Origin: Syntrophobacterales bacterium
Lineage (GTDB): Bacteria; Desulfobacterota; Syntrophia; Syntrophales; UBA5619
Length of the DNA stretch: 64,000 bases
Assembly (NCBI GenBank): GCA_019429105.1
Contig: JAHYJE010000015.1
Span: forward strand, 1 to 64,000
Reading direction: 5' to 3'
Part shown: piece after piece, positions 1 to 64,000 of the stretch
How the letters are laid out: the number at the start of each line of letters is the position of its first letter
Position numbering within the stretch: position 1 is the stretch's first letter
Translations under genes and position numbers: made by a program
Notes under the pieces: generated by a model
What the model was told of the DNA's origin: nothing
What the model saw: only the letters and a program-made list of their open reading frames with translations
Database searches by the model: none

Positions 1-139
1 CGCTTATGCGCTGGCTTGCCAGGGACGTCACGAGGGCGGGCTCATGGCTTTTCGCCCAGGATTCGCAATAGCTGAGCGCTCCGCCCTCTATAGCGAGGTA
101 GTTGGCCATCGCCAGGATCTGCCGGTGTTGTTTTTTAAA
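1..139 (-). pseudogene. Transposase fragment, possibly IS1634-like, running off the left edge
   Basis: Read on the minus strand, this stretch is open from a TAA at 142-140 to the window edge and encodes about 46 residues. It includes ILAMANYLAIEGGAL and, near the edge, SLASQRIS, which resembles the SQRIS segment I associate with IS4/IS1634-type transposases. There is no start codon in this part, and the neighbouring insertion element begins within about 100 bases. A fragment cut by that insertion is the simplest reading. Family assignment rests on memory of a short motif, so confidence is low. Confidence 0.3.
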
Positions 140-211
140 TTATCCGAGTTAAAATCGGGTTAATATTTTCAGAATAGATTGACAAGAAGCAGCGGATCGT
201 CGGAATAGGTG

Positions 212-236
212 GGTCTCTCGGAAGAGAGGCCTTTTT
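212..236 (+). terminator. Rho-independent terminator-like hairpin
   Basis: GGTCTCTC pairs with GAGAGGCC (one G-T wobble) around a GGAA loop, followed by TTTTTGTTTT. It lies upstream of the first gene of the insertion element and would stop transcription entering from the left. Confidence 0.5.
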
Positions 237-244
237 GTTTTAGT

Positions 245-279
245 AAGGGCGGTGAGTACTTGGCAGTTCCACCGCCCTT
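245..279 (+). repeat. Inverted repeat upstream of the insertion-element operon
   Basis: AAGGGCGGT at 245-253 is matched by ACCGCCCTT at 271-279, a perfect 9-bp dyad with a 17-base spacer, 44 bases before the first gene. It could be part of the element's left end, an operator or an mRNA hairpin; the sequence does not decide. Confidence 0.4.
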
Positions 280-322
280 TGATCACGGCGAACTGCGAAG
301 TTCACCCCCAAAGTGATGAGCG

Positions 323-781
323 ATGATAGTAGAAGTTGCCATTGATGTCAATCAGATAAATGCAAAAGACCAAGGCCGAAGCTATGATTGGCCAAAGCCG
401 GCGCGATGCCCCCGGTGCTCGGGTGGCAAAACATGGGGACATGGTTTTGTATGGGCATTTTTTGAGGGTTTGCAGATGGGCTTGTATTTGAAGCGTTACC
501 GTTGTCCCGTTTGCGGTTGTGTCATAAGGATGAAGCCATCCGGGTACTTCCCGAGGTTTTCCGTGACCGTGGAAAAGATTAAATCCAGTTTGACGTCCAA
601 ATTGGAGGGATGGTCATGGTTAAAATGTTTGGGCGTCAACCGCCAGCGACATTGGCTTCGGTCGTTGAGGCGCCAGGTAACGGTGCATTTGGGCATCGCG
701 TGGCTGAATCGGTTGTTGGATGGTTTTGCCGCCTTGATCAGCAAGGGTATGGTCCCCGTAAGTCGCTCATTCAAGACGTAA
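323..781 (+). CDS. Zinc-ribbon protein of insertion element (DUF6431-like)
   Basis: 152 residues. Two cysteine pairs, CPRC near residue 29 and CPVC near residue 61, form a zinc ribbon; the segment after it (YFPRFSVTVEKIKSSL) looks helical and could contact DNA. Proteins of this kind (DUF6431 as I recognise it) commonly precede a DDE transposase and an ATPase in insertion elements, as here, with about 97 bases between the two genes. Role in transposition is inferred from position only. No strong ribosome-binding site precedes the ATG. Confidence 0.6.
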   Translation: MIVEVAIDVNQINAKDQGRSYDWPKPARCPRCSGGKTWGHGFVWAFFEGLQMGLYLKRYRCPVCGCVIRMKPSGYFPRFSVTVEKIKSSLTSKLEGWSWLKCLGVNRQRHWLRSLRRQVTVHLGIAWLNRLLDGFAALISKGMVPVSRSFKT

Positions 782-878
782 CTTTTAGTGCATGACAGGC
801 TCCCTACCGCAGGGTGTCGTTGTCAGGTTGCTGTTTCTGTCGTAAGGCCCCGGAAAATACAAAAAGGAGGTCATTTTG

Positions 879-2159
879 ATGACGGAAGAGCAGAAACAAC
901 GGGTGGCGGTGTTCCGATTCGGGATCATTCAAGAGTTTTTGGACGTTGTCCGACTGGATCATGGCGAACAGGAAGAGCTTTTACGACGGAAGTGCGACCG
1001 CCAGTGGGATATCCCTTTCTCCGGGCGGAGCAGTATCGGCCGCAGCACGATTTTACGGTGGGTTCATCAATACAAATCCAGCGGCGGCAGCCTGGAATCC
1101 CTCTACCCCCGGGCAAGAAACGACCGAGGGAAAGCTCGGGCTCTGGATGAGGAGACAAGCCTGGCCCTTCTGGAATGCCGGCGCAAGCTGCCGGGATTGA
1201 CGGTTCCGTCGCTCATACGCACCATGGGCGAGCAGAAGCTCCTTCCCGCCGGAATCTCATTAAATTCTTCCACTGTTTACCGTTTTCTTCACAGTCACAA
1301 CCTGATGACAAGAGAAAGCAGCCCTGTTGACCGGCGCAAGTTTGAAGCGGAATTGCCCAACGACCTGTGGCAATGCGACGCCATGCACGGTCCCGCGCTT
1401 TCGTCCGGCGGCAAGAAGCGTAAGAGCTATATGATCGCATTTATTGACGACCACTCCCGGCTTATTCCTCACGGGCAGTTTTACTTTTCCGAGGGGTTGC
1501 GCTGTTTCATGGATGCGTTTGCCCAGGCGTTGCTTAAACGAGGGTTGCCCCGGAAGTTATACACCGATAACGGGTCGGCCTTCCGTTCCCGGCAGTTGGA
1601 ATATACCGCCGCGACCCTGGGCATTGCCCTTGTGCATGCAAAACCATACACGCCACAGGGAAAAGGGAAAATTGAACGATTCAACCGAACCGTCCAGACG
1701 CAGTTCCTTCCCGGGTTCAAAGGCGATACGCTCGAAGAGATCAACGAAGCCTTTGATCTGTGGCTTTCCGGGGATTACCATTCACGTCCTCACAGAGCAA
1801 CCGGACAGCCTCCGTTCAAGCGTTTCACATCCCAAATGGAGTGTATGAGATCGGCGCCGGAGAATCTCATGGACTTTTTCCGCAGAAGTATCCATCGCCG
1901 CGTCAACAAGGATCGCTCAGTGATTGTGGAAAGGCGTTTGTTCGAAGCTCCGGTGGCGCTGATCGGTAAAAAGGTGGAGATACTCTACCACGAAGAAAAC
2001 CCGGAAGAGGTGGAGATCCGCCATCAGGAGGAATCATGGGGTCTTTTTCGCCAGGTGGATTTGCACGTCAACAGCCGGGTCAAAAGAGACAAGAACAGCC
2101 AGATTGAACTTTCCGGAGAGGGCGCCTGCGAATCCGGACAACTGTGGGAGGAAGCGTGA
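879..2159 (+). CDS. DDE-type transposase (integrase core)
   Basis: 426 residues. The ATG at 879 is preferred over a TTG three bases upstream because AAAGGAGG at 863-870 is well spaced from it. An N-terminal helix-turn-helix region is followed by the catalytic core: Asp167 (QCDAMHGP), Asp230 (YTDNGSAF) and Glu266 (GKGKIERFNR), with 35 residues between the last two, the DD(35)E pattern of the retroviral-integrase/IS481/IS21/Mu group. All catalytic residues are present, so the enzyme may be active. The stop codon TGA overlaps the ATG of the next gene, suggesting translational coupling to its ATPase partner. Confidence 0.9.
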   Translation: MTEEQKQRVAVFRFGIIQEFLDVVRLDHGEQEELLRRKCDRQWDIPFSGRSSIGRSTILRWVHQYKSSGGSLESLYPRARNDRGKARALDEETSLALLECRRKLPGLTVPSLIRTMGEQKLLPAGISLNSSTVYRFLHSHNLMTRESSPVDRRKFEAELPNDLWQCDAMHGPALSSGGKKRKSYMIAFIDDHSRLIPHGQFYFSEGLRCFMDAFAQALLKRGLPRKLYTDNGSAFRSRQLEYTAATLGIALVHAKPYTPQGKGKIERFNRTVQTQFLPGFKGDTLEEINEAFDLWLSGDYHSRPHRATGQPPFKRFTSQMECMRSAPENLMDFFRRSIHRRVNKDRSVIVERRLFEAPVALIGKKVEILYHEENPEEVEIRHQEESWGLFRQVDLHVNSRVKRDKNSQIELSGEGACESGQLWEEA

Positions 2160-2965
2160 TGGACGACAGCTATCGGCAGTTTTTTGCCCTGAAGAGCGAG
2201 CCCTTCCGGGCTGACATCAAACGAGGCGATATTATGGTAACGCAGGCGCTTTCGGCTGTACAGGATCGCGTCCAGTACGCCGTCCGTCTGGGCGCCGTCG
2301 CCCTGATCACCGGCGAGATAGGCAGCGGCAAATCGACCGCGCTTCGCTATGTCATCGGCGATTTCCATCCCTCCGAATATAGGATCATTTACATCACCGC
2401 CACATCGGGGTCGATTTTGGAACTTTACCGACAAATCCTTGCCGAGATGGGCATAGACGTCAAAGGCGTTTCCAAGGCGACGATGACGAGGTTGATCAAA
2501 CTGGAAATATTGGAATCGAGGAGCAAGAAGATAAAGATTGCGCTGATGATCGACGAAGCTTCTCTTTTGCGTCTTGAGGTCTTCGCGGAACTTCACACCC
2601 TGACCCAGTTCGAACAGGATTCCAAGCCGTTTCTGCCCATCATCCTTTCCGGTCAGATCAACCTTGTTGACAACCTTCAGTACCGGAACTCCCTCCCCCT
2701 GGCCTCCCGGGTAATTGCCAAAAGCCATCTCAAAGGGATTGATCTGAAAACCATGGATGATTACCTCAGGCATCATCTCGCGATTGCCGGAGTGAAACAG
2801 ATGCTTTTTGACGATGCCGCTGTCACCGCCATTCACCAAGGCTCGGGCGGTCTCTTGCGCAAGGCAAATCACCTGGCCCGTGGCGCCATTATCGCCGCCG
2901 CCAGAAAAAAATCGACAACTGTTACGGCAGAGCATGTCCGTCTTGCCGCAACGGAAATATTATGA
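2159..2965 (+). CDS. Transposition helper AAA ATPase (ExeA/TniB-like)
   Basis: 268 residues starting at ATG 2159 (MDDSYRQFF), which overlaps the transposase stop and follows a GGGAGGA ribosome-binding site. A Walker A motif GEIGSGKST lies near residue 57 and Walker B LMIDEA near residue 130. ATPases of this family assist DDE transposases by selecting or licensing target DNA. The N-terminal FFALKSEPF segment is the typical opening of ExeA/TniB-type ATPases; a chromosomal relative of the same superfamily occurs at 58219-59013. Intact. Confidence 0.85.
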   Translation: MDDSYRQFFALKSEPFRADIKRGDIMVTQALSAVQDRVQYAVRLGAVALITGEIGSGKSTALRYVIGDFHPSEYRIIYITATSGSILELYRQILAEMGIDVKGVSKATMTRLIKLEILESRSKKIKIALMIDEASLLRLEVFAELHTLTQFEQDSKPFLPIILSGQINLVDNLQYRNSLPLASRVIAKSHLKGIDLKTMDDYLRHHLAIAGVKQMLFDDAAVTAIHQGSGGLLRKANHLARGAIIAAARKKSTTVTAEHVRLAATEIL

Positions 2966-2980
2966 CGATAAGGAGAATTT

Positions 2981-3160
2981 ATGAATATCTATGAAGATGA
3001 ATTGCTGGAACAAAAACTCGAAGAGTGTACCGACCTGTTGGGACACCTCCTCCTTGACCTTCTTATTGTGAGCCTCAAAAAAATAGCTGCAGAAAATCAG
3101 GTATTCTCTGATATAGCCGATTCAAAATTATCCGCCCGCATGGATTTGCATGCCGTCTAA
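2981..3160 (+). CDS. Small 59-residue ORF at the end of the insertion element
   Basis: 59 residues (begins MNIYEDELLEQKLEECTD), preceded by AAGGAG with good spacing and 15 bases after the ATPase. Largely acidic and helical with a leucine-rich middle (LLGHLLLDLLIVSLKK). A terminator-like hairpin follows eight bases after its stop, so it looks like the last cistron of the element. I do not recognise a family; a small accessory or regulatory protein of the element is an inference. Confidence 0.5.
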   Translation: MNIYEDELLEQKLEECTDLLGHLLLDLLIVSLKKIAAENQVFSDIADSKLSARMDLHAV

Positions 3161-3167
3161 AGCATCC

Positions 3168-3195
3168 CGGGGCTGGGAATGCTCAGCCCCGTTTT
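3168..3195 (+). terminator. Terminator of the insertion-element operon
   Basis: CGGGGCTG and CAGCCCCG form a perfect 8-bp GC-rich stem around an 8-base loop, followed by TTTT. It closes the transposition operon and overlaps the apparent start of the truncated restriction gene. Confidence 0.65.
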
Positions 3196-5014
3196 CCTAT
3201 CCGCCTTTCACCGTATCTCATCCATTGTGAAAACTTGGGTGTTGTTCTCAAATATACTGAAAATCTATGTCCGGATAATGGGGAAGCTTACAGCGTCCAT
3301 CCAGATTATTGAAAAAGGGGTAACGGACTTTTTTGAGACCTGCGGTAATACGGTTTATGAAAGCGGAGCCATCGCCAAACTCGCCGTTTATTGCGGCAGT
3401 ATTGCCCGGCTGGAAGAAGAAGTATATCCGTATCTCACCGGGACAATGAATATCAGGCCGGATGAAATACTGAAATACCATAAAGGAAATAAAATCTATA
3501 AAACCACCAAAGAGGCGGAAACGGAATTTAATTCGCTGGATACGCCGATTTCAAAAAAGAAGATCATCCTGCTGGTTCAAATCGGGAAAGAAGGCTGGGA
3601 CTGCCGCAGCCTTACCGGCGTCATTCTTTCGCAAAAAGGCGATTGCCCGACCAACATGGTTTTACAAACTTCCTGCCGCTGTTTAAGGCAGGTTGACAGA
3701 GGCAAGCATGAAACCGCCGTTATTTGGCTCAATGAAGAGAATGCCAAGATCCTGGACAAACAACTGCAAGAGGAACAGAATACCAGCATTCAGGAACTCA
3801 CCACGCTAGGGAAAGACGGCGAGCCGGTCATGGTGGACCGCATTTCACGTATGGATTATCTCAAACTGCCGAAGGTTGATTTTTATCAACTCCATGTGGA
3901 ATACGAAACCATCGCTGTCGAAGAAGCGGCTAATCCCGGACAAAATTTGTCAAACGTGAATGTCAAGGATCATTTCGACACGGCCACGATCATTGAACGC
4001 GGCTTTTCCCCGGATGAATTAAAAACCAAGGATATCCTTGCCCGGATTGAAGGGGGACGCGCGGGATTCGATTTATGGATATGCGTCATTTCCCGTGAAA
4101 GTATGGGAAGCATCGCCAGAAGCGACCTATACCCGTACCAGCGTGAACTGAAAAGCATATTTGACGCAATTACTTTTGAAAAAGGCGCATCCCGTTATTT
4201 TAACAGCCTTTTTCGGCAGGATGAGATACGCGCCCGTATCCGCCTTTCCTTTCACAAACACCGCGAACTGGAAATAAAATCAGAAATTGTTCCGAAAAGT
4301 GCAAGTTTATTGGTTATTGAAAAACTTGCCCCAGTGGAAGAACAAGAGAAGCTGTATCCCAATGCTGCCGATGTGAAACAGATCGTACAGGCGGACGCAA
4401 CCGGCAAGGACATTGCCCTGCTCCAGAAAGAGGTGGAAGAAGCACAGAGAAAAATCCAGGAGTTTATCGCTTCTCAGCCGAATCCCGATTTGTTTGCTAT
4501 GGCGGGCTTCAGCGCGCAAACTGCAAAAATATGCTCAAAGACCGTAATGAGCAAAGATCGGACATTTCATTATCTCCCTTACAATTTCTCTCAAAGCCGG
4601 TTTGAATTAAACTTTCTGAAAGAAGTCATCTCGCTTACGACATTCACGAAAAATAACCTGGAAGTGTATTATAACGGCGAAGGGCATCTGACCGAATTCC
4701 GAATTGCCTGTTATTCTAAAAAAAATGAGCGCTGGCGGCGCGTCGGGCTTTACACCCCTGATTTTCTGGTCATCCGGCGTAAAGACGGAAACATCCATAA
4801 AATCCTGATTGTGGAAACCAAAGGAAGCGGTTTTGCTGCGCAGCCGAAGTTTATAGCGCGCAAGAGTTTTGTGGAGTCGGAATTCTTGCCTATGAATAAC
4901 GAGAAATTCGGCTATAACCGCTTCGACTATCTCTATCTCCCGGATGACCGGAAAATGGACGAAAACCTTCTGTTGTTCAAAACGAAAATTGATTTATTTT
5001 TTAAGGAGAATTAA
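3179..5014 (+). pseudogene. res: Type III restriction enzyme Res subunit, 5'-truncated
   Basis: Up to 611 codons, but only the back part of a Res subunit, which is normally over 900 residues. Family-like sequence begins near VYESGAIAKLAVYCGS (residue about 60). The second helicase domain is present (QIGKEGWDCRSLTGV and NMVLQTSCRCLRQV, motifs V and VI), as is a C-terminal PD-(D/E)xK nuclease signature (PDFLVIRR near 526, IVETKG near 544). The Walker A and DExH motifs needed for ATP hydrolysis are missing; the insertion element lies where they should be. The listed ATG sits in the terminator hairpin and is probably not a real start. Restriction is therefore most likely lost, while mod three bases downstream is intact. 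Confidence 0.8.
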
Positions 5015-5017
5015 GCC

Positions 5018-7099
5018 ATGCCCGTGAAATACATACCCTATTATCCCAATACCGTAACGGGACAGGCGATACTGGACAACATCACCCGCACCCGCAGGGT
5101 GTTGCGCTACCGGGACAATGGCAAAGTGGTTGACCGCATCAAACGGGGAATGCCGTATTATGAACTGGAAAAGATCGAAAGCGTGGGAAGCAATGTCGAT
5201 AATCTTCTCATCCGCGGCGAGTGCATTTCCGCCTGCGCTTACTTGCAAGATCAAGGCGTCAAGGTTGATCTTGTCTATATCGACCCGCCCTTTGCCAGCG
5301 GCGCGGATTACGCGAAGAAAGTGTACCTAAGGCGGAATCCTGAGTTTGCCGAAAAAATCGCCAACGCGGAAGAGGAAATGGATCTGGAAGAACTCCGCTC
5401 CTTTGAAGAAAAGATGTACGGCGACATCTGGAACAAGGAAGATTACCTGAACTGGATGTATGAAAATCTCACGGCCATTAAAAGTGTGATGAGTGAAACA
5501 GCCAGCATTTATGTGCACTTGGACTGGCATATCGGGCATTATGTCAAGGTGCTGATGGATGAGGTGTTTGGCGAGGATAACTATAAAAACGAACTGATAT
5601 GGCAAAAAACGACGGCGCCAAAGGCTCAATCCGGACAATTTGCTAATGTACACGATATGATATATCTGTACTCATGCACTGATGATTATCTATTTAATAA
5701 ACTTTACACAGAGTATAGCGAACAATACTTACAAGACTTTTATAAATATGAAACAACGGACGGTAGAAAATACAGGATTTCAGACTTTTCACAAGCTGGG
5801 CAAGGAAGCCCAATGTATTTTGGAAAAGACGGAAAATCACTTTTATTAGAGCCTCCATCAGGAAAACACTGGATATGGGGTCAAAATAAAATTACCGATG
5901 GTGTGATAAATAAACGTATTATTTTATCAACAAATAATGTCCCCGGATTAATACGTTATTTAGACGAAATGCCCGGGAATCCATTAAGAGATATATGGAC
6001 AGATTTAAGGGCAATAGGACCTGGGGCAAATGAGAATGCCAACTACGTCACCCAAAAGCCCGAAGCCTTGCTCGAAAGAATCATCAAGGCATCTTCCAAT
6101 GAAGGGATGATCATCGCCGATTTTTTCGGCGGCAGCGGTGTTGCGGCCCAAGTGGCGCATTACCTTGACCGCAAGTTTATTCATGTGGATGTGGGGATCA
6201 ATAGCATTCAGACCACGCGTGACCGGCTGATTGCCGCCGGAGCGCAATTTGATATTTACGATATTCGGGACGGTATATCGCTTTTCCGCAACCCCGTGCA
6301 GACCATGGATAAATTGAAACGCCTGATTGCCGGCCTGAAAAATGAGGATTCTATAGACAGCTTCTGGGAAGGCGCGGTGAACGACAGCAAACTCGGCCTT
6401 ATGCCGGTATATGTGCCGAACCTTCTTGACCACAGCACAAAGGTGCTCGACATACCGCTTATGAACCGCATCATGAACGAAGCGCTGCCCGATCTGCCGG
6501 ACGGCGTGAAGCAGGTCATCGTTTACTATGTGGACATCGAAAACGAGCCGGAACTGAAAAAGTTTATCGCCGACTGTAATGCGACCAATATTCAGATTGA
6601 ACTGCGGGATTTAAAGAGCATTCTCGATGAATGCGTTATCAACGATGAAGTGGATTATCAGCTCGAGGAAATGGAGAGCGGATTTGAAATAGAATTTAAG
6701 TCCTTTGTCAGCGACCGACTTATTCAGAAAATTGACGTCTACAACCAGAAAAAACTCTTAAGCGACGCTAAAAATGGATCGTTTGATGAAAACGGTTCTG
6801 CAAATGGCGATAACGGCAACGCCGAAAACGGCAATGGGAACGGCAGCAAAAAACCGTTTACTCCGATAGAAATCAGCAACAATGGGTTGGAACTAATCGA
6901 GCTTGTCAGCCTTGATTGTACAAATTCAGACGGCGTCTGGAAAAGCGATATGGAACTCAAAGTGGATAAGAACGGCTATGTCATTCTGAATGGCCGCAAG
7001 ACAAAGGAATACTGGAACGGCAAAATCGTTGCCGCAAAGAAGCCGTTGCGAATGAAGATACGGAATATCGCCGGAGACGAGTCTGTTATTAATTTATAG
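5018..7099 (+). CDS. mod: Type III DNA methyltransferase Mod subunit
   Basis: 693 residues, started by AAGGAG and an ATG three bases after res. Motif IV YIDPPF (Asp89) comes before the AdoMet motif DFFGGSG (about 368-374), the order of beta-class N6-adenine or N4-cytosine methyltransferases such as type III Mod. The segment between them, about residues 208-337 (bases 5640-6030), is the expected target-recognition domain and is much richer in A+T than the flanks, suggesting separate exchange. Near residues 587-612 is an Asn/Gly-rich linker, then a short C-terminal domain. With Res truncated this is probably an orphan methylase; it may still mark host DNA. Confidence 0.9.
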   Translation: MPVKYIPYYPNTVTGQAILDNITRTRRVLRYRDNGKVVDRIKRGMPYYELEKIESVGSNVDNLLIRGECISACAYLQDQGVKVDLVYIDPPFASGADYAKKVYLRRNPEFAEKIANAEEEMDLEELRSFEEKMYGDIWNKEDYLNWMYENLTAIKSVMSETASIYVHLDWHIGHYVKVLMDEVFGEDNYKNELIWQKTTAPKAQSGQFANVHDMIYLYSCTDDYLFNKLYTEYSEQYLQDFYKYETTDGRKYRISDFSQAGQGSPMYFGKDGKSLLLEPPSGKHWIWGQNKITDGVINKRIILSTNNVPGLIRYLDEMPGNPLRDIWTDLRAIGPGANENANYVTQKPEALLERIIKASSNEGMIIADFFGGSGVAAQVAHYLDRKFIHVDVGINSIQTTRDRLIAAGAQFDIYDIRDGISLFRNPVQTMDKLKRLIAGLKNEDSIDSFWEGAVNDSKLGLMPVYVPNLLDHSTKVLDIPLMNRIMNEALPDLPDGVKQVIVYYVDIENEPELKKFIADCNATNIQIELRDLKSILDECVINDEVDYQLEEMESGFEIEFKSFVSDRLIQKIDVYNQKKLLSDAKNGSFDENGSANGDNGNAENGNGNGSKKPFTPIEISNNGLELIELVSLDCTNSDGVWKSDMELKVDKNGYVILNGRKTKEYWNGKIVAAKKPLRMKIRNIAGDESVINL

Positions 7100-7358
7100 C
7101 AGATACTTGCACTGTTGTAACAGGGGGCTTGCACCCGGCTGATAGTCGTTCTTGTAAACAGGAACATGCGCCAATTGGCAGGAGCGGGGTTGAGAAACCG
7201 CGGCACGGGGTCTTTGTCTATTCTGTAGCTTCCGCCCTCTTCGAAGGTGCGGAACAGATTCTTTCCGATAAAGAGTAGCGTTGGGGTGCTTTGAAAATAA
7301 TTCGGGGCATCTGCCGCCAGATTGAGTGGTACGGCGACCACAAGGAACGTAAAGGGCT
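7100..7358. other. Gap between mod and flavodoxin, no supported gene
   Basis: On the minus strand an open frame runs from 7341 through this gap into mod; its N-terminal part (for example RIDKDPVPRFLNPAPANW) reads more like protein than random sequence but has no recognisable family. It may be a decayed gene. No terminator or clear promoter was seen. Confidence 0.3.
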
Positions 7359-7814
7359 ATGACGAAAACACTGATTGTTTATCACTCGCAGACGGGAAAC
7401 ACCGAAAAAATGGCGCAGGCCGTTGCCGAGGGGGCCCGCCTCATTGACGATACCGAGGTGCTGATAAAAAGGGCTCAGGAGGCCACAGTGGAAGACCTGT
7501 TGGCGGCAAATGGCGTGGCGCTTGGAACCCCGGTAACGTTTGGATATATGTCTGGAATGATAAAGGATTTTTTTGACCGTACCTTTTATCCTGCCCAGAA
7601 CAAGGTGTTCATAAAACCGTATGTGGTCTTTATCAGCGCCGGCAACGATGGCGAGGGCGCCCTGAAGAGCGTCGAGCGGATCGCCTTGGGCTATAAGTTT
7701 AAAAAGGTTCACGAACCGGTTATAGCGGCGGGGCCCCTTACCGAAGAGATCCTGGAAAAATGCCGCAACCTGGGAGGCGTGCTGGCCGGCGGCTGTCAGA
7801 TGGGAATTTTCTGA
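7359..7814 (+). CDS. Flavodoxin-family protein
   Basis: 151 residues with an N-terminal beta strand followed by the FMN phosphate loop SQTGNTEK, and GTPVTFGYMSGMIKDFFDR, the segment that in WrbA/flavodoxin-like proteins covers the isoalloxazine ring. Predicted cytoplasmic FMN-binding electron carrier or NAD(P)H:quinone oxidoreductase-like protein. No cysteine cluster, unlike the flavoprotein at 16416-17051. It stands alone: the next gene, tupA, is about 345 bases away. The partner is unknown. Confidence 0.85.
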   Translation: MTKTLIVYHSQTGNTEKMAQAVAEGARLIDDTEVLIKRAQEATVEDLLAANGVALGTPVTFGYMSGMIKDFFDRTFYPAQNKVFIKPYVVFISAGNDGEGALKSVERIALGYKFKKVHEPVIAAGPLTEEILEKCRNLGGVLAGGCQMGIF

Positions 7815-8159
7815 GCAGGCTCCAGGAACATTAGACAAGGAATATCAAGGAAAGCAGGCATTATCAAGCGATTGCATGATTGTTGCGTTGGAAGGGGGAA
7901 AGCGAAAGACTTGGAAATTGCTGGTGATTGCCACGTATGATAATCAGGGAAAATGGCGCGAGCTGTTGCGCTTATAGTTCGTATTTGTACGAATTGGTAA
8001 TTAGAAGTTAATATATGTCTTTTTCCTCTTGTAATTTTCTCCTCCATCACTTATACAGATCGCCTGTTTTTGAGAAGCGCCCCTCCGGGGGAATGTTTCC
8101 AATAGATGCACTGGGCGAATGGATAAGCGCGGGAGAACTTTATTATGGAGGAGAAAAAA
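7815..8159 (+). promoter_or_regulatory. Leader region of the tungstate transporter operon
   Basis: No gene seen. It contains a 6-bp inverted repeat TTCGTA-tttg-TACGAA at 7978-7993, followed by an A+T-rich stretch, then a small GC hairpin CCCC-tcc-GGGG near 8081-8091 and the tupA ribosome-binding site GGAGGAG at 8147-8153. The dyad is a candidate operator for a tungstate- or molybdate-responsive regulator, but no regulator gene is nearby. I looked for a Moco/Tuco riboswitch and could not recognise its conserved core. Confidence 0.35.
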
Positions 8160-9011
8160 ATGAAACAAAGATTAAAAAGCGGTTGGATGGGAGCGATTGT
8201 CGCTCTCGCATTGATAACAGTTATGGCGCTGCCTTCCTTCGCGGCGGGCCCGGCGCAGAGGAACATAATCCTGGCCACGACAACCAGCACGCAGGATTCG
8301 GGGCTCTTGGACGTCCTGATCCCGGTCTTTGAAAAGAAGACCGGTTATTTTGTCAAGACAATCGCCGTTGGTTCCGGTCAGGCGATGGCGATGGGGCAAA
8401 AGGGCGAGGCGGATGTGCTATTGGTGCATTCGCCCGAGGCGGAGAAAAAGTTCATGGCGGAGGGATACGGGGTGAACCGCCTGATCGTGATGCACAACGA
8501 TTTCGTTGTAGTGGGCGCGCCTGCCGATCCGGCCGGGATCAAAGGGGCAAAAAGCACGCCGGAGGCCTTCGGTAAAATTGCTGCCGCGGGCTCATTGTTC
8601 CTGTCGCGGTCGGACAATTCCGGCACCCATGCCAAGGAAAAGGGCGTCTGGAAGGCCGCGGGGATCAACCCCGAGGGGCAGAAATTCTATCAGCAAACCG
8701 GCCTGGGCATGGGGCAGACGCTGAACGTCGCGGCCGAGAAGAAGGGATATACACTGGCCGACCGGGGAACCTACCTTTCCATGAAAAAGAATCTGGGCCT
8801 GGATATCCTGAAGGAGGGCGACCCGATCCTGCTTAACGTCTATCATGTGATTCAGGTCAATCCGGCGAAATGGCCGAAAGTAAATACCGAAGGCGCGAAG
8901 GCCTTTTCCGACTTCATGGTCTCCGCAGAAACTCAGGGAATCATCAAGACCTTCGGCATCGCCAAATTTGGAGGGGCGCTCTTCTTTCCCGATGCGGGCA
9001 AGAAGGAATAG
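8160..9011 (+). CDS. tupA: Tungstate ABC transporter substrate-binding protein
   Basis: 283 residues from ATG 8160, chosen because GGAGGAG lies seven bases upstream; an in-frame ATG five codons earlier overlaps that site. A signal peptide (KR-rich start, hydrophobic core, cleavage near SFAAG) directs it to the periplasm. The mature start has the TTTSTQDSGLLD block characteristic of TupA, which distinguishes it from ModA, plus SRSDNSGTH and the AMGQKGEADV region. Captures tungstate and passes it to TupB/TupC, 16 bases downstream. Fits the tungsten-type aldehyde oxidoreductase at 55263-57203. Confidence 0.92.
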   Translation: MKQRLKSGWMGAIVALALITVMALPSFAAGPAQRNIILATTTSTQDSGLLDVLIPVFEKKTGYFVKTIAVGSGQAMAMGQKGEADVLLVHSPEAEKKFMAEGYGVNRLIVMHNDFVVVGAPADPAGIKGAKSTPEAFGKIAAAGSLFLSRSDNSGTHAKEKGVWKAAGINPEGQKFYQQTGLGMGQTLNVAAEKKGYTLADRGTYLSMKKNLGLDILKEGDPILLNVYHVIQVNPAKWPKVNTEGAKAFSDFMVSAETQGIIKTFGIAKFGGALFFPDAGKKE

Positions 9012-9026
9012 CGGAAACGGGGCAAT

Positions 9027-9725
9027 ATGGAACTGATTATTGAGGGGTTCAGGCAGGCCCTTTATCTGATCTTTACGCTGGATCGGGAAGTCATCGGGAT
9101 CACGCTGCTGTCGCTCAAGGTTTCGGGAAGCGCGACCGTGCTCAGCATGGTCGGCGGCATCTTTGTCGGCACAACTGTCGCGCTTGCCCGCTTTCCGGGA
9201 AGGCAGTTGGTCGTGAGCCTGATCAACACCGGGATGGGACTCCCGCCGGTCGTCGTCGGTCTCTTCGTGACGATTTTCCTCTGGCGCAACGGTCCTTTAG
9301 GTTATCTGGATATCCTCTATACGCCGACTGCGATCATCCTGGCCCAGACCGTCATTGCCGCCCCGATCGTCACGGGCATAACGCTCGCGGCCATCCAGAA
9401 CCTGCCTCCCAATCTTCGCCTCCAGATCCTCGCCCTGGGCGCCACGCGCCTCCAGATGGTCTGGCTGCTGGTGAAGGAGGCGCGCCTGCCGCTTTTGGCC
9501 GCCGTGATGGCCGGCTTCGGCGGCGTCATTTCGGAGGTTGGCGCCTCCATCATGGTCGGCGGGAACATCAAGGGCTACTCCCGTGTCCTGACGACAGCGA
9601 CGGTGATGGAGACGAGCCGGGGGAATTTCGAAATCGCCATCGCCCTTTCGGTAATTCTGATGCTGCTCTCCTTTCTTGTGAACGCGCTCCTCACGAGGAT
9701 TCAGCAGCGGGAGAGACCCCGATGA
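9027..9725 (+). CDS. tupB: Tungstate ABC transporter permease
   Basis: 232 residues, all-helical inner-membrane protein with several membrane spans; GASIMVGGNIKGYSR near residue 180 corresponds to the EAA coupling loop that contacts the ATPase. Lies 16 bases after tupA and overlaps tupC by four bases (ATGA), so the three are co-translated. Family assignment rests on this arrangement and on the TupB-like TVIAAPIVTG core. Confidence 0.9.
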   Translation: MELIIEGFRQALYLIFTLDREVIGITLLSLKVSGSATVLSMVGGIFVGTTVALARFPGRQLVVSLINTGMGLPPVVVGLFVTIFLWRNGPLGYLDILYTPTAIILAQTVIAAPIVTGITLAAIQNLPPNLRLQILALGATRLQMVWLLVKEARLPLLAAVMAGFGGVISEVGASIMVGGNIKGYSRVLTTATVMETSRGNFEIAIALSVILMLLSFLVNALLTRIQQRERPR

Positions 9726-10858
9726 GTCACGCGGGCGAGCCGGAGGTTTTACTCAAGGCCGAGAATTTGCTGGTGCGCCGGGGCGGGGCGACCGTGCTCG
9801 ACATTCCCGAACTGAACGTTTTGCCGGGACAGTTCCTTGTTCTGATCGGGCCGAACGGCGCGGGGAAATCGACGCTGTTGTTGACCCTGGCCGGTCTGCT
9901 TGCCCCGGTCCGGGGAAAGCTGCTGTTTCGCGGCGCCGGTATTGGCGCAAGGGGTTTCGACTATCGCCGCCAGATTGCGATGGTTTTTCAGGAGCCGCTT
10001 TTGTTTGATGCGACCGTCTTTGATAACGTCGCGGCGGGTCTGAAAATTCGCGGGCTGGGGAGAGCGGAAATTGGCCGGATGGTTCCCGAATATCTCGAGC
10101 GCTTCGGCATAGCACATCTGGCGAAACGTTCCGCCCGGAAACTCTCCGGCGGGGAGGCGCAGCGCACGAGCCTCGCCCGCGCCTTCGTCAACAAACCCCA
10201 GATCATTTTCCTCGACGAGCCCTTCTCCTCGCTCGACCCGCCAACCCGCGACGCCCTTACCGGCGATCTCGAGCGGATCATCCGCGAAACCGGGACAACG
10301 GCGGTTGCCTCGACCCACGACCAGACGGAGGCGCTCCGGCTGGCCAACCGTCTGGCGGTAATGGCGGAAGGACGGATCGTACAGATCGGTACGCCCGCCG
10401 AGGTGATGTACCGGCCCATAAGCGAGACCGTCGCCTCCTTTGTGGGTGTGGAAACGGTACTGCGGGGACGGGTTGTGCGGTTTGCCGAAGGGGTCTTTAC
10501 TGCTGCCGTGGAGGGGGGGGGAATCGAGGCGGTGGGGAATGTCCGGATGGGCGAGGAGGTGCTCTGCTGCATCCGACCGGAGCATGTAACCCTTTCCACC
10601 AATACCCCTACCCAGACTACAAGCGCCCGGAACGTCTTTTCCGGAACAATCCGGGAGATTACACCGCTCGGCCTTTTCCAGCGGATCCGCGTTGATTGCG
10701 GATTCGGCCTGGTCGCCTATGTGACGCGCCAGTCACTCGAAGAACTCCATCTTGAGGAGGGAATGAGAGTCACGGCCTCCTTCAAGGCAACGTCCGTCCA
10801 CGTCATCCGCCGCGGCGGCGGGACAGGAATCGCTCTTTCTGCGCCTCCCCAGCCCTGA
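9722..10858 (+). CDS. tupC: Tungstate ABC transporter ATP-binding protein with TOBE-like C-terminus
   Basis: 378 residues. Walker A GPNGAGKST (43-51), signature LSGGEAQR (about 141) and Walker B IIFLDEP (about 161) are intact. At about 240-375 there is an extra beta-rich domain of the TOBE/MOP type seen in ModC and WtpC (an IRPEHV stretch followed by a second half), which in relatives binds oxyanion and can inhibit transport. TupC proteins as I know them are often shorter, so this gene may combine transport with internal feedback. That regulatory role is inferred. Confidence 0.88.
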   Translation: MSHAGEPEVLLKAENLLVRRGGATVLDIPELNVLPGQFLVLIGPNGAGKSTLLLTLAGLLAPVRGKLLFRGAGIGARGFDYRRQIAMVFQEPLLFDATVFDNVAAGLKIRGLGRAEIGRMVPEYLERFGIAHLAKRSARKLSGGEAQRTSLARAFVNKPQIIFLDEPFSSLDPPTRDALTGDLERIIRETGTTAVASTHDQTEALRLANRLAVMAEGRIVQIGTPAEVMYRPISETVASFVGVETVLRGRVVRFAEGVFTAAVEGGGIEAVGNVRMGEEVLCCIRPEHVTLSTNTPTQTTSARNVFSGTIREITPLGLFQRIRVDCGFGLVAYVTRQSLEELHLEEGMRVTASFKATSVHVIRRGGGTGIALSAPPQP

Positions 10859-10992
10859 GCGGACCTTCTCGACTCACCAATCACGCCCCAGGTTCAGCCT
10901 TTCTGATCCCGACCGTGTTTTTTGCTCAACAAGATCATGCGGCAGTCATTATAAAAAGCGCTGAGTCCGGCGAGGTTTTGTGCTGAACTTTT

Positions 10993-11790
10993 TTATGAGG
11001 CCGCAAACCTTAAGAAAAGTGTGACAATGATCAGCGCGACCAGGACGGCGAAGGCGCCAAGATCATGCCGAAAAAAAGTGAACTCGCAAAGCGTCGTTCG
11101 CACTCCGCCGCGCTGGTAGCCCCTTGCCTCCATCGCGAGGGCGAACTCGTCGGCGCGACGAAAAGCGGACAGCAGCAAGGGGACGACAAGCGCCACGACG
11201 GCGCGGCCTCTCGGAACGAGGCCCCCGGTTGTAAAATCGGCGCCCCGCGCCATTTGCGCCATGCGGAGCTGTTCATACTCCTCTAACAGCAGCGGGACGA
11301 ACCGCAGCGCCATCGCAATCATCAAGGCAAGGTCCTGCGAGGGGATTCCCACCCTGGAAAGCGGCCGGAGCAGACGTTCAATGCCGCCGACAAGGGCGGA
11401 GGGGGCAGTGGTCAGCGTGAGAAGGGCGGCGGCCAGGATGAGGCTGGCGAACTGCCAGGTGACGTAAAGCCCGCGGAGCAGGCCCTCCTTCGTGATCCGG
11501 AGCGGCAGCGGGGCAAGAGTGAAAAGGGGAGTACCCGCGGTAAAGAGGAGATGCACGAGAAAGATCAATGCCAGGAAAAACAGCACGGGCCGGAGCGCCT
11601 CCAGAACCCGTGCGGGCGTCATCCGGGCGGCAACAACGATGGCGACGAGAAAGGCGCTGATGAGCGGTATTTCCACCGCCGTCGCCCCGAAAATGAGGAG
11701 GCTAAGCGCGACCACGGAAACGATCTTTACCCGGGGATCGAGGCGATGGAGGAGGGTATCGTCCGGCAGGTATTGCCCCAAGCTGATCAT
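10993..11790 (-). CDS. bioN: Energy-coupling factor transmembrane protein for biotin uptake
   Basis: 265 residues, hydrophobic, opening with LHRLDPRVKI, the usual start of the CbiQ/EcfT family. Two Ala-Arg-Gly motifs (MARGADF and MEARGYQ), which insert into the ATPase grooves in EcfT proteins, are present. Last gene of bioY-bioM-bioN and overlaps bioM by four bases. Biotin is assigned from the adjacent BioY. A second EcfT in the window, NikQ, serves the nickel system. Confidence 0.87.
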   Translation of the reverse strand: MISLGQYLPDDTLLHRLDPRVKIVSVVALSLLIFGATAVEIPLISAFLVAIVVAARMTPARVLEALRPVLFFLALIFLVHLLFTAGTPLFTLAPLPLRITKEGLLRGLYVTWQFASLILAAALLTLTTAPSALVGGIERLLRPLSRVGIPSQDLALMIAMALRFVPLLLEEYEQLRMAQMARGADFTTGGLVPRGRAVVALVVPLLLSAFRRADEFALAMEARGYQRGGVRTTLCEFTFFRHDLGAFAVLVALIIVTLFLRFAAS

Positions 11791-12518
11791 TCCGCATTAT
11801 CTCCCGGGGGATGAAGCCCACTTACTGTCAGGGGTCCGGGCTTGCCGAAGATTTCCTCCGGCGTTCCTGTGCGCAGGAGCAATCCTCGGTCCATGACCGC
11901 GACCCGGTCCGCCTCCGCGACGTCGCGCAGGTCGTGGGCAATGTGGATAATCGCCATCCCCTCCAGGTTCAACCGCCGGATGATCGCGAGGATCCGTTCC
12001 CGGCTTGCCGCATCGAGATAGGCGGTCGGTTCATCAAAGGCGATGTAACGGGGGTTCATCGCCAGCACCCCGGCAATAGAAAGGAGGCGCTTCTCCCCGC
12101 CGGAAAGTGTATGCGGGGCGCGTTTCTCAAACCCCGTCATTCCAACCATCTCCAGTGAAACAGCGACGCGCCGGCGTATCTCCGGGGCGGGAAGGGCGAG
12201 GTTACCCGGGCCGAAGGCCACGTCTTCTTCCACCGTCATCCCGACTATCTGGCTGTCCGGGTTCTGAAAGACCATTCCCACCCGCCGCCGGATCTCGCGG
12301 ACGGAGGAGCCGTCGGTCGTCAGCATCCCGTCCACGCAGACCGTTCCGGAGGCCGGAAACAGGAGGGCGTTCAGGTGCTTGATAAGCGTGGTCTTGCCGC
12401 AGCCGTTCGGCCCGATCAGGGCTGCATGTTCGCCCTCGGCAATCTCGAGGCTGATTCCCCGGAGAGAGTCGGGGGCTGCGGCTTCGTAACGGTAAACCAG
12501 GTTTTCGACACGAATCAT
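11787..12518 (-). CDS. bioM: Energy-coupling factor ATPase for biotin uptake
   Basis: 243 residues. Walker A GPNGCGKTT, a Q-loop in MVFQNPDSQIVG, signature LSGGEKR and Walker B IAFDEPTAY are intact; FQNPDSQ is typical of ECF ATPases. Overlaps bioY upstream and bioN downstream by four bases each, showing a tight operon. Energises the BioY-BioN complex at the inner membrane. Confidence 0.87.
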   Translation of the reverse strand: MIRVENLVYRYEAAAPDSLRGISLEIAEGEHAALIGPNGCGKTTLIKHLNALLFPASGTVCVDGMLTTDGSSVREIRRRVGMVFQNPDSQIVGMTVEEDVAFGPGNLALPAPEIRRRVAVSLEMVGMTGFEKRAPHTLSGGEKRLLSIAGVLAMNPRYIAFDEPTAYLDAASRERILAIIRRLNLEGMAIIHIAHDLRDVAEADRVAVMDRGLLLRTGTPEEIFGKPGPLTVSGLHPPGDNAE

Positions 12519-13060
12519 GGGAGCTGTCCGTGCAGGCGTTCCCGGAGTTTGATCGCGATCCAGGCAGTCAGGACGATCTTGAGCAGGTCGCCCGCGAGAA
12601 AGGGAAGAACGCCGACAGCCAGCGCCTTCGGAAGCGGCAAACGGGCAATGAGGCTAAGCTGCAAAACACCCAGCGCATACACGACCGCCGTTCCGGCAAC
12701 GAGCGATACACAAAGCCACGCAAAGCCGGGCCGCTCCTTGAGTGCGGTGAGTTTGCCGATGACGAAGGCGGCGACGACGAAGCCGATCAGATAGCCGCCG
12801 GTTGGTCCGAAGAGCACGCCGATCCCCGCCTTGCCGCCGGCAAATACCGGCAGACCAATGATGCCGAGGAGGAGATAAACCACCTGGCTGAGCGCCCCGA
12901 GACGTCCCCCGAGCAGCGTTCCGGCGAGACCGAGAAACAGGGTTTGGAGGGTGATCGGCACCGGCGGGAGCGGGATGATGATGTAAGCGCCCACGGCGGT
13001 CAGCGCCCCGAAGAGAGAGGCATAGACCATGCCGCGGAGGGAGGTCTGTTCTGGATTCAT
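12515..13060 (-). CDS. bioY: Biotin transporter S-component BioY
   Basis: 181 residues, six predicted membrane spans. The PLPPVPITLQTLF block and GPTGGYLIGF are hallmarks of BioY, the substrate-binding part of the biotin ECF transporter. First gene of the biotin unit, 63 bases after nikO, so it may be read through from the nickel operon. Imported biotin would serve carboxylases and acyl-CoA decarboxylases; no biotin synthesis gene is in the window. No BirA operator was recognised. Confidence 0.92.
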   Translation of the reverse strand: MNPEQTSLRGMVYASLFGALTAVGAYIIIPLPPVPITLQTLFLGLAGTLLGGRLGALSQVVYLLLGIIGLPVFAGGKAGIGVLFGPTGGYLIGFVVAAFVIGKLTALKERPGFAWLCVSLVAGTAVVYALGVLQLSLIARLPLPKALAVGVLPFLAGDLLKIVLTAWIAIKLRERLHGQLP

Positions 13061-13123
13061 TTTGGGCCTTTCAATCGGTGTCGAGTGTATTTTCTGCGAG
13101 CATACCGCTCTCCCGCCGGATTT

Positions 13124-13885
13124 TCAATCTTTAATTGCACCGGGACAGACTTCCCGCCGCTGGAGCGACAAAGGCAGTTCCAGGCTGTTTGCTTCGAGAA
13201 ACGTCTGGTTGGAGAGGATCTCCGCCGCCGGGCCGTCGGCGACAACCCTGCCGCTGCCGATCACAATGCAGCGCTCACAGACATCGAGGATCAGATCGAG
13301 GTCGTGGGAGGCGATGATCTTGGAGTGTTTGAAGGTCTTGAGCAGCGTAATCAATGAGCGCCTTGACCGCGGGTCGAGGTTGGAGGCGGGCTCGTCCATC
13401 GCCAGGATATCCGGTTCCATGGCCATCACCGCTGCGATGGCGACAGCGCTCTTCTGTCCACTCGACAGATGGTGCGGCGGTTTGTCCTGCAGATTGAGGC
13501 TGTTGACCATAGCGAGGGCCTTTTGCACCCGCTTGCGCACGGTCGCCTCATCCATCCCGAGGTTGAGCGGGCCGAAGGCGACATCGTCAAAAACGGTCGG
13601 CATGAAGAGCTGGTCATCCGGATTTTGGAAGACGATTCCGACCTTCTTCCGGATCTCCTGCCGCGTTTTTTTGTTCAGGGGCAGATCGCCGATGGTGATC
13701 GAACCCGCAGTCGGCAGCAGGTAGCCGTTCATCTGCTGGAGAAGCGTGGATTTGCCCGCCCCGTTGGCGCCGACGACACCGACGGATTCGCCGTGGGTGA
13801 TCCGGAAATTGATCCCGTTGAGCGCCTCCGTTCCATCGGGATAGCGGTAGGAAACATCTTTGAATTCAACTATATGATGGCTCAT
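13124..13885 (-). CDS. nikO: Nickel ECF transporter ATPase
   Basis: 253 residues with Walker A GANGAGKST, FQNPDDQLFMPTV, signature LSSGQKS and Walker B ILAMDEPAS. Its ATG shares one base with the nikQ stop (TAATG), so translation is coupled. By sequence alone CbiO (cobalt) and NikO (nickel) are hard to separate; nickel is preferred because a NikR-type repressor gene lies immediately upstream of the operon. Confidence 0.85.
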   Translation of the reverse strand: MSHHIVEFKDVSYRYPDGTEALNGINFRITHGESVGVVGANGAGKSTLLQQMNGYLLPTAGSITIGDLPLNKKTRQEIRKKVGIVFQNPDDQLFMPTVFDDVAFGPLNLGMDEATVRKRVQKALAMVNSLNLQDKPPHHLSSGQKSAVAIAAVMAMEPDILAMDEPASNLDPRSRRSLITLLKTFKHSKIIASHDLDLILDVCERCIVIGSGRVVADGPAAEILSNQTFLEANSLELPLSLQRREVCPGAIKD

Positions 13886-14691
13886 TAAAACAGCTCCTGC
13901 ACGACCCGGCCGAGCTTCTCGGCAACGGGGAAAAAGCGGAAAACTCCCAGAGAGGCGATCATCGCCGACAGGAACAGCAGATCGGAAAGCGCAATATGGG
14001 ACTGTTTGAGGGTCGGGATGTCTCCCTGAAACCCCCGGGAGAGCATGGCGTAATAGATCCTTTCAGCGCGGTCCACTGTGCGCAGAAAGAGGATCCCGAT
14101 CAGGCGCACGAACATCTTCATGCCTGCGCCGTGCGACCCGAAGGAACGCATCTCCCTGGCCCGGATGATCCGCATCGCCTCTTCCATCAGGACAAAGAGG
14201 TAGCGATATAAAAAGAGGAGCTGCGAAACAAACAGGGCCGGAACGCCCAGACGCCGGAGCGCATGGCAGATACCCGGAAACGACGTCGTCGCGATCAGCA
14301 GCAGCGCCGCGCTGACCGTTAGCGCAAATTTCAGTAAAATCGCAAGAAAAGAGAGCCAACCGGCAGACACAGCAAAACCGAAGAGGACAACCGCCGTTTG
14401 CGTGTCCAAAAGCGGATTAAAGATGCCGATAAAAAATGCAAAGGGCGAAACAATGAGGATCTTTCTGAGCAGGAACCGGACGGGGATTGCGCCGACGGTT
14501 AAAAGCAGCGCTGGAAACAGAAAGAACGGCGCCAGCGCGGCGACCTCATACTTGGGGAAGGAGACAACGGTGAACAAAAACAGGATGGTGGCAATCACCT
14601 TGGCCCGCGGGTCGAGACGATGGACGAAGGAGCCCCCGTAGGAGAGCCGGTCCAGCCGGCCGATATCGAAATAGCGCGCATCAAAGGTCAT
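13885..14691 (-). CDS. nikQ: Nickel ECF transporter transmembrane protein
   Basis: 268 residues from ATG 14691 (MTFDARYFDIG), which overlaps the nikMN stop as ATGA; the open frame extends further upstream, but only into nikMN. HRLDPRAKVIAT is the CbiQ/NikQ opening and LSRGFQGD the C-terminal coupling motif. Several hydrophobic spans. Couples the NikO ATPase to the NikMN substrate-capture component. Confidence 0.87.
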   Translation of the reverse strand: MTFDARYFDIGRLDRLSYGGSFVHRLDPRAKVIATILFLFTVVSFPKYEVAALAPFFLFPALLLTVGAIPVRFLLRKILIVSPFAFFIGIFNPLLDTQTAVVLFGFAVSAGWLSFLAILLKFALTVSAALLLIATTSFPGICHALRRLGVPALFVSQLLFLYRYLFVLMEEAMRIIRAREMRSFGSHGAGMKMFVRLIGILFLRTVDRAERIYYAMLSRGFQGDIPTLKQSHIALSDLLFLSAMIASLGVFRFFPVAEKLGRVVQELF

Positions 14692-15734
14692 GGTTGCGCA
14701 TCTTTGCCTCGGCAGGAGCGGATGCTGACGCCGATAAGCACGATAATTCCGAGCACGGCAGCAGCGCCGACCAGCCCGGATACGGAGGTTCCTGTCCCGA
14801 CGTTCGGCCAGGATGGAGGGGGTTCCGGTTTTTCCTGATAATTTTTCCCCCGCTTGAAGCCGTAATCCGGCAGGAAGGCCGTCTTTTGCTGAATTGTCTT
14901 GAGCGCCCGCGCAATCCCCTTTTCCGTGTCCCGGAGTTCGCCGTTGCCGGTCACCTTTGCTATCGACCATTCGAGCCCGTCAGGATTGGTTGAGGCAAGC
15001 AGGGAAAGCACCCCTCCGGCGAACACCGCCAACGCCGCGAACGTGATCAGCACCCTCCGCAGCGAAAGTGTCGCGCCCGGCAGCCGGGAGGGCGCCATGC
15101 TCTCGAGAAGTTCCGGCCGGGCGTTCTGCACATAGCTGATAACCCCTGCCGTCACAATGCCCTCCACGAGGCCGATGGCCAGGTGGATCGGCTGCATCAG
15201 CAGGGTAAAGGCGCCAAAGGGCAAATCGCTGTTCCCCGACAGCAGCGTCTCCAGCACGACGGAAAAGGCGCCGAGTTGCAGGGCAAGAATGACGCTGATC
15301 ATGGAGGCGGCCAGAATCCGCCCGCGCTGGTTGCTGTTGCCAACCCATGGTTTGTAGATAAACGGGTAGATGAGAAAGCAGGCGTAGAAGCCCAGATTCC
15401 AGATATTGCAGCCGAGCGCCAAAAGTCCGCCGTCGGCGAAGAAGAGCGCCTGGACCGTGAGCACCGAGGCCATGACGAGAAAGGCCGCATAGGGGCCGAG
15501 GATGATGGCGAGGATCATCCCGCCTGCCAGGTGTCCGCTAGAACCAGTTCCGGGAATCGTGAAATTGATCATCTGCGCGGCGAAAATAAAGGCGCCGAGC
15601 ACCCCCATCAGCGGGATCATTTTGTCATCGAGCTGAACCTTCAGCTTCTTCGCGGCATATCCTCCTGCCACTGCCGTTGTGGCCCACAAGGTCGTCCCCA
15701 CGGCGGGGGAAAGCAAAGCATCCGCCATGTGCAT
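14688..15734 (-). CDS. nikM: Nickel transporter substrate-capture protein, NikM-NikN fusion
   Basis: 348 residues from ATG 15734, preceded by AGGAG at good spacing. The N-terminus MHMADALL keeps His2, which with the amino group binds the metal in CbiM/NikM. Residues 1 to about 220 are CbiM/NikM-like, with seven or so membrane spans. The remainder contains a PDGLEWSIAK (PDGLE) segment and a terminal membrane helix, the part that is a separate NikN/CbiN protein in other organisms. Fusion of the two is known in NikMN systems. Divergence from cobalt transport cannot be proved from sequence; the adjacent NikR supports nickel. Confidence 0.87.
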   Translation of the reverse strand: MHMADALLSPAVGTTLWATTAVAGGYAAKKLKVQLDDKMIPLMGVLGAFIFAAQMINFTIPGTGSSGHLAGGMILAIILGPYAAFLVMASVLTVQALFFADGGLLALGCNIWNLGFYACFLIYPFIYKPWVGNSNQRGRILAASMISVILALQLGAFSVVLETLLSGNSDLPFGAFTLLMQPIHLAIGLVEGIVTAGVISYVQNARPELLESMAPSRLPGATLSLRRVLITFAALAVFAGGVLSLLASTNPDGLEWSIAKVTGNGELRDTEKGIARALKTIQQKTAFLPDYGFKRGKNYQEKPEPPPSWPNVGTGTSVSGLVGAAAVLGIIVLIGVSIRSCRGKDAQP

Positions 15735-15825
15735 TTTGTCCAATCTCCTTCCTCTCGCAGGCACTCCGAAAAGTCGCATCCCTGAGGAGTTCTGCCTGCA
15801 AAAAACAACCGGTTTATTCTCCCGC

Positions 15826-15882
15826 AATCCGTTGCGGCGCCGGATTATGCCATGAATGCAACATTCGTAACACGACTACGAA
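15826..15882. promoter_or_regulatory. Candidate operators between nikR and nikMN
   Basis: Two dyads: AATCCG-9-CGGATT (15826-15831 with 15841-15846) and TTCGTA-7-TACGAA (15864-15869 with 15877-15882). They lie between the nikR stop and the nikMN start and could bind NikR. Neither matches the enterobacterial GTATGA-N16-TCATAC site. The TTCGTA arms recur upstream of tupA with a different spacer. Confidence 0.35.
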
Positions 15883-15895
15883 AAAAAATAATGCC

Positions 15896-16312
15896 CTACT
15901 CGATATCCCTCCCGGTGCTGGACATGCTCAAGGTCGCATGGCGGACCCCCTTGATGGAGCGGAGCGCATCGGCCAACCGCTGCACATCCTCCGCCTTGCC
16001 GCGGGCGGCCAATATTTCCAGGCAGTTATGGTGATCGAGGTGGATGTGCTGGGTAGAGATGATCACCTCCTGAAAGTCATGCTGGGTATCGGTTACCCGG
16101 CACATGATGTCTCTTTTGTGGTGGTCGTAGATGAGGGTGATGGCGCCGGCCACATCGCACCCCCCCTGCCACTCCCGCTCGACCAGTTCCCGGCGGATCA
16201 TATCCCGCAGGGCCTCCGAGCGGTTGGTGTACTGCTTTGCCCGGATCAGGTCGTCAAACCTGTCGAGGAGATTTTTTTCTAAGGACACCCCAAAACGAAC
16301 CAGCTCCGACAT
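15896..16312 (-). CDS. nikR: Nickel-responsive transcriptional regulator NikR
   Basis: 138 residues. The second of two adjacent ATGs (16312) is chosen because GGAGG is five bases upstream of it. An N-terminal ribbon-helix-helix (VRFGVSLEKNLLDRFDDL) binds DNA, and the ACT-like C-terminal domain carries the nickel site: His in DTQHDF, then HIHLDHHNC, matching His87, His89 and Cys95 of E. coli NikR. First gene of a minus-strand series leading to the nickel transporter about 160 bases away. Expected to repress nikMNQO, and perhaps itself, when nickel is sufficient. Confidence 0.93.
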   Translation of the reverse strand: MSELVRFGVSLEKNLLDRFDDLIRAKQYTNRSEALRDMIRRELVEREWQGGCDVAGAITLIYDHHKRDIMCRVTDTQHDFQEVIISTQHIHLDHHNCLEILAARGKAEDVQRLADALRSIKGVRHATLSMSSTGRDIE

Positions 16313-16415
16313 CATTTCCTCCGTGTTACGCTGCAGCGGTTTGTGACACACACTGCCGACGTTGTCAAGCCTTTTTCCAAGGAAACCGGCAACAATCTGT
16401 CTCTGACCCCGGTTT

Positions 16416-17051
16416 TTACCGGATAAAGTTGGTAACCACCTTCTCTTCTTTGGGGGGCGGCATGATTTTGTCGGCAGTGGCCTCCTGCATCTTTAACAAC
16501 CAGGCCATATTCTTGCCCAGCACCCTCATGATCTGTGCCCCTTCGTCATCCTTTATTGCTTCGCCGGGAGTTCGGCCATGTATCACATTCCAATACCGCG
16601 ATGTGGCAATGATCATTTCGGAGTAGGTGAGATAATGGGTCAAACTATCCAAAGCCGCAGAACCGCCTGTCCTGCGCACCGCTACGACTGCCGCGGCAAC
16701 TTTATGACGAAATAAATTCCCGTTCGAGCCGGCGACAAAGAACATGCGGTCCAGAAAACTTTTCATCGTACCCGGTATCCCCGAGTAATAGACAGGCGCG
16801 CCCAGGATAATGCCATCGGCTTGTTTGACTATCTGTATTAAATCGTTCAGTTCATCAGATTGAATAGAGCATTTTTCATCTTGACTTATGGCGCATTTTC
16901 CGCAGGCAATGCAGCCGTGGATCATTTTATGGCCGATGGGTAGTATCTCGAACTCGATGCCGGCGGCTTTAAGTTCATTGCCGACCATGCTTAGTGCATG
17001 AAAAGTGTTGCCCTCTTTGTGGGGACTTCCGTTAATGGCGATTACTTTCAT
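16416..17051 (-). CDS. Iron-sulfur flavoprotein / NADPH-dependent FMN reductase family
   Basis: 211 residues from ATG 17051; a GTG four codons earlier is possible. INGSPHKEGNT is the FMN-binding loop, and CIACGKCAISQDEKC (near residue 48) is the compact cysteine cluster of archaeal and anaerobic iron-sulfur flavoproteins that binds a 4Fe-4S centre. GAPVYYSGIPGTMKSFLDR covers the flavin. Predicted cytoplasmic electron-transfer protein, possibly dealing with oxygen or quinones; the substrate is unknown. Separated from nikR by about 100 bases. Confidence 0.87.
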   Translation of the reverse strand: MKVIAINGSPHKEGNTFHALSMVGNELKAAGIEFEILPIGHKMIHGCIACGKCAISQDEKCSIQSDELNDLIQIVKQADGIILGAPVYYSGIPGTMKSFLDRMFFVAGSNGNLFRHKVAAAVVAVRRTGGSAALDSLTHYLTYSEMIIATSRYWNVIHGRTPGEAIKDDEGAQIMRVLGKNMAWLLKMQEATADKIMPPPKEEKVVTNFIR

Positions 17052-17122
17052 TGATTGCAGCACCCCTTGTCCTTTCTATCTCTGAAAAGATATTGTTATT
17101 TTGTCGGGAAAAATCAGCTCCC

Positions 17123-17368
17123 TCACTTCAGCGAATCAAACAGGTATTCCAGCCCGTTGACCTTTATTTCATAGACGGTGCGCAACATTTTCCCCAGTTC
17201 CCCTTCCGGGAAGCCTTTCTGGGAAAACCAGACAACATAGCGCTCCGGCAGATCAACGAGGCGATATCCCGCATATCTCCCGAAGGGCATAGTTGCCTGA
17301 GCCAGCTTCAGGAAGGCATCCGCATCCTGACGAAGAGGCGGAGAAATTATTTGCTCATCTGCAGTCAT
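17123..17368 (-). CDS. DUF3820 family protein
   Basis: 81 residues. MPFGRYAGYRLVDLPERYVVWF and KGFPEGELGKML are the defining blocks of DUF3820, small conserved proteins of unknown function. Length matches the family. Seventy-one bases downstream of the flavoprotein's upstream region and on the same strand, with only a weak ribosome-binding site. No functional inference can be drawn from neighbours. Confidence 0.8.
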   Translation of the reverse strand: MTADEQIISPPLRQDADAFLKLAQATMPFGRYAGYRLVDLPERYVVWFSQKGFPEGELGKMLRTVYEIKVNGLEYLFDSLK

Positions 17369-17450
17369 TAAATATTCTTACCAGCGCTTACCGCGTGTTT
17401 TGAACCATTCCGCCCCATGCTCATGACCGGTCAACAATAATCAGCGTCAG

Positions 17451-17633
17451 CTAATTTTCTGCCTTCTCCTCCGGCGCCGGTTCGGCTGTTTCCGCGTCTG
17501 CCGCGGGAGCGCCCGTTTGCAGATTCTCCTTCTGCTGCTTGGCGGCAATGCGTTTTGCCGTCTTTTCCAACTGTTTTTGCTGGCGTGCTTTTTCTTTTAC
17601 CTGCTTGCCATAGCTGTACATGGATTTTCCCAT
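17451..17633 (-). CDS. Small lysine/glutamine-rich protein
   Basis: 60 residues from ATG 17633 (MGKSMYSYGKQVKEK); AAAGGAG lies seven bases upstream, whereas the earlier in-frame ATG is too close to it. The first two thirds are basic and helical (KARQQKQLEKTAKRI); the tail is Ala/Glu/Pro-rich and acidic. Resembles small charged proteins of unknown function common in deltaproteobacteria. May bind nucleic acid or ribosomes, but that is a guess from charge alone. Confidence 0.6.
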   Translation of the reverse strand: MGKSMYSYGKQVKEKARQQKQLEKTAKRIAAKQQKENLQTGAPAADAETAEPAPEEKAEN

Positions 17634-17734
17634 CGTCATGCTCCTTTTTTACTAAACCGTTATCATCTTGCCTGAAAACACGGCAGGTTCGGCTAATGGG
17701 TCAACCCAGCGGCGCCTCACCCCTTGCTTGTAAG

Positions 17735-17848
17735 TCAGGGCTTGCGCTTTGGCTGCTTATCAAGCTTGTGTTTTGCATTTTGCTTCTGTTTTTCAGCAGA
17801 CTGCTTCTGCCCCTTTTCCTTGTCCTTCTTGCCGCCCTTGTCTCCCAT
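17735..17848 (-). CDS. 37-residue lysine-rich protein
   Basis: 37 residues beginning MGDKGGKKDKEKGQK, with AAAGGAG six bases before the ATG and a TGA at 17735. Almost half the residues are Lys or Gln, and it ends KQPKRKP. The perfect ribosome-binding site and biased but non-random composition support a real gene, and I recall similar tiny proteins in many bacteria. Function unknown; probably unstructured. Placed next to a second small basic protein (17451-17633) and divergent from tkt. Confidence 0.6.
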   Translation of the reverse strand: MGDKGGKKDKEKGQKQSAEKQKQNAKHKLDKQPKRKP

Positions 17849-18042
17849 TTCGTTTCTCCTTTTCAGATGTAGGATTATGCTGCAAAAACGATAGACGCAT
17901 CTTCAATTTACTGCAATCTTGCATACTATTGCACAGGAGTCAATGAAGCTTTGGTGAATTTTTGTTCTCCCCCTTGTCTAAACAGTTCATTTATTATACT
18001 CTGCTCCGGCAAAAAAACATTTATCTGCCAAGGAGGCAAAAA

Positions 18043-20106
<2,064 letters not shown>

Positions 20107-20126
20107 GGGAAATGCAAACAAGGGGT

Positions 20127-20144
20127 CGCCGGTTTTCACCGGCG
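20127..20144 (+). other. Small hairpin between tkt and pgi
   Basis: CGCCGG-ttttca-CCGGCG, a perfect 6-bp stem with no T tract after it. It may stabilise or process the tkt-pgi message rather than end it. Confidence 0.3.
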
Positions 20145-20183
20145 GGCCACCTTCAGGATGTAAACGCAGGAAATGGGGGCAGG

Positions 20184-21854
20184 ATGACAACAAAGATGAA
20201 TTTTCGCCCGGGATTATTTCGGGATTGGGAAGCGGATATCCGTAAAAGGCTGGTGGCCGAGAAGATTGTCGAGCGGATTGCAAAGAAGGACTACACCGTC
20301 TGGAAACCCGCGCCGACTGAGATAGCCAACCGCCTCGGCTGGTTAGACAGCCCCGGGCTGATGCCGGGGAAAATAGCCGAGATAGAGGAGGCGGTGGCAG
20401 AGATTCGGGCAGACGGGTACAATTTTGCCCTCCTGCTCGGGATGGGTGGCTCCAGCCTCGCGCCGGAGGTATTGCGCAAGGTGTTCGGAATCGCCGCCGG
20501 CTATCTGAATCTGGAGGTGCTCGACAGCACCGATCCGGGGGCAATTCTCTCCCATGCGGCCTGCCTCGATTTTGCCAGGACGCTGTTTGTCGTTTCCACC
20601 AAATCGGGAGGAACGATCGAGACCCTTTCGCTGATGAAGTATTTTTACAACCTGACTGCCGAAAAACTCGGGAAGGAAAAAGCAGGCGCCCATTTCCTCG
20701 CGATTACCGATCCGGGCAGCAAATTAGCGGAAACAGCCCAACAAAACGGTTTTCGGCACATCTTTCTGAACGACCCGGAAATCGGGGGGCGCTATTCGGC
20801 CCTGTCGTTTTTCGGCCTGGTTCCCGCGGGCCTGCTGGGAATAGACATCCGGCGCCTCTTGGAAAAAACCGCCGCTGACAGCGGCGCGGCTGCCCTCCTG
20901 GGCGGAAGTCTTGGCGAATTGGCGCTGCGGGGACAAGACAAGTTGACCTTTGTTTTTTCGCAGCGGCTGGCCGCGCTGGGCGGCTGGATCGAGCAGTTGC
21001 TCGCGGAAAGCACCGGCAAGGAGGGGAAAGGCATCCTGCCGGTGATCGTTGAGCCTGCCGGCCCGCCCGCCTTCTACGGCGCCGACCGGGTTTTCTGCTC
21101 CGTCCGCCTGCAAAACGATGCGATCGGGGAGCCCCATTTGCGGGCGCTGGCAGCGGCAGGATTTCCCGTTGTGGATTTGACAATCGCCGACGACTATGAT
21201 CTGGGAGGACTTTTCCTCTTTTGGGAGCTGGCGACTGCCGCCGCCGGGTGGCGTCTGGCGGTGAATCCTTTTGATCAGCCCAATGTTGAGTCCGCCAAGG
21301 CGCTGGCACGGCAGATGATCGACAAATATCTCCAGGAAAGAGTCCTTTTGGAAGAGGCGCCGGTTGTCGAGGCGGATGGTTTTTCCGTCTTCGGCCAGGT
21401 TGCGCTCGCCTACCCGGAGGACGTCCTGCAGGAATTTTTCTCACAGGCAACGCCCGGCGCTTACGCGGCTTTTATGGCATACCTTCCCCCGTCGCCCTGG
21501 GTTGACGATGCCGTACAGCGGCTGCGGGGGGTCATAGTGGAGAGATTCTCGCTTGCCACGACCTTTGGCTATGGGCCGAGGTTTCTGCACTCGACCGGGC
21601 AATTGCACAAGGGAGACAGCGGGCGGGGGCTTTTTGTCCAGTTTACCGCTGAGGACAGCGAAGACGCGCCCGTGCCCGAGGCAATGGGAAGCACCGAGTC
21701 AGCGCTGACTTTTGGGGTTTTGAAAAAGGCGCAGGCATTGGGGGATTTTCAGGCGTTAACGAAGGCGGGAAGAAAAATTATCCGGATTCATTTTCATGGG
21801 AATCCCGCCCGGGGCATTGACCGCCTGACGAAAAATCTTGCGAAAAAATCCTGA
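20184..21854 (+). CDS. pgi: Glucose-6-phosphate isomerase
   Basis: 556 residues from ATG 20184; another in-frame ATG at 20196 is possible. LLGMGGSSLAPEVL and STKSGGTIETLSLM form the sugar-phosphate binding site of the SIS domains. KKDYTVWKPAPTEIANRLGWL near the N-terminus resembles the junction found in transaldolase-isomerase fusion proteins, so this appears to be the isomerase half of that lineage standing alone. Interconverts glucose 6-phosphate and fructose 6-phosphate; grouped with transketolase for sugar-phosphate interconversion. Confidence 0.9.
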   Translation: MTTKMNFRPGLFRDWEADIRKRLVAEKIVERIAKKDYTVWKPAPTEIANRLGWLDSPGLMPGKIAEIEEAVAEIRADGYNFALLLGMGGSSLAPEVLRKVFGIAAGYLNLEVLDSTDPGAILSHAACLDFARTLFVVSTKSGGTIETLSLMKYFYNLTAEKLGKEKAGAHFLAITDPGSKLAETAQQNGFRHIFLNDPEIGGRYSALSFFGLVPAGLLGIDIRRLLEKTAADSGAAALLGGSLGELALRGQDKLTFVFSQRLAALGGWIEQLLAESTGKEGKGILPVIVEPAGPPAFYGADRVFCSVRLQNDAIGEPHLRALAAAGFPVVDLTIADDYDLGGLFLFWELATAAAGWRLAVNPFDQPNVESAKALARQMIDKYLQERVLLEEAPVVEADGFSVFGQVALAYPEDVLQEFFSQATPGAYAAFMAYLPPSPWVDDAVQRLRGVIVERFSLATTFGYGPRFLHSTGQLHKGDSGRGLFVQFTAEDSEDAPVPEAMGSTESALTFGVLKKAQALGDFQALTKAGRKIIRIHFHGNPARGIDRLTKNLAKKS

Positions 21855-22112
21855 GTTTACGCCGCCGCATCGCAAATATTGGATGAGCTTTCGAGCACGG
21901 GCCCTTCGAGATTAGTTTCTTCGGTACGCGGTCAACGCAGAGGCAAAAAGTAACTGGCGGCCCCTCTGGGGGAAAAAGGAGCGAGCTAAAGATAAATTTA
22001 TTGACAAAGGACGACGTCTTGGTTAAGGGTAACGAGGTTGCCGGCAGGAAATCGACATTGGTCAGAGACGGGCAATATTTTTTAAACTTTATGAATAGTT
22101 GGGAGGTATGCT

Positions 22113-23123
22113 GTGAGGAAAAAACCTGTATCAGTAATCGTTGCAATAGTATTTTCCCTGGTTTGTTTTGCCTTTTCCGCCGAGGCGAAGATTGTCGTCA
22201 AGTACGGCCACGTGGGACCGCCGATCCACCCGCAGCACCACGGCGCCGTGGCTTTCGCCAAATACGTGAATGAAAAAACGAATGGCGAGATCGAGGTGCA
22301 GGTCTTTCCCCTGGGCCAGCTCGGCGGCGAGCGGTCGATGTGCGAACAGGTGCAGGGCGGAACGCTCCATATGACCTCCGCCACGGCCGGGGTGCTCGCC
22401 AATTTTGTTCCGGAAATCGGGATCATCGAGCTGCCCTTTGTCTATCCGGACAGGGAGACCGCCTACAAGGTGCTCGATGACAAGGATGTCCGGGAACGTT
22501 TTGCGAAGTATGCCGAGGCCAAGGGGTTTGTCTTTATCGGCTATACGGAAAACGAGTTTCGGGACATGACCAACTCGAAGCGGCCTATCAAGAATCCGGA
22601 TGATTTAAAGGGATTGAAAATAAGAGTGCTGGAAGCGCCCATGATGATCGACACCTTCAAAGCCCTGGGAACAAACCCGACGCCCCTGCCCTTCCCGGAG
22701 ATATACAACGCCCTGCAGCAGAAGGTCATCGATGGTCAGGATAACCCGATCTTCACCTCGATTATGATGAAATTCACCGAGGTGAACAAGTTCGCGACGA
22801 TCACCAACCATGTTCTCACCGAATGCCCAACCGTCGTCAGCCGGGATTTCTGGAAATCCCTTACCCCCCCTCAGCAGAAGATATTCCGGGAGGCTGCGGC
22901 GGTGCAGCTCAAGGTAAACCGGGAAGGCAACGCCAAAAACAGGCTGGTGGCCCTGGAGAAGGCGAAGGCCCAGAATGTGGATGTGCATGTTCTCACGGCC
23001 GGGGAGCGAGAGGCCTTCAAGAAGGTCGTCCAGCCGGTGTTGGAGAAGTACCGCGCCTCGTACGGGGCGGAATGGTTCGATTTCTACCTCAAAAAGATCG
23101 ACTTCCACGCGAAGAAGAAGTAA
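22113..23123 (+). CDS. dctP: TRAP transporter substrate-binding protein (DctP family)
   Basis: 336 residues from GTG 22113, five bases after GGGAGGT. A signal peptide ends near AEAKI; mature KYGHVGPPIHPQHHGA and the conserved DctP segments DLKGLKIRV and NPTPLPFPEIYNALQQKVIDGQDNP-like region (only partly quoted) are clear, including the arginine in KIRV that salt-bridges a carboxylate ligand. The ligand is probably an organic acid; sequence does not say which. First of a three-gene operon with dctQ and dctM. Confidence 0.92.
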   Translation: MRKKPVSVIVAIVFSLVCFAFSAEAKIVVKYGHVGPPIHPQHHGAVAFAKYVNEKTNGEIEVQVFPLGQLGGERSMCEQVQGGTLHMTSATAGVLANFVPEIGIIELPFVYPDRETAYKVLDDKDVRERFAKYAEAKGFVFIGYTENEFRDMTNSKRPIKNPDDLKGLKIRVLEAPMMIDTFKALGTNPTPLPFPEIYNALQQKVIDGQDNPIFTSIMMKFTEVNKFATITNHVLTECPTVVSRDFWKSLTPPQQKIFREAAAVQLKVNREGNAKNRLVALEKAKAQNVDVHVLTAGEREAFKKVVQPVLEKYRASYGAEWFDFYLKKIDFHAKKK

Positions 23124-23135
23124 CCCGGCAAAAAG

Positions 23136-23642
23136 ATGGATGGTATTTTAAGGAAGCTCAACAGGTTCGAGGAGGGGATGGTCGGCTTCGCCCTCCTCGG
23201 CCTGGCGCTGCTTACGGCTGTTGAAACCTGCCTTCGTTATACGATCTCTTATACCTTCAGTTGGTTCGGCGAACTCGCGAACTATACGATGATTTTCTGC
23301 GCCTACCTCGGCGCCTCGATCGGCGTGAAGTACGGGACCCACTTTTCGATGGAGGCGCTGTCCGAATATCTTCCCGACCGGGCGAGTCATGCGCTCAAGG
23401 TCCTGGCATACGGCATCTCGGGCGTCATCTGCCTGCTTTTCGTTTACTACGGGACCATCCATATTTTGAAAACAAGCGCCTTCGGCGTCAAGAGCCCCGC
23501 GCTGCAGTTGCCGATGTTCATCCCCTATCTGCCGATTCCGCTTTTTTCGGCGACGATGGGGTTCCGCTTTTTTGTCCTTTCCCTTCAGCACTTCCGGGGG
23601 TTTTTGAAAAACGAGCCTTTCGCGCGTATCAGGAGGAAGTAG
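23136..23642 (+). CDS. dctQ: TRAP transporter small permease
   Basis: 168 residues with four predicted membrane helices, twelve bases after dctP. WFGELANYTMIFCAYLGAS is the conserved DctQ core after helix 2. Forms the membrane complex with DctM. Ribosome-binding site of dctM lies in its last codons. Confidence 0.88.
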   Translation: MDGILRKLNRFEEGMVGFALLGLALLTAVETCLRYTISYTFSWFGELANYTMIFCAYLGASIGVKYGTHFSMEALSEYLPDRASHALKVLAYGISGVICLLFVYYGTIHILKTSAFGVKSPALQLPMFIPYLPIPLFSATMGFRFFVLSLQHFRGFLKNEPFARIRRK

Positions 23643-23645
23643 CCT

Positions 23646-24926
23646 TTGACCTTGACTATCGTTTTGCTTTGTTTTTTGATATTTCTTGTCATAGGCATGC
23701 CGATCGCACTCGTTCTGGGGGCGACCACCGCTGTTTATCTGATTTTTATCGCCCACGCCCCCCTTACCTCGCTCATCCAGCAGCTCTTTAATGGGCTGGA
23801 CAATTTTGTCCTGCTGGGGGTGCCGTTTTTTATCCTTGCCGGCAATATCATGGCGGAGGGGGCCATCTCCAAACGGCTGGTTGCGGTTATGAGGCTATGC
23901 GTGAGGAGATTTACCGGCGGACTTGCCATGGCCTCCGTTTTGGCCTGCCTGTTTTTTGCGGCCATTTCCGGTTCATCGCCGGCCACAGTAATCGCGATCG
24001 GCGGCATCATGATGCCGGCCCTCATCAAGGATGGCTACGGGGAGCGCTTTTCCGTCGGCCTTCTCACCTCCGCCGGTTCCCTCGGCATTTTGATTCCGCC
24101 CAGCATCCCGATGATTCTCTATGCACTGGTAATGAATGTCTCCGTTGCCGAGCTTTTTCTGGCCGGCTTCCTGCCGGGTCTGTTTATCGGGGGCGTCCTG
24201 ATGACCTATTCCGTCATCAGGGCAAAAAGACAGGGATGGCGTTCCGAGGATAGCTACACCCTCGCGGAGGGGACAAAAATCATCAAAGAGGGACTGTGGG
24301 CGTTGTTTCTTCCCCTCCTGGTCCTCGGCGGGATATACGGGGGTATTTTCACCCCGACGGAGGCAGCGGCGGTTTCCGTTGTTTACGCCCTTTTGGTTGA
24401 ACTTTTCATCTACAGGGAACTGAAACCGCGCCAGCTATTTTCCGTCTGCAGGGATTCCGCGATCCTGTCAGGATCGCTGCTCTTCATCCTCTCCTGTGCG
24501 ATGAGCTTCATCTGGATGCTGACCGTCGAGCAAATTCCGGTAAAACTTGCCGAGGTCATCGTCTCGAACATCGAGAGCAAATGGCTCTTTCTACTGGCCG
24601 TAAACGGCGTGCTTTTGCTCATCGGCGGCCTCATGGACATCGTGACGGCGATAGTGGTAATCTCACCGATTCTGGCCGAGACGCTCAACCGGTACGATAT
24701 CAATTACATTCACTACGGCATTATCATGATCGTAAATGTCGAACTGGGGTTCCTGACCCCGCCCTTCGGCCTCAATCTCTTTGTAGCAATGGCCGTTATG
24801 AGGCGCTCCCTCGTGGAAATAAGCAGGGCGGTGCTGCCGTTCATCCTCCTCTTTTTGGCCTGTCTTCTCATCATTACCTATGTCCCGCAGCTCTCCACGC
24901 TGCTGCCGGAGCTTTTCCTCAGGTAA
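23646..24926 (+). CDS. dctM: TRAP transporter large permease
   Basis: 426 residues, about twelve membrane helices, starting at TTG 23646 nine bases after AGGAGG. SGSSPATVIAIGGIMMPAL and GILIPPSIPMILYA are the two DctM signature regions; NVELGFLTPPFGLNLFVA is the inverted-repeat counterpart. Sodium-driven uptake of the DctP ligand. Last gene of the operon, convergent with the thioredoxin gene ten bases away. Confidence 0.92.
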   Translation: MTLTIVLLCFLIFLVIGMPIALVLGATTAVYLIFIAHAPLTSLIQQLFNGLDNFVLLGVPFFILAGNIMAEGAISKRLVAVMRLCVRRFTGGLAMASVLACLFFAAISGSSPATVIAIGGIMMPALIKDGYGERFSVGLLTSAGSLGILIPPSIPMILYALVMNVSVAELFLAGFLPGLFIGGVLMTYSVIRAKRQGWRSEDSYTLAEGTKIIKEGLWALFLPLLVLGGIYGGIFTPTEAAAVSVVYALLVELFIYRELKPRQLFSVCRDSAILSGSLLFILSCAMSFIWMLTVEQIPVKLAEVIVSNIESKWLFLLAVNGVLLLIGGLMDIVTAIVVISPILAETLNRYDINYIHYGIIMIVNVELGFLTPPFGLNLFVAMAVMRRSLVEISRAVLPFILLFLACLLIITYVPQLSTLLPELFLR

Positions 24927-24935
24927 ATTTTTTCT

Positions 24936-25466
24936 TTACAGATCGGCCAATAACCGGGATAGTCCGAGACCCGCCTTCTCCAGCTCTTGCGAGGCGGCCA
25001 ACGCCTTTTCGTAAAGCGGCGTGCCCTTGGTCTCGCTTGCCTTTTCCAGCCATTTGGAAAATTTCTGCCCATGCTGTGCGTTGCTTTTCGCCCATGAACT
25101 GATCAGCGTTTTCAGCCTGCCCTTTTCGTCGGAGGGGAATTTCTCGAGGATTTTGTCCACCATCGCCTTGATCGTACTTTCCGGAACCGCGCCGAGGATC
25201 TCGTCCACCTTCTGCCCGTCCACAAAAAACATCTGCATCGGGATGCTCATTATCTGATACTTGGTCGCTGTCTGCTGGTTCTCGTCCACGTTGATCTTGC
25301 AGAACTTGAATTTGCCATTGTAATCTTCGGCAAGCTTGTCGTAAAGGGGGCCGACCATCTTGCAGGGTCCGCACCACGGCGCCCAGAAATCCACTTCCAC
25401 TGGCAAATCCGCCTGAAACACCTCTTCCTCAAAAGTATCGTCCGTAATGTCCACTACCTTGCTCAT
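24936..25466 (-). CDS. trxA: Thioredoxin with C-terminal extension
   Basis: 176 residues from ATG 25466 (GGAGGAGG upstream). FWAPWCGPCKM places the redox pair at Cys32 and Cys35; the cis-proline is in MSIPMQMFF. Usual thioredoxins end near residue 108; here about 65 extra residues, mostly helical (LISSWAKSNAQHGQKF), follow. The extension's role is unknown. Located 35 bases downstream of chrA and probably co-transcribed. Likely cytoplasmic, as there is no signal peptide. Confidence 0.88.
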   Translation of the reverse strand: MSKVVDITDDTFEEEVFQADLPVEVDFWAPWCGPCKMVGPLYDKLAEDYNGKFKFCKINVDENQQTATKYQIMSIPMQMFFVDGQKVDEILGAVPESTIKAMVDKILEKFPSDEKGRLKTLISSWAKSNAQHGQKFSKWLEKASETKGTPLYEKALAASQELEKAGLGLSRLLADL

Positions 25467-25501
25467 TGTTTCCTCCTCCATAATTTTATTTATCCATTTC
25501 A

Positions 25502-26656
25502 TCACAAGAACAGTAGCGACGCTGCTATTCCAGCCAGTACCGGATAGAGCAGCTTGACCTTGAAGAATAGTGCGGCAAACGTCCCACCGGCGATGAGAAT
25601 GCGAATCGCCTCCCAGGGGACCTTCAAGCCGAAGCGAATCGTTACGGAAAGGAGCAGCCCCACAAAGGAAAACAGGATGCCGTGCAGAGCCCGGCTGAAC
25701 CAGGGAGATGTCCGGAGCCGATCGTAGTAGGGAACCATTCCGGCGATGATTACGAAGGAAGGCAGGAAGATCGCGGCAGTGGCAATGATGCCGCCTGCCA
25801 GGCCGTACTGCAGATAGCCGATGAAGGTGGCAGTGATGACAATGGGTCCCGGCGTGATCTGTCCGAGGGCGATTCCATCCAGAAAGGTCCTGGTGTCCAT
25901 CCAGCCATGGACGGACACCACCTCGTTGAACATCAAGGGAACCGAGGAAAAACCGCCCCCGAAGGCGAACAGGTCAATCTTTGCCATCAGGAAGGCCAGC
26001 GTGAATAATTCTCTCTTCAACAGATAGAGCAGGATTAAGACCCCTGCCGCAACAAGGATTATCCAGGCCAGGGGCTTCGGGGAGAAGGAGTTCTGGCCGT
26101 CAAATGTCGCCTTGGTCGGGAAGGTCTGGCGATAATAAAACCCAAGCCCAAATAGCCCGGACAGGAGAATGACGCCAATGGGATGGACGCCGAAGCCGAA
26201 CATTATGGCTGCGGCCAATGCAACCAGCGCCCCTTTCCAGTCCTTCAGCCAGGTTTTGCCGAAGGTGAAGGCCGCATGGGCGACGATGGCCACGACCACC
26301 GCCTGGAGGCCGCTGAACGCCGAAACGACGGCTGGCAACGCGTGCGCGCGGGTATAGAGGGCCGAGAGAATCAGCATGAGGATGACGGCGGGGAGGCCAA
26401 AGCCGACAAACGAAGCGGCGGCGCCCCCAATCCCCCGCGAACGCAAGCCGACATAAGCCGCCGCCTGCATGGCCGTCGCCCCCGGAATCATCTGGCAAAG
26501 CCCCGCACCCTCGCGGAAAGATTCCTCGGTGAGCCATTCTTTTTCCCCCACGGCCATCTTCCGGATTTCGGCAAGCATGGCCGGGCCGCCAAAAGCCGTC
26601 AATCCCAACCGGAAAAAGGACAAAAAAATATCGCCTGCCGTTGGCGTCTTAATCAT
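25502..26656 (-). CDS. chrA: Chromate-type efflux transporter (CHR family)
   Basis: 384 residues in two homologous halves, the long fused form of ChrA. LGLTAFGGPAMLAEIRK and GLCQMIPGATAMQAAAYVG in the first half and FAFGGGFSSVPLMF and GQITPGPIVITATFIGY in the second are the repeated CHR signatures. An inner-membrane anion transporter; chromate export is the characterised role, but in an anaerobe the natural substrate could be another oxyanion. The gene precedes trxA on the same strand. Confidence 0.9.
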   Translation of the reverse strand: MIKTPTAGDIFLSFFRLGLTAFGGPAMLAEIRKMAVGEKEWLTEESFREGAGLCQMIPGATAMQAAAYVGLRSRGIGGAAASFVGFGLPAVILMLILSALYTRAHALPAVVSAFSGLQAVVVAIVAHAAFTFGKTWLKDWKGALVALAAAIMFGFGVHPIGVILLSGLFGLGFYYRQTFPTKATFDGQNSFSPKPLAWIILVAAGVLILLYLLKRELFTLAFLMAKIDLFAFGGGFSSVPLMFNEVVSVHGWMDTRTFLDGIALGQITPGPIVITATFIGYLQYGLAGGIIATAAIFLPSFVIIAGMVPYYDRLRTSPWFSRALHGILFSFVGLLLSVTIRFGLKVPWEAIRILIAGGTFAALFFKVKLLYPVLAGIAASLLFL

Positions 26657-26854
26657 TCAACTCTCCCCGTTACTCTTTTTTCTGCCCCGGGATATTCATC
26701 CCCCCAAGGCAAGCTCAAGGGTGCGCTCTGCTGGCCTGATTTTCCCCTGTTTCGATAAGCATACTTCCAAAAATGCGTCAAGGTTTTCCGGGGGCGTCTC
26801 CCTCCTCGGGCGCCTTGAATTTCTCACGGGATAAACCTCCCGCGCCGTCCCTTT

Positions 26855-28291
26855 TTAGATGACTTCAAACCTTGTCCAACTGGTTCTGCTTTTTTCCGAA
26901 GAGGGCGCGCCGGCGGCAAAGATAACGAGGTCGCCTTTTTTGATCAGGCCGCGGTTTAGCAGTAATTCCTTTGCCTCCTCTATGGCAAGGTGTTCCTTGT
27001 CAAAGTGGTCGCGAAACACAGAGGTTACCCCCCAGCGGAGACACAGGCGGTTCATGGTTTCAAAACTGTTGGATATCGCAATGATGCTGGCAGAGGGCCT
27101 GTACTTGGAGATAATTCTGGCGGTTCTTCCCGCGAAGGTAAAGACTACAATCGCCCGGGCATCGATCTGACCGCTCATTGCCACTATGGAATGCCCGATC
27201 GAGTCAAACAGTTTTTCCTGGAGATCGAAAGGCGAAAGGTACTTGATATTCCTCCGGTCTTCGGCATGCATCTCCGCATTGAGGACAATGTCCCTCATGA
27301 TTCGCACGACGTCTATCGGGAAGGCGCCGACCGAGGTTTCTCCGCTCAGCATCACGGCATCGCTGCCGTCCCAGACGGCATTTGCAACGTCGGAGGCCTC
27401 CGCCCGAGTGGGAACCGGGGAGTGAATCATCGATTCGAGCATCTGCGTCGCAGTTATGACCAATTTGCCGGCGGCGTTGCATTTTTGAATGATGATTTTC
27501 TGCAGTACCGGCACATCCTGAGGCGGCAGCTCTACGCCCAGGTCGCCCCGCGCGATCATGATCCCGTCGGCGGCGGCGATTATGGCGTCGAGGTTGTCAA
27601 CGGCTTCCCGTTTTTCTATCTTGGCAATAACCGGGATGTCTTCGCCCCGGTCGCTGAGCCAGTCTTTCAGTTGCGTAACGTCGGCGGCGCTTCTGACGAA
27701 AGACAGGGCGATGTAATCAACCCTGTGCTGCAGCGCAAAATCGAGATCCCGGAAGTCTTTGGCGGTGAGGGACGGGGTTGATAAATTCATCCCCGGCAGG
27801 TTCATCCCCTTTTTCGAGGTAACGAGACCCCCTGCATCGATCCTGCAGATGACGCTCTCGCCCTTCTTTTCGATTATAGTCAACTGAATAAGACCGTCAT
27901 TGATTAAAATCCTGTCCCCGATTGCGGCATCCTGGACGAGTGGCTGGTAGGACGTGGAGATCATCTCCTTTGTTCCGAGGAGATTCTTGGTCGTTATTTC
28001 AATCAGCTCACCAGTTTGCAGGAGTATGCCCGGTTCCGCAATTTCGCCGACCCTGATCTTCGGCCCCTGCAGATCAACGAGAATCGCAAGCGGGGTGTTT
28101 TCCTCGGTGCAGGCTTTATGCAGGGCGTCAAAAACACCTTCAAAAAAGTCACCGCTGCCATGCGACATGTTCAGACGCACAGCGTCAATCCCCGCCCGGA
28201 GCAATTGACGGATTGTTGCCGCATTCCCGGTGGCCGGTCCTAACGTCGCGATAATTTTGGTCTTGGAGAATTTTGCTGCAATTTCTGCCAT
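26855..28291 (-). CDS. pyk: Pyruvate kinase
   Basis: 478 residues. KTKIIATLGPATG and RLNMSHGSGDFF (N-terminal barrel), KIEKREAVDNLD and IMIARGDLGVELP (active site with catalytic Lys and metal-binding Glu/Asp) and a full C-terminal domain. Converts phosphoenolpyruvate and ADP to pyruvate and ATP. Stands alone, about 200 bases from chrA. Length and motifs are ordinary. Confidence 0.96.
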   Translation of the reverse strand: MAEIAAKFSKTKIIATLGPATGNAATIRQLLRAGIDAVRLNMSHGSGDFFEGVFDALHKACTEENTPLAILVDLQGPKIRVGEIAEPGILLQTGELIEITTKNLLGTKEMISTSYQPLVQDAAIGDRILINDGLIQLTIIEKKGESVICRIDAGGLVTSKKGMNLPGMNLSTPSLTAKDFRDLDFALQHRVDYIALSFVRSAADVTQLKDWLSDRGEDIPVIAKIEKREAVDNLDAIIAAADGIMIARGDLGVELPPQDVPVLQKIIIQKCNAAGKLVITATQMLESMIHSPVPTRAEASDVANAVWDGSDAVMLSGETSVGAFPIDVVRIMRDIVLNAEMHAEDRRNIKYLSPFDLQEKLFDSIGHSIVAMSGQIDARAIVVFTFAGRTARIISKYRPSASIIAISNSFETMNRLCLRWGVTSVFRDHFDKEHLAIEEAKELLLNRGLIKKGDLVIFAAGAPSSEKSRTSWTRFEVI

Positions 28292-28365
28292 TTTCCCTCC
28301 TGTTTATTCGCTGACCCCGGCGGTGGTTCGCTGCGATGACGCTAAGGGGATTTTCGGGACAACCG

Positions 28366-28438
28366 AACGTACGGCAGAGCGATGTTTTCGTGGCGATAAG
28401 ACTAACATTTGGTGTATAAGGTGTCAAGACCGTACGTT
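28366..28438. promoter_or_regulatory. Separated inverted repeat AACGTACGG / CCGTACGTT
   Basis: AACGTACGG at 28366-28374 and its exact reverse complement CCGTACGTT at 28430-28438 lie in the divergent region between pyk and the selenoprotein gene, about 55 bases apart. Each half contains the palindrome CGTACG, so these may be two sites for one regulator controlling both genes. No regulator is identified. Confidence 0.4.
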
Positions 28439-28490
28439 GACGCCGTTCAAGCTGTTTTTTCACAATAAATTCAAGCAGGAGGAAGTGAAG

Positions 28491-28838
28491 ATGACGATAA
28501 AAATTAATTTTTATTGCTGGGCACGCTGAACCACCTGTCGCAAGGCGAAGGAGTTGCTTTCGCAAAAGCAGGTGGAAATCAATGACCGCGATTTTTTCAA
28601 GCACCCCTTCAGCCGGGCGGAAATAGTGGAACTTTTGGGGGAAAAGCCGGCGGCGGAGATGTTCAACTTCCGCAGCCCCTCCTTCAAGAAGCTGGGCGTG
28701 AATCGGGACAGCCTTGGCCCTGAAGAACTTATCGCTTTGATGCTGCAGGAGCCACGGCTGGTCCGCCGGCCGGTGGTGCGAATCGGGGAAGAGGTTTATT
28801 TCAGCGCCGACAGGTCAGTCCTGGAGGGTTTGCTTTAA
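28491..28838 (+). CDS. ArsC/Spx-family selenoprotein (Sec13 encoded by TGA)
   Basis: 115 residues if the in-frame TGA at 28527-28529 is read as selenocysteine. AGGAGG precedes the ATG at 28491 by eight bases, but the frame would end after 12 codons without recoding; past the TGA it continues as an ArsC-like protein: U13-T-T-C16-RKAKELL, FKHPFSRAEIVELLG and EPRLVRRPVVRIG, the ArsC/Spx blocks. U13 aligns with the catalytic Cys of arsenate reductases. A hairpin immediately downstream fits a bacterial SECIS. Predicted thiol/selenol oxidoreductase; arsenate as substrate is not shown. Requires selA, selB, selC and selD elsewhere. Starting translation after the TGA would delete the active site. Confidence 0.85.
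28531..28575 (+). promoter_or_regulatory. Bacterial SECIS-like hairpin
   Basis: CCACCTG (28531-28537) pairs perfectly with CAGGTGG (28569-28575), and inside it GCGAA (28545-28549) pairs with TTCGC (28559-28563) around a G- and T-containing loop. The lower stem starts one base after the TGA and the apical loop is about 21-29 bases from it, in the range of SelB-binding SECIS elements. Confidence 0.75.
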
Positions 28839-29054
28839 CCATCAGCAGCCACTCCTTGGCCACGGGCGGTCTTCGCCTGGGCTCCTTCCTGCTGATGCAC
28901 GTCCGGACGCAGTGCGGGGAATTACAGCACTATAACAAGGTGGTTTTTGTCCGCCGCAGGCAATGTTATAAATATATTTGCGCAGAGAACGGCTTTGGGT
29001 ATATACCTCTTCGAAACAAGCGGAAATACAATAAAATAAGGAGGAGAAATCGCT

Positions 29055-29633
29055 ATGGCAAAGAAAATTCTGTTTTTGGTTGGCGACTACGTAGAGGACT
29101 ACGAAGTCATGGTCCCGTTCCAGGCGCTGGCTGCGGTCGGCTACGCCGTTGAGGCCGCCTGCCCGGACAAGGCCGCGGGCGACGTGATACGGACTGCCGT
29201 TCACGACTTTGAAGGCGACCAGACTTACAGCGAAAAGCGCGGGCACAACTTTGGCCTGAACAAGACCTTCAGCGAAATCAAGGAGGCTGAATACGACGCC
29301 CTGGTTATCCCCGGTGGGCGAGCGCCCGAATATATCCGCCTCAACCCGCGCGTCCTGGAAATTACCCGCTATTTCTTTGCGGCCAACAAGCCCGTTGCGG
29401 TTATTTGCCATGGCGCGCAGGTACTGGCGGCAGCCGGCGTGTTGAAGGGACGTAAATCAACGGCCTACCCGGCAGTGGGTCCCGATGTCGTAAGCTCCGG
29501 CGGGGAATATATGCAGATACCCGTTGACAAAGCGGTGACGGAAGGAAACCTTGTTTCGGCCCCCGCCTGGCCGGCTCATCCCGATTGGCTTGCCCAGTTC
29601 CTGAAGCTGCTGGGCGCGAAGATCGAGTTATAG
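29055..29633 (+). CDS. DJ-1/PfpI family protein
   Basis: 192 residues, AGGAGG-type ribosome-binding site upstream. [13 protein letters not shown] carries the nucleophilic Cys118 at the family's elbow, Glu17 lies in DYEVMVPF, and [12 protein letters not shown] completes the PfpI pattern. Related proteins act as proteases, deglycases or stress chaperones; the actual reaction cannot be read from sequence. Predicted cytoplasmic. Two hundred bases after the selenoprotein, possibly part of the same stress-related group. Confidence 0.88.
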
Positions 29634-29664
29634 TCAAAACAGTCGGGGCTCTGTCCCTCTTTAT

Positions 29665-30666
29665 ATGCTGAAGGTCATTACCGACGAGGCGGCGATCAAG
29701 CGTTGCCAGGGACATTTTGTGAGGAGTTTCCGGCCATTTGCGTCCGCCAAGATTCCCGTGCGGCTCGGCCATCCGGGGGCGAGCGAGCAGGCGAAGGTTG
29801 TCTGGTCGGAGGGCCTCGGCATCTGGCACTTCTCCCGCAAGATTGCCGACAGCCGCTACTGGAATGGCTTCGGGAGCGGCCGCCCGGAGCCTGGAAGCGC
29901 TATTGCGATTACCTGCGAGATAAATTTCCCCCTCCGCGGCGTTGACAGAAGGATGGGCGGCGCCTTTGCCCAGGATCGCACCGGCCGCCTCTTCGTTGTC
30001 CACCGGGGCAAGTTGGGCGGCGGCAGAAAGGGGATCGGGAAATCGCTCTTCACAAGCAGCTACCGGGGAACCTGGGAGGTCTTGGATGACGGGGGCGATG
30101 AGACGCCGGTCGCCGTCATCGGGATTCTGCAATCACCTCGTTTTGCCAGACATATCGCCGAGTTCGTCCAAAAGATTGCCCAAATCAAGGAGACTGCCGC
30201 CGCCAGCTCTGCGCAGGCAGAGCTGCTCTTTGGCGAATTTCGTCTCCATGAAGAGCTGCTCGGCGCCCGCTACCGCGAACAGGAGAGGGAGACCGGCGCC
30301 GAATGCGACCACGGCCTCGTCGTCCGGGATCTGGCCGAAATCATGATGCAGGCCGGTCTGAGGGTGGGAAACGACGGGAACCGGGATTTGGCGGTGATGA
30401 ACCGGGCCGGCCGGATCCGGGCGGTCTTTCAGATTCGGACGGATACGACTCTTGCGGAGATTCACGCCGCGGCGACGCAGCTTCTGCTGAGCGGCCTGAG
30501 TCTAACCGACAATCCGCTGCTGATATTGGCTCTTCCCCGGTTGCCGAAGTCTTCGCTGATTGACAAATTGAAGCGGCTGAATATTGCCGTTTTGATTTAT
30601 GAATGGCAGGAAGAACGGGCGCTTTTCCCCGGCCTCGCCTCTCTCCTGCCGGCAATTGCCTCGTGA
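29665..30666 (+). CDS. Uncharacterised protein with nuclease-like C-terminal domain
   Basis: 333 residues. No family is recognised with certainty. The N-terminal half has GLGIWHFSRKIADSRYWNGF and CEINFPLRGVDRRMGGAF. The C-terminal region (about 225-300) reads HGLVVRDLAEIM, RDLAVMNRAGRIRAVFQIRTDT and then AATQLLLSG, a layout like PD-(D/E)xK nucleases in which D is followed by [E/Q]x[K/R]. Here the usual E and K are Q and R, so catalysis is doubtful. Start ATG has no clear ribosome-binding site. Sits between PfpI and a transglutaminase-like gene in an accessory region. Confidence 0.55.
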   Translation: MLKVITDEAAIKRCQGHFVRSFRPFASAKIPVRLGHPGASEQAKVVWSEGLGIWHFSRKIADSRYWNGFGSGRPEPGSAIAITCEINFPLRGVDRRMGGAFAQDRTGRLFVVHRGKLGGGRKGIGKSLFTSSYRGTWEVLDDGGDETPVAVIGILQSPRFARHIAEFVQKIAQIKETAAASSAQAELLFGEFRLHEELLGARYREQERETGAECDHGLVVRDLAEIMMQAGLRVGNDGNRDLAVMNRAGRIRAVFQIRTDTTLAEIHAAATQLLLSGLSLTDNPLLILALPRLPKSSLIDKLKRLNIAVLIYEWQEERALFPGLASLLPAIAS

Positions 30667-30723
30667 CTGGCCAGTGGGGGAGAAACGATGATTCAAGCCC
30701 GGAGAACTCCCTCTGCCCTTCGT

Positions 30724-30812
30724 GTCATTGCGGCAAGCGAAGCTGCGAAGCAATCTGATGATTTATCGAATACTTACCGGATTGATTCGGCCGATGGCCT
30801 TCCCGCAATGAC
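30724..30812. repeat. Short interspersed repeat with inverted ends
   Basis: GTCATTGCGG at 30724-30733 is matched by CCGCAATGAC at 30803-30812. The left part continues into GCGAAGC and GAAGCAATC strings, a pattern common to dispersed intergenic repeats in many bacterial genomes. About 89 bp, no coding capacity. Probably a non-autonomous element or processing hairpin. Confidence 0.5.
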
Positions 30813-30849
30813 CAAAAATTAAAGCTGTCCCTCGTATAAGGAGAAGTTT

Positions 30850-31521
30850 ATGGAATCAGAAATACAGCAGTATCTACAGCCTTCAGCGACCATTGACCAT
30901 GACGACAAAGCGGTTGCCGCCTTTGCAAAAGGACATGCCGGCGATTCAGCAGATCACCGCGAACAGGCGGTCAGCCTCTATTATGCCGTCAGGGACGGCA
31001 TCCGCTACGATCCTTACTCCATTGACCTGTCGATCGAAGGAATCCGTGCCAGCGCTACATTGAAAAGCGGCCGCGGCTGGTGCGTGGCCAAGGCGATTCT
31101 GCTGGCAGCCTGTTGCCGTACCACGGGAATTCCCGCCCGGCTAGGATTTGCCGATGTACGGAATCACCTGACCACCCAGCGTTTGCGCGACCAGATGAAG
31201 ACCGACGTCTTTTTGTGGCACGGGTACACCTCTATTTTCCTGGATGGAGGTTGGGTCAAGGCCACGCCCGCCTTCAATATCGAACTTTGCCAGCGGTTTC
31301 GGCTGAAGCCCCTTGATTTCGACGGGCGCAGCGATTCGATTTATCACCCGTTCGATATGGAAGGGCGGAGACACATGGAGTACCTGAAGTATCGCGGTGA
31401 ATTTGCCGAGGCCCCGCTTGAGCAGATTGCCGAAACATTCCGCCGTGAATATTTAAAGGATTCTTTCGGGGATGAAGCCGACTTCGAAAGCGACGTAGCG
31501 CAGGAGACCGGCGGCTTCTGA
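30850..31521 (+). CDS. Transglutaminase-like cysteine hydrolase
   Basis: 223 residues, AAGGAG upstream. RGWCVAKAILLAACCR supplies Cys78 and HGYTSIFLDGGWVKATPAFN supplies His124; the third residue of the usual Cys-His-Asp triad is not obvious, with ATPAFN where D-x-T is common, though this variant is frequent in the subfamily. YAVRDGIRYDPY is the preceding conserved helix. Predicted peptidase or amidase without a signal peptide; substrate unknown. Confidence 0.82.
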   Translation: MESEIQQYLQPSATIDHDDKAVAAFAKGHAGDSADHREQAVSLYYAVRDGIRYDPYSIDLSIEGIRASATLKSGRGWCVAKAILLAACCRTTGIPARLGFADVRNHLTTQRLRDQMKTDVFLWHGYTSIFLDGGWVKATPAFNIELCQRFRLKPLDFDGRSDSIYHPFDMEGRRHMEYLKYRGEFAEAPLEQIAETFRREYLKDSFGDEADFESDVAQETGGF

Positions 31522-31541
31522 AAAAATAACTCTGTCCCTTT

Positions 31542-31933
31542 TTACTTCTTGACCCGGCCCACCCCTTTTTTCTCGTCAATGTCGCCGGGATACATAACCG
31601 CTTCCTGCCCGCGTTCCTTGGTGCGGATGCGGATTATCTCCTCCACCGGGGAGATGAAGATGAGTCCGTCTCCCGGTTCGCCGGTATAAGCGGATTTCAG
31701 GATGGCGGCGATGGTGTCCTCCAAATTGCGCTCGCCAACAACGATGTTGAGTTGAATCTTCGGCAACATGTCCACCTGATAAGTTCCGGACCGTCCCGCG
31801 AGCTTGATGCCGCTCTGCCGGCCATGCCCGCGAATTTCGAACATGTTCATCCCGACGATGCCGATTTCAGTTAAGGCGTCTTTGACATCCGTAATCTTGT
31901 CTTCCCGGATGATAGCCTCGATTTTTTTAACAT
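31542..31933 (-). CDS. glnB: P-II nitrogen regulatory protein with apparent frameshift near the start
   Basis: The P-II body is clear: IREDKITDVKDALTEIG, MFEIRGHGRQSG, the T-loop region up to KIQLNIVV and RIRTKERGQEAV, with a C-terminal tail about 18 residues longer than usual. The only suitable start, ATG 31933, follows AGGGAG at normal distance but is out of frame: the message has seven A's (T's at 31922-31928) where eight would give MLKKIEAII. The frame that matches the family has no ATG, GTG or TTG before an upstream stop. Either a sequencing or assembly slip, slippage during expression, or a real mutation. Immediately downstream of a truncated amtB. Confidence 0.75.
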
Positions 31934-31986
31934 TTCTGCTCTCCCTAAATATTTATTGAGGAAGCTCCTCTTCGAGCCGGCTTGTC

Positions 31987-32631
31987 TTATGAATAGGAAC
32001 GCTCCTCGTGCGCGCTGGTATCCAGGCCTACCTCTTCTTCCGCTGCCGTTACCCGCAGCCCGATGCTCGCATTGAGCAGTTTGGCCAGCGCATAGGTAAC
32101 GCCAAAACTAAAAGCGGCAGTCGCCACTATACCAATAATCTGAATGCTGAGCTGTCCGGGGTTGCCGAAGAAGAAACCGTTTCCGCCGGCGGCGTTCACT
32201 GCTGTTGTCGCAAACAGGCCAGTGGCGATCATTCCCCAGGTGCTGCCCACACCGTGGCAGGCCCAGACATCCAGCGACTCGTCCCATCTTCTCTTTTCCC
32301 GGAAACGCATGGCATAATAGGAAATTGGCGCTGCTACGGCGCCGATCAACATAGCAGCAAGCGGCGTGACAAAACCGGAAGCGGGCGTTACTGCCGCCAA
32401 TCCGACTACCATGCCGGTGGCGATGCCCAGGGTGCTGGGACGGCAGTCCAGCCAGGAGAGCAGCATCCAGACCAGCCCGGCGGCCACGCCGGAGGTGCTG
32501 GTGGCGAGGAGCGCATTAACCGCGACGCCATCGGCAGCCAGGGCGCTGCCGGCATTAAAGCCGAACCAGCCCACCCATAATAACCCGGCGCCGATCACCG
32601 TAAGGGGGATGCTGTTGATTGGATTGACCAT
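31987..32631 (-). pseudogene. amtB: Ammonium transporter, C-terminal half only
   Basis: 214 residues corresponding to about the second half of AmtB, normally near 400. It starts at the NSIPLTVIGAGLLWVGWFGFNAGS segment (partly quoted; helix 6) and contains the second pore histidine in DVWACHGVGS and the usual C-terminal ALAKLLNASIGLRV and GLDTSAHEE tail that contacts P-II. The first five helices, including the first pore histidine, are absent, and upstream DNA holds nothing like them. A possible ribosome-binding site AAGGAAAGG precedes ATG 32631. Unlikely to transport ammonium. Confidence 0.82.
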
Positions 32632-33145
32632 AATTCGTTACCTTTCCTTAAGACGTAGTGATTAATGCCAATTACTGCAAACGCAGCAAATATCTTGCCA
32701 AATATAAATTACTTGTATTATTAGTTAGATAAGATTTACGCTGACATATTATTGGGACGAAATTGTCACTGCTTAAGGCAGCAGTACATAATTGTGTTAA
32801 GATAAAATGGGGGAAAGAACATCTGGCGAAGGCCTCAGAAAGTCTTCCGGGATTTCCCTGATTGAAAACGCAGCCAATTTTCATGAAAGCTATTGACAAA
32901 GTTCCGGAAAGGTGTTCAATTTTTATGCGTACGGTACACGCAGGTTCAATCCGGAGGCTTATCTTGCGCAAGCTGCAATCGCCTCTGAAATAACGGCCGG
33001 AGACGCAACAGATATTAACGAAATCATTACAGAATTTTAGTGAGCGCTGCCGCTGGCAGAGGCGGCGGCTTGACCAGACAAGTTGACTGCTTGCACGCAT
33101 GATTGAGCACGGCGTCAGCGCGATGATACAATACGGAGGAAAGCA
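32632..33145. other. A+T-rich intergenic region with a short ORF interrupted by TGA
   Basis: No established gene. On the plus strand one frame from ATG 32807 to TAG 33040 reads as 77 codons with a single TGA at 32894-32896; the second part (NFYAYGTRRFNPEAYLAQA, then ASEITAGDATDINEII) looks protein-like. I see no convincing SECIS hairpin after the TGA and no ribosome-binding site, so a decayed gene is likelier than a selenoprotein. A purine-rich AGGAGG-like site near 33136 serves the next gene. Confidence 0.3.
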
Positions 33146-34828
33146 ATGGCGCCGCGGGTATTGAGCCTTAAGCAGAACAAACAGTTTGCTTCGATACGCG
33201 ATTTACTCCAGAGGTGTTTAGCCCTGACAGAAAAGTGCTCGAACGCGGAGTCATCCCGGTTTCTCTTCGAACAAATTTCCCATCTTCAGTCCGCTGCGCT
33301 TTTCGTCATAGTCGGGGAGGTGAAGGCTGGCAAGAGCAGCTTTGTGAATGCGCTGCTTGGCGAAGAGATCTGCGAGGTTGCGCCTGAACCATGCACGGCC
33401 GGCATCCAGGAACTGGTTTACGGGGAAGAGCGATCAACGACGATCCTCGGAGATCATTGGGAAAAGGTCAGTCTGCCGAAAAAGGTCCTCAAGGAAATAT
33501 CCATTGTCGATACACCGGGGACAAATTCGATTATTCGTAATCATCAGACCATTACAGAGAAATACATACCAAAAAGCGATCTTGTCTTGTTTGTCTTTCC
33601 GGCTAAGAATCCCCATACCGCTACCGCCTGGGATTTCCTGGAACTTGTTCGAAAGGACTGGCGCCGGAAGATAGTTTTTATTTTGCAGCAAGCCGACCTT
33701 GCAACGCAGCGGGAACTCGCTACCAACAAAGAGCGGGTGCAGCAGTATGCACGTGAGAGAAACATACAGAATCCAGTGGTTTTCACTGTTTCGGCCAAGC
33801 GGGAAGCTGAAGGCACATCGGATAGTGGTTTTGCAGAATTTCGGCAGTTCCTCCAAAGCGCCGTTGAGACGGGGGATGTCTGGCAGATGAAGGCCGAAGC
33901 GGCGCGGGACACGGCCGGCAAAATTGTCGGCAGCCTGCTGGCGCGTCTGCGGAAGGAACAAGCCGCTGTTGCCGATGACCGGGTTTTTTACGAGAATTTA
34001 ATCGCCCGGGTGGAAGCGCGTCGCGAAAAGGCCAATGCACTCAGTCGCTTGGCCGTCGATAGCCTGTGCGTCTCCTACGACCGGCTTGCCGCCGGCTTGG
34101 AACGCGACTTCGCTGAAGGCTTAAGAGTGGGAACGATCTTGCGCCGGGCTATTCCGTTTGTCCGGGACAAGGATGTCAAGACATGGCTCAAAGAGCTCCA
34201 TGCCAACTTTGAAAGTGTGTCGAAACAGGAGATTGACGCCGAGTCCGCACGAGTGTCGAAGGATATTTCTGATGAGATGATGACGATGTTCAGCGAGTTG
34301 ACTGAGGCAATTGCCCATCGCCGCAATACCGTAAGCGAGAGTTTTTCGGCCCGGCATTCCGACCGCGCCGAGATTCTCTTGCGCCTGCAGCAGCAGCTTC
34401 AAGACCTGCGCATCGCAGACATTGTTGGCGATAAGGGGATTCAGGGGTCTGACATAGGAACGCTATCGCTGACCGGCGGAGGGATCGCGGCGCTGGGCGC
34501 AGTCATTGCGTTTGCCACTCAACTGGTGGTGCTTGACATCACCGGCGGCATCCTGGCGCTGGTTGGCGCCGGTCTCATCGCTGTGACATTGCTCTGGAAA
34601 CGGTCAAGTATCGTTAAGGATTTCTCGCAGAAACTGGAACAGTCGCGCCAGGAGTTCCGGGATCGCCTGGATAAGGAGATTGCCTTGATCTTCGGGAAGC
34701 TTTTTGTGGAAATTGAGCAACGCTTGCACGAACCGGTGGCAACCCTCAATGCAGCCGATGACCGCTTGACTCCGCTTGTCGCAGAGGCGCAGCTTGTTGA
34801 GCAACTGGCGGGGGCGGTTTTTGATTGA
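33146..34828 (+). CDS. Bacterial dynamin-like GTPase
   Basis: 560 residues. G1 GEVKAGKSS (57-65), a G2 threonine in EPCTAGIQ, and G3 VDTPGTNS (121-128) are clear; G4 is atypical, LQQAD rather than the common N/TKxD. A long helical stalk follows, then two adjacent membrane segments (about 435-485) in TGGGIAALGAVIAFA and the next hydrophobic stretch, and a helical tail. This matches the dynamin superfamily in bacteria, which remodel or repair membranes. Next to a small membrane protein (34919-35263), which may be a partner or unrelated. Confidence 0.87.
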   Translation: MAPRVLSLKQNKQFASIRDLLQRCLALTEKCSNAESSRFLFEQISHLQSAALFVIVGEVKAGKSSFVNALLGEEICEVAPEPCTAGIQELVYGEERSTTILGDHWEKVSLPKKVLKEISIVDTPGTNSIIRNHQTITEKYIPKSDLVLFVFPAKNPHTATAWDFLELVRKDWRRKIVFILQQADLATQRELATNKERVQQYARERNIQNPVVFTVSAKREAEGTSDSGFAEFRQFLQSAVETGDVWQMKAEAARDTAGKIVGSLLARLRKEQAAVADDRVFYENLIARVEARREKANALSRLAVDSLCVSYDRLAAGLERDFAEGLRVGTILRRAIPFVRDKDVKTWLKELHANFESVSKQEIDAESARVSKDISDEMMTMFSELTEAIAHRRNTVSESFSARHSDRAEILLRLQQQLQDLRIADIVGDKGIQGSDIGTLSLTGGGIAALGAVIAFATQLVVLDITGGILALVGAGLIAVTLLWKRSSIVKDFSQKLEQSRQEFRDRLDKEIALIFGKLFVEIEQRLHEPVATLNAADDRLTPLVAEAQLVEQLAGAVFD

Positions 34829-34918
34829 AGTATCGCCGAACAGGATGGCTTCTGCACAGCCCCGGGCGGCTGCGGAGCTCGGACGAGTTAGCGTTGCCGC
34901 TTACAGAAGGGAGAATCA

Positions 34919-35263
34919 ATGGAAACTACGGTGATCACAGAAAGAGAGAGGTCGGCAAAAACCCTTACGATAATCATTTATGCGCTGTATGCCGCGTTTT
35001 TTCTGGTTGGCATCACCGCCATCTTTGCGATCGTGCTCAACTACGTCAAAAAGGATGACATGGTCGGAACGTTTCTGGAAAGTCATTTTCGCTGGCAGAT
35101 TCGCACCTTCTGGTTCGGGCTGCTGTGGGGCGTGCTGGGAGGAATCACCATGCTGATCGTTGTCGGATGGTTTGCGCTTGTCGCCGACGGCATCTGGATT
35201 ATTTACCGCATAATCAAAGGCTGGCTGCGGCTTAGCGAAAATAAGCCGATGTACGTCGTCTGA
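34919..35263 (+). CDS. Small membrane protein, COG3671-like
   Basis: 114 residues with three predicted membrane helices. ESHFRWQIRTFWFGLLW and GIWIIYRIIKGWLRL are conserved in a group of predicted membrane proteins related to DUF4870. AGAAGGGAG precedes the ATG. Function unknown. It follows the dynamin-like gene by about 90 bases, the only contextual hint. Confidence 0.7.
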   Translation: METTVITERERSAKTLTIIIYALYAAFFLVGITAIFAIVLNYVKKDDMVGTFLESHFRWQIRTFWFGLLWGVLGGITMLIVVGWFALVADGIWIIYRIIKGWLRLSENKPMYVV

Positions 35264-35310
35264 AAAATCAAGCGGGATAACCCCGGGAGGCCCCGCCGAC
35301 CGGCTGGCAC

Positions 35311-36327
35311 TCAGAGGTCGTGCGGCCGGATGATCACCTTGAGGGAATCCTCGCCGGACAGAACAAGCTGAAATCCTTCCTGAATACGCGCAAGGGGCAG
35401 GCGGTGGGTGATCATGTCCCCGATTTTCACGGTGCGGCTTGCGAGCAGAGATATGGCGTGCGCGATATCGGGCGGGCCGCAATAATATGAGGTTAAAATC
35501 CGTATCTCTTTCCTCCAAAAGTCGTTCAGGGGAATCGTTACCTGTTTTTCCGGGCTCGGCACGGCGAAGAACGCGACCGCTCCCCCTTTGTCCACTGATG
35601 CCCATGCCTGGTTGATGACCGACAGAGGCGACGCGCAGACAATGACGACATCGGCTTTTTTACCGTTCTGCCTGACAACTTCCCCGGGAACATCGCCATT
35701 CGCGAGCAGCGCAATATCCGCGCCGTTTTGCGAGGCAAGGGCAAGTTTTCTGGGATTGATGTCCGTGGCAATTACTCGACATCCCTTGACTTTGGCGAGC
35801 TTTACGTGCAAAAGCCCGGACATGCCGCATCCCATGACCATGACCGTGTGGCGCTGCTCAATGCCCGCAAGCCCTTGTGCATGGCACACGCAGGCCAGCG
35901 GTTCGATGAAGGTGCTTTCCTCGAAGGAGAGGCGCTCCGGCAGCAAACAGGCGCCGCGCTCGATAAAGACTTGGGGGACGAGGATGTACTCGGCAAATCC
36001 CCCCGGCAGGCGCTCCTGTACCCCCGTGCAGAGCGGATATTTCCCGGCCTTGCAATAGTCGCACTCAAGGCAGGGCACCTTGGGCGCGATGAAGACGCGC
36101 TCGCCCACCCGGAATTTCGTCTGCAAGCTGCCGACTCGGACCACTTCGGCGCCAATCTCGTGTCCCGGCACCAGGGGGGCGCGCGGCAGCCTGTACCATT
36201 CGACAATATCGCTGCCGCAGATGCCGCAGGCATGGACCTTGACGAGCATCTCTTCGGGGCCGGGCACAGGCGTATCCACTTCTTGAATCCGAATGTCCGA
36301 GTTGTTGTGCCAGATGGCGACCTGCAT
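35311..36327 (-). CDS. Zinc-dependent alcohol/polyol dehydrogenase
   Basis: 338 residues of the medium-chain dehydrogenase family. CGICGSDIVEWY and GHEIGAEVV hold the catalytic zinc ligands (Cys, His, Glu); CLECDYCKAGKYPLC supplies the four-cysteine structural zinc site; VMGCGMSGLLHV is the NAD(P) Rossmann turn and ATDINPRK the selectivity strand ending in Asp, favouring NAD. Six bases after lsrF and thus co-transcribed with it. Sorbitol/threonine dehydrogenase-like; the real substrate is unknown. Confidence 0.87.
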   Translation of the reverse strand: MQVAIWHNNSDIRIQEVDTPVPGPEEMLVKVHACGICGSDIVEWYRLPRAPLVPGHEIGAEVVRVGSLQTKFRVGERVFIAPKVPCLECDYCKAGKYPLCTGVQERLPGGFAEYILVPQVFIERGACLLPERLSFEESTFIEPLACVCHAQGLAGIEQRHTVMVMGCGMSGLLHVKLAKVKGCRVIATDINPRKLALASQNGADIALLANGDVPGEVVRQNGKKADVVIVCASPLSVINQAWASVDKGGAVAFFAVPSPEKQVTIPLNDFWRKEIRILTSYYCGPPDIAHAISLLASRTVKIGDMITHRLPLARIQEGFQLVLSGEDSLKVIIRPHDL

Positions 36328-36333
36328 CGCGCT

Positions 36334-37212
36334 TCACCGATTCTTGAGCGACAGGTAGAGCGCGAAGGCCTTGGCGGGCGTCTCGTTTTCGTGCACCACG
36401 GCTCTTACCGCCTGGATCATCGCCACCGCATCGTCGGACTGGAAGATGTTGCGGCCCATATCCACGCCGGCTGCGCCCTGCTGCACCGCTTTATACGCCA
36501 TGGTCAGGGCGTCGAGCTCGGGAATCTTCTTCCCGCCCGCCATGACGATGGGAACCGGGCAGGAGGCCGTGACCGTCTCAAACCCCTCTTCCACATAGTA
36601 GGTCTTCACGTACTGTGCGCCCAGCTCCGCACAGATGCGGCAGGCAAGCCGGAAATACCGGGCTTCCCGCGCCATGTCTTTGCCCACTGCGGTCACGGCC
36701 AGCGTGGGAATGCCGTACCGCGTGCCGGCGTCCACCAGCTTCGTCATGTTGATAATGGATTGGCGCTCGAACTCGCCGCCGATGAACACCTGCACGGCCA
36801 GGGCGCAGGCGTTGAGGCGAATTGCGTCCTCGATGTCCAGCGCGATCTCCTCGTTGGACAGCTCCTTTAAAATGCTGGCGCCGCCGGATGCGCGCAGCAC
36901 AATGGATTGCGATATGGAGGGCGGAATGACCGAGCGCAGAATTCCCCGGGTCAGCATCAGCGTGTCCGCGTAAGGGGCGAGGGGAACAATGCCGAGATCT
37001 ATGCGCTCGAGTCCGGAGGTGGGGCCTTGAAAATAACCGTGGTCGATGGCCAGCATCACGGTGCGGCCGCTTGTGGGATTGAAGATACGGGCCAGGCGAT
37101 TCTTCATTCCCCAACCCAGGGAATTAGCCCCCTTCAGAAAAAATCCCTCGGTGGACTGGGGGGTGTTCAAACCGAATTTTTCAGCCTCTTTTAAATCGTC
37201 GATATCGGGCAT
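36334..37212 (-). CDS. lsrF: LsrF-like class I aldolase/thiolase
   Basis: 292 residues, AAGGAGAGG upstream. [49 protein letters not shown] and [14 protein letters not shown] align closely with LsrF of enteric bacteria, which in autoinducer-2 degradation splits 3-hydroxy-5-phosphonooxypentane-2,4-dione using CoA. The lysine expected to form the Schiff base lies in IKTYY-like [10 protein letters not shown]. None of the lsr transport or kinase genes are nearby; instead a dehydrogenase follows. The substrate may be another phosphorylated keto sugar. Confidence 0.8.
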
Positions 37213-37239
37213 AATGCCTCTCCTTCTCTCCAGAGAATG

Positions 37240-39045
37240 CTACTCGAACCACTCCGGTTTCATTTGCACGGTGAGGCCGTCCGCGCTTTCCATGAGGCGG
37301 GGGGCGATGCCCTTTACCTTCGGGAGTTCATAGGCAAAAAAGTAGCGACTTGTTTGCAGCTTGCCCCGGTAGAAATTAGCTTCCGCCTCCGTGGTTGCCC
37401 TGCCGAGCGCCTCGGTCGCCTTCAGCCCCTGCAAGAGCCACTGCCAGGCGATCGTGACGATGCCGAAGAGCTCAAGATAGAGGGTGGCATCGGCCAGAAA
37501 CAGCTCGATTTTGCCTTTCAGCGCCAGACCTGCAAGAGATAAGGTAATTTCTTTCAGAACTTCCACTGCTTCGGCAAGGGAACTGGCGAATTTCTCGCAC
37601 TCGGGAACGGCCCTGCCGGCGGCGATTGTCATTTCCAACTCGGCCAGGAACAACCTAAACGCCTTCCCGTTTTTCATGATCACCTTGCGTCCCAGCAGGT
37701 CCATCCCCTGAATGCCGGTTGTTCCCTCGTGGATCGGGTGGATCCGGACGTCCCGGTAGTACTGCTCCAGCGGAAACTCGTCGCAGTAGCCATATCCGCC
37801 AAGGCACTGGAGACCCTGGCTGACCGAGAGAATGCCCATCTCTGCCGGATAGCTCTTGGCGATCGGGGTGAGCAGATCGAGGAGCAGTTCGTAATGTTCT
37901 TTTTCTTCCCCGGCGGTGACAGCGGACAAATCTACGTACCGGGAACACTGAAAAATAAGGGAAAGCGACCCCTCGACCACGGCGCGCTGAAAAAGCAGCA
38001 TCCGCTTTACGTCGGCATGTTCGATGATCGGCGCCTGCGGCGTCAGCGGATCTTTCGCCTGCACCGGGCGGCCTTGCGGCCTCTGTCTGGCATATTCGAG
38101 CGCCGCGTAGTAGGCTGCCGAAGCAATCGCCGCCGCGCCCATGCCCACGTCGATTCGGGCCTCGTTCATCATCTGGAACATGCACGAGAGCCCCCGGTTG
38201 GGTTCGCCGACCAGCCAGCCGCGGCAGTCGTCGTTGTCGCCGAAGGCAAGCTGGGTGATCGGGGCGCCCCGGTAGCCCAGTTTGTGATAGATGCCGATGC
38301 AGGCCACATCGTTGGCAGTCAGACCTCCGTCCGCCTCCGGTCTCAGCTTGGGGACGACAAAGAGGGAAACCCCCTTAACGCCGGGAGGCGCCCCCTCGAT
38401 CCGGCCAAGGAGCAGATGCACGATGTTTTCCGTTGATTCGTACTCGGAGCAGGAGATAAAGATTTTCTGCCCTTTTATTTTATAGTAGCCCTCTGTGGTC
38501 GGAAAGGCAGTGGCCGCGATATCCGTTAGGGAGGATCCGGCCTGCGGCTCTGTCAGCGCCATTGTTCCCTGCCACTCACCCGCAAACATTTTCGGGACAT
38601 AGGCTTCAATAAGTTCCGGTGAGCCGAAAGAGGCGATCAGCCCGGCGGCGCCGGTCGTGAGAAACGGATAGACGGAAGCCGAGTAGTTTGCCGCGCCAAA
38701 GATTCCGCGGAAGGCGGTCATGATCATGCTGGGAATCTGCTGGCCGCCCATTTCATACGAAGCCTGCGCCCCGATCCAGCCGCCCTCGCCGCAGGCCTTC
38801 ATGATCTGCGCGGCCAGGGGATGGACAAAAACCTTTCCATCCCTGAATTCCGGCGGCTGCTTGTCCATCTCGCCAAACGCCGGGAAAAGCATCTCCCTGC
38901 CCATGCGCATGGCCGTATCGACAACCATGTCGAAGGTTTCTTTGCCATGATCTTCAAAATACGGGTATTGTGTCAGGGCAACCGCGTCAAACACCTCATA
39001 CAGCAAAAAATGCAGATTTCGGAGACTGATGAATTTTTCGGCCAT
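37240..39045 (-). CDS. Acyl-CoA dehydrogenase, long form
   Basis: 601 residues from ATG 39045 (MAEKFISLRNL). TEPQAGSSLTDIAATA is the FAD/substrate-binding segment, QCLGGYGYCDEFPLEQYYRDVRI the C-terminal signature, and the Glu in IHEGTTGIQG is the likely catalytic base. The extra N-terminal helix and roughly 140-residue C-terminal domain place it with the long dehydrogenases used for medium and long acyl-CoA in anaerobes. Divergent from the liv-ligase operon, suggesting joint control from 39046-39321. Confidence 0.9.
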   Translation of the reverse strand: MAEKFISLRNLHFLLYEVFDAVALTQYPYFEDHGKETFDMVVDTAMRMGREMLFPAFGEMDKQPPEFRDGKVFVHPLAAQIMKACGEGGWIGAQASYEMGGQQIPSMIMTAFRGIFGAANYSASVYPFLTTGAAGLIASFGSPELIEAYVPKMFAGEWQGTMALTEPQAGSSLTDIAATAFPTTEGYYKIKGQKIFISCSEYESTENIVHLLLGRIEGAPPGVKGVSLFVVPKLRPEADGGLTANDVACIGIYHKLGYRGAPITQLAFGDNDDCRGWLVGEPNRGLSCMFQMMNEARIDVGMGAAAIASAAYYAALEYARQRPQGRPVQAKDPLTPQAPIIEHADVKRMLLFQRAVVEGSLSLIFQCSRYVDLSAVTAGEEKEHYELLLDLLTPIAKSYPAEMGILSVSQGLQCLGGYGYCDEFPLEQYYRDVRIHPIHEGTTGIQGMDLLGRKVIMKNGKAFRLFLAELEMTIAAGRAVPECEKFASSLAEAVEVLKEITLSLAGLALKGKIELFLADATLYLELFGIVTIAWQWLLQGLKATEALGRATTEAEANFYRGKLQTSRYFFAYELPKVKGIAPRLMESADGLTVQMKPEWFE

Positions 39046-39179
39046 GATGGAATTTCCCCCTCCCTGATGCATAAGCCCAGATATTGCAAAAAGGCTGTTT
39101 CCCTTTCATTAACACGGCGCTTTGCGTCGGGCAAGCCGTTTTTGGGGGCGACGGTTGTGAGGCCAAAGATGTTTTTTTC

Positions 39180-39270
39180 TTGACACGGTTGAGCGGGCAA
39201 TGCTATTGACCGCCTCCACGTTGTCATTTCACAGCAGCGTGCTTCATTTATTTACATACATTTGAATGTA
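39180..39270. promoter_or_regulatory. Divergent promoter region with a TACATT dyad
   Basis: A plausible sigma-70 promoter for the liv operon is TTGACA (39180-39185), 18 bases, TATTGA (39204-39209). Downstream is a perfect dyad TACATT-tg-AATGTA at 39257-39270, the shape of a TetR- or FadR-like operator, between the promoter and livH. Regulation by acyl-CoA would make sense but no regulator is in the window. Confidence 0.4.
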
Positions 39271-39321
39271 GAAATGCATCATTAATTGCCAGAACCTTAT
39301 CCAATGGTGGAGACCGTCGCA

Positions 39322-40212
39322 ATGGATTTTTCGGTGCTGCTCCAGATTGTCGTTGTCGGTATCGCCGCAGGCGGGGTGTATGGGCTGATCGCCCTGGGTT
39401 TTGTTCTCATTTACAAGGCGACCAGCATCCTCAATCTGGCAATGGGAGAGTTCATGACGCTCGGGGCGTTTGTCTGCTTCACTGCCCTTACCTCATTTCA
39501 CCTGCCATTTTACCTGGCGTTTATCATTACGATCGTTTTTGCCGTCCTGCTCGGAATGGTTATCGAGCCGCTCATTCTACGGCCCATGATTGGAGAGCCG
39601 GTCATTTCGGTCATCATGGTAACGATCGGTCTGGGGGTGATCCTCAAGGGGCTGACTTACATGATCTGGGGGCCGGTTTACCGGGCCTTTCCGCCCATAT
39701 TCCCCTCCAAACCGTTGCTGCTGGGGCCGGTTGTCGTTCCCTCGGGGCTTTTGTGGGGATTTTTGTTCGCGATCGCGACGATGGCGGTCTTTATCGCGAT
39801 CTTCAAATTTTCCCGTACCGGCGTGGCAATGCGGGCGGCTGCATTCGATCAGCAGGCAGCCCTTTCGATGGGCGTCAGCGTCAGGAAGGTGTTTGCCCTG
39901 TCGTGGAGCTTTGGGGCGATTGCCGCCGTCATCAGCGGTGTCGTCATCGGCAACATGAGCGGCCTCAACATCTACATGGGGGATATCGGTCTGGCCGTGC
40001 TTTCGGTCATTATCCTCGGCGGGCTGGACAGCATCGGCGGGGCGATCCTGGGCGGCTTTATCGTCGGCATCCTGCAGAACCTGACGGGTTTTTATATCGA
40101 CCCGCTGGTAGGAGGCGGCGCGAAGGACATCGCGCCCTACGTCATCCTCCTTTTGATCATCATGATCCGCCCGTACGGGCTGTTCGGAAAAGTGACAATC
40201 GAGCGGGTTTAG
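39322..40212 (+). CDS. livH: Branched-chain-type ABC transporter permease (LivH family)
   Basis: 296 residues from ATG 39322, eleven bases after GGTGGAG; earlier in-frame TTG/ATG starts are possible. GGVYGLIALGFVLIYKAT and NLAMGEFMTLGA form the LivH opening and GLDSIGGAILGGFIVG the late conserved loop. About eight membrane spans. First gene of a seven-gene unit that also carries two acyl-CoA ligases, so the cargo is more likely an aromatic, fatty or other carboxylic acid than an amino acid (inference from context). Confidence 0.88.
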   Translation: MDFSVLLQIVVVGIAAGGVYGLIALGFVLIYKATSILNLAMGEFMTLGAFVCFTALTSFHLPFYLAFIITIVFAVLLGMVIEPLILRPMIGEPVISVIMVTIGLGVILKGLTYMIWGPVYRAFPPIFPSKPLLLGPVVVPSGLLWGFLFAIATMAVFIAIFKFSRTGVAMRAAAFDQQAALSMGVSVRKVFALSWSFGAIAAVISGVVIGNMSGLNIYMGDIGLAVLSVIILGGLDSIGGAILGGFIVGILQNLTGFYIDPLVGGGAKDIAPYVILLLIIMIRPYGLFGKVTIERV

Positions 40213-40221
40213 GGGAGGGTT

Positions 40222-41265
40222 ATGCGTTCCGGAGATTTCAAGGAAAACTACATCAGCGACGAGGCGATCTTCCCGTCTCTTTTCGCCAGGTTCTGGGTCG
40301 CGGCGCTGTTTGTGTTGCTGCTGCTGTTCCCCTTTTTCGCCAACAACCACCTGCTGTACATAGCCAACATGATCGGATTTGCGGTGATCGGCGCGGTCGG
40401 TCTCAATCTGCTGACGGGCTTCACCGGTCAGATTTCCCTCGGGCACGCGGCCTTTATCGGCGTTGGCGCCTACACATCCGCGATTCTCGTTACCCGCTGC
40501 GGTTTTTCGTTCTGGCTTTCCGTTCCCTTGGCAGGAATGGCTTCCGCGCTGGCCGGAGCCTTGATCGGCATTCCGTCGCTCCGGGTCAAGGGGCTCTATC
40601 TCTGCATTGCCACCCTTGCCTCCCAGTTCATCTTCGGTTTTATCTTCGTCCACTGGGAATCGATGACCAAGGGGATAACCGGCATCCACATTCCGCCCCC
40701 GGCAATCGGCGCCTTGCATTTTGACAACGAACGGAAGTTTTACTGGATTACCCTTTTCTTTGTTGTACTGGGGGTCGGATACGCGCGGAACCTGATCCGC
40801 TCCAAAATGGGCAGGGCCTTCATGGCGGTGCGCGATCGCGATCTGGCTGCCGAAATTATGGGGATCAATCTGTTCCGCTACAAATTGAGCGCCTTTGCGA
40901 TCAGTTCTTTCTACGCCGGCGTGACCGGCGCCCTCCTGGTGAACTTCCTGAAGGTGGTGGTTCCGGAACAGTTTTCGTTCATGGTCTGCATCGAGTATCT
41001 CGCGATGATCATTGTCGGGGGGTTGGGAAGCGTAATCGGGTCTGTTTTCGGCGCCGTATTCATGACGCTGGTTCCGGAGATTCTCAGTGTGCTTTCCGAT
41101 ATCGTCAAGGAGGCCGCACCGGAAATGGCGAGCCTGATCGTCCCGTTCAAGCAGGTGGTTTTTGGTTTTCTGATCGTCAGTTTTCTTATTTTTGAACCAC
41201 GGGGGCTGGTGGAAATCTGGAACCGGATTAAGAAGTTTTTTCTGCTCTGGCCTTTTTCTTATTGA
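40222..41265 (+). CDS. livM: Branched-chain-type ABC transporter permease (LivM family)
   Basis: 347 residues, nine bases after livH. NLLTGFTGQISLGHAAFIGVGAY is the LivM hallmark (partly shown here), with LRVKGLYLCIATLA and VGGLGSVIGSVFGAVF further on. Integral membrane partner of LivH. Ordinary length and motifs. Confidence 0.9.
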   Translation: MRSGDFKENYISDEAIFPSLFARFWVAALFVLLLLFPFFANNHLLYIANMIGFAVIGAVGLNLLTGFTGQISLGHAAFIGVGAYTSAILVTRCGFSFWLSVPLAGMASALAGALIGIPSLRVKGLYLCIATLASQFIFGFIFVHWESMTKGITGIHIPPPAIGALHFDNERKFYWITLFFVVLGVGYARNLIRSKMGRAFMAVRDRDLAAEIMGINLFRYKLSAFAISSFYAGVTGALLVNFLKVVVPEQFSFMVCIEYLAMIIVGGLGSVIGSVFGAVFMTLVPEILSVLSDIVKEAAPEMASLIVPFKQVVFGFLIVSFLIFEPRGLVEIWNRIKKFFLLWPFSY

Positions 41266-41348
41266 TGTTCCAGGAGAAGTGAACAGGGCAGCGGGTTTGC
41301 AAAACTGGAAACAACGGGAAGATTTTTTTTGATTAAGGAGGGGGAGAG

Positions 41349-42521
41349 ATGGTGAAGAAAACATTGATCAGCGTTATGAGTGCGTTTTTGTTAATCGGCA
41401 TGGCGGGTATGGCGATGGCCGAGCAGTTGCCGACGATCTGCGCCGTACATCCCTATACCGGACGGTTTGCGTTCGCCGGGATTGAAGGGGCGGCCGCTAT
41501 GCAGGATGTGGTTGACATGACCAACGAAGCCGGCGGAATAAACGGGAAAAAGCTTCAGTATTTCTGGGCCGACGGCGAGTACAAGGACGATGTCGGGATT
41601 GCCGCTTTCAAGCGTTTGTACGCCCAGCATAAGCCACAGGTCGCGTTCGGCCAGAGCACTGGAATGACGAAGGCGCTGGGACCGGAAATCAAGGATCGCT
41701 ACAAGACGCTGTACAGCGCTTATACCTTTGCCGAGGAGGCGGCGAGACCCAAGGTCAATCCGTACCTCTTCCTGCCCGGGCCCACCTATGTCGATCAGTT
41801 CAGCGTTATTCTGAAACACATTGCCAAGGAAAAGCCGGGCGCAAATCTCGCGTTTTTTTACAGTGATACAGAATTTGGCAGGGAACCGATTGCTGCCGGC
41901 CGGGAGATGGCCAAAAAGCTGGGGCTGAAACTGGTTGCCGAAGAAATTTCGCAGGTCGGCGGCGTCGATCTGGCGACGCAAATTCTCGACATGAAGACCA
42001 AGAAGGTGGAGTACTGCATCTTCCAGGGGTTCGTCAGCAATCCGATCGCCTCGGTCGTAAAGCAGAGCAAGGATTACGGGATGAACATCAAGTTCATGGG
42101 GACGTTCTGGTCAACCGAGCAGCAGCTGCTCAATGAACTGGGCCCGCTTGCCGGCGAATACACGGGCGTGTCCGCGTATTCGTTCTACTACCAGGGCGAT
42201 ATCCCGGAGATCAAGAAGATCCAGGCGTGGACGAAAAAGAAGTACCCGAAGATCCAGTACCGCTCGCAGTCCTATATGGCGGTTTACATGTCCACGCTCC
42301 TTTTCGTGGAAAGCTTTAAACGCGCAGACAAGATGAAGGGCGGCTTCAACAATCCCGAAAATCTGGTCAAGGCGTTTCAGTCGATCAAGAACTTTGACGT
42401 CGGCGGTCTGATGCCGCCGGTAACGGTCAGGGATAACAGCATCCCGGTCGGACGTGCTTACCGGGGAAATCCGGCAACGGCGAAATTTGATCCGATCTCG
42501 GATTGGGTGCGCCTGGATTAG
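41349..42521 (+). CDS. livK: ABC transporter substrate-binding protein (LivK family)
   Basis: 390 residues, AAGGAGGGGGAGAG upstream. Signal peptide with KK start, hydrophobic core and cleavage near AMAEQ. HPYTGRFAFAGIEGAAAM and DMTNEAGGINGKKLQYFW are the conserved type I binding-protein blocks (LivK/Peripla_BP_6). Periplasmic ligand capture for LivHMGF. The ligand cannot be named; similar proteins next to acyl-CoA ligases often bind aromatic acids. Confidence 0.9.
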   Translation: MVKKTLISVMSAFLLIGMAGMAMAEQLPTICAVHPYTGRFAFAGIEGAAAMQDVVDMTNEAGGINGKKLQYFWADGEYKDDVGIAAFKRLYAQHKPQVAFGQSTGMTKALGPEIKDRYKTLYSAYTFAEEAARPKVNPYLFLPGPTYVDQFSVILKHIAKEKPGANLAFFYSDTEFGREPIAAGREMAKKLGLKLVAEEISQVGGVDLATQILDMKTKKVEYCIFQGFVSNPIASVVKQSKDYGMNIKFMGTFWSTEQQLLNELGPLAGEYTGVSAYSFYYQGDIPEIKKIQAWTKKKYPKIQYRSQSYMAVYMSTLLFVESFKRADKMKGGFNNPENLVKAFQSIKNFDVGGLMPPVTVRDNSIPVGRAYRGNPATAKFDPISDWVRLD

Positions 42522-42583
42522 AAGATTTTCATGGGGGCACGGCGTGCCGCGCCCCCACGTGGTTAAACGGTCTGGCAGGATAA

Positions 42584-44482
42584 ATGGAAAACGTAACGCT
42601 TCCGGTATTATTGAAAAAGAATGCCCTTCGTTTTGGCGACGGGAGGGTGGCCCTCCGCGAGAAGGAGTTTGGCATCTGGCAGACGGTTACCTGGCGTAAA
42701 TACTGGGAAAATGTAAAAACTATCGCCCTGGGGCTCCATCAGCTCGGTTTCCGGAAGGGAAACAAGCTTTCGATCATCGGCGACAACCGGCCCGAATGGT
42801 TCTACGCGGAACTGGCCGCGCAGTCCTTAGGCGGGGTGGTGGTCGGCATCTACCCGGACAGCCACCTCGAACAGGTTGAATACATCATCAACCACTCCGA
42901 TTCGCTCTTCGTTGTGGCGGGGGATCAGGAACAGGCCGACAAGATTCTGGCGATCAAGGATAAATGCCCCGGAATCACAAGGCTCATTGTCGATGATCCG
43001 AAGGGGATGAGGAGCTATGACGACCCCGGGATCGTTTTTTTGAAGGATCTTCAGAAGGCAGGCGTTAAGCTGGCTGAAAAAGAGCCGCAGCTTTTCGACG
43101 CCCTTCTGGACGGCGTTTCTCCTGATGATGTCGGCCTGCTCATCTACACCTCCGGGACAACCGGCATGCCGAAAGGGAGCATGATCACCCACCGGAGCAT
43201 GGTCGCGGCCGGGTTGCTGCTCGATGAGGTGGATCAGGCGCGGGAAAGGGACAACTACGTCTCGTTTCTGCCCCTCTCCTGGATAGGTGAGCAGCACTAC
43301 GCAATTTACTGGAGTCTGGCTGCGGGATTTACAGTTAATTTCCCGGAGAAGGTGGAGACAACGCAGACCGATATGCGGGAAATAGCGCCGGATATTATGC
43401 TGGCGCCGCCGCGAATCTGGGAGAAAATGTGCTCAGATGTGCAGGTGAAAATTCAGGATGCCGCCTGGATCAAGCGCAAGGCCTTCCAGTTTTTACTGCC
43501 CGTCGGCTACAGGGTGGTTGATTGCAAGCTGAAGGGTGAAAAGCCGCCGCTCTACCTCGGGTTTCTCAAGTGGGTTGCCTACTGGCTTTTATTCCGGTCG
43601 CTGAAGAACTACCTGGGGCTGGCCCGGGTGCGTAATGTCTATACCGGCGGGGCGCCGCTTGGCCCGGAAATATTCAAGATGTTTCAGGCCCTTGACGTCA
43701 ATATCAAGCAGGCCTACGGGATGACGGAACTCTGTGGGGGGGTCATTATTCACCGCACGGACGCCATCCGTCTGGATACGGTCGGGAAGCCGCTTCCGGG
43801 TCTGGAGGTGATGATCTCGGACGAAGGCGAGATGCTCGTCAAGGGGCCAACCAATTTCATCGGTTACTACAAGAACCCCGAGGCGACAAAAAAAGCCCTG
43901 ACCGACGGCTGGTTTCATACCGGCGATGCGGCGATTGTCGATGAAGACGGCCAGATCGTCATCATCGACCGGATGGCCGATGTGATGAAACTGGCCGACG
44001 GCAGCCGGTTTTCTCCCCAGTTGATCGAAAACAAGCTCAAGTTCAGCCCCTATATCATCGATGCGATCGTGATCGGGCAGGATCGGCCGTTCATCACGGG
44101 GATGATCAGCATCGACATGAACAATGTCGGCAAATGGGCGGAGAACAACCAGCTTCCCTATACGACTTTTGCGGATCTGTCCCAGAAAGAACGGGTCTAT
44201 GAACTCATCGCCAAAGACGTGGCCAAGATCAACAAGACCCTGCCCAAGGTCGCCCGGGTAAAAAGGTTCGTGCTGCTTTACAAGGAATTGGACGCGGATG
44301 ACGAGGAACTTACCCGCACCCGCAAGGTGAGACGGAGCTTTGTCGCCGAGAAATACAAGGATCTGATCGCCGCCCTGTACGGCGATAAAAGGGAGCTGGA
44401 GGTAGAGTCCAATATCCGCTACCGGGACGGCAAGGAATTTCAGATGAAGACAAAAGTCAGGGTAGAGCATGTTGAGAGTTGA
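42584..44482 (+). CDS. Long-chain-type acyl-CoA synthetase (AMP-forming)
   Basis: 632 residues. IYTSGTTGMPKGSMITH is an intact AMP-binding P-loop; YGMTELCGG and the GWFHTGDAAIVDEDG hinge region follow in order. The C-terminal adenylation lysine region is less typical (EELTRTRKVRRSF). This is the FadD/long-chain branch of the family. Lies between livK and livG, so it probably activates the imported acid to its CoA thioester as it enters. Confidence 0.88.
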   Translation: MENVTLPVLLKKNALRFGDGRVALREKEFGIWQTVTWRKYWENVKTIALGLHQLGFRKGNKLSIIGDNRPEWFYAELAAQSLGGVVVGIYPDSHLEQVEYIINHSDSLFVVAGDQEQADKILAIKDKCPGITRLIVDDPKGMRSYDDPGIVFLKDLQKAGVKLAEKEPQLFDALLDGVSPDDVGLLIYTSGTTGMPKGSMITHRSMVAAGLLLDEVDQARERDNYVSFLPLSWIGEQHYAIYWSLAAGFTVNFPEKVETTQTDMREIAPDIMLAPPRIWEKMCSDVQVKIQDAAWIKRKAFQFLLPVGYRVVDCKLKGEKPPLYLGFLKWVAYWLLFRSLKNYLGLARVRNVYTGGAPLGPEIFKMFQALDVNIKQAYGMTELCGGVIIHRTDAIRLDTVGKPLPGLEVMISDEGEMLVKGPTNFIGYYKNPEATKKALTDGWFHTGDAAIVDEDGQIVIIDRMADVMKLADGSRFSPQLIENKLKFSPYIIDAIVIGQDRPFITGMISIDMNNVGKWAENNQLPYTTFADLSQKERVYELIAKDVAKINKTLPKVARVKRFVLLYKELDADDEELTRTRKVRRSFVAEKYKDLIAALYGDKRELEVESNIRYRDGKEFQMKTKVRVEHVES

Positions 44483-44485
44483 CAG

Positions 44486-45298
44486 ATGACAGAACCCGAA
44501 GAAGGCGGCATTCAACTTCAGATAGAGGATCTCCACCTCGGTTTCGGCGGCTTGAACGTCCTCGACGGCGTCAGTACGAACGTCCGGAAGGGGGAGATTT
44601 TTTCGATCATCGGGCCGAACGGGGCCGGCAAGACCAGTCTTTTGAACTGCATCAACCGGTTTTACAAGCCGTCCCGGGGAAAAATCATCTTCGAAGGGCA
44701 GGATCTCCTTAAGTTCAAGCCGCATCAGATTGCCGCTCTGGGGATCGCCCGGACATTTCAGAACGTGGAACTCTTCAAGCACATGACCGTCCTCGACAAT
44801 ATCAAGCTGGGGCATCATATTCATCTCAAATCGGGCTTTATGTCCGGGGGAATATATTACGGGAAAACCCGCCGTGAAGAGATAACGCTACGGCAGGAGG
44901 TCGAGGAACGGATCGTCGATTTTCTCGAGATCGAGCAGATCCGCAAAAGCGTCGTCCATACCCTGCCGTTCGGCCTGCAAAAAAGGGTTGAGCTGGCGCG
45001 GGCGCTGGCGATGAAGCCGAAACTGCTTTTGCTCGACGAACCGGCGGCGGGAATGAATCTCGAAGAGACGGAGGATATCGTCCGCTTTGTCCTCGATATC
45101 AACGAGGAATGGGGTGTGACCATCATTTTGATCGAACACGACATGGGGGTGGTGATGGATATCTCCGACCGGGTTTGCGTGCTCGATTTCGGGGAAAAAA
45201 TCGCCGAAGGAAAACCCGAGGAGGTGCGCCGGAACGAACAGGTGATCAAGGCCTACCTCGGGCAGGCGGATCTCGCTCTTTCCAGACTGGGGGCATAG
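44486..45298 (+). CDS. livG: Branched-chain-type ABC transporter ATPase LivG
   Basis: 270 residues, three bases after the ligase. Walker A GPNGAGKTS, IARTFQNVELFKHMTVLDN (LivG-specific Q-loop region), signature LPFGLQKRVELAR in place of LSGGQ, and Walker B LLLDEPAAGMN. Modified signature sequence of this kind is usual in LivG. Paired with LivF. Confidence 0.9.
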   Translation: MTEPEEGGIQLQIEDLHLGFGGLNVLDGVSTNVRKGEIFSIIGPNGAGKTSLLNCINRFYKPSRGKIIFEGQDLLKFKPHQIAALGIARTFQNVELFKHMTVLDNIKLGHHIHLKSGFMSGGIYYGKTRREEITLRQEVEERIVDFLEIEQIRKSVVHTLPFGLQKRVELARALAMKPKLLLLDEPAAGMNLEETEDIVRFVLDINEEWGVTIILIEHDMGVVMDISDRVCVLDFGEKIAEGKPEEVRRNEQVIKAYLGQADLALSRLGA

Positions 45299-46099
45299 GT
45301 GGAGCCGTTACTGCTGGTCAACAACATTGAGGTGATCTACCATAACGTCATTCTGGTGCTGAAGGGGATGTCGCTGCAGGTGGGCGAGGGGCAGATCGTG
45401 ACGATCCTCGGAAACAACGGCGCCGGCAAGACCACGACGCTCAAGGCCATCTCTGGTCTGCTTTCTTCCGAAAACGGCAAGGTGACGGACGGTTTCATCA
45501 ATTTTCGGGGGGAGCGAATCGACCGCACCTCGCCGGAGAAGATCGTCCGCAAGGGGATCTTTCAGGTGATGGAAGGAAGACGGGTATTCGGCGATTTAAC
45601 GGTCGAGGAAAACCTGATAGTCGGGGGGCATACCAACAAAAGCGCCCGCCGGATGAAAGAGGATATCGAGAAGGTGTACAATTACTTCCCCCGTCTGGCG
45701 CAGCGGAAAGAGACGCTGGCCGGCTACATCAGCGGGGGGGAGCAGCAGATGCTCGTGATCGGCCGGGGACTGATGGCTAAGCCCCGACTGATGCTGTTAG
45801 ACGAACCGTCGATGGGTCTTTCCCCGTTGCTCGTTGCCGAAATATTCGAGATCATCAGAAAGATCAACAAGGAAGAGGGAATGACGATCCTCCTCGTCGA
45901 GCAGAACGCGCGGCTTGCCCTGTCGATCGCCGATCATGGCTATGTCATGGAGAACGGCCGGATCGTCCTCGACGATGAGGCCTCCAAACTGGAACAGAAT
46001 GCCGACATTCAGGAGTTCTATCTGGGCTTGACGGAAGTAGGCAAAAAAAGCTACAGGGACGTGAAGCACTATAAGCGGCGGAAGCGCTGGCTGACATAA
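45299..46099 (+). CDS. livF: Branched-chain-type ABC transporter ATPase LivF
   Basis: 266 residues starting at GTG immediately after the livG stop. Walker A GNNGAGKTT, VMEGRRVFGDLTVEENL, signature ISGGEQQ and Walker B LMLLDEPSMGLSP are typical of LivF. The C-terminal tail (GKKSYRDVKHYKRRKRW) is longer and more basic than usual. Completes the transporter. Confidence 0.9.
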   Translation: MEPLLLVNNIEVIYHNVILVLKGMSLQVGEGQIVTILGNNGAGKTTTLKAISGLLSSENGKVTDGFINFRGERIDRTSPEKIVRKGIFQVMEGRRVFGDLTVEENLIVGGHTNKSARRMKEDIEKVYNYFPRLAQRKETLAGYISGGEQQMLVIGRGLMAKPRLMLLDEPSMGLSPLLVAEIFEIIRKINKEEGMTILLVEQNARLALSIADHGYVMENGRIVLDDEASKLEQNADIQEFYLGLTEVGKKSYRDVKHYKRRKRWLT

Positions 46100-46120
46100 A
46101 CAAAGATAAGGAGTGGAGCT

Positions 46121-47629
46121 ATGGGACTGAAGGACTTTACCGTTTATGATGTATTCAAAAGGAATGCCGGCTTTTTTCCCAACAAGCCGGCGGTTGTTTT
46201 TGAGGAGCGGGAAATAACATACGCAGAGCTGCTGACGATGGTCGAGCGTGCGGCGGGATGGTTTGCCCTGGCGGGAATAAAAAAGGGCGACAGGGTGGCC
46301 GTCCTGAGCAAGAACTGCCCGGAGTTTTTTGTTTTGGCCGGGGCGATTGCCGCATCCGGGGCGATTATGGTGCCGATCAATTTCCGGCTTTCCGTCGAGG
46401 AAATCGGCTACAATCTTGAAAATACAAAACCGGTGGCGGTTTTTGTCGATCCCGATTATCACGAAACGATCAACGGCCTCAAGGCGGGTTTCCCCGATGT
46501 GAAAAAATGGGTGAGTATGAGTGCGGCGGAGAATAGCGGCTTTGACTCGTTTTCGGTTCTTTTGGACAGCGAACCATTGCCGGCTGCGGACGTGAGCGGC
46601 GATGATCCATTTGTCATCATCCACACCGCGGCGGTGCAGGGAAAGCCGCGCGGGGCCGTGCTCAGCCACGGCAACATGATCTACGGCGGGCTGCAAAGCA
46701 TGGCCGCAATTGGCTTGAGCGGGGACGATGTTTACCTGAACATCCTGCCCCTGTTCCATATTGGCGGCCTGATTGCGGCGTTCACCACGATGCATGCGGG
46801 CGGGGTCAACTTGATCGTGCCGAAGTACGATCCGGCCGAATGCGGCAGGATCATCGACAGAAAGCATGTTACCCTGATTGGCGACTTCCCGCCGATCCTG
46901 GCCCAACTGCTCGATGCCAGGGACGCCGGTCACTGCACGCTTGCCTCGCTCTCGAATGTCTATGGACTGGAGCGCCCGGAAACGATCAAGCGTTTCGAGG
47001 ATTTGGGCACTGGCAACTTCTGGATGATCTACGGGCAGACGGAAACGATGGGGATTACCTGTCTTGCCAGGAACACCGACAAACCTGGCTCCGCCGGACG
47101 CCCGGGGTTGTTGTCCGCTGTCATGATTGCCGATGAATTCGACCGTCCCGTCGCAACAGGCAAGGTGGGAGAGATACTGGTCCGGGGACCGCTGGTCTTT
47201 CTGGGATATTGGGGCGAAGAGGAGCTGACGGCGCTTACTTTCCGCGAGGGTTGGCACCATACCGGGGATCTGGGGCGTCTCGATGCGGAAGGATTTCTCT
47301 GGTTTGCCGGACGCAAGGCGGAAAAGGAGCTGATCAAACCGGGCGGGGAGAATGTTTACCCGATCGAGGTGGAAAAGGTTGTCCTCGAACATCCCGACGT
47401 GTTTGAGGTTTCCGTCATCGGTGTGCCCGATCCGAAATTCGGGGAGGGGATCAAGGCGATCTGTGTGGTAAAACAGGGTGTCAATCTGACTAAACAGGCA
47501 CTGATCGATTTTGTCGCCGCCCGGATCGCCCGTTACAAAAAGCCGAATTATGTGGAGTTTGTCGAGTCTTTGCCGAAAAAAGAGGACGGCTCCATCGACA
47601 GGAGCAAGGTAAAGGAACTCTACGGTTAG
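46121..47629 (+). CDS. AMP-dependent acyl-CoA ligase with atypical P-loop
   Basis: 502 residues, AAGGAG upstream. The fold is clear from YGQTETMGITCL, the hinge DLGRLDAEGFLWFAGRK and the C-terminal YKKPNYVEFVESLPKKEDGSIDRSK region (partly quoted), whose lysine performs adenylation. The P-loop reads HTAAVQGKPRGAVLSH where TSGTTGxPKG is usual, a variant seen in some acyl-CoA and feruloyl-CoA synthetases. Last gene of the liv unit, giving it two ligases of different branches, perhaps for different chain types. Confidence 0.87.
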   Translation: MGLKDFTVYDVFKRNAGFFPNKPAVVFEEREITYAELLTMVERAAGWFALAGIKKGDRVAVLSKNCPEFFVLAGAIAASGAIMVPINFRLSVEEIGYNLENTKPVAVFVDPDYHETINGLKAGFPDVKKWVSMSAAENSGFDSFSVLLDSEPLPAADVSGDDPFVIIHTAAVQGKPRGAVLSHGNMIYGGLQSMAAIGLSGDDVYLNILPLFHIGGLIAAFTTMHAGGVNLIVPKYDPAECGRIIDRKHVTLIGDFPPILAQLLDARDAGHCTLASLSNVYGLERPETIKRFEDLGTGNFWMIYGQTETMGITCLARNTDKPGSAGRPGLLSAVMIADEFDRPVATGKVGEILVRGPLVFLGYWGEEELTALTFREGWHHTGDLGRLDAEGFLWFAGRKAEKELIKPGGENVYPIEVEKVVLEHPDVFEVSVIGVPDPKFGEGIKAICVVKQGVNLTKQALIDFVAARIARYKKPNYVEFVESLPKKEDGSIDRSKVKELYG

Positions 47630-47645
47630 CGTTTCATAGTGCTCG

Positions 47646-48764
47646 CTACGGGAGATTTTCGCTTCCCCGCAGCCGCGTTGCCGGGAAAAGCCCCTGCTTA
47701 TAGGCTTCTGCGCAGTACCAGTGAGGCGCCCAGAGATCATGGTCTCTGTAGTAATTCTGCGCGATGCAGCTTCCGAGGCAGACGTTTTTGAGAAGGCATT
47801 CTGCGCAGATCCCCCGAAATCGCGAGGGAAGTCCGGCGCGAATATCCTTCAGCACCGGGGAAGTTTCCCATACCTCCTTAAGTGAGTTCTGGCCGGCGTC
47901 GCCGAAGACAAGTTCGGAAACGGTCTCGCCGATGCCGCAGAGGGCGTACGCGCCGCTGGCAAGCACCCCCAGAATGCCGGATATTCCACAGGTGTGACAG
48001 CCGTCACCGGTTTTGGCGTTGAACATTCTTCTCAGCGAGCGGAAAGCCGGCGGCTGATCGTAGTATAAAGACAGGCTGGTTGTTGCTGACAACTCTTCGT
48101 CCACCCATTTGCCGAGCAAGATCAGTTCAGCGATGTCAACCGTTTCCCCTGCGGCAAACATCTGTTCGCCCCGCGCGGTCGGCTGGATTATGTTGAATTT
48201 GACGGAGCCCGCGCCGAGCGCTTCAGCCATGCGGACAATCTGCGCAAGCTGATCTTTATTCCGCTGCATGACCGTCATGATGATCTGAGGACGCAGCCCT
48301 GCTGCGACCAGGTTTTTAATGCCGGCCACAGCCTCGTCGAAGCAACCCTTTTTGCCTCTAACCCACTCGTGCACCTCCGGGTCGATTGAATCGATGCTAA
48401 CCGAGACAAAGGCGTTTCCCACAGAAGCGATTTTTTCGGCTATTTCAGAAGAGCACAGGGTGCCGTTCGTTTCCACGACGAGACGCAATCCCCGTTTTTG
48501 CACAGCGCTGATCAAGTCGGATAGCCGGGGATGCAGCAGCGGCTCGCCACCGGTAAATTTTACCCCGTTTAGCCCCAGGGCGCCCGCCTGATCGAGAATC
48601 TTCGTGAACAGCGCCGAATCCAGATATGACGAAGATTGGGAGGCCGGAAGGTAATGGGGTTCTATCCAGCAATGACGGCAGCGCAGATTGCAGTCGCTGG
48701 TCAGATAAAAATATAGCTGGCGCAGCGGGTAAAATGGCTTTACATCCGGCTCGTTATTGGTCAT
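47646..48764 (-). CDS. scmF: Radical SAM/SPASM peptide maturase, ScmF-like
   Basis: 372 residues. SDCNLRCRHCW is the CxxxCxxC radical SAM cluster; KFTGGEPLLHP binds AdoMet; the C-terminal SPASM region has CHTCGISG, CGIGE and CAECLLKNVCLGSC for auxiliary Fe-S clusters. PLRQLYFYLTSDCNL resembles ScmF of the SynChlorMet cassette (two PqqE-like enzymes, a PqqD-like protein and ScmC, described in syntrophs). Overlaps scmE by four bases. Expected to modify a ribosomal peptide; the chemistry is unknown. Which of the two maturases is E or F is from memory. Confidence 0.8.
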   Translation of the reverse strand: MTNNEPDVKPFYPLRQLYFYLTSDCNLRCRHCWIEPHYLPASQSSSYLDSALFTKILDQAGALGLNGVKFTGGEPLLHPRLSDLISAVQKRGLRLVVETNGTLCSSEIAEKIASVGNAFVSVSIDSIDPEVHEWVRGKKGCFDEAVAGIKNLVAAGLRPQIIMTVMQRNKDQLAQIVRMAEALGAGSVKFNIIQPTARGEQMFAAGETVDIAELILLGKWVDEELSATTSLSLYYDQPPAFRSLRRMFNAKTGDGCHTCGISGILGVLASGAYALCGIGETVSELVFGDAGQNSLKEVWETSPVLKDIRAGLPSRFRGICAECLLKNVCLGSCIAQNYYRDHDLWAPHWYCAEAYKQGLFPATRLRGSENLP

Positions 48765-49894
48765 TGCGCTGTCACCGGCCGATGATTAAGCAAACATTCC
48801 GGCAGACATCCTCCCTGCTGTTCGAAAAGGCGCAGACAGGCGTCTGGGCTCGGGCTGTTGACCTTGCCCGTCAGATTGTAGGACAAGGCAGGACAGTTGC
48901 CTGTGCAATAGTCCCGATAAGGGCAGTCTTGACAGAGTGCAAACGAGGAAAGGGGAATAAGTTTGCGGTTTCTCAGATTCCACAACGCTGGATGATTTTG
49001 CCAGAGGTCGCAGAGATCATCGCGATTGATTTGCCCCAGGACTATGTGGCCCAACTGTGAGCAGGGGACATAGGCCCCGTCCGCCCGTACAGAAATGCTC
49101 TGAAACGGGCATCCGCAACCTGTCAGAAATCCCCGGCCCGCCATGGGTGGCTTTTTCTCCCGGCCGGCCTCCTTCATCTCGGCCCACATGCGCGCGTCGG
49201 CAAGGGGGCCGGCGGTGGCGCTGATGCGGTTGCCGTATTTATCGCTGAGGCCAAGCAGCGTTTCCATCGCCGCCGAGCGTTCCGCGACGGTCAATTGCGT
49301 CTGTTCGGTATTTTTCCGACAGAGGCCCATATACGAGGCGGCGTTGGTTGAAAAAGAGGGCAGGCCAATCTCTTCAAGAAGCAGTGCGGCGATTGCTTCC
49401 AGTTCGTGGACATTTTTACGGTGGATCGTGACGCGCACGGTTACCGGCAGATTGAACTTCTGCAACATTCTGATCCCGCCTAAGGCCTTGACAAAATTTC
49501 CCTCGCCCCGAAAGGCGTCATGGGTAATGTCAAGCGCGCCGTCAAGGGAAACCTGAACAGAGTTGCAACGTCCGGTAGCGGCAAGAAAAGCTGCCATCTC
49601 CGGTTTGATCAAGGTGCCGTTGCTGAGAATCGAAAAGCGCATCCTGTTTTCGACGATGGAGGCGATGATTGCCTGCAGATCTTGCCGATAAAAAGGTTCT
49701 CCTCCGGAAAGGGTGACATTCATCACCGCGCAGCGCTTGAGCTCAGAAAAAAAGCGCCGCCAGTCGTCCAGGGGCATATCCCGGCCAACGTCTCCAGGCG
49801 CCGAGAAATGGCTGCAATAGGTGCAGCGCAGGTTGCACCCATTGGTGATCTCGATATCAACAGAGCGGGGCGTTTTCATCAGGGAGCGCATCAT
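48761..49894 (-). CDS. scmE: Radical SAM/SPASM peptide maturase, ScmE-like
   Basis: 377 residues. TNGCNLRCTYCSHF carries the radical SAM cluster, VTLSGGEPFYRQDL the AdoMet site, and the C-terminal SPASM part has GCGCPFQ, PCSQLGH, CQDCPYRDYCTGNC and a final Cys pair. PRSVDIEITNGCNL is the start I associate with ScmE. Four-base overlaps with both scmD upstream and scmF downstream show strict co-translation. Acts in the cytoplasm on the precursor peptide, presented by a PqqD-like protein. Confidence 0.82.
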   Translation of the reverse strand: MMRSLMKTPRSVDIEITNGCNLRCTYCSHFSAPGDVGRDMPLDDWRRFFSELKRCAVMNVTLSGGEPFYRQDLQAIIASIVENRMRFSILSNGTLIKPEMAAFLAATGRCNSVQVSLDGALDITHDAFRGEGNFVKALGGIRMLQKFNLPVTVRVTIHRKNVHELEAIAALLLEEIGLPSFSTNAASYMGLCRKNTEQTQLTVAERSAAMETLLGLSDKYGNRISATAGPLADARMWAEMKEAGREKKPPMAGRGFLTGCGCPFQSISVRADGAYVPCSQLGHIVLGQINRDDLCDLWQNHPALWNLRNRKLIPLSSFALCQDCPYRDYCTGNCPALSYNLTGKVNSPSPDACLRLFEQQGGCLPECLLNHRPVTAQ

Positions 49895-50316
49895 GGAGCG
49901 ATTTCTCCGTCCCCGGCGGCGAGGCCAAGTCTGGCAATTTCCCGGATAAACTCTTCTACCTGACTTTCCACCTCAGCCGGCACGTCCTCAGCCGCTTCCC
50001 TGATTGCCTCGGTTATTGCCGCCAGGGTCTGCTGGCCGTCAAGCAGTTTCCAGATGAAAACCCCCCAAGGGTTCAGCGTAAAGGTATTGCCTGTGTCGGG
50101 ATTAAACAGCAGCGCCCAATCGTCAAACTCCTCTCTGAGGACAATCAAGGGTTTGGCTGTCATTTTTATGTCAGAGTATCCACCCACCAGTAATTTCTCC
50201 GTATCCGGCTTGTTCCCCTTCTTTTCAAAAGGCGGGACGGCCAGCTTCCTTTGCTGTAAAATTTTCAGTTCTTTTTCTTTCGGCAATTTGCTATATTGAC
50301 CAACAGAAAAAAGCAA
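49891..50316 (-). CDS. scmD: PqqD-like peptide-recognition protein, ScmD-like
   Basis: 141 residues. After a basic 50-residue lead, KPLIVLREEFDDWALLF, NPDTGNTFTLNPWG and FIWKLLDGQQTLAAI are the PqqD/RRE blocks that bind leader peptides. Longer than free-standing PqqD (about 95). First gene of scmD-scmE-scmF on the minus strand and divergent from the phosphatase gene, 72 bases away. Confidence 0.82.
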   Translation of the reverse strand: MLFSVGQYSKLPKEKELKILQQRKLAVPPFEKKGNKPDTEKLLVGGYSDIKMTAKPLIVLREEFDDWALLFNPDTGNTFTLNPWGVFIWKLLDGQQTLAAITEAIREAAEDVPAEVESQVEEFIREIARLGLAAGDGEIAP

Positions 50317-50388
50317 GTTCTATTTTGCCGTTCTGTATCGGGTACCTTGTAAAAAAAGCGCCGCGGCTGCTGTGCGATCTGGATATTT

Positions 50389-50841
50389 ATGAATGTTTTA
50401 TTTGTCTGCACCGCAAATATTGTCAGAAGTTTTATGGCGGAGGCCATACTTACGCACAAACTCAAAATGAAGGGGAGAAGGGATATAGCCGTTTCGTCTG
50501 CTGCTCTGATCGACATGAAGGGGAAGCAGGCAGACCCCTTTGCCGTCAAAATACTTGAAGAAAACGGGATTGAAGGCGGCAGTCATATCTCGAGGTTGCT
50601 GACAGATGACATGGTTGTCAATGCGGATTTAATCGCGGTTATGGAGGAAGGGCACCGAACGCAGTTGTGCGAAAGATACCCTGACGCGGCGGTAAAGATA
50701 CGGCTTCTCAAATCTTTCGTAAAAGGATATCAAGCTGTTGACTCAGACATTAAGGATCCTTACCACTTGACGATCTACCATTACCGGCTCTGTTTTGCGG
50801 AGATTTCCCTGGCCGTAGGCGGCATGCCGGGGGTACTGTAG
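50389..50841 (+). CDS. Low-molecular-weight phosphotyrosine phosphatase-like protein
   Basis: 150 residues. FVCTANIVRSFMAE is the P-loop CX5RS at the N-terminus, normally CxGNxCRSP; Cys and Arg are kept while several others vary. A general acid Asp-Pro occurs in IKDPYHLTIYH, and HISRLLTDDMV is the helix before the substrate loop. So catalysis is plausible. Related folds are arsenate reductases and protein tyrosine phosphatases. Inside the peptide cassette and near an HprK-like kinase, it could reverse a phosphorylation; that pairing is inference. Weak ribosome-binding site. Confidence 0.8.
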   Translation: MNVLFVCTANIVRSFMAEAILTHKLKMKGRRDIAVSSAALIDMKGKQADPFAVKILEENGIEGGSHISRLLTDDMVVNADLIAVMEEGHRTQLCERYPDAAVKIRLLKSFVKGYQAVDSDIKDPYHLTIYHYRLCFAEISLAVGGMPGVL

Positions 50842-51132
50842 AAAAAAAGCTCCTTCGTTACAAACGGCGGCAATGATTCAGTGCGTACCAGGACAAAGGG
50901 CCGTAGGCAACCGGTTCTGAGGTGGCAAGAGAGGCCGGGCTGCCATCAAAAGTTAATTTTTTCATGAACCAGTTGTTATTATGTATGTTATTGGCGACAT
51001 TGTTTGCCCCCGGAGGATGCGCTGAGAAAATATTTATTGCTTTTAAGGGGTGCGAGGCGTAGTAATCCGTAACGGTCGAAATTGAGGGCGCCGGTCAATC
51101 CAGTCCTGGAATAAGCAGAGAGAGGATTGCTA
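50842..51132. other. Intergenic region before the Tat-PqqD gene
   Basis: About 290 bases without a supported gene. A 32-codon frame from ATG 50964 to TAG 51062 encodes MNQLLLCMLLATLFAPGG followed by a Cys, resembling a lipoprotein signal, but there is no ribosome-binding site. No clear promoter or terminator seen; GAGAGAGG near 51119 serves the next gene. Confidence 0.3.
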
Positions 51133-51534
51133 ATGAAAAGGGCAAGGAGAAATTTCCTGGCGATTGCGGGCGGGGTAGCCGTAATGTTGCCGATAACGAA
51201 GTCCCCGACGCCAGCAAACGTTTATGAACACCTGCAAGGGCTCTGGAGTTGGTATGAAACAGAGGATTTGTTAAACGGAATGCCCGTTAGACAAAGCGGC
51301 GTTTCACTGCACAAAGGCGACGCTTTTCCGGTTCTTTCCGGTCCCGGAAGGGGACTGATACGCCTCAATCCGACGGCTGTGCGGATATGGGAGATGTGCG
51401 ACGGAAAAAACAGTCCGGCAAACATAGCCAGGACTATCAGCGAAAATTGCGATGTTTCCCCTGGCGTTTGTTTTAAGGACGTGATCATTGCGCTCAGAAC
51501 TTTTAAACGACAGGGCCTGATTGTTATGACGTGA
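51133..51534 (+). CDS. PqqD-like protein with Tat-like N-terminus
   Basis: 133 residues from ATG 51133. The N-terminus KRARRNFLAIAGGVAVML has a twin-arginine RRxFL motif and a hydrophobic core like a Tat signal. The remainder carries PqqD-type blocks: PVLSGPGRGLIRLNPTAVRIWEM, then a DG turn and a final three-helix region ending KRQGLIVM. PqqD proteins normally work in the cytoplasm. Either this domain is exported, or the N-terminus is a membrane anchor or a chance resemblance. Lies 70 bases before the candidate precursor peptide on the same strand. Confidence 0.65.
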   Translation: MKRARRNFLAIAGGVAVMLPITKSPTPANVYEHLQGLWSWYETEDLLNGMPVRQSGVSLHKGDAFPVLSGPGRGLIRLNPTAVRIWEMCDGKNSPANIARTISENCDVSPGVCFKDVIIALRTFKRQGLIVMT

Positions 51535-51604
51535 AGAAGATATTGACTCGCCAAAGGCGAGGAGTTTTGGGCAGCAACGATTCTTATATTTAGGTGAAAG
51601 TCCT

Positions 51605-51970
51605 ATGACGACCAGCAAAAAATTGCCCTATGAACCGCCGCTCATCATTGATTTGAGCGGGAGCACCGCCTATGCCGCAAAACCATGCAGAACCGGCGCC
51701 GCAATATCGGGAGGGGGAAACTGTTTGCCGGGTGGGTCTCCCCTGCAGGCGTGCCTGCAGGGGTCCGCGGCCACCGGCGGGGAGTGCAAACCGGGGAATT
51801 TTGCGTCCGAATTCTGCCTGACAGGCGGCTCTGCGCAAATCAGCACGTGCAAACCGGGGGCTGCCGCAAACACCAATTGCCTGTCGGGTACAGTTGCAGC
51901 AGGAACCTTGTGCCAAAAGGGCTCAGCGGCCGGAGGAGTCTGCAACCGCGGGAGCGCTCCGCTTACATAG
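51605..51970 (+). CDS. Candidate precursor peptide with nine CxxG repeats
   Basis: 121 residues. The N-terminal 25 form a leader-like region with YEPPLIIDL, the YxxPxL pattern recognised by PqqD/RRE domains in several RiPP families. Cys occur at 28, 40, 50, 61, 71, 82, 92, 103 and 113, each in C-x-x-G (CRTG, CLPG, CLQG, CKPG, CLTG, CKPG, CLSG, CQKG, CNRG), with spacing alternating 10 and 11 after the first. Residues between are Gly, Ala, Ser and Thr. A small hairpin (CTCGCC-aaa-GGCGAG, 51547-51561) and an AGGTG ribosome-binding site lie upstream. Flanked by both maturase operons. Modification is inferred; no transporter or protease gene is adjacent. Confidence 0.8.
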   Translation: MTTSKKLPYEPPLIIDLSGSTAYAAKPCRTGAAISGGGNCLPGGSPLQACLQGSAATGGECKPGNFASEFCLTGGSAQISTCKPGAAANTNCLSGTVAAGTLCQKGSAAGGVCNRGSAPLT

Positions 51971-52091
51971 AAGTGACCCGCTCCTCCGCTTTGCCTCTTG
52001 TCAATTTGTGGGACCGCTGATTGCGGGCGCTTTCCGGTTGGCTTTGCCGGTTTGTCAATTGGAGGGAGTTGAGTGCTCCGCCAACATTTCT

Positions 52092-52982
52092 TTACAGCAG
52101 TGTAAGGAAACTGTTGTCCTTCTGAAAATGCATATCAAACGAGGGAATTGACGCGCACAAATCGCAGCAACAATTAAATACAGAGGTCTTTAATTCCCGA
52201 TCCATCAAGTTGAAATAGTGGATGTGGAAGAGCAGCAGTTCCGCCAGCGCTGCTTGCCTGTCCCTCCTATTCAGGGCGAGCGGTTCCGCTTTTTTCAGGA
52301 AGATAATCCTTGCCAGCGGGCATTCTTGCCGATAATGATTTTTCCCTTTTCTTGCGAGGCTGTTAATCTGGGAAAACGGGGATGGGTGGATTTTGAACAA
52401 CCCCCCCCTTTCTTCAACCACTGTTGCATCATCGGAAAGCACATCCCCAATCGGGACGTACCCGGCCACGGTGCTTTTCCCGGCGCCGGACAACCCTAAA
52501 AAAAGATTCCCCTGACGGTTGATCCGCAGACCCGCCCCGTGTACCAGCAGCCTTTTATTGTCCACCATCAACAACGAAGTCAGGATAAAAAGCAGTTTGT
52601 ACAAACTGCCCATGAGGAAATTTTCTCCTTTCGACCGGAAAAGGAATATATGAAATTTGTGTGAATGGACATTGTACGCAAGCACTCCGTTCAAGAATCC
52701 GATCAGCAGAGTTTTTTCCGATATCGGATAGCGCTTGGCGACATGGTTGATGATGCGTGTCGTTTCTCTGTCTTTGGCTGTTGATATCCGTAGGGGTTCA
52801 GCTTTGAATTTGCGGAGATGTACAAAATTTTCATAGGAAAGGGCAACTTCTGTCGCAGCATCGCCTCTGGGCAGCAGAAAGCCGCGGAAGAGCCCTTTGA
52901 GCGGTGTCAAAAGTGGAGCCGCCTTTTCATCCCCGCTTATCGCAACTGCTATTCCGGCGATGACAATGATCAGTTCTTTCAT
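52092..52982 (-). CDS. scmC: HPr kinase-like protein, ScmC-like
   Basis: 296 residues. The C-terminal half has LGLSGAGKSTVAG (Walker A) and GDVLSDDATVVEE, the P-loop and Asp-Asp region of HprK/PEP-carboxykinase-type kinases; LVHGAGLRINRQGNLF precedes it. The N-terminal half is unassigned. HprK-like proteins recur in lasso-peptide and other RiPP clusters, where some phosphorylate the peptide. ScmC is the fourth SynChlorMet component; assignment is from fold and context. Starts directly at the stop of the HD-GYP gene. Confidence 0.75.
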   Translation of the reverse strand: MKELIIVIAGIAVAISGDEKAAPLLTPLKGLFRGFLLPRGDAATEVALSYENFVHLRKFKAEPLRISTAKDRETTRIINHVAKRYPISEKTLLIGFLNGVLAYNVHSHKFHIFLFRSKGENFLMGSLYKLLFILTSLLMVDNKRLLVHGAGLRINRQGNLFLGLSGAGKSTVAGYVPIGDVLSDDATVVEERGGLFKIHPSPFSQINSLARKGKNHYRQECPLARIIFLKKAEPLALNRRDRQAALAELLLFHIHYFNLMDRELKTSVFNCCCDLCASIPSFDMHFQKDNSFLTLL

Positions 52983-54071
52983 CTACTTGGGCAGTTCCCA
53001 TTCGGCGACCACGTCAACAATATTAAGAACGTTGCTGGTTGACAGATCCGTGTGTTCTTCCTCGACGCTCCGATTGCCCAGACCGTCGAAAATAATTCTT
53101 ACCAAGGGTTTTACTGGTTGCGACTTGTTGGTTTTTATCACCCGGCCAATGGCCCCGTTGTTTAACTTGACGTAGCTGCCCACCGGGTAAAGCGACATCT
53201 CGTCGAGAAAAACCTTGAGAATCCGAGGCGCAAACAATCGCTCTTTCGCTTCAATCAATTGTCTGACGGAGGTAAATTGCAGCAGCGCCTTTTTCTGGGG
53301 TCGATTATGGGTCATTGACTCATACGAGTCACAAATACCTATTATTTGTGCATATTCACCTATCTTTTCACCCTTTAGTCCCTGCGGATAGCCTTTTCCG
53401 TTCTCCCGTTCGTGGTGCTGATAAACCGCCTCTACAACGGCGGGGAAGTCCTTCTGGAAGGGCAGCAGGAGATCACGGCCGTTTTCCGGATGTTTTTTTA
53501 TGGCGGCAATCTCCTCATCTGTCAGACTGCCCGTTTTGCCAATTATGGCATCCGGCACCAGAAACATTCCTAAGTTTTGCAGAAGCGCAGCCAGGCCCAG
53601 TTCCGTAAGCCGTTTCCGGAGATAATGCAGGCGCAATCCTATTTTAAGGGCATAGATCATGGTGTGGATCGGCTGCAGGATATAATAGTCCTGCTCGTTA
53701 GCAAATGTGAGCATCCTCGGATTAATGCCGGCGAGAACCTCCGGTGAATCGACTATTTTGGCGATCATTTGAATAGCGGGATCAAGTCCAACGCCAGCGC
53801 CATCCCCGATGCCGACGCGGACATCCATCATATATTCCTGCAGTGCTGAGTAAATGGATTCCGTATCAAGACTATTATTTAAGATAAGTGTTTTTCCGCC
53901 GTTCTTGGGGGCGGTGGGATCATCTACAGCGGGTGCGTCCGGGGGCGTAGGGGGCGGGGCGCCGAAAATCCGGCTGAAACGAAAGGGCGTGGCGCTGCGG
54001 TCGCCTTCGGCCTTGGGTGTTTCATCTTGACCCCTTACGGTATCGGTTGCTCTCATAATAATCGCCGGCAT
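52983..54071 (-). CDS. HD-GYP domain protein with degenerate metal site
   Basis: 362 residues. After a Pro-rich, probably disordered lead (about 15-60), a c-di-GMP phosphodiesterase-type HD-GYP domain is recognised by HHERENGKGYPQGL and GICDSYESMTHNRP. The first His (IHTMIYAL) is present, but the diagnostic HD pair is replaced: LLQNLGMFLV stands where LLHDIGK is usual. Metal binding and hydrolysis are therefore doubtful; a sensor or scaffold role is possible. A C-terminal PilZ-like beta region (YPVGSYVKLNNGAIGRVIK) follows. Between two cassette genes on the same strand. Confidence 0.82.
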   Translation of the reverse strand: MPAIIMRATDTVRGQDETPKAEGDRSATPFRFSRIFGAPPPTPPDAPAVDDPTAPKNGGKTLILNNSLDTESIYSALQEYMMDVRVGIGDGAGVGLDPAIQMIAKIVDSPEVLAGINPRMLTFANEQDYYILQPIHTMIYALKIGLRLHYLRKRLTELGLAALLQNLGMFLVPDAIIGKTGSLTDEEIAAIKKHPENGRDLLLPFQKDFPAVVEAVYQHHERENGKGYPQGLKGEKIGEYAQIIGICDSYESMTHNRPQKKALLQFTSVRQLIEAKERLFAPRILKVFLDEMSLYPVGSYVKLNNGAIGRVIKTNKSQPVKPLVRIIFDGLGNRSVEEEHTDLSTSNVLNIVDVVAEWELPK

Positions 54072-54086
54072 CTTTCTTTATTTATT

Positions 54087-54395
54087 TTAGCGTTCACGAA
54101 ATCGTGACAATGTATCAGCGTCTGCAGATTCTCTTTTCAAAAAGGACATTCCCAGCATGCTGGTCAGAAAACTCTGAATGTCCTGTTCCAGCCGTGCACC
54201 AGGAACGTCATAAGCAGCGGCCAATTGAGCCGTTATCTCCTCCTTGGTATTGCTGCCGTTGCAAAGCTCCAAGAGCAGCGCCCCGGTCTTGTTGGCATAC
54301 ACGAGCTTTCCGGATTCTGGATCAAACAGGTAGGCGCCGTCGCCTTCTTTTCTAAAAATTATTCGCTCATTGCGAATAAAGATTGTTTCTTCTAT
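54087..54395 (-). CDS. PqqD-like protein with no standard start codon
   Basis: 102 residues if started at ATA 54395. The reading frame encodes IFRKEGDGAYLFDPESGKL and VYANKTGALLLELCNGSN, PqqD blocks that lie upstream of the first in-frame ATG (54302), so the shorter 71-residue form would lack half the domain. No ATG, GTG or TTG occurs in frame before an upstream stop, but AGAGG lies at normal distance from ATA (codons ATA GAA GAA). The start is therefore either AUA or a sequence change from ATG. First gene of the operon with the HD-GYP and HprK-like proteins. Confidence 0.6.
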   Translation of the reverse strand: MEETIFIRNERIIFRKEGDGAYLFDPESGKLVYANKTGALLLELCNGSNTKEEITAQLAAAYDVPGARLEQDIQSFLTSMLGMSFLKRESADADTLSRFRER

Positions 54396-54743
54396 TGTGC
54401 ACCTCTTTAAAAAACAGTGTTGTGCTTATTCCTATAATTTTATGAAGAATCAATATATAAATATTTAACTATTTACAAGAAAAAAACGCTATTGTTTACA
54501 AACCTCAACTCAAACCACGAATTTTTTTAACTGCCTTCGGGGAACGATGGACATAGCTTCTCTTCTTGCTGCTCAGTGCCAACTCTGCCGGACGGGCGGA
54601 CTTGTTGCCGGGCCTTAACTCCCAAGCTTGCGGAAACGCAGCGACCGAAAAAGAGGCGGTAAAACAAAAAACCCCTCTTGGGATGACGATTTTTACCGTC
54701 ATCCCAAGAGGGGGCCCGTTAGTCGCTTTTCGTGAACCGCCGG
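54396..54743. other. Intergenic region with A+T-rich promoter DNA and a terminator
   Basis: No gene. The part 54410-54500 is A+T-rich and probably holds the promoter of the PqqD-HD-GYP-HprK operon (minus strand). The part from 54672 holds the terminator hairpin of the oxidoreductase operon. Confidence 0.5.
54672..54713 (-). terminator. Strong hairpin terminator of the aldehyde oxidoreductase operon
   Basis: CCCCTCTTGGGATGACG (54672-54688) pairs perfectly with CGTCATCCCAAGAGGGG (54697-54713): 17 bp with an 8-base loop. On the minus strand it is followed by a T tract (TTTTTTGTTTT), as expected for termination 30 bases after the ferredoxin gene. Confidence 0.85.
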
Positions 54744-55241
54744 TCAGGCTCTTTCTTCTATTGCCAGAGCTTGTTTCCCCGCCGCAGACTGACGCGCGGC
54801 GCCCTCTCTTTTCTTGAGCGAACTGACCTTGTCCGCCGTGACAAACTCAATAGCTTTTACTTCGCAAAACCGGGCGCACTGAGGATCGCCGTCGCATAAA
54901 TCGCATTTAAAAACCTTGCGCGCCATCGTATTGTAATTCATCGCCCCGAAGGGACAGATGCTGACACACGAACGACAGCCGATACAGACATCGTAATTGA
55001 CCTTCATAAAGCCGAATTCCTTGTCCCGGGAAATGGCGCCCACCGGACAGACGCTCTGACAGGGCGCATCCTCGCACTGCTGGCAGATCATCGGAACATA
55101 TCGGCCTTCATCCTCCCATTTCACGACTTGGATTCTGCTTTTTGACGGGTTGGACACCCCTTCATGTTTAACAGAACAAACGAGTTCGCAGAGGCGACAG
55201 CCGGTGCATTTTTCGTAATTAACCGTCAGAATTTTCTCCAT
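54744..55241 (-). CDS. Four-cluster ferredoxin-type electron-transfer subunit
   Basis: 165 residues. Four cysteine groups, CTGCRLCELVC, CQQCEDAPCQSVCP, CIGCRSCVSICP and CDLCDGDPQCARFC, indicate up to four 4Fe-4S clusters, as in HycB/AorA-type electron-transfer subunits. GGAGAG ribosome-binding site. Lies 21 bases after the aldehyde oxidoreductase gene and should accept electrons from it. BamB/BamC of benzoyl-CoA reductase have a similar layout, but the other bam genes are missing. Confidence 0.88.
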   Translation of the reverse strand: MEKILTVNYEKCTGCRLCELVCSVKHEGVSNPSKSRIQVVKWEDEGRYVPMICQQCEDAPCQSVCPVGAISRDKEFGFMKVNYDVCIGCRSCVSICPFGAMNYNTMARKVFKCDLCDGDPQCARFCEVKAIEFVTADKVSSLKKREGAARQSAAGKQALAIEERA

Positions 55242-55262
55242 TATTCTCTCCTCTGTTTTTAT

Positions 55263-57203
55263 CTAAAGCAAATGGGTTGGCTCTTGCTCCAGCCCCAGTC
55301 GTGTTAAGGTTGCTTGCGTCGGGACGCCTTCTTTGTCCCAGCCGTGATGTCCATAGAACTCATCAACCATAACGTCGAACTTCTTCCGATCGATCATGAT
55401 GCCGATAACATCCGGCGCTCCTCTGAGACAAGGCTCATCAAAATAACGATGATTGAGCATATCGCCCTTGACCAGATCGTAGCGCGTCAGCCCCTCCCGC
55501 AAATTGAAAAGCCTCTCCATATTGTTGCTGCGCTCGGCAGCGTCCCAAATATCCTTGGGGGTCAGCTCAAGACCCGTGTTGAGATAAATCGCCCGGGGCC
55601 AATCCTCGAAATTCGGCAACGTCGCCCCTAAAAACGTAGTGTGATATTTGCAGATTCCTATAGAATCAACCGCCATGTAGCAGTTTTCCTGCCAAAAAAC
55701 CTGCCAGGGTTTCCCAATATACTCCATTGAATCGGAGGAGAGAGGGCCTTCGTAGGGGACCGGGCTGCTGTAAATCTTGCGCAGCACGCTCTCGGGAAGG
55801 TGATACAGGTCGATGGCAGGCCGACTCCGCAAATGGTCGGAACCGCGGGACGAGGTTGCTATATTCAAAGCGAGACCGGGGGTGGCTCGTTCATCGGAAT
55901 GGAGGTTGTTCATCCCTTTGACCTGGATCAGATAATCGAAAGAATGCTTGCCGATTTTCTCGGATGCCGGGATTCCCCCATCGGCCAGAACATTGCCCAG
56001 CCAGCCTTTGCGGGTACAAATGCGGTGGATCATCTCTATTAAAGCGTCCGCATTGCTGAACCGGAGATCAATGCCGTCGGTTTCCTTGCTGGTGATGATT
56101 CCCAATTCGTAGAGTTCCATCGCCCAGGAGATGATGCTGCCGATTTCCAGATTATCCACGCCGTACTGATTCACCAGATAGTTGGCGGTCAGAACCGTCT
56201 CGGCCTTGTTGCAATCCGGCTCACTGCCGAAAGCGCCGAAGGACGTATATTCGGGTCCCTCATTGTATATCCCGGCATAAGGGCCGGATGGTATTCTGTA
56301 CTGGGCGCGGCAATGCACCTGGCAGCCGAAACACCCCGTCATGTGATACGGCCCCATGGTTTCGGTCGCGATATCGTCCAGTGATTCCGGTTCAAGTTCG
56401 TCAGCATTCTCCATCTGATTGAACTGGAAGTTCCTGGTGCGAATGCCTCCCCAGCTATTGGTGGCCCCCCAGATAAAATGCGTTCCCAATGTGCCCTGGG
56501 TTTTGTTAACCTTGGCGGTGGTGATCTGCTCGATGAATTTTTTGTTGAATTCCAGAGCTTCCAACGGGTGGGCGATTTTGACATCCATTGTGCCGCGGAC
56601 GGCAACAGCCTTGAGGTTTTTCGAGCCCATCACGCATCCCATGCCGGTGCGTCCGCCGGCATTCTTAATTCCGGTCATCACATTGGCATACGTTACAAGA
56701 TTTTCTCCGGCCTGACCGATGACGGCGCTTTTTATTTCCTGATCCCCCAATTCCTCGCGGATGGCCCATTGAGTCTCCGTTGATGATTTGCCCCATAATT
56801 TCACGGCGTCGCGGATTTCAATCTGGCCGTTGTGGATCCACAGATAGACTGGTTTCTCCGCCTTGCCGGTAATGACCAGGTGGTGGAAGTCCGCCCAGGC
56901 CATTTCCGCGGAGAAAAACCCCCCCATGTTCGTACTCCCCAAAAGACCGGTAAGGGGGGATTTGGCCATGATGTGCGTTCGCGATGTAGCGGAGGCGCAG
57001 GTGGCTGTAAGCAATCCCCCGCTGATGATTAAGGTGTTTTCCGGACCAAGCGGGTCACAGCCTTGCGGTGCGTTATTGAAAAGCAGATAGGCGTCCAACC
57101 CCCGGCCGCCTATAAATTTCTTTCTTACTTCCAGGGGAATGGGCTTGATCTCTGATTTACCGGTAGAGAGATCAATGTATGCTATTTTCCGGTCCAATGC
57201 CAT
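55263..57203 (-). CDS. aor: Tungsten-dependent aldehyde:ferredoxin oxidoreductase family protein
   Basis: 646 residues. KSPLTGLLGSTNMGGFFSAE is the N-terminal pterin-binding region, RTGMGCVMGSKNLKA a second one, and GCFGCQVHC with a distant Cys (SIGICKYHT) supplies the 4Fe-4S ligands. Interconverts aldehydes and acids, or acts on a related acyl substrate, with ferredoxin as electron partner. Preceded by a zinc-ribbon gene and followed by a ferredoxin. The tungstate transporter at 8160-10858 would supply the metal. Exact substrate not predictable. Confidence 0.9.
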   Translation of the reverse strand: MALDRKIAYIDLSTGKSEIKPIPLEVRKKFIGGRGLDAYLLFNNAPQGCDPLGPENTLIISGGLLTATCASATSRTHIMAKSPLTGLLGSTNMGGFFSAEMAWADFHHLVITGKAEKPVYLWIHNGQIEIRDAVKLWGKSSTETQWAIREELGDQEIKSAVIGQAGENLVTYANVMTGIKNAGGRTGMGCVMGSKNLKAVAVRGTMDVKIAHPLEALEFNKKFIEQITTAKVNKTQGTLGTHFIWGATNSWGGIRTRNFQFNQMENADELEPESLDDIATETMGPYHMTGCFGCQVHCRAQYRIPSGPYAGIYNEGPEYTSFGAFGSEPDCNKAETVLTANYLVNQYGVDNLEIGSIISWAMELYELGIITSKETDGIDLRFSNADALIEMIHRICTRKGWLGNVLADGGIPASEKIGKHSFDYLIQVKGMNNLHSDERATPGLALNIATSSRGSDHLRSRPAIDLYHLPESVLRKIYSSPVPYEGPLSSDSMEYIGKPWQVFWQENCYMAVDSIGICKYHTTFLGATLPNFEDWPRAIYLNTGLELTPKDIWDAAERSNNMERLFNLREGLTRYDLVKGDMLNHRYFDEPCLRGAPDVIGIMIDRKKFDVMVDEFYGHHGWDKEGVPTQATLTRLGLEQEPTHLL

Positions 57204-57223
57204 TTTGCGTTCCTCCTCTTCTT

Positions 57224-57505
57224 CTATAGGGAACCGTCTTTAGACGCTTCTAATTTTTTTTTCGCCATTACCTCTTCCGCTAACTTGCGGTTAACCTCCC
57301 AGACAGGACCGCGGATTCTCGGCAGCTCCGGCGTCACCCAGAAAAGTCGATATGACATCCCGCAGACCGGGCAGGTAATCTGCATGCTTCCAGGAGCAGG
57401 CTCCAGCCGTCCCATGCAGCTTGGGTTCATGCATCTGACCTTGCCGTATGTTCTCGTCTTGCGAAGCGATTCCGATGCGGAAACTTTCTCGTTCTCTATA
57501 GCCAT
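57224..57505 (-). CDS. Zinc-ribbon accessory protein of the oxidoreductase operon
   Basis: 93 residues from ATG 57505, with AAGGAG eight bases upstream; the frame extends further but without a ribosome-binding site. CMNPSCMGRLEP and CPVCGMSYRL form a zinc ribbon or rubredoxin-like site; the rest is helical and basic. First gene of the operon. Role (assembly or regulation) unknown; I do not recognise a family. Confidence 0.6.
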   Translation of the reverse strand: MAIENEKVSASESLRKTRTYGKVRCMNPSCMGRLEPAPGSMQITCPVCGMSYRLFWVTPELPRIRGPVWEVNRKLAEEVMAKKKLEASKDGSL

Positions 57506-57684
57506 TTCACACTCCTTATAACTGTCGTCAATGTTAGGTCGCATATAGATATTCGGGTTTCTTTTATAAAAACCGTTCCTGGATGTCAAGCTCTTTCAAA
57601 TTAAAATATTCTTGACAGCCGACGTTTGTTTAGTGTAGCAGGATATCGTATGTATTATAAAAAATATTTTTATGGTGCTAAAAA

Positions 57685-58158
57685 ATGTCTTTAAAAGAAA
57701 GCTCGCGGGAGGATGAAATTAACGAATCCGTGGAAAACCATGACAACAATATAACCAGCCACGAATGTAATGAGGCAAATAAAGCCTTGCAGGCAGCATA
57801 CCTCTGGATGAAACACCGAAAGGAGGGCATGGAAAAACGTAAATACACGGAGAGCATAATTTTTATCATTACCGGGGAGGGACGTATCACCGGCTGGACG
57901 GCAGCAGCCGCCCAATTGGTAAAACCCCTGCTTGACAACCTTCAAGCTATTAATATAAATGATTTTCTGAAAATAACAGATGGGCGCTCCATTCAGGACG
58001 TTGTTGCCTTGGCAATGCCTTCTTTTCCTTATAGCATCAGGGCGGTTTGTACCTCTGAATTACAGTGCGGTAAAATGTTCACCATCAAGATTACCAGCAT
58101 CGTTGTGGAGGAAAAGGATTTATTTTTTCTGGTCTTATATCCCGACAAGGAAGAATAG
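57685..58158 (+). CDS. PAS-like orphan protein
   Basis: 157 residues. An acidic, helical N-terminal part (about 1-50) leads into IIFIITGEGRITGWTAAAAQLV, which resembles a PAS domain core, then LKITDGRSIQDVVALA and two strands ending LFFLVLYPD. No output domain is attached, so it would act by binding a partner. No strong ribosome-binding site. Sits between the aor operon and the ExeA-like ATPase on the origin side. Confidence 0.5.
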   Translation: MSLKESSREDEINESVENHDNNITSHECNEANKALQAAYLWMKHRKEGMEKRKYTESIIFIITGEGRITGWTAAAAQLVKPLLDNLQAININDFLKITDGRSIQDVVALAMPSFPYSIRAVCTSELQCGKMFTIKITSIVVEEKDLFFLVLYPDKEE

Positions 58159-58218
58159 AAATTTATTGTCTGTTCTGACTTACAATTTCCGTACATGACA
58201 TAGAAAAAGGGTGAGAAA

Positions 58219-59013
58219 GTGTATTTGGAATATTGGGGTTTGCAAAAATATCCTTTTGAAAATACGCCTGACCCGGAGTTTTTTTTCTTTTCGCCAGAAC
58301 ACGAAGAGGCGCTCTCGCGGCTCACCTATGGAGTTAGACGCAACAAGGGCGCTTTACTGCTGACCGGAGCAATCGGCTGTGGCAAAACATTGCTAAGCCG
58401 TGTTTTCATAAAACAGATGCAACATGAAAATATTGATATCGGTCTGATTGCCAACCCCTCCCCGGAACCATTAGGTTTCCTTAGTGAAACCCTTTACCAG
58501 TTCGGTCTTAACTCACAAGCCGCAACCAAAACGGAAATGCTCAAAATCCTGAACAACAAACTGATGGAAAATTCCAACAAAAGCGCTATTTCCCTGCTCA
58601 TCATTGACGAGGCTCAGACAATATACAAGGAGACCTTTGACGAGATTCGCATGCTCTTGAATTTTCAGATGAACGACCGCTATTTATTAAATTTGCTCTT
58701 CCTGGGGCAGCCAGAGTTGCGGGAGATGATAGTAGGCAATAAACAACTCGATCAGCGCATCGCCATCCGCTATCACCTCAACCCATTGAGCCGCAGCGAT
58801 ACGACAAGGTATATACTTTTTCGTCTGGATAAAGCGGGACTTAAAAAAAATATCTTTTCCGATGAAGCGTTGGAAACCATCTACGCATACTCTGGAGGCG
58901 TTCCTCGTAAGATAAACAATATCTGTGACTTGTCCCTGTTAATCGGTTTTAGCTTAAAAGTAGAGCTAATCGATCAGCGTATCGTCTCGGGGATCATCAA
59001 AGATTCATTATAA
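58219..59013 (+). CDS. ExeA-like AAA ATPase
   Basis: 264 residues from GTG 58219 (preceded by GGGTGAG). YWGLQKYPFENTPDPEFFF is the ExeA/GspA opening, GAIGCGKT the Walker A motif and LLIIDEAQT Walker B; LGQPELREMI and SGGVPRKINNICD follow as in ExeA and PEP-CTERM/exosortase-associated ATPases. Such proteins usually serve secretion or polysaccharide export, or peptidoglycan insertion of secretins. None of those genes is here, so the job is open. Shares a superfamily with the transposition ATPase at 2159-2965. Confidence 0.85.
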   Translation: MYLEYWGLQKYPFENTPDPEFFFFSPEHEEALSRLTYGVRRNKGALLLTGAIGCGKTLLSRVFIKQMQHENIDIGLIANPSPEPLGFLSETLYQFGLNSQAATKTEMLKILNNKLMENSNKSAISLLIIDEAQTIYKETFDEIRMLLNFQMNDRYLLNLLFLGQPELREMIVGNKQLDQRIAIRYHLNPLSRSDTTRYILFRLDKAGLKKNIFSDEALETIYAYSGGVPRKINNICDLSLLIGFSLKVELIDQRIVSGIIKDSL

Positions 59014-59097
59014 ACCTTGTGCTCGCACGCCGACTGCGGAAAAATACCTTAACGAAAGTCTTCTCTCTACACAAATCATTATAATTGCACGCGTTTT

Positions 59098-59796
59098 ATG
59101 AATGAATATCTACATGATAGCAATAAAAGTTTACCTATCTCGGAGGTGTCCTCCGAACTGCAACAAGGGGCAGCAAAAATAGGTGTTAAGGTTGATCAGA
59201 ATCAACTATCCCTTTTTGTGCAATACTATCAAGAATTGCTATTTTGGAACCGGCAGATAAATCTTATCTCCGAACATTCCGCAGGCGAGATAATAGAACG
59301 CCATTTTATCGATTCCCTGACCCCGCTTCCCTTGCTGAAGAAAGAAAACGAATTTCTCCTGGATTTGGGAAGCGGCGGCGGCTTCCCGGGGATTCCCCTG
59401 AAGATCATGGCGCCGGACCTGAATGTTGTTCTTGTCGATGCCTCAAGAAAAAAAACATCGTTTCTCTCGCATATAGTACGCATCCTGAAGCTAACCGAAG
59501 TAACGGTAATTCGAGGACGCATCGAAGACTTGGCGGCAGGGAAGGAGTGGGTGGCAAAGTTTGACACGGTGATCTCCAGGGCGGCCCTTAAACTGCCCCA
59601 ACTGATTGTTTTTGCATCTTCTTTTCTGAAACGAGGTGGTCAGCTTATCGCCCTGAAAGGTCTTGCAGGGCATGACGAAGATAAGGCAGCCGAGGTCGCC
59701 GCCCTGTCCGCGGGAATGACTTTTTCAGGTGAGGCGGCAGCAGAATTAGAAAAAAATCATTCACTGAAAAAATTAATAGTTTACAGGAGATTATGA
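59098..59796 (+). CDS. rsmG: 16S rRNA (guanine527-N7)-methyltransferase RsmG
   Basis: 232 residues. LLDLGSGGGFPGIPLKI binds AdoMet; FWNRQINLIS and RHFIDSLTPL are the RsmG N-terminal blocks and SRAALKLPQLI a downstream one. Methylates G527 of 16S rRNA. Followed about 100 bases later by parA-parB, the classic rsmG-parA-parB order near bacterial origins. Confidence 0.94.
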   Translation: MNEYLHDSNKSLPISEVSSELQQGAAKIGVKVDQNQLSLFVQYYQELLFWNRQINLISEHSAGEIIERHFIDSLTPLPLLKKENEFLLDLGSGGGFPGIPLKIMAPDLNVVLVDASRKKTSFLSHIVRILKLTEVTVIRGRIEDLAAGKEWVAKFDTVISRAALKLPQLIVFASSFLKRGGQLIALKGLAGHDEDKAAEVAALSAGMTFSGEAAAELEKNHSLKKLIVYRRL

Positions 59797-59892
59797 TTTA
59801 CTTTTTTTAAAAAAATATTGCCCCTGGCGGCGATTTTGTGTTAGCGTCAATTCGTTTGATGGATTATTCTTGCTGTTCCCTTTTTAGGTATT

Positions 59893-60663
59893 ATGAGAAA
59901 AATAATAAGCGTAGCCAATCAGAAGGGAGGGGTCGGGAAGACCACGACTGCGATAAATTTATCGGCCTCTCTGGCTGCCGCTGAAAAAACGACCTTGCTG
60001 ATAGACGCGGATTCTCAGGGGAATGCCTCCAGCGGCATGGGCATAACTCCTGAAAATATAAAAGATAAAAATCTATATCGCTGTTTGATCGATAATTATC
60101 CGTTAAGCCGGGCTGCCATCAAAACTCAGATGCCGCACCTTGATATAATTCCTGCCAATCAGGATCTGGTCGGGGTCGAACTGGAGTTCATCTCTTTGGC
60201 AGACAGGGAAAAAAGACTAAAAAATCTCTTAAGAAACCTTGAAACCGATTACGATTACGTTATTATTGATTGTCCGCCCTCTCTTGGTTTTCTGACTGTC
60301 AATGCTCTGGTGGCCTCGGATTGCCTGTTGGTTCCCCTGCAATGCGAGTATTTTGCGATGGAGGGAATGGGCCATCTGCTCAACACAATGGAAATAATAA
60401 GAAAACATTTGAATCCGACGCTGTATTTGGCCGGCATTCTACTGACGATGTACGATTCGAGAAATTTACTGTCGCGACGAGTAAGTGATGATGTGCGTTC
60501 CCATTTTGGCGAACTTGTTTTTAAAACGCTTATTCCCCGGAATGTGCGCTTGTCGGAAAGTCCCAGTCACGGACTCCCCATCATTCTTTATGATATCAAG
60601 TCCCGCGGCGCCGTCTCTTATATGGAATTGGCGGAAGAAATAATCAATAACGGGAGGATGTAA
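59893..60663 (+). CDS. parA: Chromosome partitioning ATPase ParA (Soj)
   Basis: 256 residues. ANQKGGVGKTTTAINLSASLA is the deviant Walker A (partly quoted) of Soj/ParA, with DADSQGNASSGMG and DCPPSLGFLTVNAL. Binds DNA non-specifically and, with ParB, moves the origin region. Its stop overlaps the parB start (TAATG-type), so the two are coupled. Confidence 0.95.
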   Translation: MRKIISVANQKGGVGKTTTAINLSASLAAAEKTTLLIDADSQGNASSGMGITPENIKDKNLYRCLIDNYPLSRAAIKTQMPHLDIIPANQDLVGVELEFISLADREKRLKNLLRNLETDYDYVIIDCPPSLGFLTVNALVASDCLLVPLQCEYFAMEGMGHLLNTMEIIRKHLNPTLYLAGILLTMYDSRNLLSRRVSDDVRSHFGELVFKTLIPRNVRLSESPSHGLPIILYDIKSRGAVSYMELAEEIINNGRM

Positions 60664-61511
60664 TGTCGCGGACAAATTCCCTGGGCAAGGGCCTGGGCGC
60701 AATGTTTCCTGATCTAATCAACAATGCTGGAGACAGGCCGGCTTTTGTCATGTGCGGCATTGAAGAACTCACGCCCAACCGCTTCCAGCCTCGCTCGGAT
60801 TTCAACGATGACGCGCAAAAAGAGTTAATAGCATCGATTAAAACAAATGGCGTTATTCAGCCGATCATCGTCCGCAAGACGCAAAACAGCTATGAGATAA
60901 TAGCGGGCGAGAGGCGCTGGCGGGCGGCTCAGGCCTCTGGCATGAAAGAAGTTCCTGTTGTCATACGTAAAGCGAGCGATCGTGATTTGGCAGAACTTTC
61001 TCTTGTAGAAAACATCCAAAGAGAAGCACTCAATCCCATAGAAGAAGCAAAGGCATATCAGGTGCTTTCCAGTGATTTCTCGCTTTCCCAGGATGACATT
61101 TCCACCCGGGTAGGCAAGGACCGCTCCACAATCGCCAATACCATCCGACTGCTTAAATTGCCGGCCGAAATACAGAAAGATGTAATAAGTAAGAGCATAA
61201 CCGCCGGACATGCGCGGGCGCTGCTTTCTCTGGACCGTCCCGAATTGCAGCTTAACGCCTTGAGAACCATCAAGAAAAGGGAATTAAATGTACGCGAAAC
61301 GGAAGGTTTAATCAAAAGGCTTAAAAGCAGCCAAGGAAAAAATGACAAAAAATCTTCGGATCCATATATCGATGATGTGCAAAAAACATTATCATCACAT
61401 CTACTTACACGTGTTAAAATAAAATCCGGGAAAAAAGCCGGGTATATAGAGATAAAATACGCCAACCCCTCAGAACTGGACCGTCTTACCCGCTACCTTC
61501 TGGAACGGTGA
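60663..61511 (+). CDS. parB: Chromosome partitioning protein ParB (Spo0J)
   Basis: 282 residues. NRFQPRSDF, the ParB box AGERRWRAAQASG (CTPase region) and the helix-turn-helix STRVGKDRSTIANTIRLL are clear; the C-terminal dimer domain follows a linker (KSSQGKNDKKSS). Binds parS and spreads. I did not find a parS palindrome (TGTTTCACGTGAAACA type) in this window. Confidence 0.95.
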   Translation: MSRTNSLGKGLGAMFPDLINNAGDRPAFVMCGIEELTPNRFQPRSDFNDDAQKELIASIKTNGVIQPIIVRKTQNSYEIIAGERRWRAAQASGMKEVPVVIRKASDRDLAELSLVENIQREALNPIEEAKAYQVLSSDFSLSQDDISTRVGKDRSTIANTIRLLKLPAEIQKDVISKSITAGHARALLSLDRPELQLNALRTIKKRELNVRETEGLIKRLKSSQGKNDKKSSDPYIDDVQKTLSSHLLTRVKIKSGKKAGYIEIKYANPSELDRLTRYLLER

Positions 61512-61520
61512 AAAATTAAT

Positions 61521-61540
61521 TTATCAACCTCTGTTGATAA
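61521..61540. promoter_or_regulatory. Paired DnaA-box-like sites upstream of dnaA
   Basis: TTATCAAC (61521-61528) and GTTGATAA (61533-61540) form a perfect inverted repeat, each close to the DnaA box TTATCCACA. They lie between parB and dnaA and could control dnaA expression or form part of the origin. Confidence 0.6.
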
Positions 61541-61569
61541 CAATGTTTATAAGCTCGGGTATCATCTGT

Positions 61570-62916
61570 ATGCTTTGGAATAAAGTTGCTAAAATCATAA
61601 AGGAAAAAATAACCAAGCAGAATTTCGATACATGGATAATGCCCATTCAAGTAAGATCTCTTGAAGAGGGTAATCTTTGTTTAAACGTTCCGAATCGTTT
61701 TTTTAGAGACTGGTTGCAGGAAAATTATTTATTTCTAATACGGGAAGCGCTTTTATCAGTAACTGGACTAAATTATGATGTTGAGTTTATTATTGCAGAC
61801 AACCCTCGTAAAAACAACTCTCCCTCTATCAAAACTGATGAGTCAATATTGGACAACGGTAAAACAAAACACAAACAAGAACGAGTGCACAAGACGCTTA
61901 ATTCTAATTATAGTTTTGACCGTTTCATTGTTGGAGCAAGCAATCAATTCGCCCACGCCGCCGCTGTTGCTGTTGCAGAACAGCCGGCAAAAAATTACAA
62001 TCCTTTGTTTATATATGGCGGCGTGGGATTGGGAAAAACCCATTTAATAAATGCTATTGGTTTAAAAGCCCTTCAGCTCTTTCCAGACATGAATGTGGTA
62101 TATGTCTCGGCAGAGGTTTTTATGAACGACCTGATAAATTGCATTCGCTTTGACAAAATGCAGAAATTTAGAGAAAGGTTTAGAAATATAGATTGCCTTC
62201 TTATCGATGATATCCAGTTTCTCGCCGGCAAAGACAGAACCCAGGAAGAGTTTTTTCATACATTCAATACCCTGCATGACGCTGGTAAACAAATTGTTGT
62301 TACAAGCGATAAATTTCCCAAAGATATCGAAAATTTAGAAGGAAGATTGAGGTCTCGTTTCGAATGGGGGTTAATTGCCGACATACAACCTCCGGATATC
62401 GAAACAAGAATGGCAATATTAGAAAAAAAGGCCAGTGAAAACAGCGTTGTGTTGCCAGGAGAGGTTTCTCTTTTTTTAGCAACGCAATCTGAATCCAACA
62501 TCCGGGAATTAGAAGGATATCTTGTCAGGGTATCAGCATATTCCTCTTTAACCTCCAGACCTATTGATATCGATCTTACAAAAGAGGTGTTAAAGCAACT
62601 TCTATATAAAACAGAAAAAAAAGAAATATCTATTGACGACATCACAAAAGTGGTGTGTTCTCAATTAGGCGTAAAAATTCAAGACGTTAAATCAAATAAG
62701 AAAAATAAAAATATTGCAGAAGCGCGCCAGATTGCGATGTTTCTGGCAAGAGAGATGACAAATTCTTCATTTCCTGATATAGGAGAAAAGATAGGAGGAA
62801 GGGACCATTCTACGGTCATATATTCTTTTAATAAAATTAAGAAGAAATTGCAGACTGATAAACAGTTGATAGGGGTTGTGGAAAAGATAAAAAAAATTAT
62901 TATTAAAAATAATTAG
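61570..62916 (+). CDS. dnaA: Replication initiator DnaA
   Basis: 448 residues from ATG 61570 (MLWNKVAKIIKEKI), which matches the usual N-terminus; ATGs at 61543 and upstream exist but would add unmatched residues. Domain I is NFDTWIMPI; domain III has Walker A GGVGLGKTH and LLIDDIQFLAGK; domain IV ends with the signature GGRDHSTVIYSF, the DNA-recognition helix. Assembles on DnaA boxes to open the origin. The gene is notably A+T-rich compared with the first 57 kb. Confidence 0.95.
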   Translation: MLWNKVAKIIKEKITKQNFDTWIMPIQVRSLEEGNLCLNVPNRFFRDWLQENYLFLIREALLSVTGLNYDVEFIIADNPRKNNSPSIKTDESILDNGKTKHKQERVHKTLNSNYSFDRFIVGASNQFAHAAAVAVAEQPAKNYNPLFIYGGVGLGKTHLINAIGLKALQLFPDMNVVYVSAEVFMNDLINCIRFDKMQKFRERFRNIDCLLIDDIQFLAGKDRTQEEFFHTFNTLHDAGKQIVVTSDKFPKDIENLEGRLRSRFEWGLIADIQPPDIETRMAILEKKASENSVVLPGEVSLFLATQSESNIRELEGYLVRVSAYSSLTSRPIDIDLTKEVLKQLLYKTEKKEISIDDITKVVCSQLGVKIQDVKSNKKNKNIAEARQIAMFLAREMTNSSFPDIGEKIGGRDHSTVIYSFNKIKKKLQTDKQLIGVVEKIKKIIIKNN

Positions 62917-63090
62917 TGCTTTTCACTCTTTATATCAACAGATTATTAATGATATAAAGTAAATAAAAATAAGCTATTAATATGTTTATCAACAGTTTTA
63001 ACAAGACCTATTACTATTACTATATTTCTTTATAAAAAAGTATCTTAAAACATATTAATTATAAAAAAATGAAAGGATGAAATAGAGAAA
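62917..63090. promoter_or_regulatory. A+T-rich dnaA-dnaN gap, candidate origin element
   Basis: Very A+T-rich. Contains CTTTATATC (62928-62936) and GATATAAAG (62951-62959), a perfect 9-bp dyad, TTATCAACA (62986-62994, one mismatch to the DnaA box) and long A/T runs that could unwind. dnaN's ribosome-binding region is at its right edge. May be part of oriC or simply the dnaA terminator and dnaN promoter. Confidence 0.45.
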
Positions 63091-64000
63091 ATGGAATTTA
63101 ATATCAAAAGAGATATATTTCTGTCCGGGATTCAAAAGACCTTGGGAATCGTAGAAAAAAAAACAACCATGCCAATATTGAATAATCTTTTACTGCGAGC
63201 CATCCCCAACCGGATAAAAATAATGGCAACCGATATGGAGATAGGTTTGGTCTCGAACTATGAAACAGAGGTAATCAAAGAGGGTGAAATAACGGTTTCC
63301 GCAAGAAAGCTCTATGAAATGGTACGAGAGATACAGGGAGAAAATATCCATGTTGTAAAAAATGAAAAAAATGTAGTTATAATTACCTGTAATAAAGCTA
63401 TTTATAGAATACTGGGCCTTCCCGCGGATGATTATCCCGTTATTGAAGAAAAGGATGATTGGAAATTTTATAAATTGCCGGGAAGCATTCTTAAATATTT
63501 AATGAGAAAAACATATTTTGCGATCTCCAACGATGAAATGCGTAAGAATCTGACCGGTGTTTTATTGGAAACTGAAAAAAAGGACGCCTCTTTCTTAATA
63601 CGTATGGTTTCAACTGACAGCCACCGCCTGTCGTTTGCCGCAGCCGAGATAAAGAGCGATGATTTTCTTATAACAGCCGACTATAAAAACATTATTATCC
63701 CTAAAAAGGGCGTGGGAGAGATAACGCGTCTTTTGGATGAAAACGAAGCGGAATACATCGATCTTTGCGTCAATAATGGTTTATTAATAGTTAAAACAGA
63801 TAAAACAATCCTGAAGGCAGGTCTTATTGATGGAGATTACCCTGATTATAAAAGGGTTATCCCTGCAAATAGAGGAGTAATAATAAAAATTGAACGAGAT
63901 AAATTGCTTCATGCTGTCCGCAGAATGTGTGTTGTGTCATCTGAAAAATATAACGGCGTGATAATGACTATATCAAAGGGAAGAGTTTATTTTAATTCCA
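63091..64000 (+). CDS. dnaN: DNA polymerase III beta subunit, partial
   Basis: The first 303 codons are in the window; the gene runs off the right edge. ATG 63091 gives MEFNIKRDIFLSGIQKTLG and later MPILNNLLLRA, MVSTDSHRLSFA and GLIDGDYPDYKRVIP, all typical of the sliding clamp's three domains. Encircles DNA and tethers the polymerase. The dnaA-dnaN order supports an origin-proximal location. Confidence 0.94.
   Translation, partial: MEFNIKRDIFLSGIQKTLGIVEKKTTMPILNNLLLRAIPNRIKIMATDMEIGLVSNYETEVIKEGEITVSARKLYEMVREIQGENIHVVKNEKNVVIITCNKAIYRILGLPADDYPVIEEKDDWKFYKLPGSILKYLMRKTYFAISNDEMRKNLTGVLLETEKKDASFLIRMVSTDSHRLSFAAAEIKSDDFLITADYKNIIIPKKGVGEITRLLDENEAEYIDLCVNNGLLIVKTDKTILKAGLIDGDYPDYKRVIPANRGVIIKIERDKLLHAVRRMCVVSSEKYNGVIMTISKGRVYFNS

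Follow-up and report, generated by a model that had tools for sequence, protein, structure and literature searches.

The cassette and its enzymes

The window, that is, the whole stretch of 64,000 nucleotides analysed here, contains a group of genes (Table 1) similar to the SynChlorMet (SCM) cassette, whose name implies occurrence in Chlorobium and methanogens. The SCM families are defined in NCBIfam as TIGR04248–TIGR04252, corresponding to ScmD, ScmC, ScmE, ScmF and ScmA, respectively. Our literature search found no papers on SCM, the enzymes having so far been named in NCBIfam.

Table 1. Genes of the SCM locus in the window; type A is the architecture to which the window belongs (see below).
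Feature	Position	Strand	Evidence
ScmF, radical SAM/SPASM enzyme	47646..48764	-	TIGR04251, 541.8 bits (cut-off 400); motifs
ScmE, radical SAM/SPASM enzyme	48761..49894	-	TIGR04250, 566.6 bits (cut-off 400); CxxxCxxC and SPASM CxxC..C...C
ScmD, PqqD-like RiPP recognition element (RRE)	49891..50316	-	TIGR04248, 106.5 bits (cut-off 100); PF05402
Wzb-like low-molecular-weight phosphotyrosine phosphatase	50389..50841	+	PF01451, 1.7e-28; 15/21 type-A stretches
Second PqqD/RRE-domain protein	ORF 51127-51534, protein 51133..51534	+	PF05402, 1.4e-12
ScmA-type precursor, 121 aa	51605..51970	+	TIGR04252, 18.4 bits (below the cut-off of 35); leader; CxxG core
HprK-like kinase, divergent ScmC homologue	52092..52982	-	TIGR04249, 29.4 bits (cut-off 125); motif alignment
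HD-GYP-type domain protein	52983..54071	-	PF13487, 7.3e-26; 15/21 type-A stretches
Third PqqD-like protein	54087..54395	-	PF05402, 9e-15
XrtA/PEP-CTERM-system-type AAA ATPase	58219..59013	+	TIGR03015, 243 bits (cut-off 324.5); 13/21 type-A stretches

The original prediction was that of a SynChlorMet-like cassette with two radical SAM/SPASM enzymes and a PqqD-like protein encoded in one overlapping operon. These open reading frames are indeed present, the overlapping ScmF, ScmE and ScmD genes form one minus-strand operon, and all three products exceed the curated NCBIfam cut-offs. The ScmC part of the proposed comparison with the ScmC–ScmF models failed: the kinase scores far below the cut-off, although the alignment shows that the HprK-type motifs (His148, Walker A GLSGAGKST, Asp184-Asp185) are retained. 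Thus, the window carries a variant rather than the full canonical SCM cassette. The listed start of ScmD (TTG at 50316) is probably too early: the first 50 or so residues precede the conserved domain, whose beginning near residue 51 makes the ATG at about 50166 a candidate start. A domain search placed the start of the radical SAM domain at residue 14 of ScmE and residue 21 of ScmF, and no fused N-terminal RRE of the kind carried by the sactisynthases AlbA, SkfB and ThnB was found on either enzyme of the window.

The second PqqD-like gene, absent from the original prediction, nevertheless matters. It lies directly upstream of the ScmA gene, and the N-terminus of its product, MKRARRNFLAIAGGVAVMLP, is a candidate Tat-like signal, assigned by motif only. 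The counterpart of the third PqqD-like gene adjoins ScmF in other loci; in the window no ATG, GTG or TTG precedes its conserved N-terminal part, and hence the gene either starts with ATT or is decaying.

The precursor gene

The predicted 121-residue frame with a YxxPxL-type leader and nine C-x-x-G repeats was confirmed: the leader carries YEPPLI, and all nine cysteines sit in CxxG. The predicted leader, residues 1–24 (51605–51676), reads YEPPLIIDLSGSTAYA and ends at Ala24; the predicted core starts from Ala25, with the nine units 10–12 residues apart. An SD-like AGGTGA is situated upstream of the start, and this is the sole frame of the CxxG-repeat kind in the window. Different codons are used for the repeated Gly, and no tandem repeat was found in the DNA over the gene; conservation of the repeat is thus at the level of amino acids.

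It had also been stated that no precursor was assigned to the SCM cassette. This is wrong, as NCBIfam already contains TIGR04252, "SCM_precur_ScmA". The frame scores below the cut-off of this family, but it has the same place, leader and apparent role, and hence we read it as ScmA-like.

The ScmA family in the Syntrophales

None of 155 Syntrophales genomes has a TIGR04252 match above the cut-off, so the NCBIfam model is too narrow for use here; 20 of 48 candidate precursors match it at E ≤ 0.1, the best value being 2.5e-7. No Pfam family was found for any of the 48. A new ScmA HMM was built from these 48 frames and applied to the 155 genomes. It matches all 28 ScmE-positive genomes and seven of 127 ScmE-negative ones (Fisher test, 1.3e-24), and, when only genomes not feeding the model are considered, 4/4 and 6/126 (p = 1.8e-5), both p-values being overstated since related genomes are not independent. 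Out of the seven ScmE-negative genomes with a match, four (G115, G116, G084, G060) have a sub-cut-off ScmE-like gene, and in two more of the seven (G147, G148) ScmF and ScmD lie beside ScmA. A single-sequence scan of named genomes produced one relative only, from a MAG labelled Syntrophus aciditrophicus.

The suggestion that similar repeat frames should be sought near scm genes elsewhere proved fruitful, as they are present in 37 of 44 SCM stretches. Of the seven remaining stretches, five belong to genomes with ScmA on another contig, one is on a contig that ends at ScmE, and one has an assembly gap. The original prediction would have been refuted by SCM loci without a comparable repeat frame, and this comparison did not refute it. 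Loci L044 and L047 were rejected as cases of missing ScmA, which sits on other contigs. Some loci have several ScmA paralogues beside ScmE and ScmF. The YxxP motif occurs in all aligned members, with Y9 and P12 invariant.

Several antisense frames of similar length cover the region, as might be seen if the ScmA frame had opened by chance in GC-rich DNA. However, the leader and CxxG are conserved across families, nine CxxG units were reached in none of 200,000 core shuffles (the maximum being eight), and 625 kb of SCM stretches yielded 45 ScmA-type frames against none in the control DNA (400 kb) taken from related genomes. Hence the chance explanation, whose probability is negligible, was rejected. 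As a gene of this kind recurs in every enzyme-bearing related genome, its precursor role is almost certain; that the frame in the window is the precursor of this particular cassette, as originally predicted, is near certain. Support for the precursor reading is strong, and the new model considerably enlarges the ScmA family.

Two types of SCM loci

The SCM loci have two architectures. Type A, that of the window, features the second RRE protein with the Tat-like signal. Type B consists of an RRE, an archaeal-type S26 leader peptidase, a ScmC/HprK kinase, an NTP transferase (PF14907) and an MsbA-like ABC exporter, together with two SPASM enzymes; its ScmC relatives score 261 and 179 bits with TIGR04249. 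The Tat-like RRE and the S26 peptidase never occur on one stretch: no S26 peptidase was found near the cassette in the 21 stretches with the Tat-like RRE, whereas 22 of the 34 stretches without it have one. PF14907 is over the cut-off in 28/28 ScmE-positive and 42/127 ScmE-negative genomes (p = 5e-12, overstated due to kinship).

The second RREs of type A share x-[RK]-R-x-[FL] and a hydrophobic stretch, three sequences having KR rather than RR; TatC is present in all 30 SCM genomes examined. For the kinase and the second RRE, each represented by two sequences, the AlphaFold models have mean pLDDT of 47 and 49, only the PqqD-like strand-strand-helix-helix-helix part being better.

Type-A loci sit among exopolysaccharide genes, encoding Wza, Wzz and the XrtA-type ATPase; in the window's genome, Wza and Wzz, like the NTase (contig C40), are not on the contig of the cassette. 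A general link with exosortase was rejected, as PF09721 is present in 8/30 SCM genomes; it has no match in the genome of the window (G000). This setting would suit a surface protein, and one could imagine that the CxxG frame encodes a secreted repeat protein that stays unmodified and has a structural or metal-binding role, ScmE and ScmF acting on another substrate. We consider this very improbable, given that every aligned member has a leader of the RRE-binding type and that ScmA co-occurs with ScmE without exception, at some loci as several paralogues beside the enzymes.

In 22 of 25 type-A precursors an A-x-A motif ends at position 16 counted from the leader Tyr, and at position 15 or 17 in the rest. 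By analogy with the peptides considered next, which are cut after position 16, cleavage of the type-A leader at this motif, Ala-Tyr-Ala/Ala in the ScmA of the window, is plausible.

Comparison with known systems

Compared to the canonical SCM cassette, with its predefined ScmA family, the window has a longer precursor with nine repeats and a divergent ScmC, and adds the Tat-like RRE and the exopolysaccharide-type neighbours.

In linear polyphosphorylated peptides (LPP), RRE-assisted leader cleavage by S26 and Ser polyphosphorylation were demonstrated, and the leader motif is YxxPxVLxHQxIxFETxxS (Popov et al. 2026; PMC13381572). The SCM loci resemble them in the YxxP leader, stand-alone RRE, HprK-like kinase, NTP transferase, capsule or exopolysaccharide setting and leader length to the cut, type-B loci also in the S26 peptidase and MsbA-like exporter. 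Thus type-B relatives have the full LPP gene set, whereas the window has its RREs and kinase. Of the full leader motif, the SCM precursors share only YxxPx[L/I/V], along with the distance to the cut site. On the other hand, SCM loci add a pair of SPASM radical SAM enzymes and a core built of CxxG repeats, and they occur in the Syntrophales and in relatives from the same phylum, while LPP are from Bacillota; type A has the Tat-like RRE and A-x-A site and no S26 peptidase. Phosphorylated or glycosylated lasso peptides (paeninodin, pseudomycoidin) have a similar [Y/W]xxP-type leader, a B1 RRE, an HprK-like kinase and a nucleotidyltransferase, but the recurrent SCM genes include no macrolactam synthetase or B2 protease.

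Sactipeptide systems (streptosactin GggB, SkfB, AlbA) share SPASM enzymes acting on Cys-containing ribosomal peptides and the C-x-x-G ring size, whereas the SCM systems have RREs as separate proteins, a pair of enzymes and 2–12 repeats. In streptosactin the S-C-alpha bonds link Cys31 with Gly34 and Cys25 with Ser28, that is, at C-x-x-G/S spacing (PMC8172795). The ranthipeptide freyrasin (PapA/PapB) likewise has many repeat motifs with one thioether each, but these are Cys-Asp C-beta links (PMC8326336), and the SCM precursors have no Asp counterpart. Literature searches on CxxG repeats with radical SAM enzymes, and on RRE with twin-arginine, returned nothing relevant.

Possible modification and export

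In type A, 99% of the 155 precursor cysteines have Gly at +3, and the spacing is 10–11 in 126 of 136 cases. The cysteines of CxxG are likely modified; that the modification is a Cys-Gly S-C-alpha thioether, following the streptosactin precedent, has about even chances. Among solved structures, the best match of both enzymes is the sactisynthase SkfB (6efn; 8.5e-20 for ScmE, 1.3e-15 for ScmF), and in type A the conservation of Gly at +3 exceeds that of any acidic or other acceptor. Still, ScmE and ScmF also match the PapB, StsB, heme-synthesis and PqqE families, with comparable bit scores. Moreover, in type-B precursors Gly occupies +3 in 67% and a third of the cysteines are outside CxxG, while one subfamily is rich in Tyr and CC pairs; no one Cys-Gly rule can therefore hold for the whole family. 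These observations, along with the freyrasin precedent, leave an appreciable minority chance that ScmA is the SCM substrate but undergoes other chemistry, such as ranthipeptide-type beta- or gamma-carbon bonds, C-C links or epimerisation, or that only some cysteines react, the others being in disulphides or acting as metal ligands.

The best explanation as a whole, which we consider probable, is that of a ribosomal RiPP precursor that is presented by RREs, thioether-bridged, tailored by a kinase, cleaved and exported. The YEPPLI leader of ScmA would be bound by stand-alone RREs, ScmD and its relatives, which would present the peptide to ScmE and ScmF. Most likely, these enzymes would bond the sulphur of every Cys to the alpha carbon of its Gly at +3, and as many as nine small thioether rings of four residues would result. 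Phosphorylation and further decoration of the peptide would then probably fall to the HprK-like kinase and the NTP_transf_5 protein, since their relatives act so in lasso and LPP peptides; by this analogy, phosphorylation or glycosylation is plausible. In type A, a signal-peptidase-like enzyme would probably remove the leader at the A-x-A site, the Tat-signal RRE protein being a candidate export carrier; in type B, the dedicated archaeal-type S26 peptidase and the MsbA-like exporter would serve instead. Tat-carried export, suggested by the signal motif, is speculative. The scenario in which the Tat-RRE of type A ferries folded, thioether-bridged ScmA through the inner membrane, and the peptide, cut there at A-x-A by signal peptidase, phosphorylated and perhaps sugar-linked, joins the exopolysaccharide or cell surface seems to us unlikely as a complete account. 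To our knowledge, no RRE has so far been known to serve as an export carrier, and no RiPP as a component of exopolysaccharide.

As a widely varied CxxG precursor family tracks the enzymes in all ScmE-positive Syntrophales genomes, the SCM chemistry becomes directly testable by co-expression. The cassette is also tied to the recently reported scaffold that LPP and lasso peptides have in common (RRE, kinase and NTP transferase); this scaffold is thereby seen outside Bacillota and with radical chemistry added, and an unusual route of export and processing is suggested for syntrophic bacteria.

The cassette and its precursor

All genes named in the original prediction were found where it had placed them. 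Its assignment of the locus to the SynChlorMet (SCM) cassette holds, by the NCBIfam models, for ScmD, a PqqD-like RiPP recognition element (RRE), and for the radical SAM/SPASM enzymes ScmE and ScmF, whose three genes overlap one another, but not for the HprK-like protein. The latter, a divergent ScmC, retains His148, the Walker A motif and Asp184-Asp185. The second PqqD-like gene had been overlooked. The third PqqD-like frame has no ATG, GTG or TTG ahead of its conserved N-terminal part; it may start at ATT or be in decay since ScmF moved away. Past the cassette (59098–64000), reading frames resemble rsmG, parA, parB, dnaA and dnaN, hence the cassette adjoins a likely replication origin.

Table. 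Features of the cassette region
Feature	Coordinates	Strand	Remarks
ScmF	47646-48764	minus	541.8 bits, over cut-off
ScmE	48761-49894	minus	566.6 bits, over cut-off
ScmD	49891-50316	minus	106.5 bits, over cut-off
Second PqqD-like protein	51133-51534		N-terminus MKRARRNFLAIAGGVAVMLP; just upstream of the repeat ORF
Repeat ORF	51605-51970	plus	121 residues; leader MTTSKKLPYEPPLIIDLSGSTAYA
HprK-like protein, divergent ScmC	52092-52982		29.4 bits, cut-off 125
Third PqqD-like frame	54087-54422	minus	open frame

The repeat ORF, which has an AGGTGA resembling a ribosome-binding site, is a real finding. All nine of its Cys lie within C-x-x-G, a number reached in none of 200,000 shuffles of its core; it is the sole ORF of its type in the 64-kb window, and 400 kb of control sequence contain none. 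Since Tandem Repeats Finder detects no array in it and its Gly codons vary, the pattern is maintained by selection at the protein level. Its reading as the cassette precursor is supported by a conserved family that co-occurs with the enzymes across Syntrophales genomes. The claim that no precursor had been assigned is wrong, as NCBIfam already contains TIGR04252 (SCM_precur_ScmA). This model (49 positions, cut-off 35 bits) aligns with residues 9 to 58 of the repeat ORF at 18.4 bits, under the cut-off.

Precursors in related genomes

Of 155 Syntrophales genomes, 28 have an ScmE above the cut-off, as do 18 of 395 sampled from the phylum as a whole. Among 44 SCM stretches, the window included, 34 have an ORF combining a YxxPx[LIVMF] leader with at least three CxxG, and three more (L086, L088, L094) have two-repeat versions, so that CxxG-repeat ORFs accompany scm genes in 37. 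In the remaining seven, the precursor ORF is on another contig in five genomes (G003, G029, G059, G123, G126), the L048 contig ends at ScmE, and in L089 an assembly gap adjoins ScmE. The precursors carry 2 to 12 repeats, with multiple paralogues at many loci.

An HMM built from 48 precursor ORFs matches every ScmE-positive genome (28 of 28) and 7 of the 127 other Syntrophales (Fisher's test, 1.3e-24), and, among non-contributing genomes, 4/4 versus 6/126 (p 1.8e-5); these p-values are too optimistic, the genomes being related, yet the pattern spans many families. Four of the seven (G115, G116, G084, G060) have a sub-cut-off ScmE-like gene beside the precursor ORF, two (G147, G148) have ScmF and ScmD there, and in G037 the ORF is on a 4.6-kb contig. 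The curated ScmA model yields nothing above cut-off in the same 155 genomes. Sequence evidence establishes which genes are present, that the precursor family is conserved and that it co-occurs with the enzymes.

In one Syntrophales family (L033, L034, L035, L073, L075, L077), the precursors are long, rich in Cys (as many as 18) and Tyr, and contain CC pairs, and a locus may encode several paralogues; these features suggest different or additional cross-links. Two divergent SCM-like loci, L094 (genome G489) and L160 (G084), each combine a pair of ScmD-type RREs with short precursors in which both CxxxG and CxxG are abundant.

Two architectures

In type A, to which the window belongs, a Tat-like RRE lies immediately, or almost, upstream of ScmA, accompanied by the divergent HprK, an LMW phosphatase, an HD-GYP protein and an XrtA-type ATPase; the exopolysaccharide export genes Wza/Wzz are frequently present too. 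In type B, ScmC proper (179–261 bits) adjoins or is fused to an archaeal-type S26 peptidase (GxSM, VVHRV and RGD motifs), and the loci also encode a PF14907 nucleotidyltransferase and an MsbA-like ABC exporter. The peptidase is found in 0/21 stretches with the Tat-like RRE versus 22/34 without it; judged by gene content, the two processing modules are mutually exclusive. PF14907 exceeds the cut-off in all 28 ScmE-positive versus 42 of 127 ScmE-negative genomes (p 5e-12). In the window's genus, the nucleotidyltransferase-Wza-Wzz block is on a separate contig (C40 of the window's genome, G000), but in G003 ScmA, HprK, HD-GYP, nucleotidyltransferase, Wza and Wzz still form one contiguous run. The L030 locus (G021) is intermediate: an S26 peptidase and a ScmC-type kinase stand alongside Wza, Wzz, the XrtA-type ATPase and LMW phosphatase, its exopolysaccharide neighbours being those typical of type A.

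Leader, modification and export

A-x-A occurs in 19/19 type-A leaders of the first set versus 2/29 of type B. Counting Tyr as 1, the motif ends at position 16 in 22 of 25 type-A leaders and at 15 or 17 in three; V-x-A replaces it in one of the 25. In linear polyphosphorylated peptides (LPP), RRE-assisted leader cutting by an S26 peptidase was demonstrated in vitro and in vivo, and the consensus YxxPxVLxHQxIxFET also ends at position 16 (PMC13381572), a match that we infer from the printed consensus.

The CxxxCxxC and SPASM Cys motifs of the radical enzymes are kept in nearly all loci, and the top solved-structure match of both ScmE and ScmF is the sactisynthase SkfB. In type-A precursors, Gly occupies +3 for 99% of 155 Cys, the residue at +6 is mainly Ala (64%) or Pro, and successive Cys are usually 10 or 11 residues apart. 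Type-B cores are looser (Gly at +3 in 67%, CC pairs in one family), thus other bonds are possible there. The S-C-alpha bonds of streptosactin, Cys31-Gly34 and Cys25-Ser28 (PMC8172795), have the C-x-x-G/S spacing and provide a precedent for a four-residue C-x-x-G ring.

The RRE proteins would likely bind the ScmA leader, and ScmE and ScmF then likely modify the CxxG Cys; chances are about even that the products are Cys-to-Gly alpha-thioethers. HprK-like kinases phosphorylate Ser in LPP and lasso systems, and in pseudomycoidin PsmN attaches hexoses to the phosphorylated Ser (PMC9266682, PMC13381572); by analogy, ScmC and PF14907 could plausibly phosphorylate and further decorate ScmA. Leader removal at A-x-A is likewise plausible. 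That the Tat-signal RRE carries ScmA during export, and that the peptide has an exopolysaccharide role, is speculative; TatC, present in 30/30 genomes checked, permits a Tat step without proving it.

A narrow precursor family had been named before; the ScmA family is now greatly widened and tied to the LPP/lasso tailoring scaffold, the window belonging to a distinctive Tat-like/AxA branch.

Follow-up and report, generated by a model that had tools for sequence, protein, structure and literature searches.

The 121-residue peptide encoded at positions 51605 to 51970 (+ strand) of the window, the 64,000-nucleotide stretch of Syntrophobacterales DNA analysed here, carries a regular ladder of cysteines and lies within a SynChlorMet-type radical SAM RiPP cassette, of which we are highly confident that it is the precursor. 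Two neighbouring radical enzymes, probably together with a kinase, almost certainly turn the peptide into a cross-linked product. As the best overall explanation, we propose with moderate confidence that it is a SynChlorMet-type RiPP precursor whose CxxG rungs are modified by ScmE and ScmF.

The precursor peptide and its cassette

The precursor gene is preceded by a Shine-Dalgarno-like AGGTGA (positions 51592 to 51597, + strand) that was read in the sequence 7 bases 5' of the ATG. Its translation consists of a leader of about 25 residues (YEPPLIIDL...AYA) and a cysteine-ladder core with nine CxxG rungs, the border near residue 25 being a putative one placed by conservation. Cysteines occur at residues 28, 40, 50, 61, 71, 82, 92, 103 and 113, and all nine open a CxxG motif. 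The preliminary description had correctly listed the last eight and their alternation by 10 and 11 residues, leaving out Cys28. This first cysteine stands 12 residues before Cys40, after which the gaps are 10, 11, 10, 11, 10, 11 and 10, so that seven of the eight gaps measure 10 or 11 residues. When the core was shuffled 200,000 times, seven such gaps never arose and six arose twice. Since the rungs differ in sequence from one to the next and use mixed glycine codons (GGG, GGC, GGA and GGT), the ladder is not the result of recent DNA slippage. No Pfam family covers the peptide, and no relative of it was found in viral contigs.

Membership of the SynChlorMet group (NCBIfam TIGR04248-TIGR04252: ScmA, C, D, E and F) is indicated foremost by three genes on the - strand whose products exceed the curated cut-offs. 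These encode the radical SAM/SPASM enzymes ScmF (47646 to 48764; TIGR04251, 541.8 bits, cut-off 400) and ScmE (48761 to 49894; TIGR04250, 566.6 bits, cut-off 400), both with a CxxxCxxC motif, and the PqqD-type peptide-binding protein ScmD (49891 to 50316; TIGR04248, 106.5 bits, cut-off 100). The locus also shares an ScmA-like leader and an ScmC-like kinase with SynChlorMet, but both proteins score below their equivalog cut-offs. For the precursor, identified as ScmA-like from homologue alignments and a weak match to TIGR04252, the score is 18.4 bits against a cut-off of 35; the 49-position model covers residues 9-58, i.e., the leader and the first rungs, and leaves the long ladder outside. Fourteen of 19 homologues matched this model at E-values up to 1, while no peptide reached its cut-off in a scan of the whole order, so the current ScmA model overlooks these precursors. 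A search of a literature library for SynChlorMet or ScmA/ScmE found no paper naming the cassette. We know of no product of a SynChlorMet cassette, which has been catalogued through protein models.

The ScmC/HprK-like kinase (52092 to 52982, - strand; TIGR04249, 29.4 bits, cut-off 125 not reached) has intact H148, G163, K169, S170, D184 and D185, and an alignment of 15 sequences shows full or nearly full conservation of its active-site residues. Unlike SynChlorMet as catalogued, the window adds three further proteins. One is an HD-GYP-type protein adjoining the kinase (52983 to 54071, - strand; PF13487, 91.4 bits), which is conserved beside the ladder group. Another is a Wzb-like low-molecular-weight tyrosine phosphatase (50389 to 50841, + strand; PF01451, 100 bits; its best NCBIfam match is Wzb, under that model's cut-off), which adjoins the cassette in relatives too. 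The third is a second PqqD-type protein (51133 to 51534, + strand; PF05402, 48.2 bits) with a twin-arginine-like hydrophobic N-terminal segment (ARRNFLAIAGG) that is conserved in an alignment of 11 sequences. Judging from this N-terminus, the protein may reside at the membrane or be exported, a location that would be unusual for the PqqD-type family. A third PqqD-type protein is encoded at 54087 to 54302 (- strand; PF05402, 45.7 bits). Further away, an XrtA-type AAA ATPase (58219 to 59013, + strand; TIGR03015, 243 bits, cut-off 324.5 not reached) has strong homologues in ten related loci; it adjoins the cassette in relatives and probably belongs with it. We recognised neither a leader protease nor an exporter of its own in the window cassette, which counts against our overall explanation. 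By eye, positions 54744-57203 contain a 4Fe-4S ferredoxin-like ORF and an aldehyde ferredoxin oxidoreductase-like protein, both probably without a connection to the cassette. Antisense ORF clusters that overlap the enzymes were discarded as artefacts, and so were mixed groupings of ABC ATPases.

Ladder homologues and co-occurrence with ScmE

Across 34 ladder homologues, between 4 and 12 cysteines are present; the number differs even within the genus, with nine in the window peptide and eight in a relative. Glycine occupies position +3 after 97% of the 265 cysteines in these homologues, alanine or proline occupies position +6 after 82%, the second most fixed position, and 90% of all gaps measure 10 or 11 residues, counts that come from sequences of common ancestry and not from independent events. 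The order of the gaps is likewise non-random, with 114 alternating against 48 same, a result matched by none of 5,000 gap-order shuffles. In an alignment of 19 precursors, Y9, E10, P12 and the Cys/Gly pairs are invariant.

The 21-residue unit with two CxxG motifs, as first proposed, holds in the main group but is not universal. Homologues L052 and L067 have 10-residue gaps alone, and the sister precursors L026, L027, L028 and L109 have an irregular cysteine spacing that is common to their group (for example 6, 12, 6, 9, 7, 2, 3, 1, ~17, 2, 10, 10). The enzymes of this sister group are the same as those of the ladder loci, so its irregular spacing counts against our overall explanation.

Cysteine-rich peptides sharing the window-type leader adjoin ScmE in relatives, and the precursor adjoins parts of the ScmC-F set in nearly all related loci. 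We determined how far the two genes co-occur by whole-genome searches, because scanning genome contigs with the ScmE sequence alone matched only the same-genus record. ScmE exceeded its cut-off in 18 of 61 relatives and, among the 155 genomes of the order, in 28; at 1e-50 it was found in 35 of the 155, and the precursor profile matched 33. Both were present in 30 genomes, with the precursor alone in three and ScmE alone in five (Fisher p = 1.6e-23, kinship ignored). In the three precursor-only genomes, the kinase, ScmF or the second PqqD-type protein adjoins the peptide, and at least some of these cases therefore look like assembly gaps. Among the ScmE-only genomes, the contig of G035 stops just past ScmE, and G025 has a precursor of the irregular type. 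The ladder precursors L094 and L100, from genomes G029 and G059, lie on contigs that differ from those of ScmE, and in these two genomes the precursor may be unlinked to the enzyme.

Candidate chemistry of the rungs

We looked for precedents among known RiPPs. In streptosactin, a GggA/GggB sactipeptide, thioethers join a cysteine to the residue at +3 (Cys31-Gly34 and Cys25-Ser28; PMC8172795), the same spacing as in every rung of the ladder. For this reason we favour a bond from Cys to Gly(+3), though only tentatively; that the rungs carry a thioether of some kind is fairly likely. As in streptosactin, a repeated Cys-x-x-acceptor spacing accompanies a radical SAM/SPASM enzyme, and unnested rings are possible. 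Streptosactin is a product of 14 residues with two rings made by one enzyme, whereas the window family has up to 12 rungs, two enzymes and separate PqqD proteins, and its linkage is proposed from the spacing. Tested against the StsB sactipeptide maturase model (NF045574, cut-off 625), ScmE and ScmF scored 91.9 and 101.7 bits, respectively, both far under the cut-off. Ranthipeptides such as SCIFF and freyrasin also have a cysteine-rich repeated core modified by a radical SAM/SPASM enzyme, but the acceptors in freyrasin are Asp, and the rungs here have no conserved Asp.

The CxxG motif fits streptosactin-type chemistry, but it would also suit a different chemistry or the binding of metal. ScmE and ScmF could modify the rungs in another way, by a bond to a different residue (e.g., the Ala at +6), by epimerisation or by oxidation of the cysteines. 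SPASM enzymes catalyse several chemistries, the cassette has two different radical SAM enzymes, and the high conservation of A/P at +6 would suit such a reaction. Glycine at +3 is nevertheless far more fixed and agrees with the solved precedent, and we regard these other modifications as unlikely. Alternatively, the cysteines might remain free within a regular scaffold, either as ligands of a metal or of iron-sulfur clusters or paired in disulfides, while the radical enzymes act elsewhere on the peptide. The regular spacing and the close cysteine pairs of the sister group are compatible with this, but in almost all genomes the conserved Cys and Gly are accompanied by radical SAM enzymes. A profile search of solved structures, moreover, gave weak matches alone (a zinc-finger RNA-binding protein, a spike glycoprotein and antibodies, at E-values of 0.02 or worse). 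Free cysteines are thus improbable. The evenly placed thioether sites suggested in the preliminary description are supported indirectly by the adjacent radical SAM/SPASM pair, the strict CxxG and the genome co-occurrence; the chemical linkage itself is what we infer.

The same description had proposed a beta-helix-like rod with a 21-residue coil per two cysteines. While the 10/11 alternation beyond chance would suit such a fold, AlphaFold2 predicted almost no secondary structure for the window peptide (pLDDT 33, no strand of three or more residues), which is weak evidence because the alignment held two sequences, and modifications were absent from the model. Homologues with uniform 10-residue or irregular spacing also argue against the rod, which we consider very improbable.

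Returning to the modification of the rungs by ScmE and ScmF, maturation might proceed as follows. A PqqD-type protein would bind the leader (YEPPxIIDL) and present the cysteine-rich core to the two enzymes, which would act once for each rung. Each cysteine would most likely become a thioether, for which the fixed glycine at +3 is the best candidate acceptor, and the outcome would be a series of small, separate rings, one per 10-11 residues. Because glycine is fixed at +3 of each ladder cysteine, this is a sharp chemical prediction. The HprK-like kinase would probably phosphorylate a serine, a candidate being that of the GGSP rung, and sugar may be attached by a nucleotidyltransferase. Cleavage, perhaps directly behind the conserved AxA, would then remove the leader, and the product would be exported, probably to act at the cell surface.

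Parts of this scheme have parallels in modified lasso peptides (paeninodin, BsfA and pseudomycoidin). Lasso precursors carry a YxxPxL leader motif, and both their phosphorylation and the removal of the leader are aided by a PqqD-type B1 protein (PMC10368454); the invariant Y, E and P of the ladder leaders resemble this motif. The window kinase keeps the active-site residues on which the lasso peptide kinase BsfK depends. In pseudomycoidin, phosphate and hexose are added through the joint action of a kinase and a nucleotidyltransferase, which yields a phosphoglycosylated peptide (PMC8498205), and a nucleotidyltransferase is found in relatives of the window cassette. Unlike these systems, the cassette has radical SAM enzymes, and no lasso B2 or C genes were among its identified genes in the window.

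Exopolysaccharide genes near the cassette

In six related loci (L023, L030, L032, L033, L073 and L079), the cassette is found with a nucleotidyltransferase, Wza-like and Wzc-like exopolysaccharide proteins and an XrtA-type ATPase. A nucleotidyltransferase, a Wza-like and a Wzc-like protein also lie beside the cassette in L038. The nucleotidyltransferase belongs to PF14907, as confirmed with Pfam for L030, L032 and L023. This neighbourhood is suggestive of a link between the cassette and exopolysaccharide, and because it recurs in several relatives, the product may be a component of the cell surface, as opposed to an antibiotic that diffuses away. A surface or exopolysaccharide role is possible, although we suggest it with some reservation. 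Such linkage to exopolysaccharide export would be a first clue to the function of SynChlorMet cassettes.

A more specific proposal is that of a long peptide in which as many as 12 separate thioether rings, each spanning four residues, follow one another periodically. It would bear phosphate and sugar, leave the cell together with exopolysaccharide and serve in the cell surface as a structural element or an anchor, not as a diffusible antibiotic. In this full form the proposal is speculative and rather unlikely; if true, it would describe a repeating cross-linked peptide serving as surface material.

Other arrangements were found as well. Several other loci have an ABC transporter with a membrane domain and a nucleotidyltransferase instead of the Wza/Wzc set. 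The window's own genome splits the set, which also counts against our overall explanation, with the ATPase and phosphatase in the window and the nucleotidyltransferase, Wza-like and Wzc-like genes on contig C40, where they are consecutive (L111, positions 4950-9950; genome G000).
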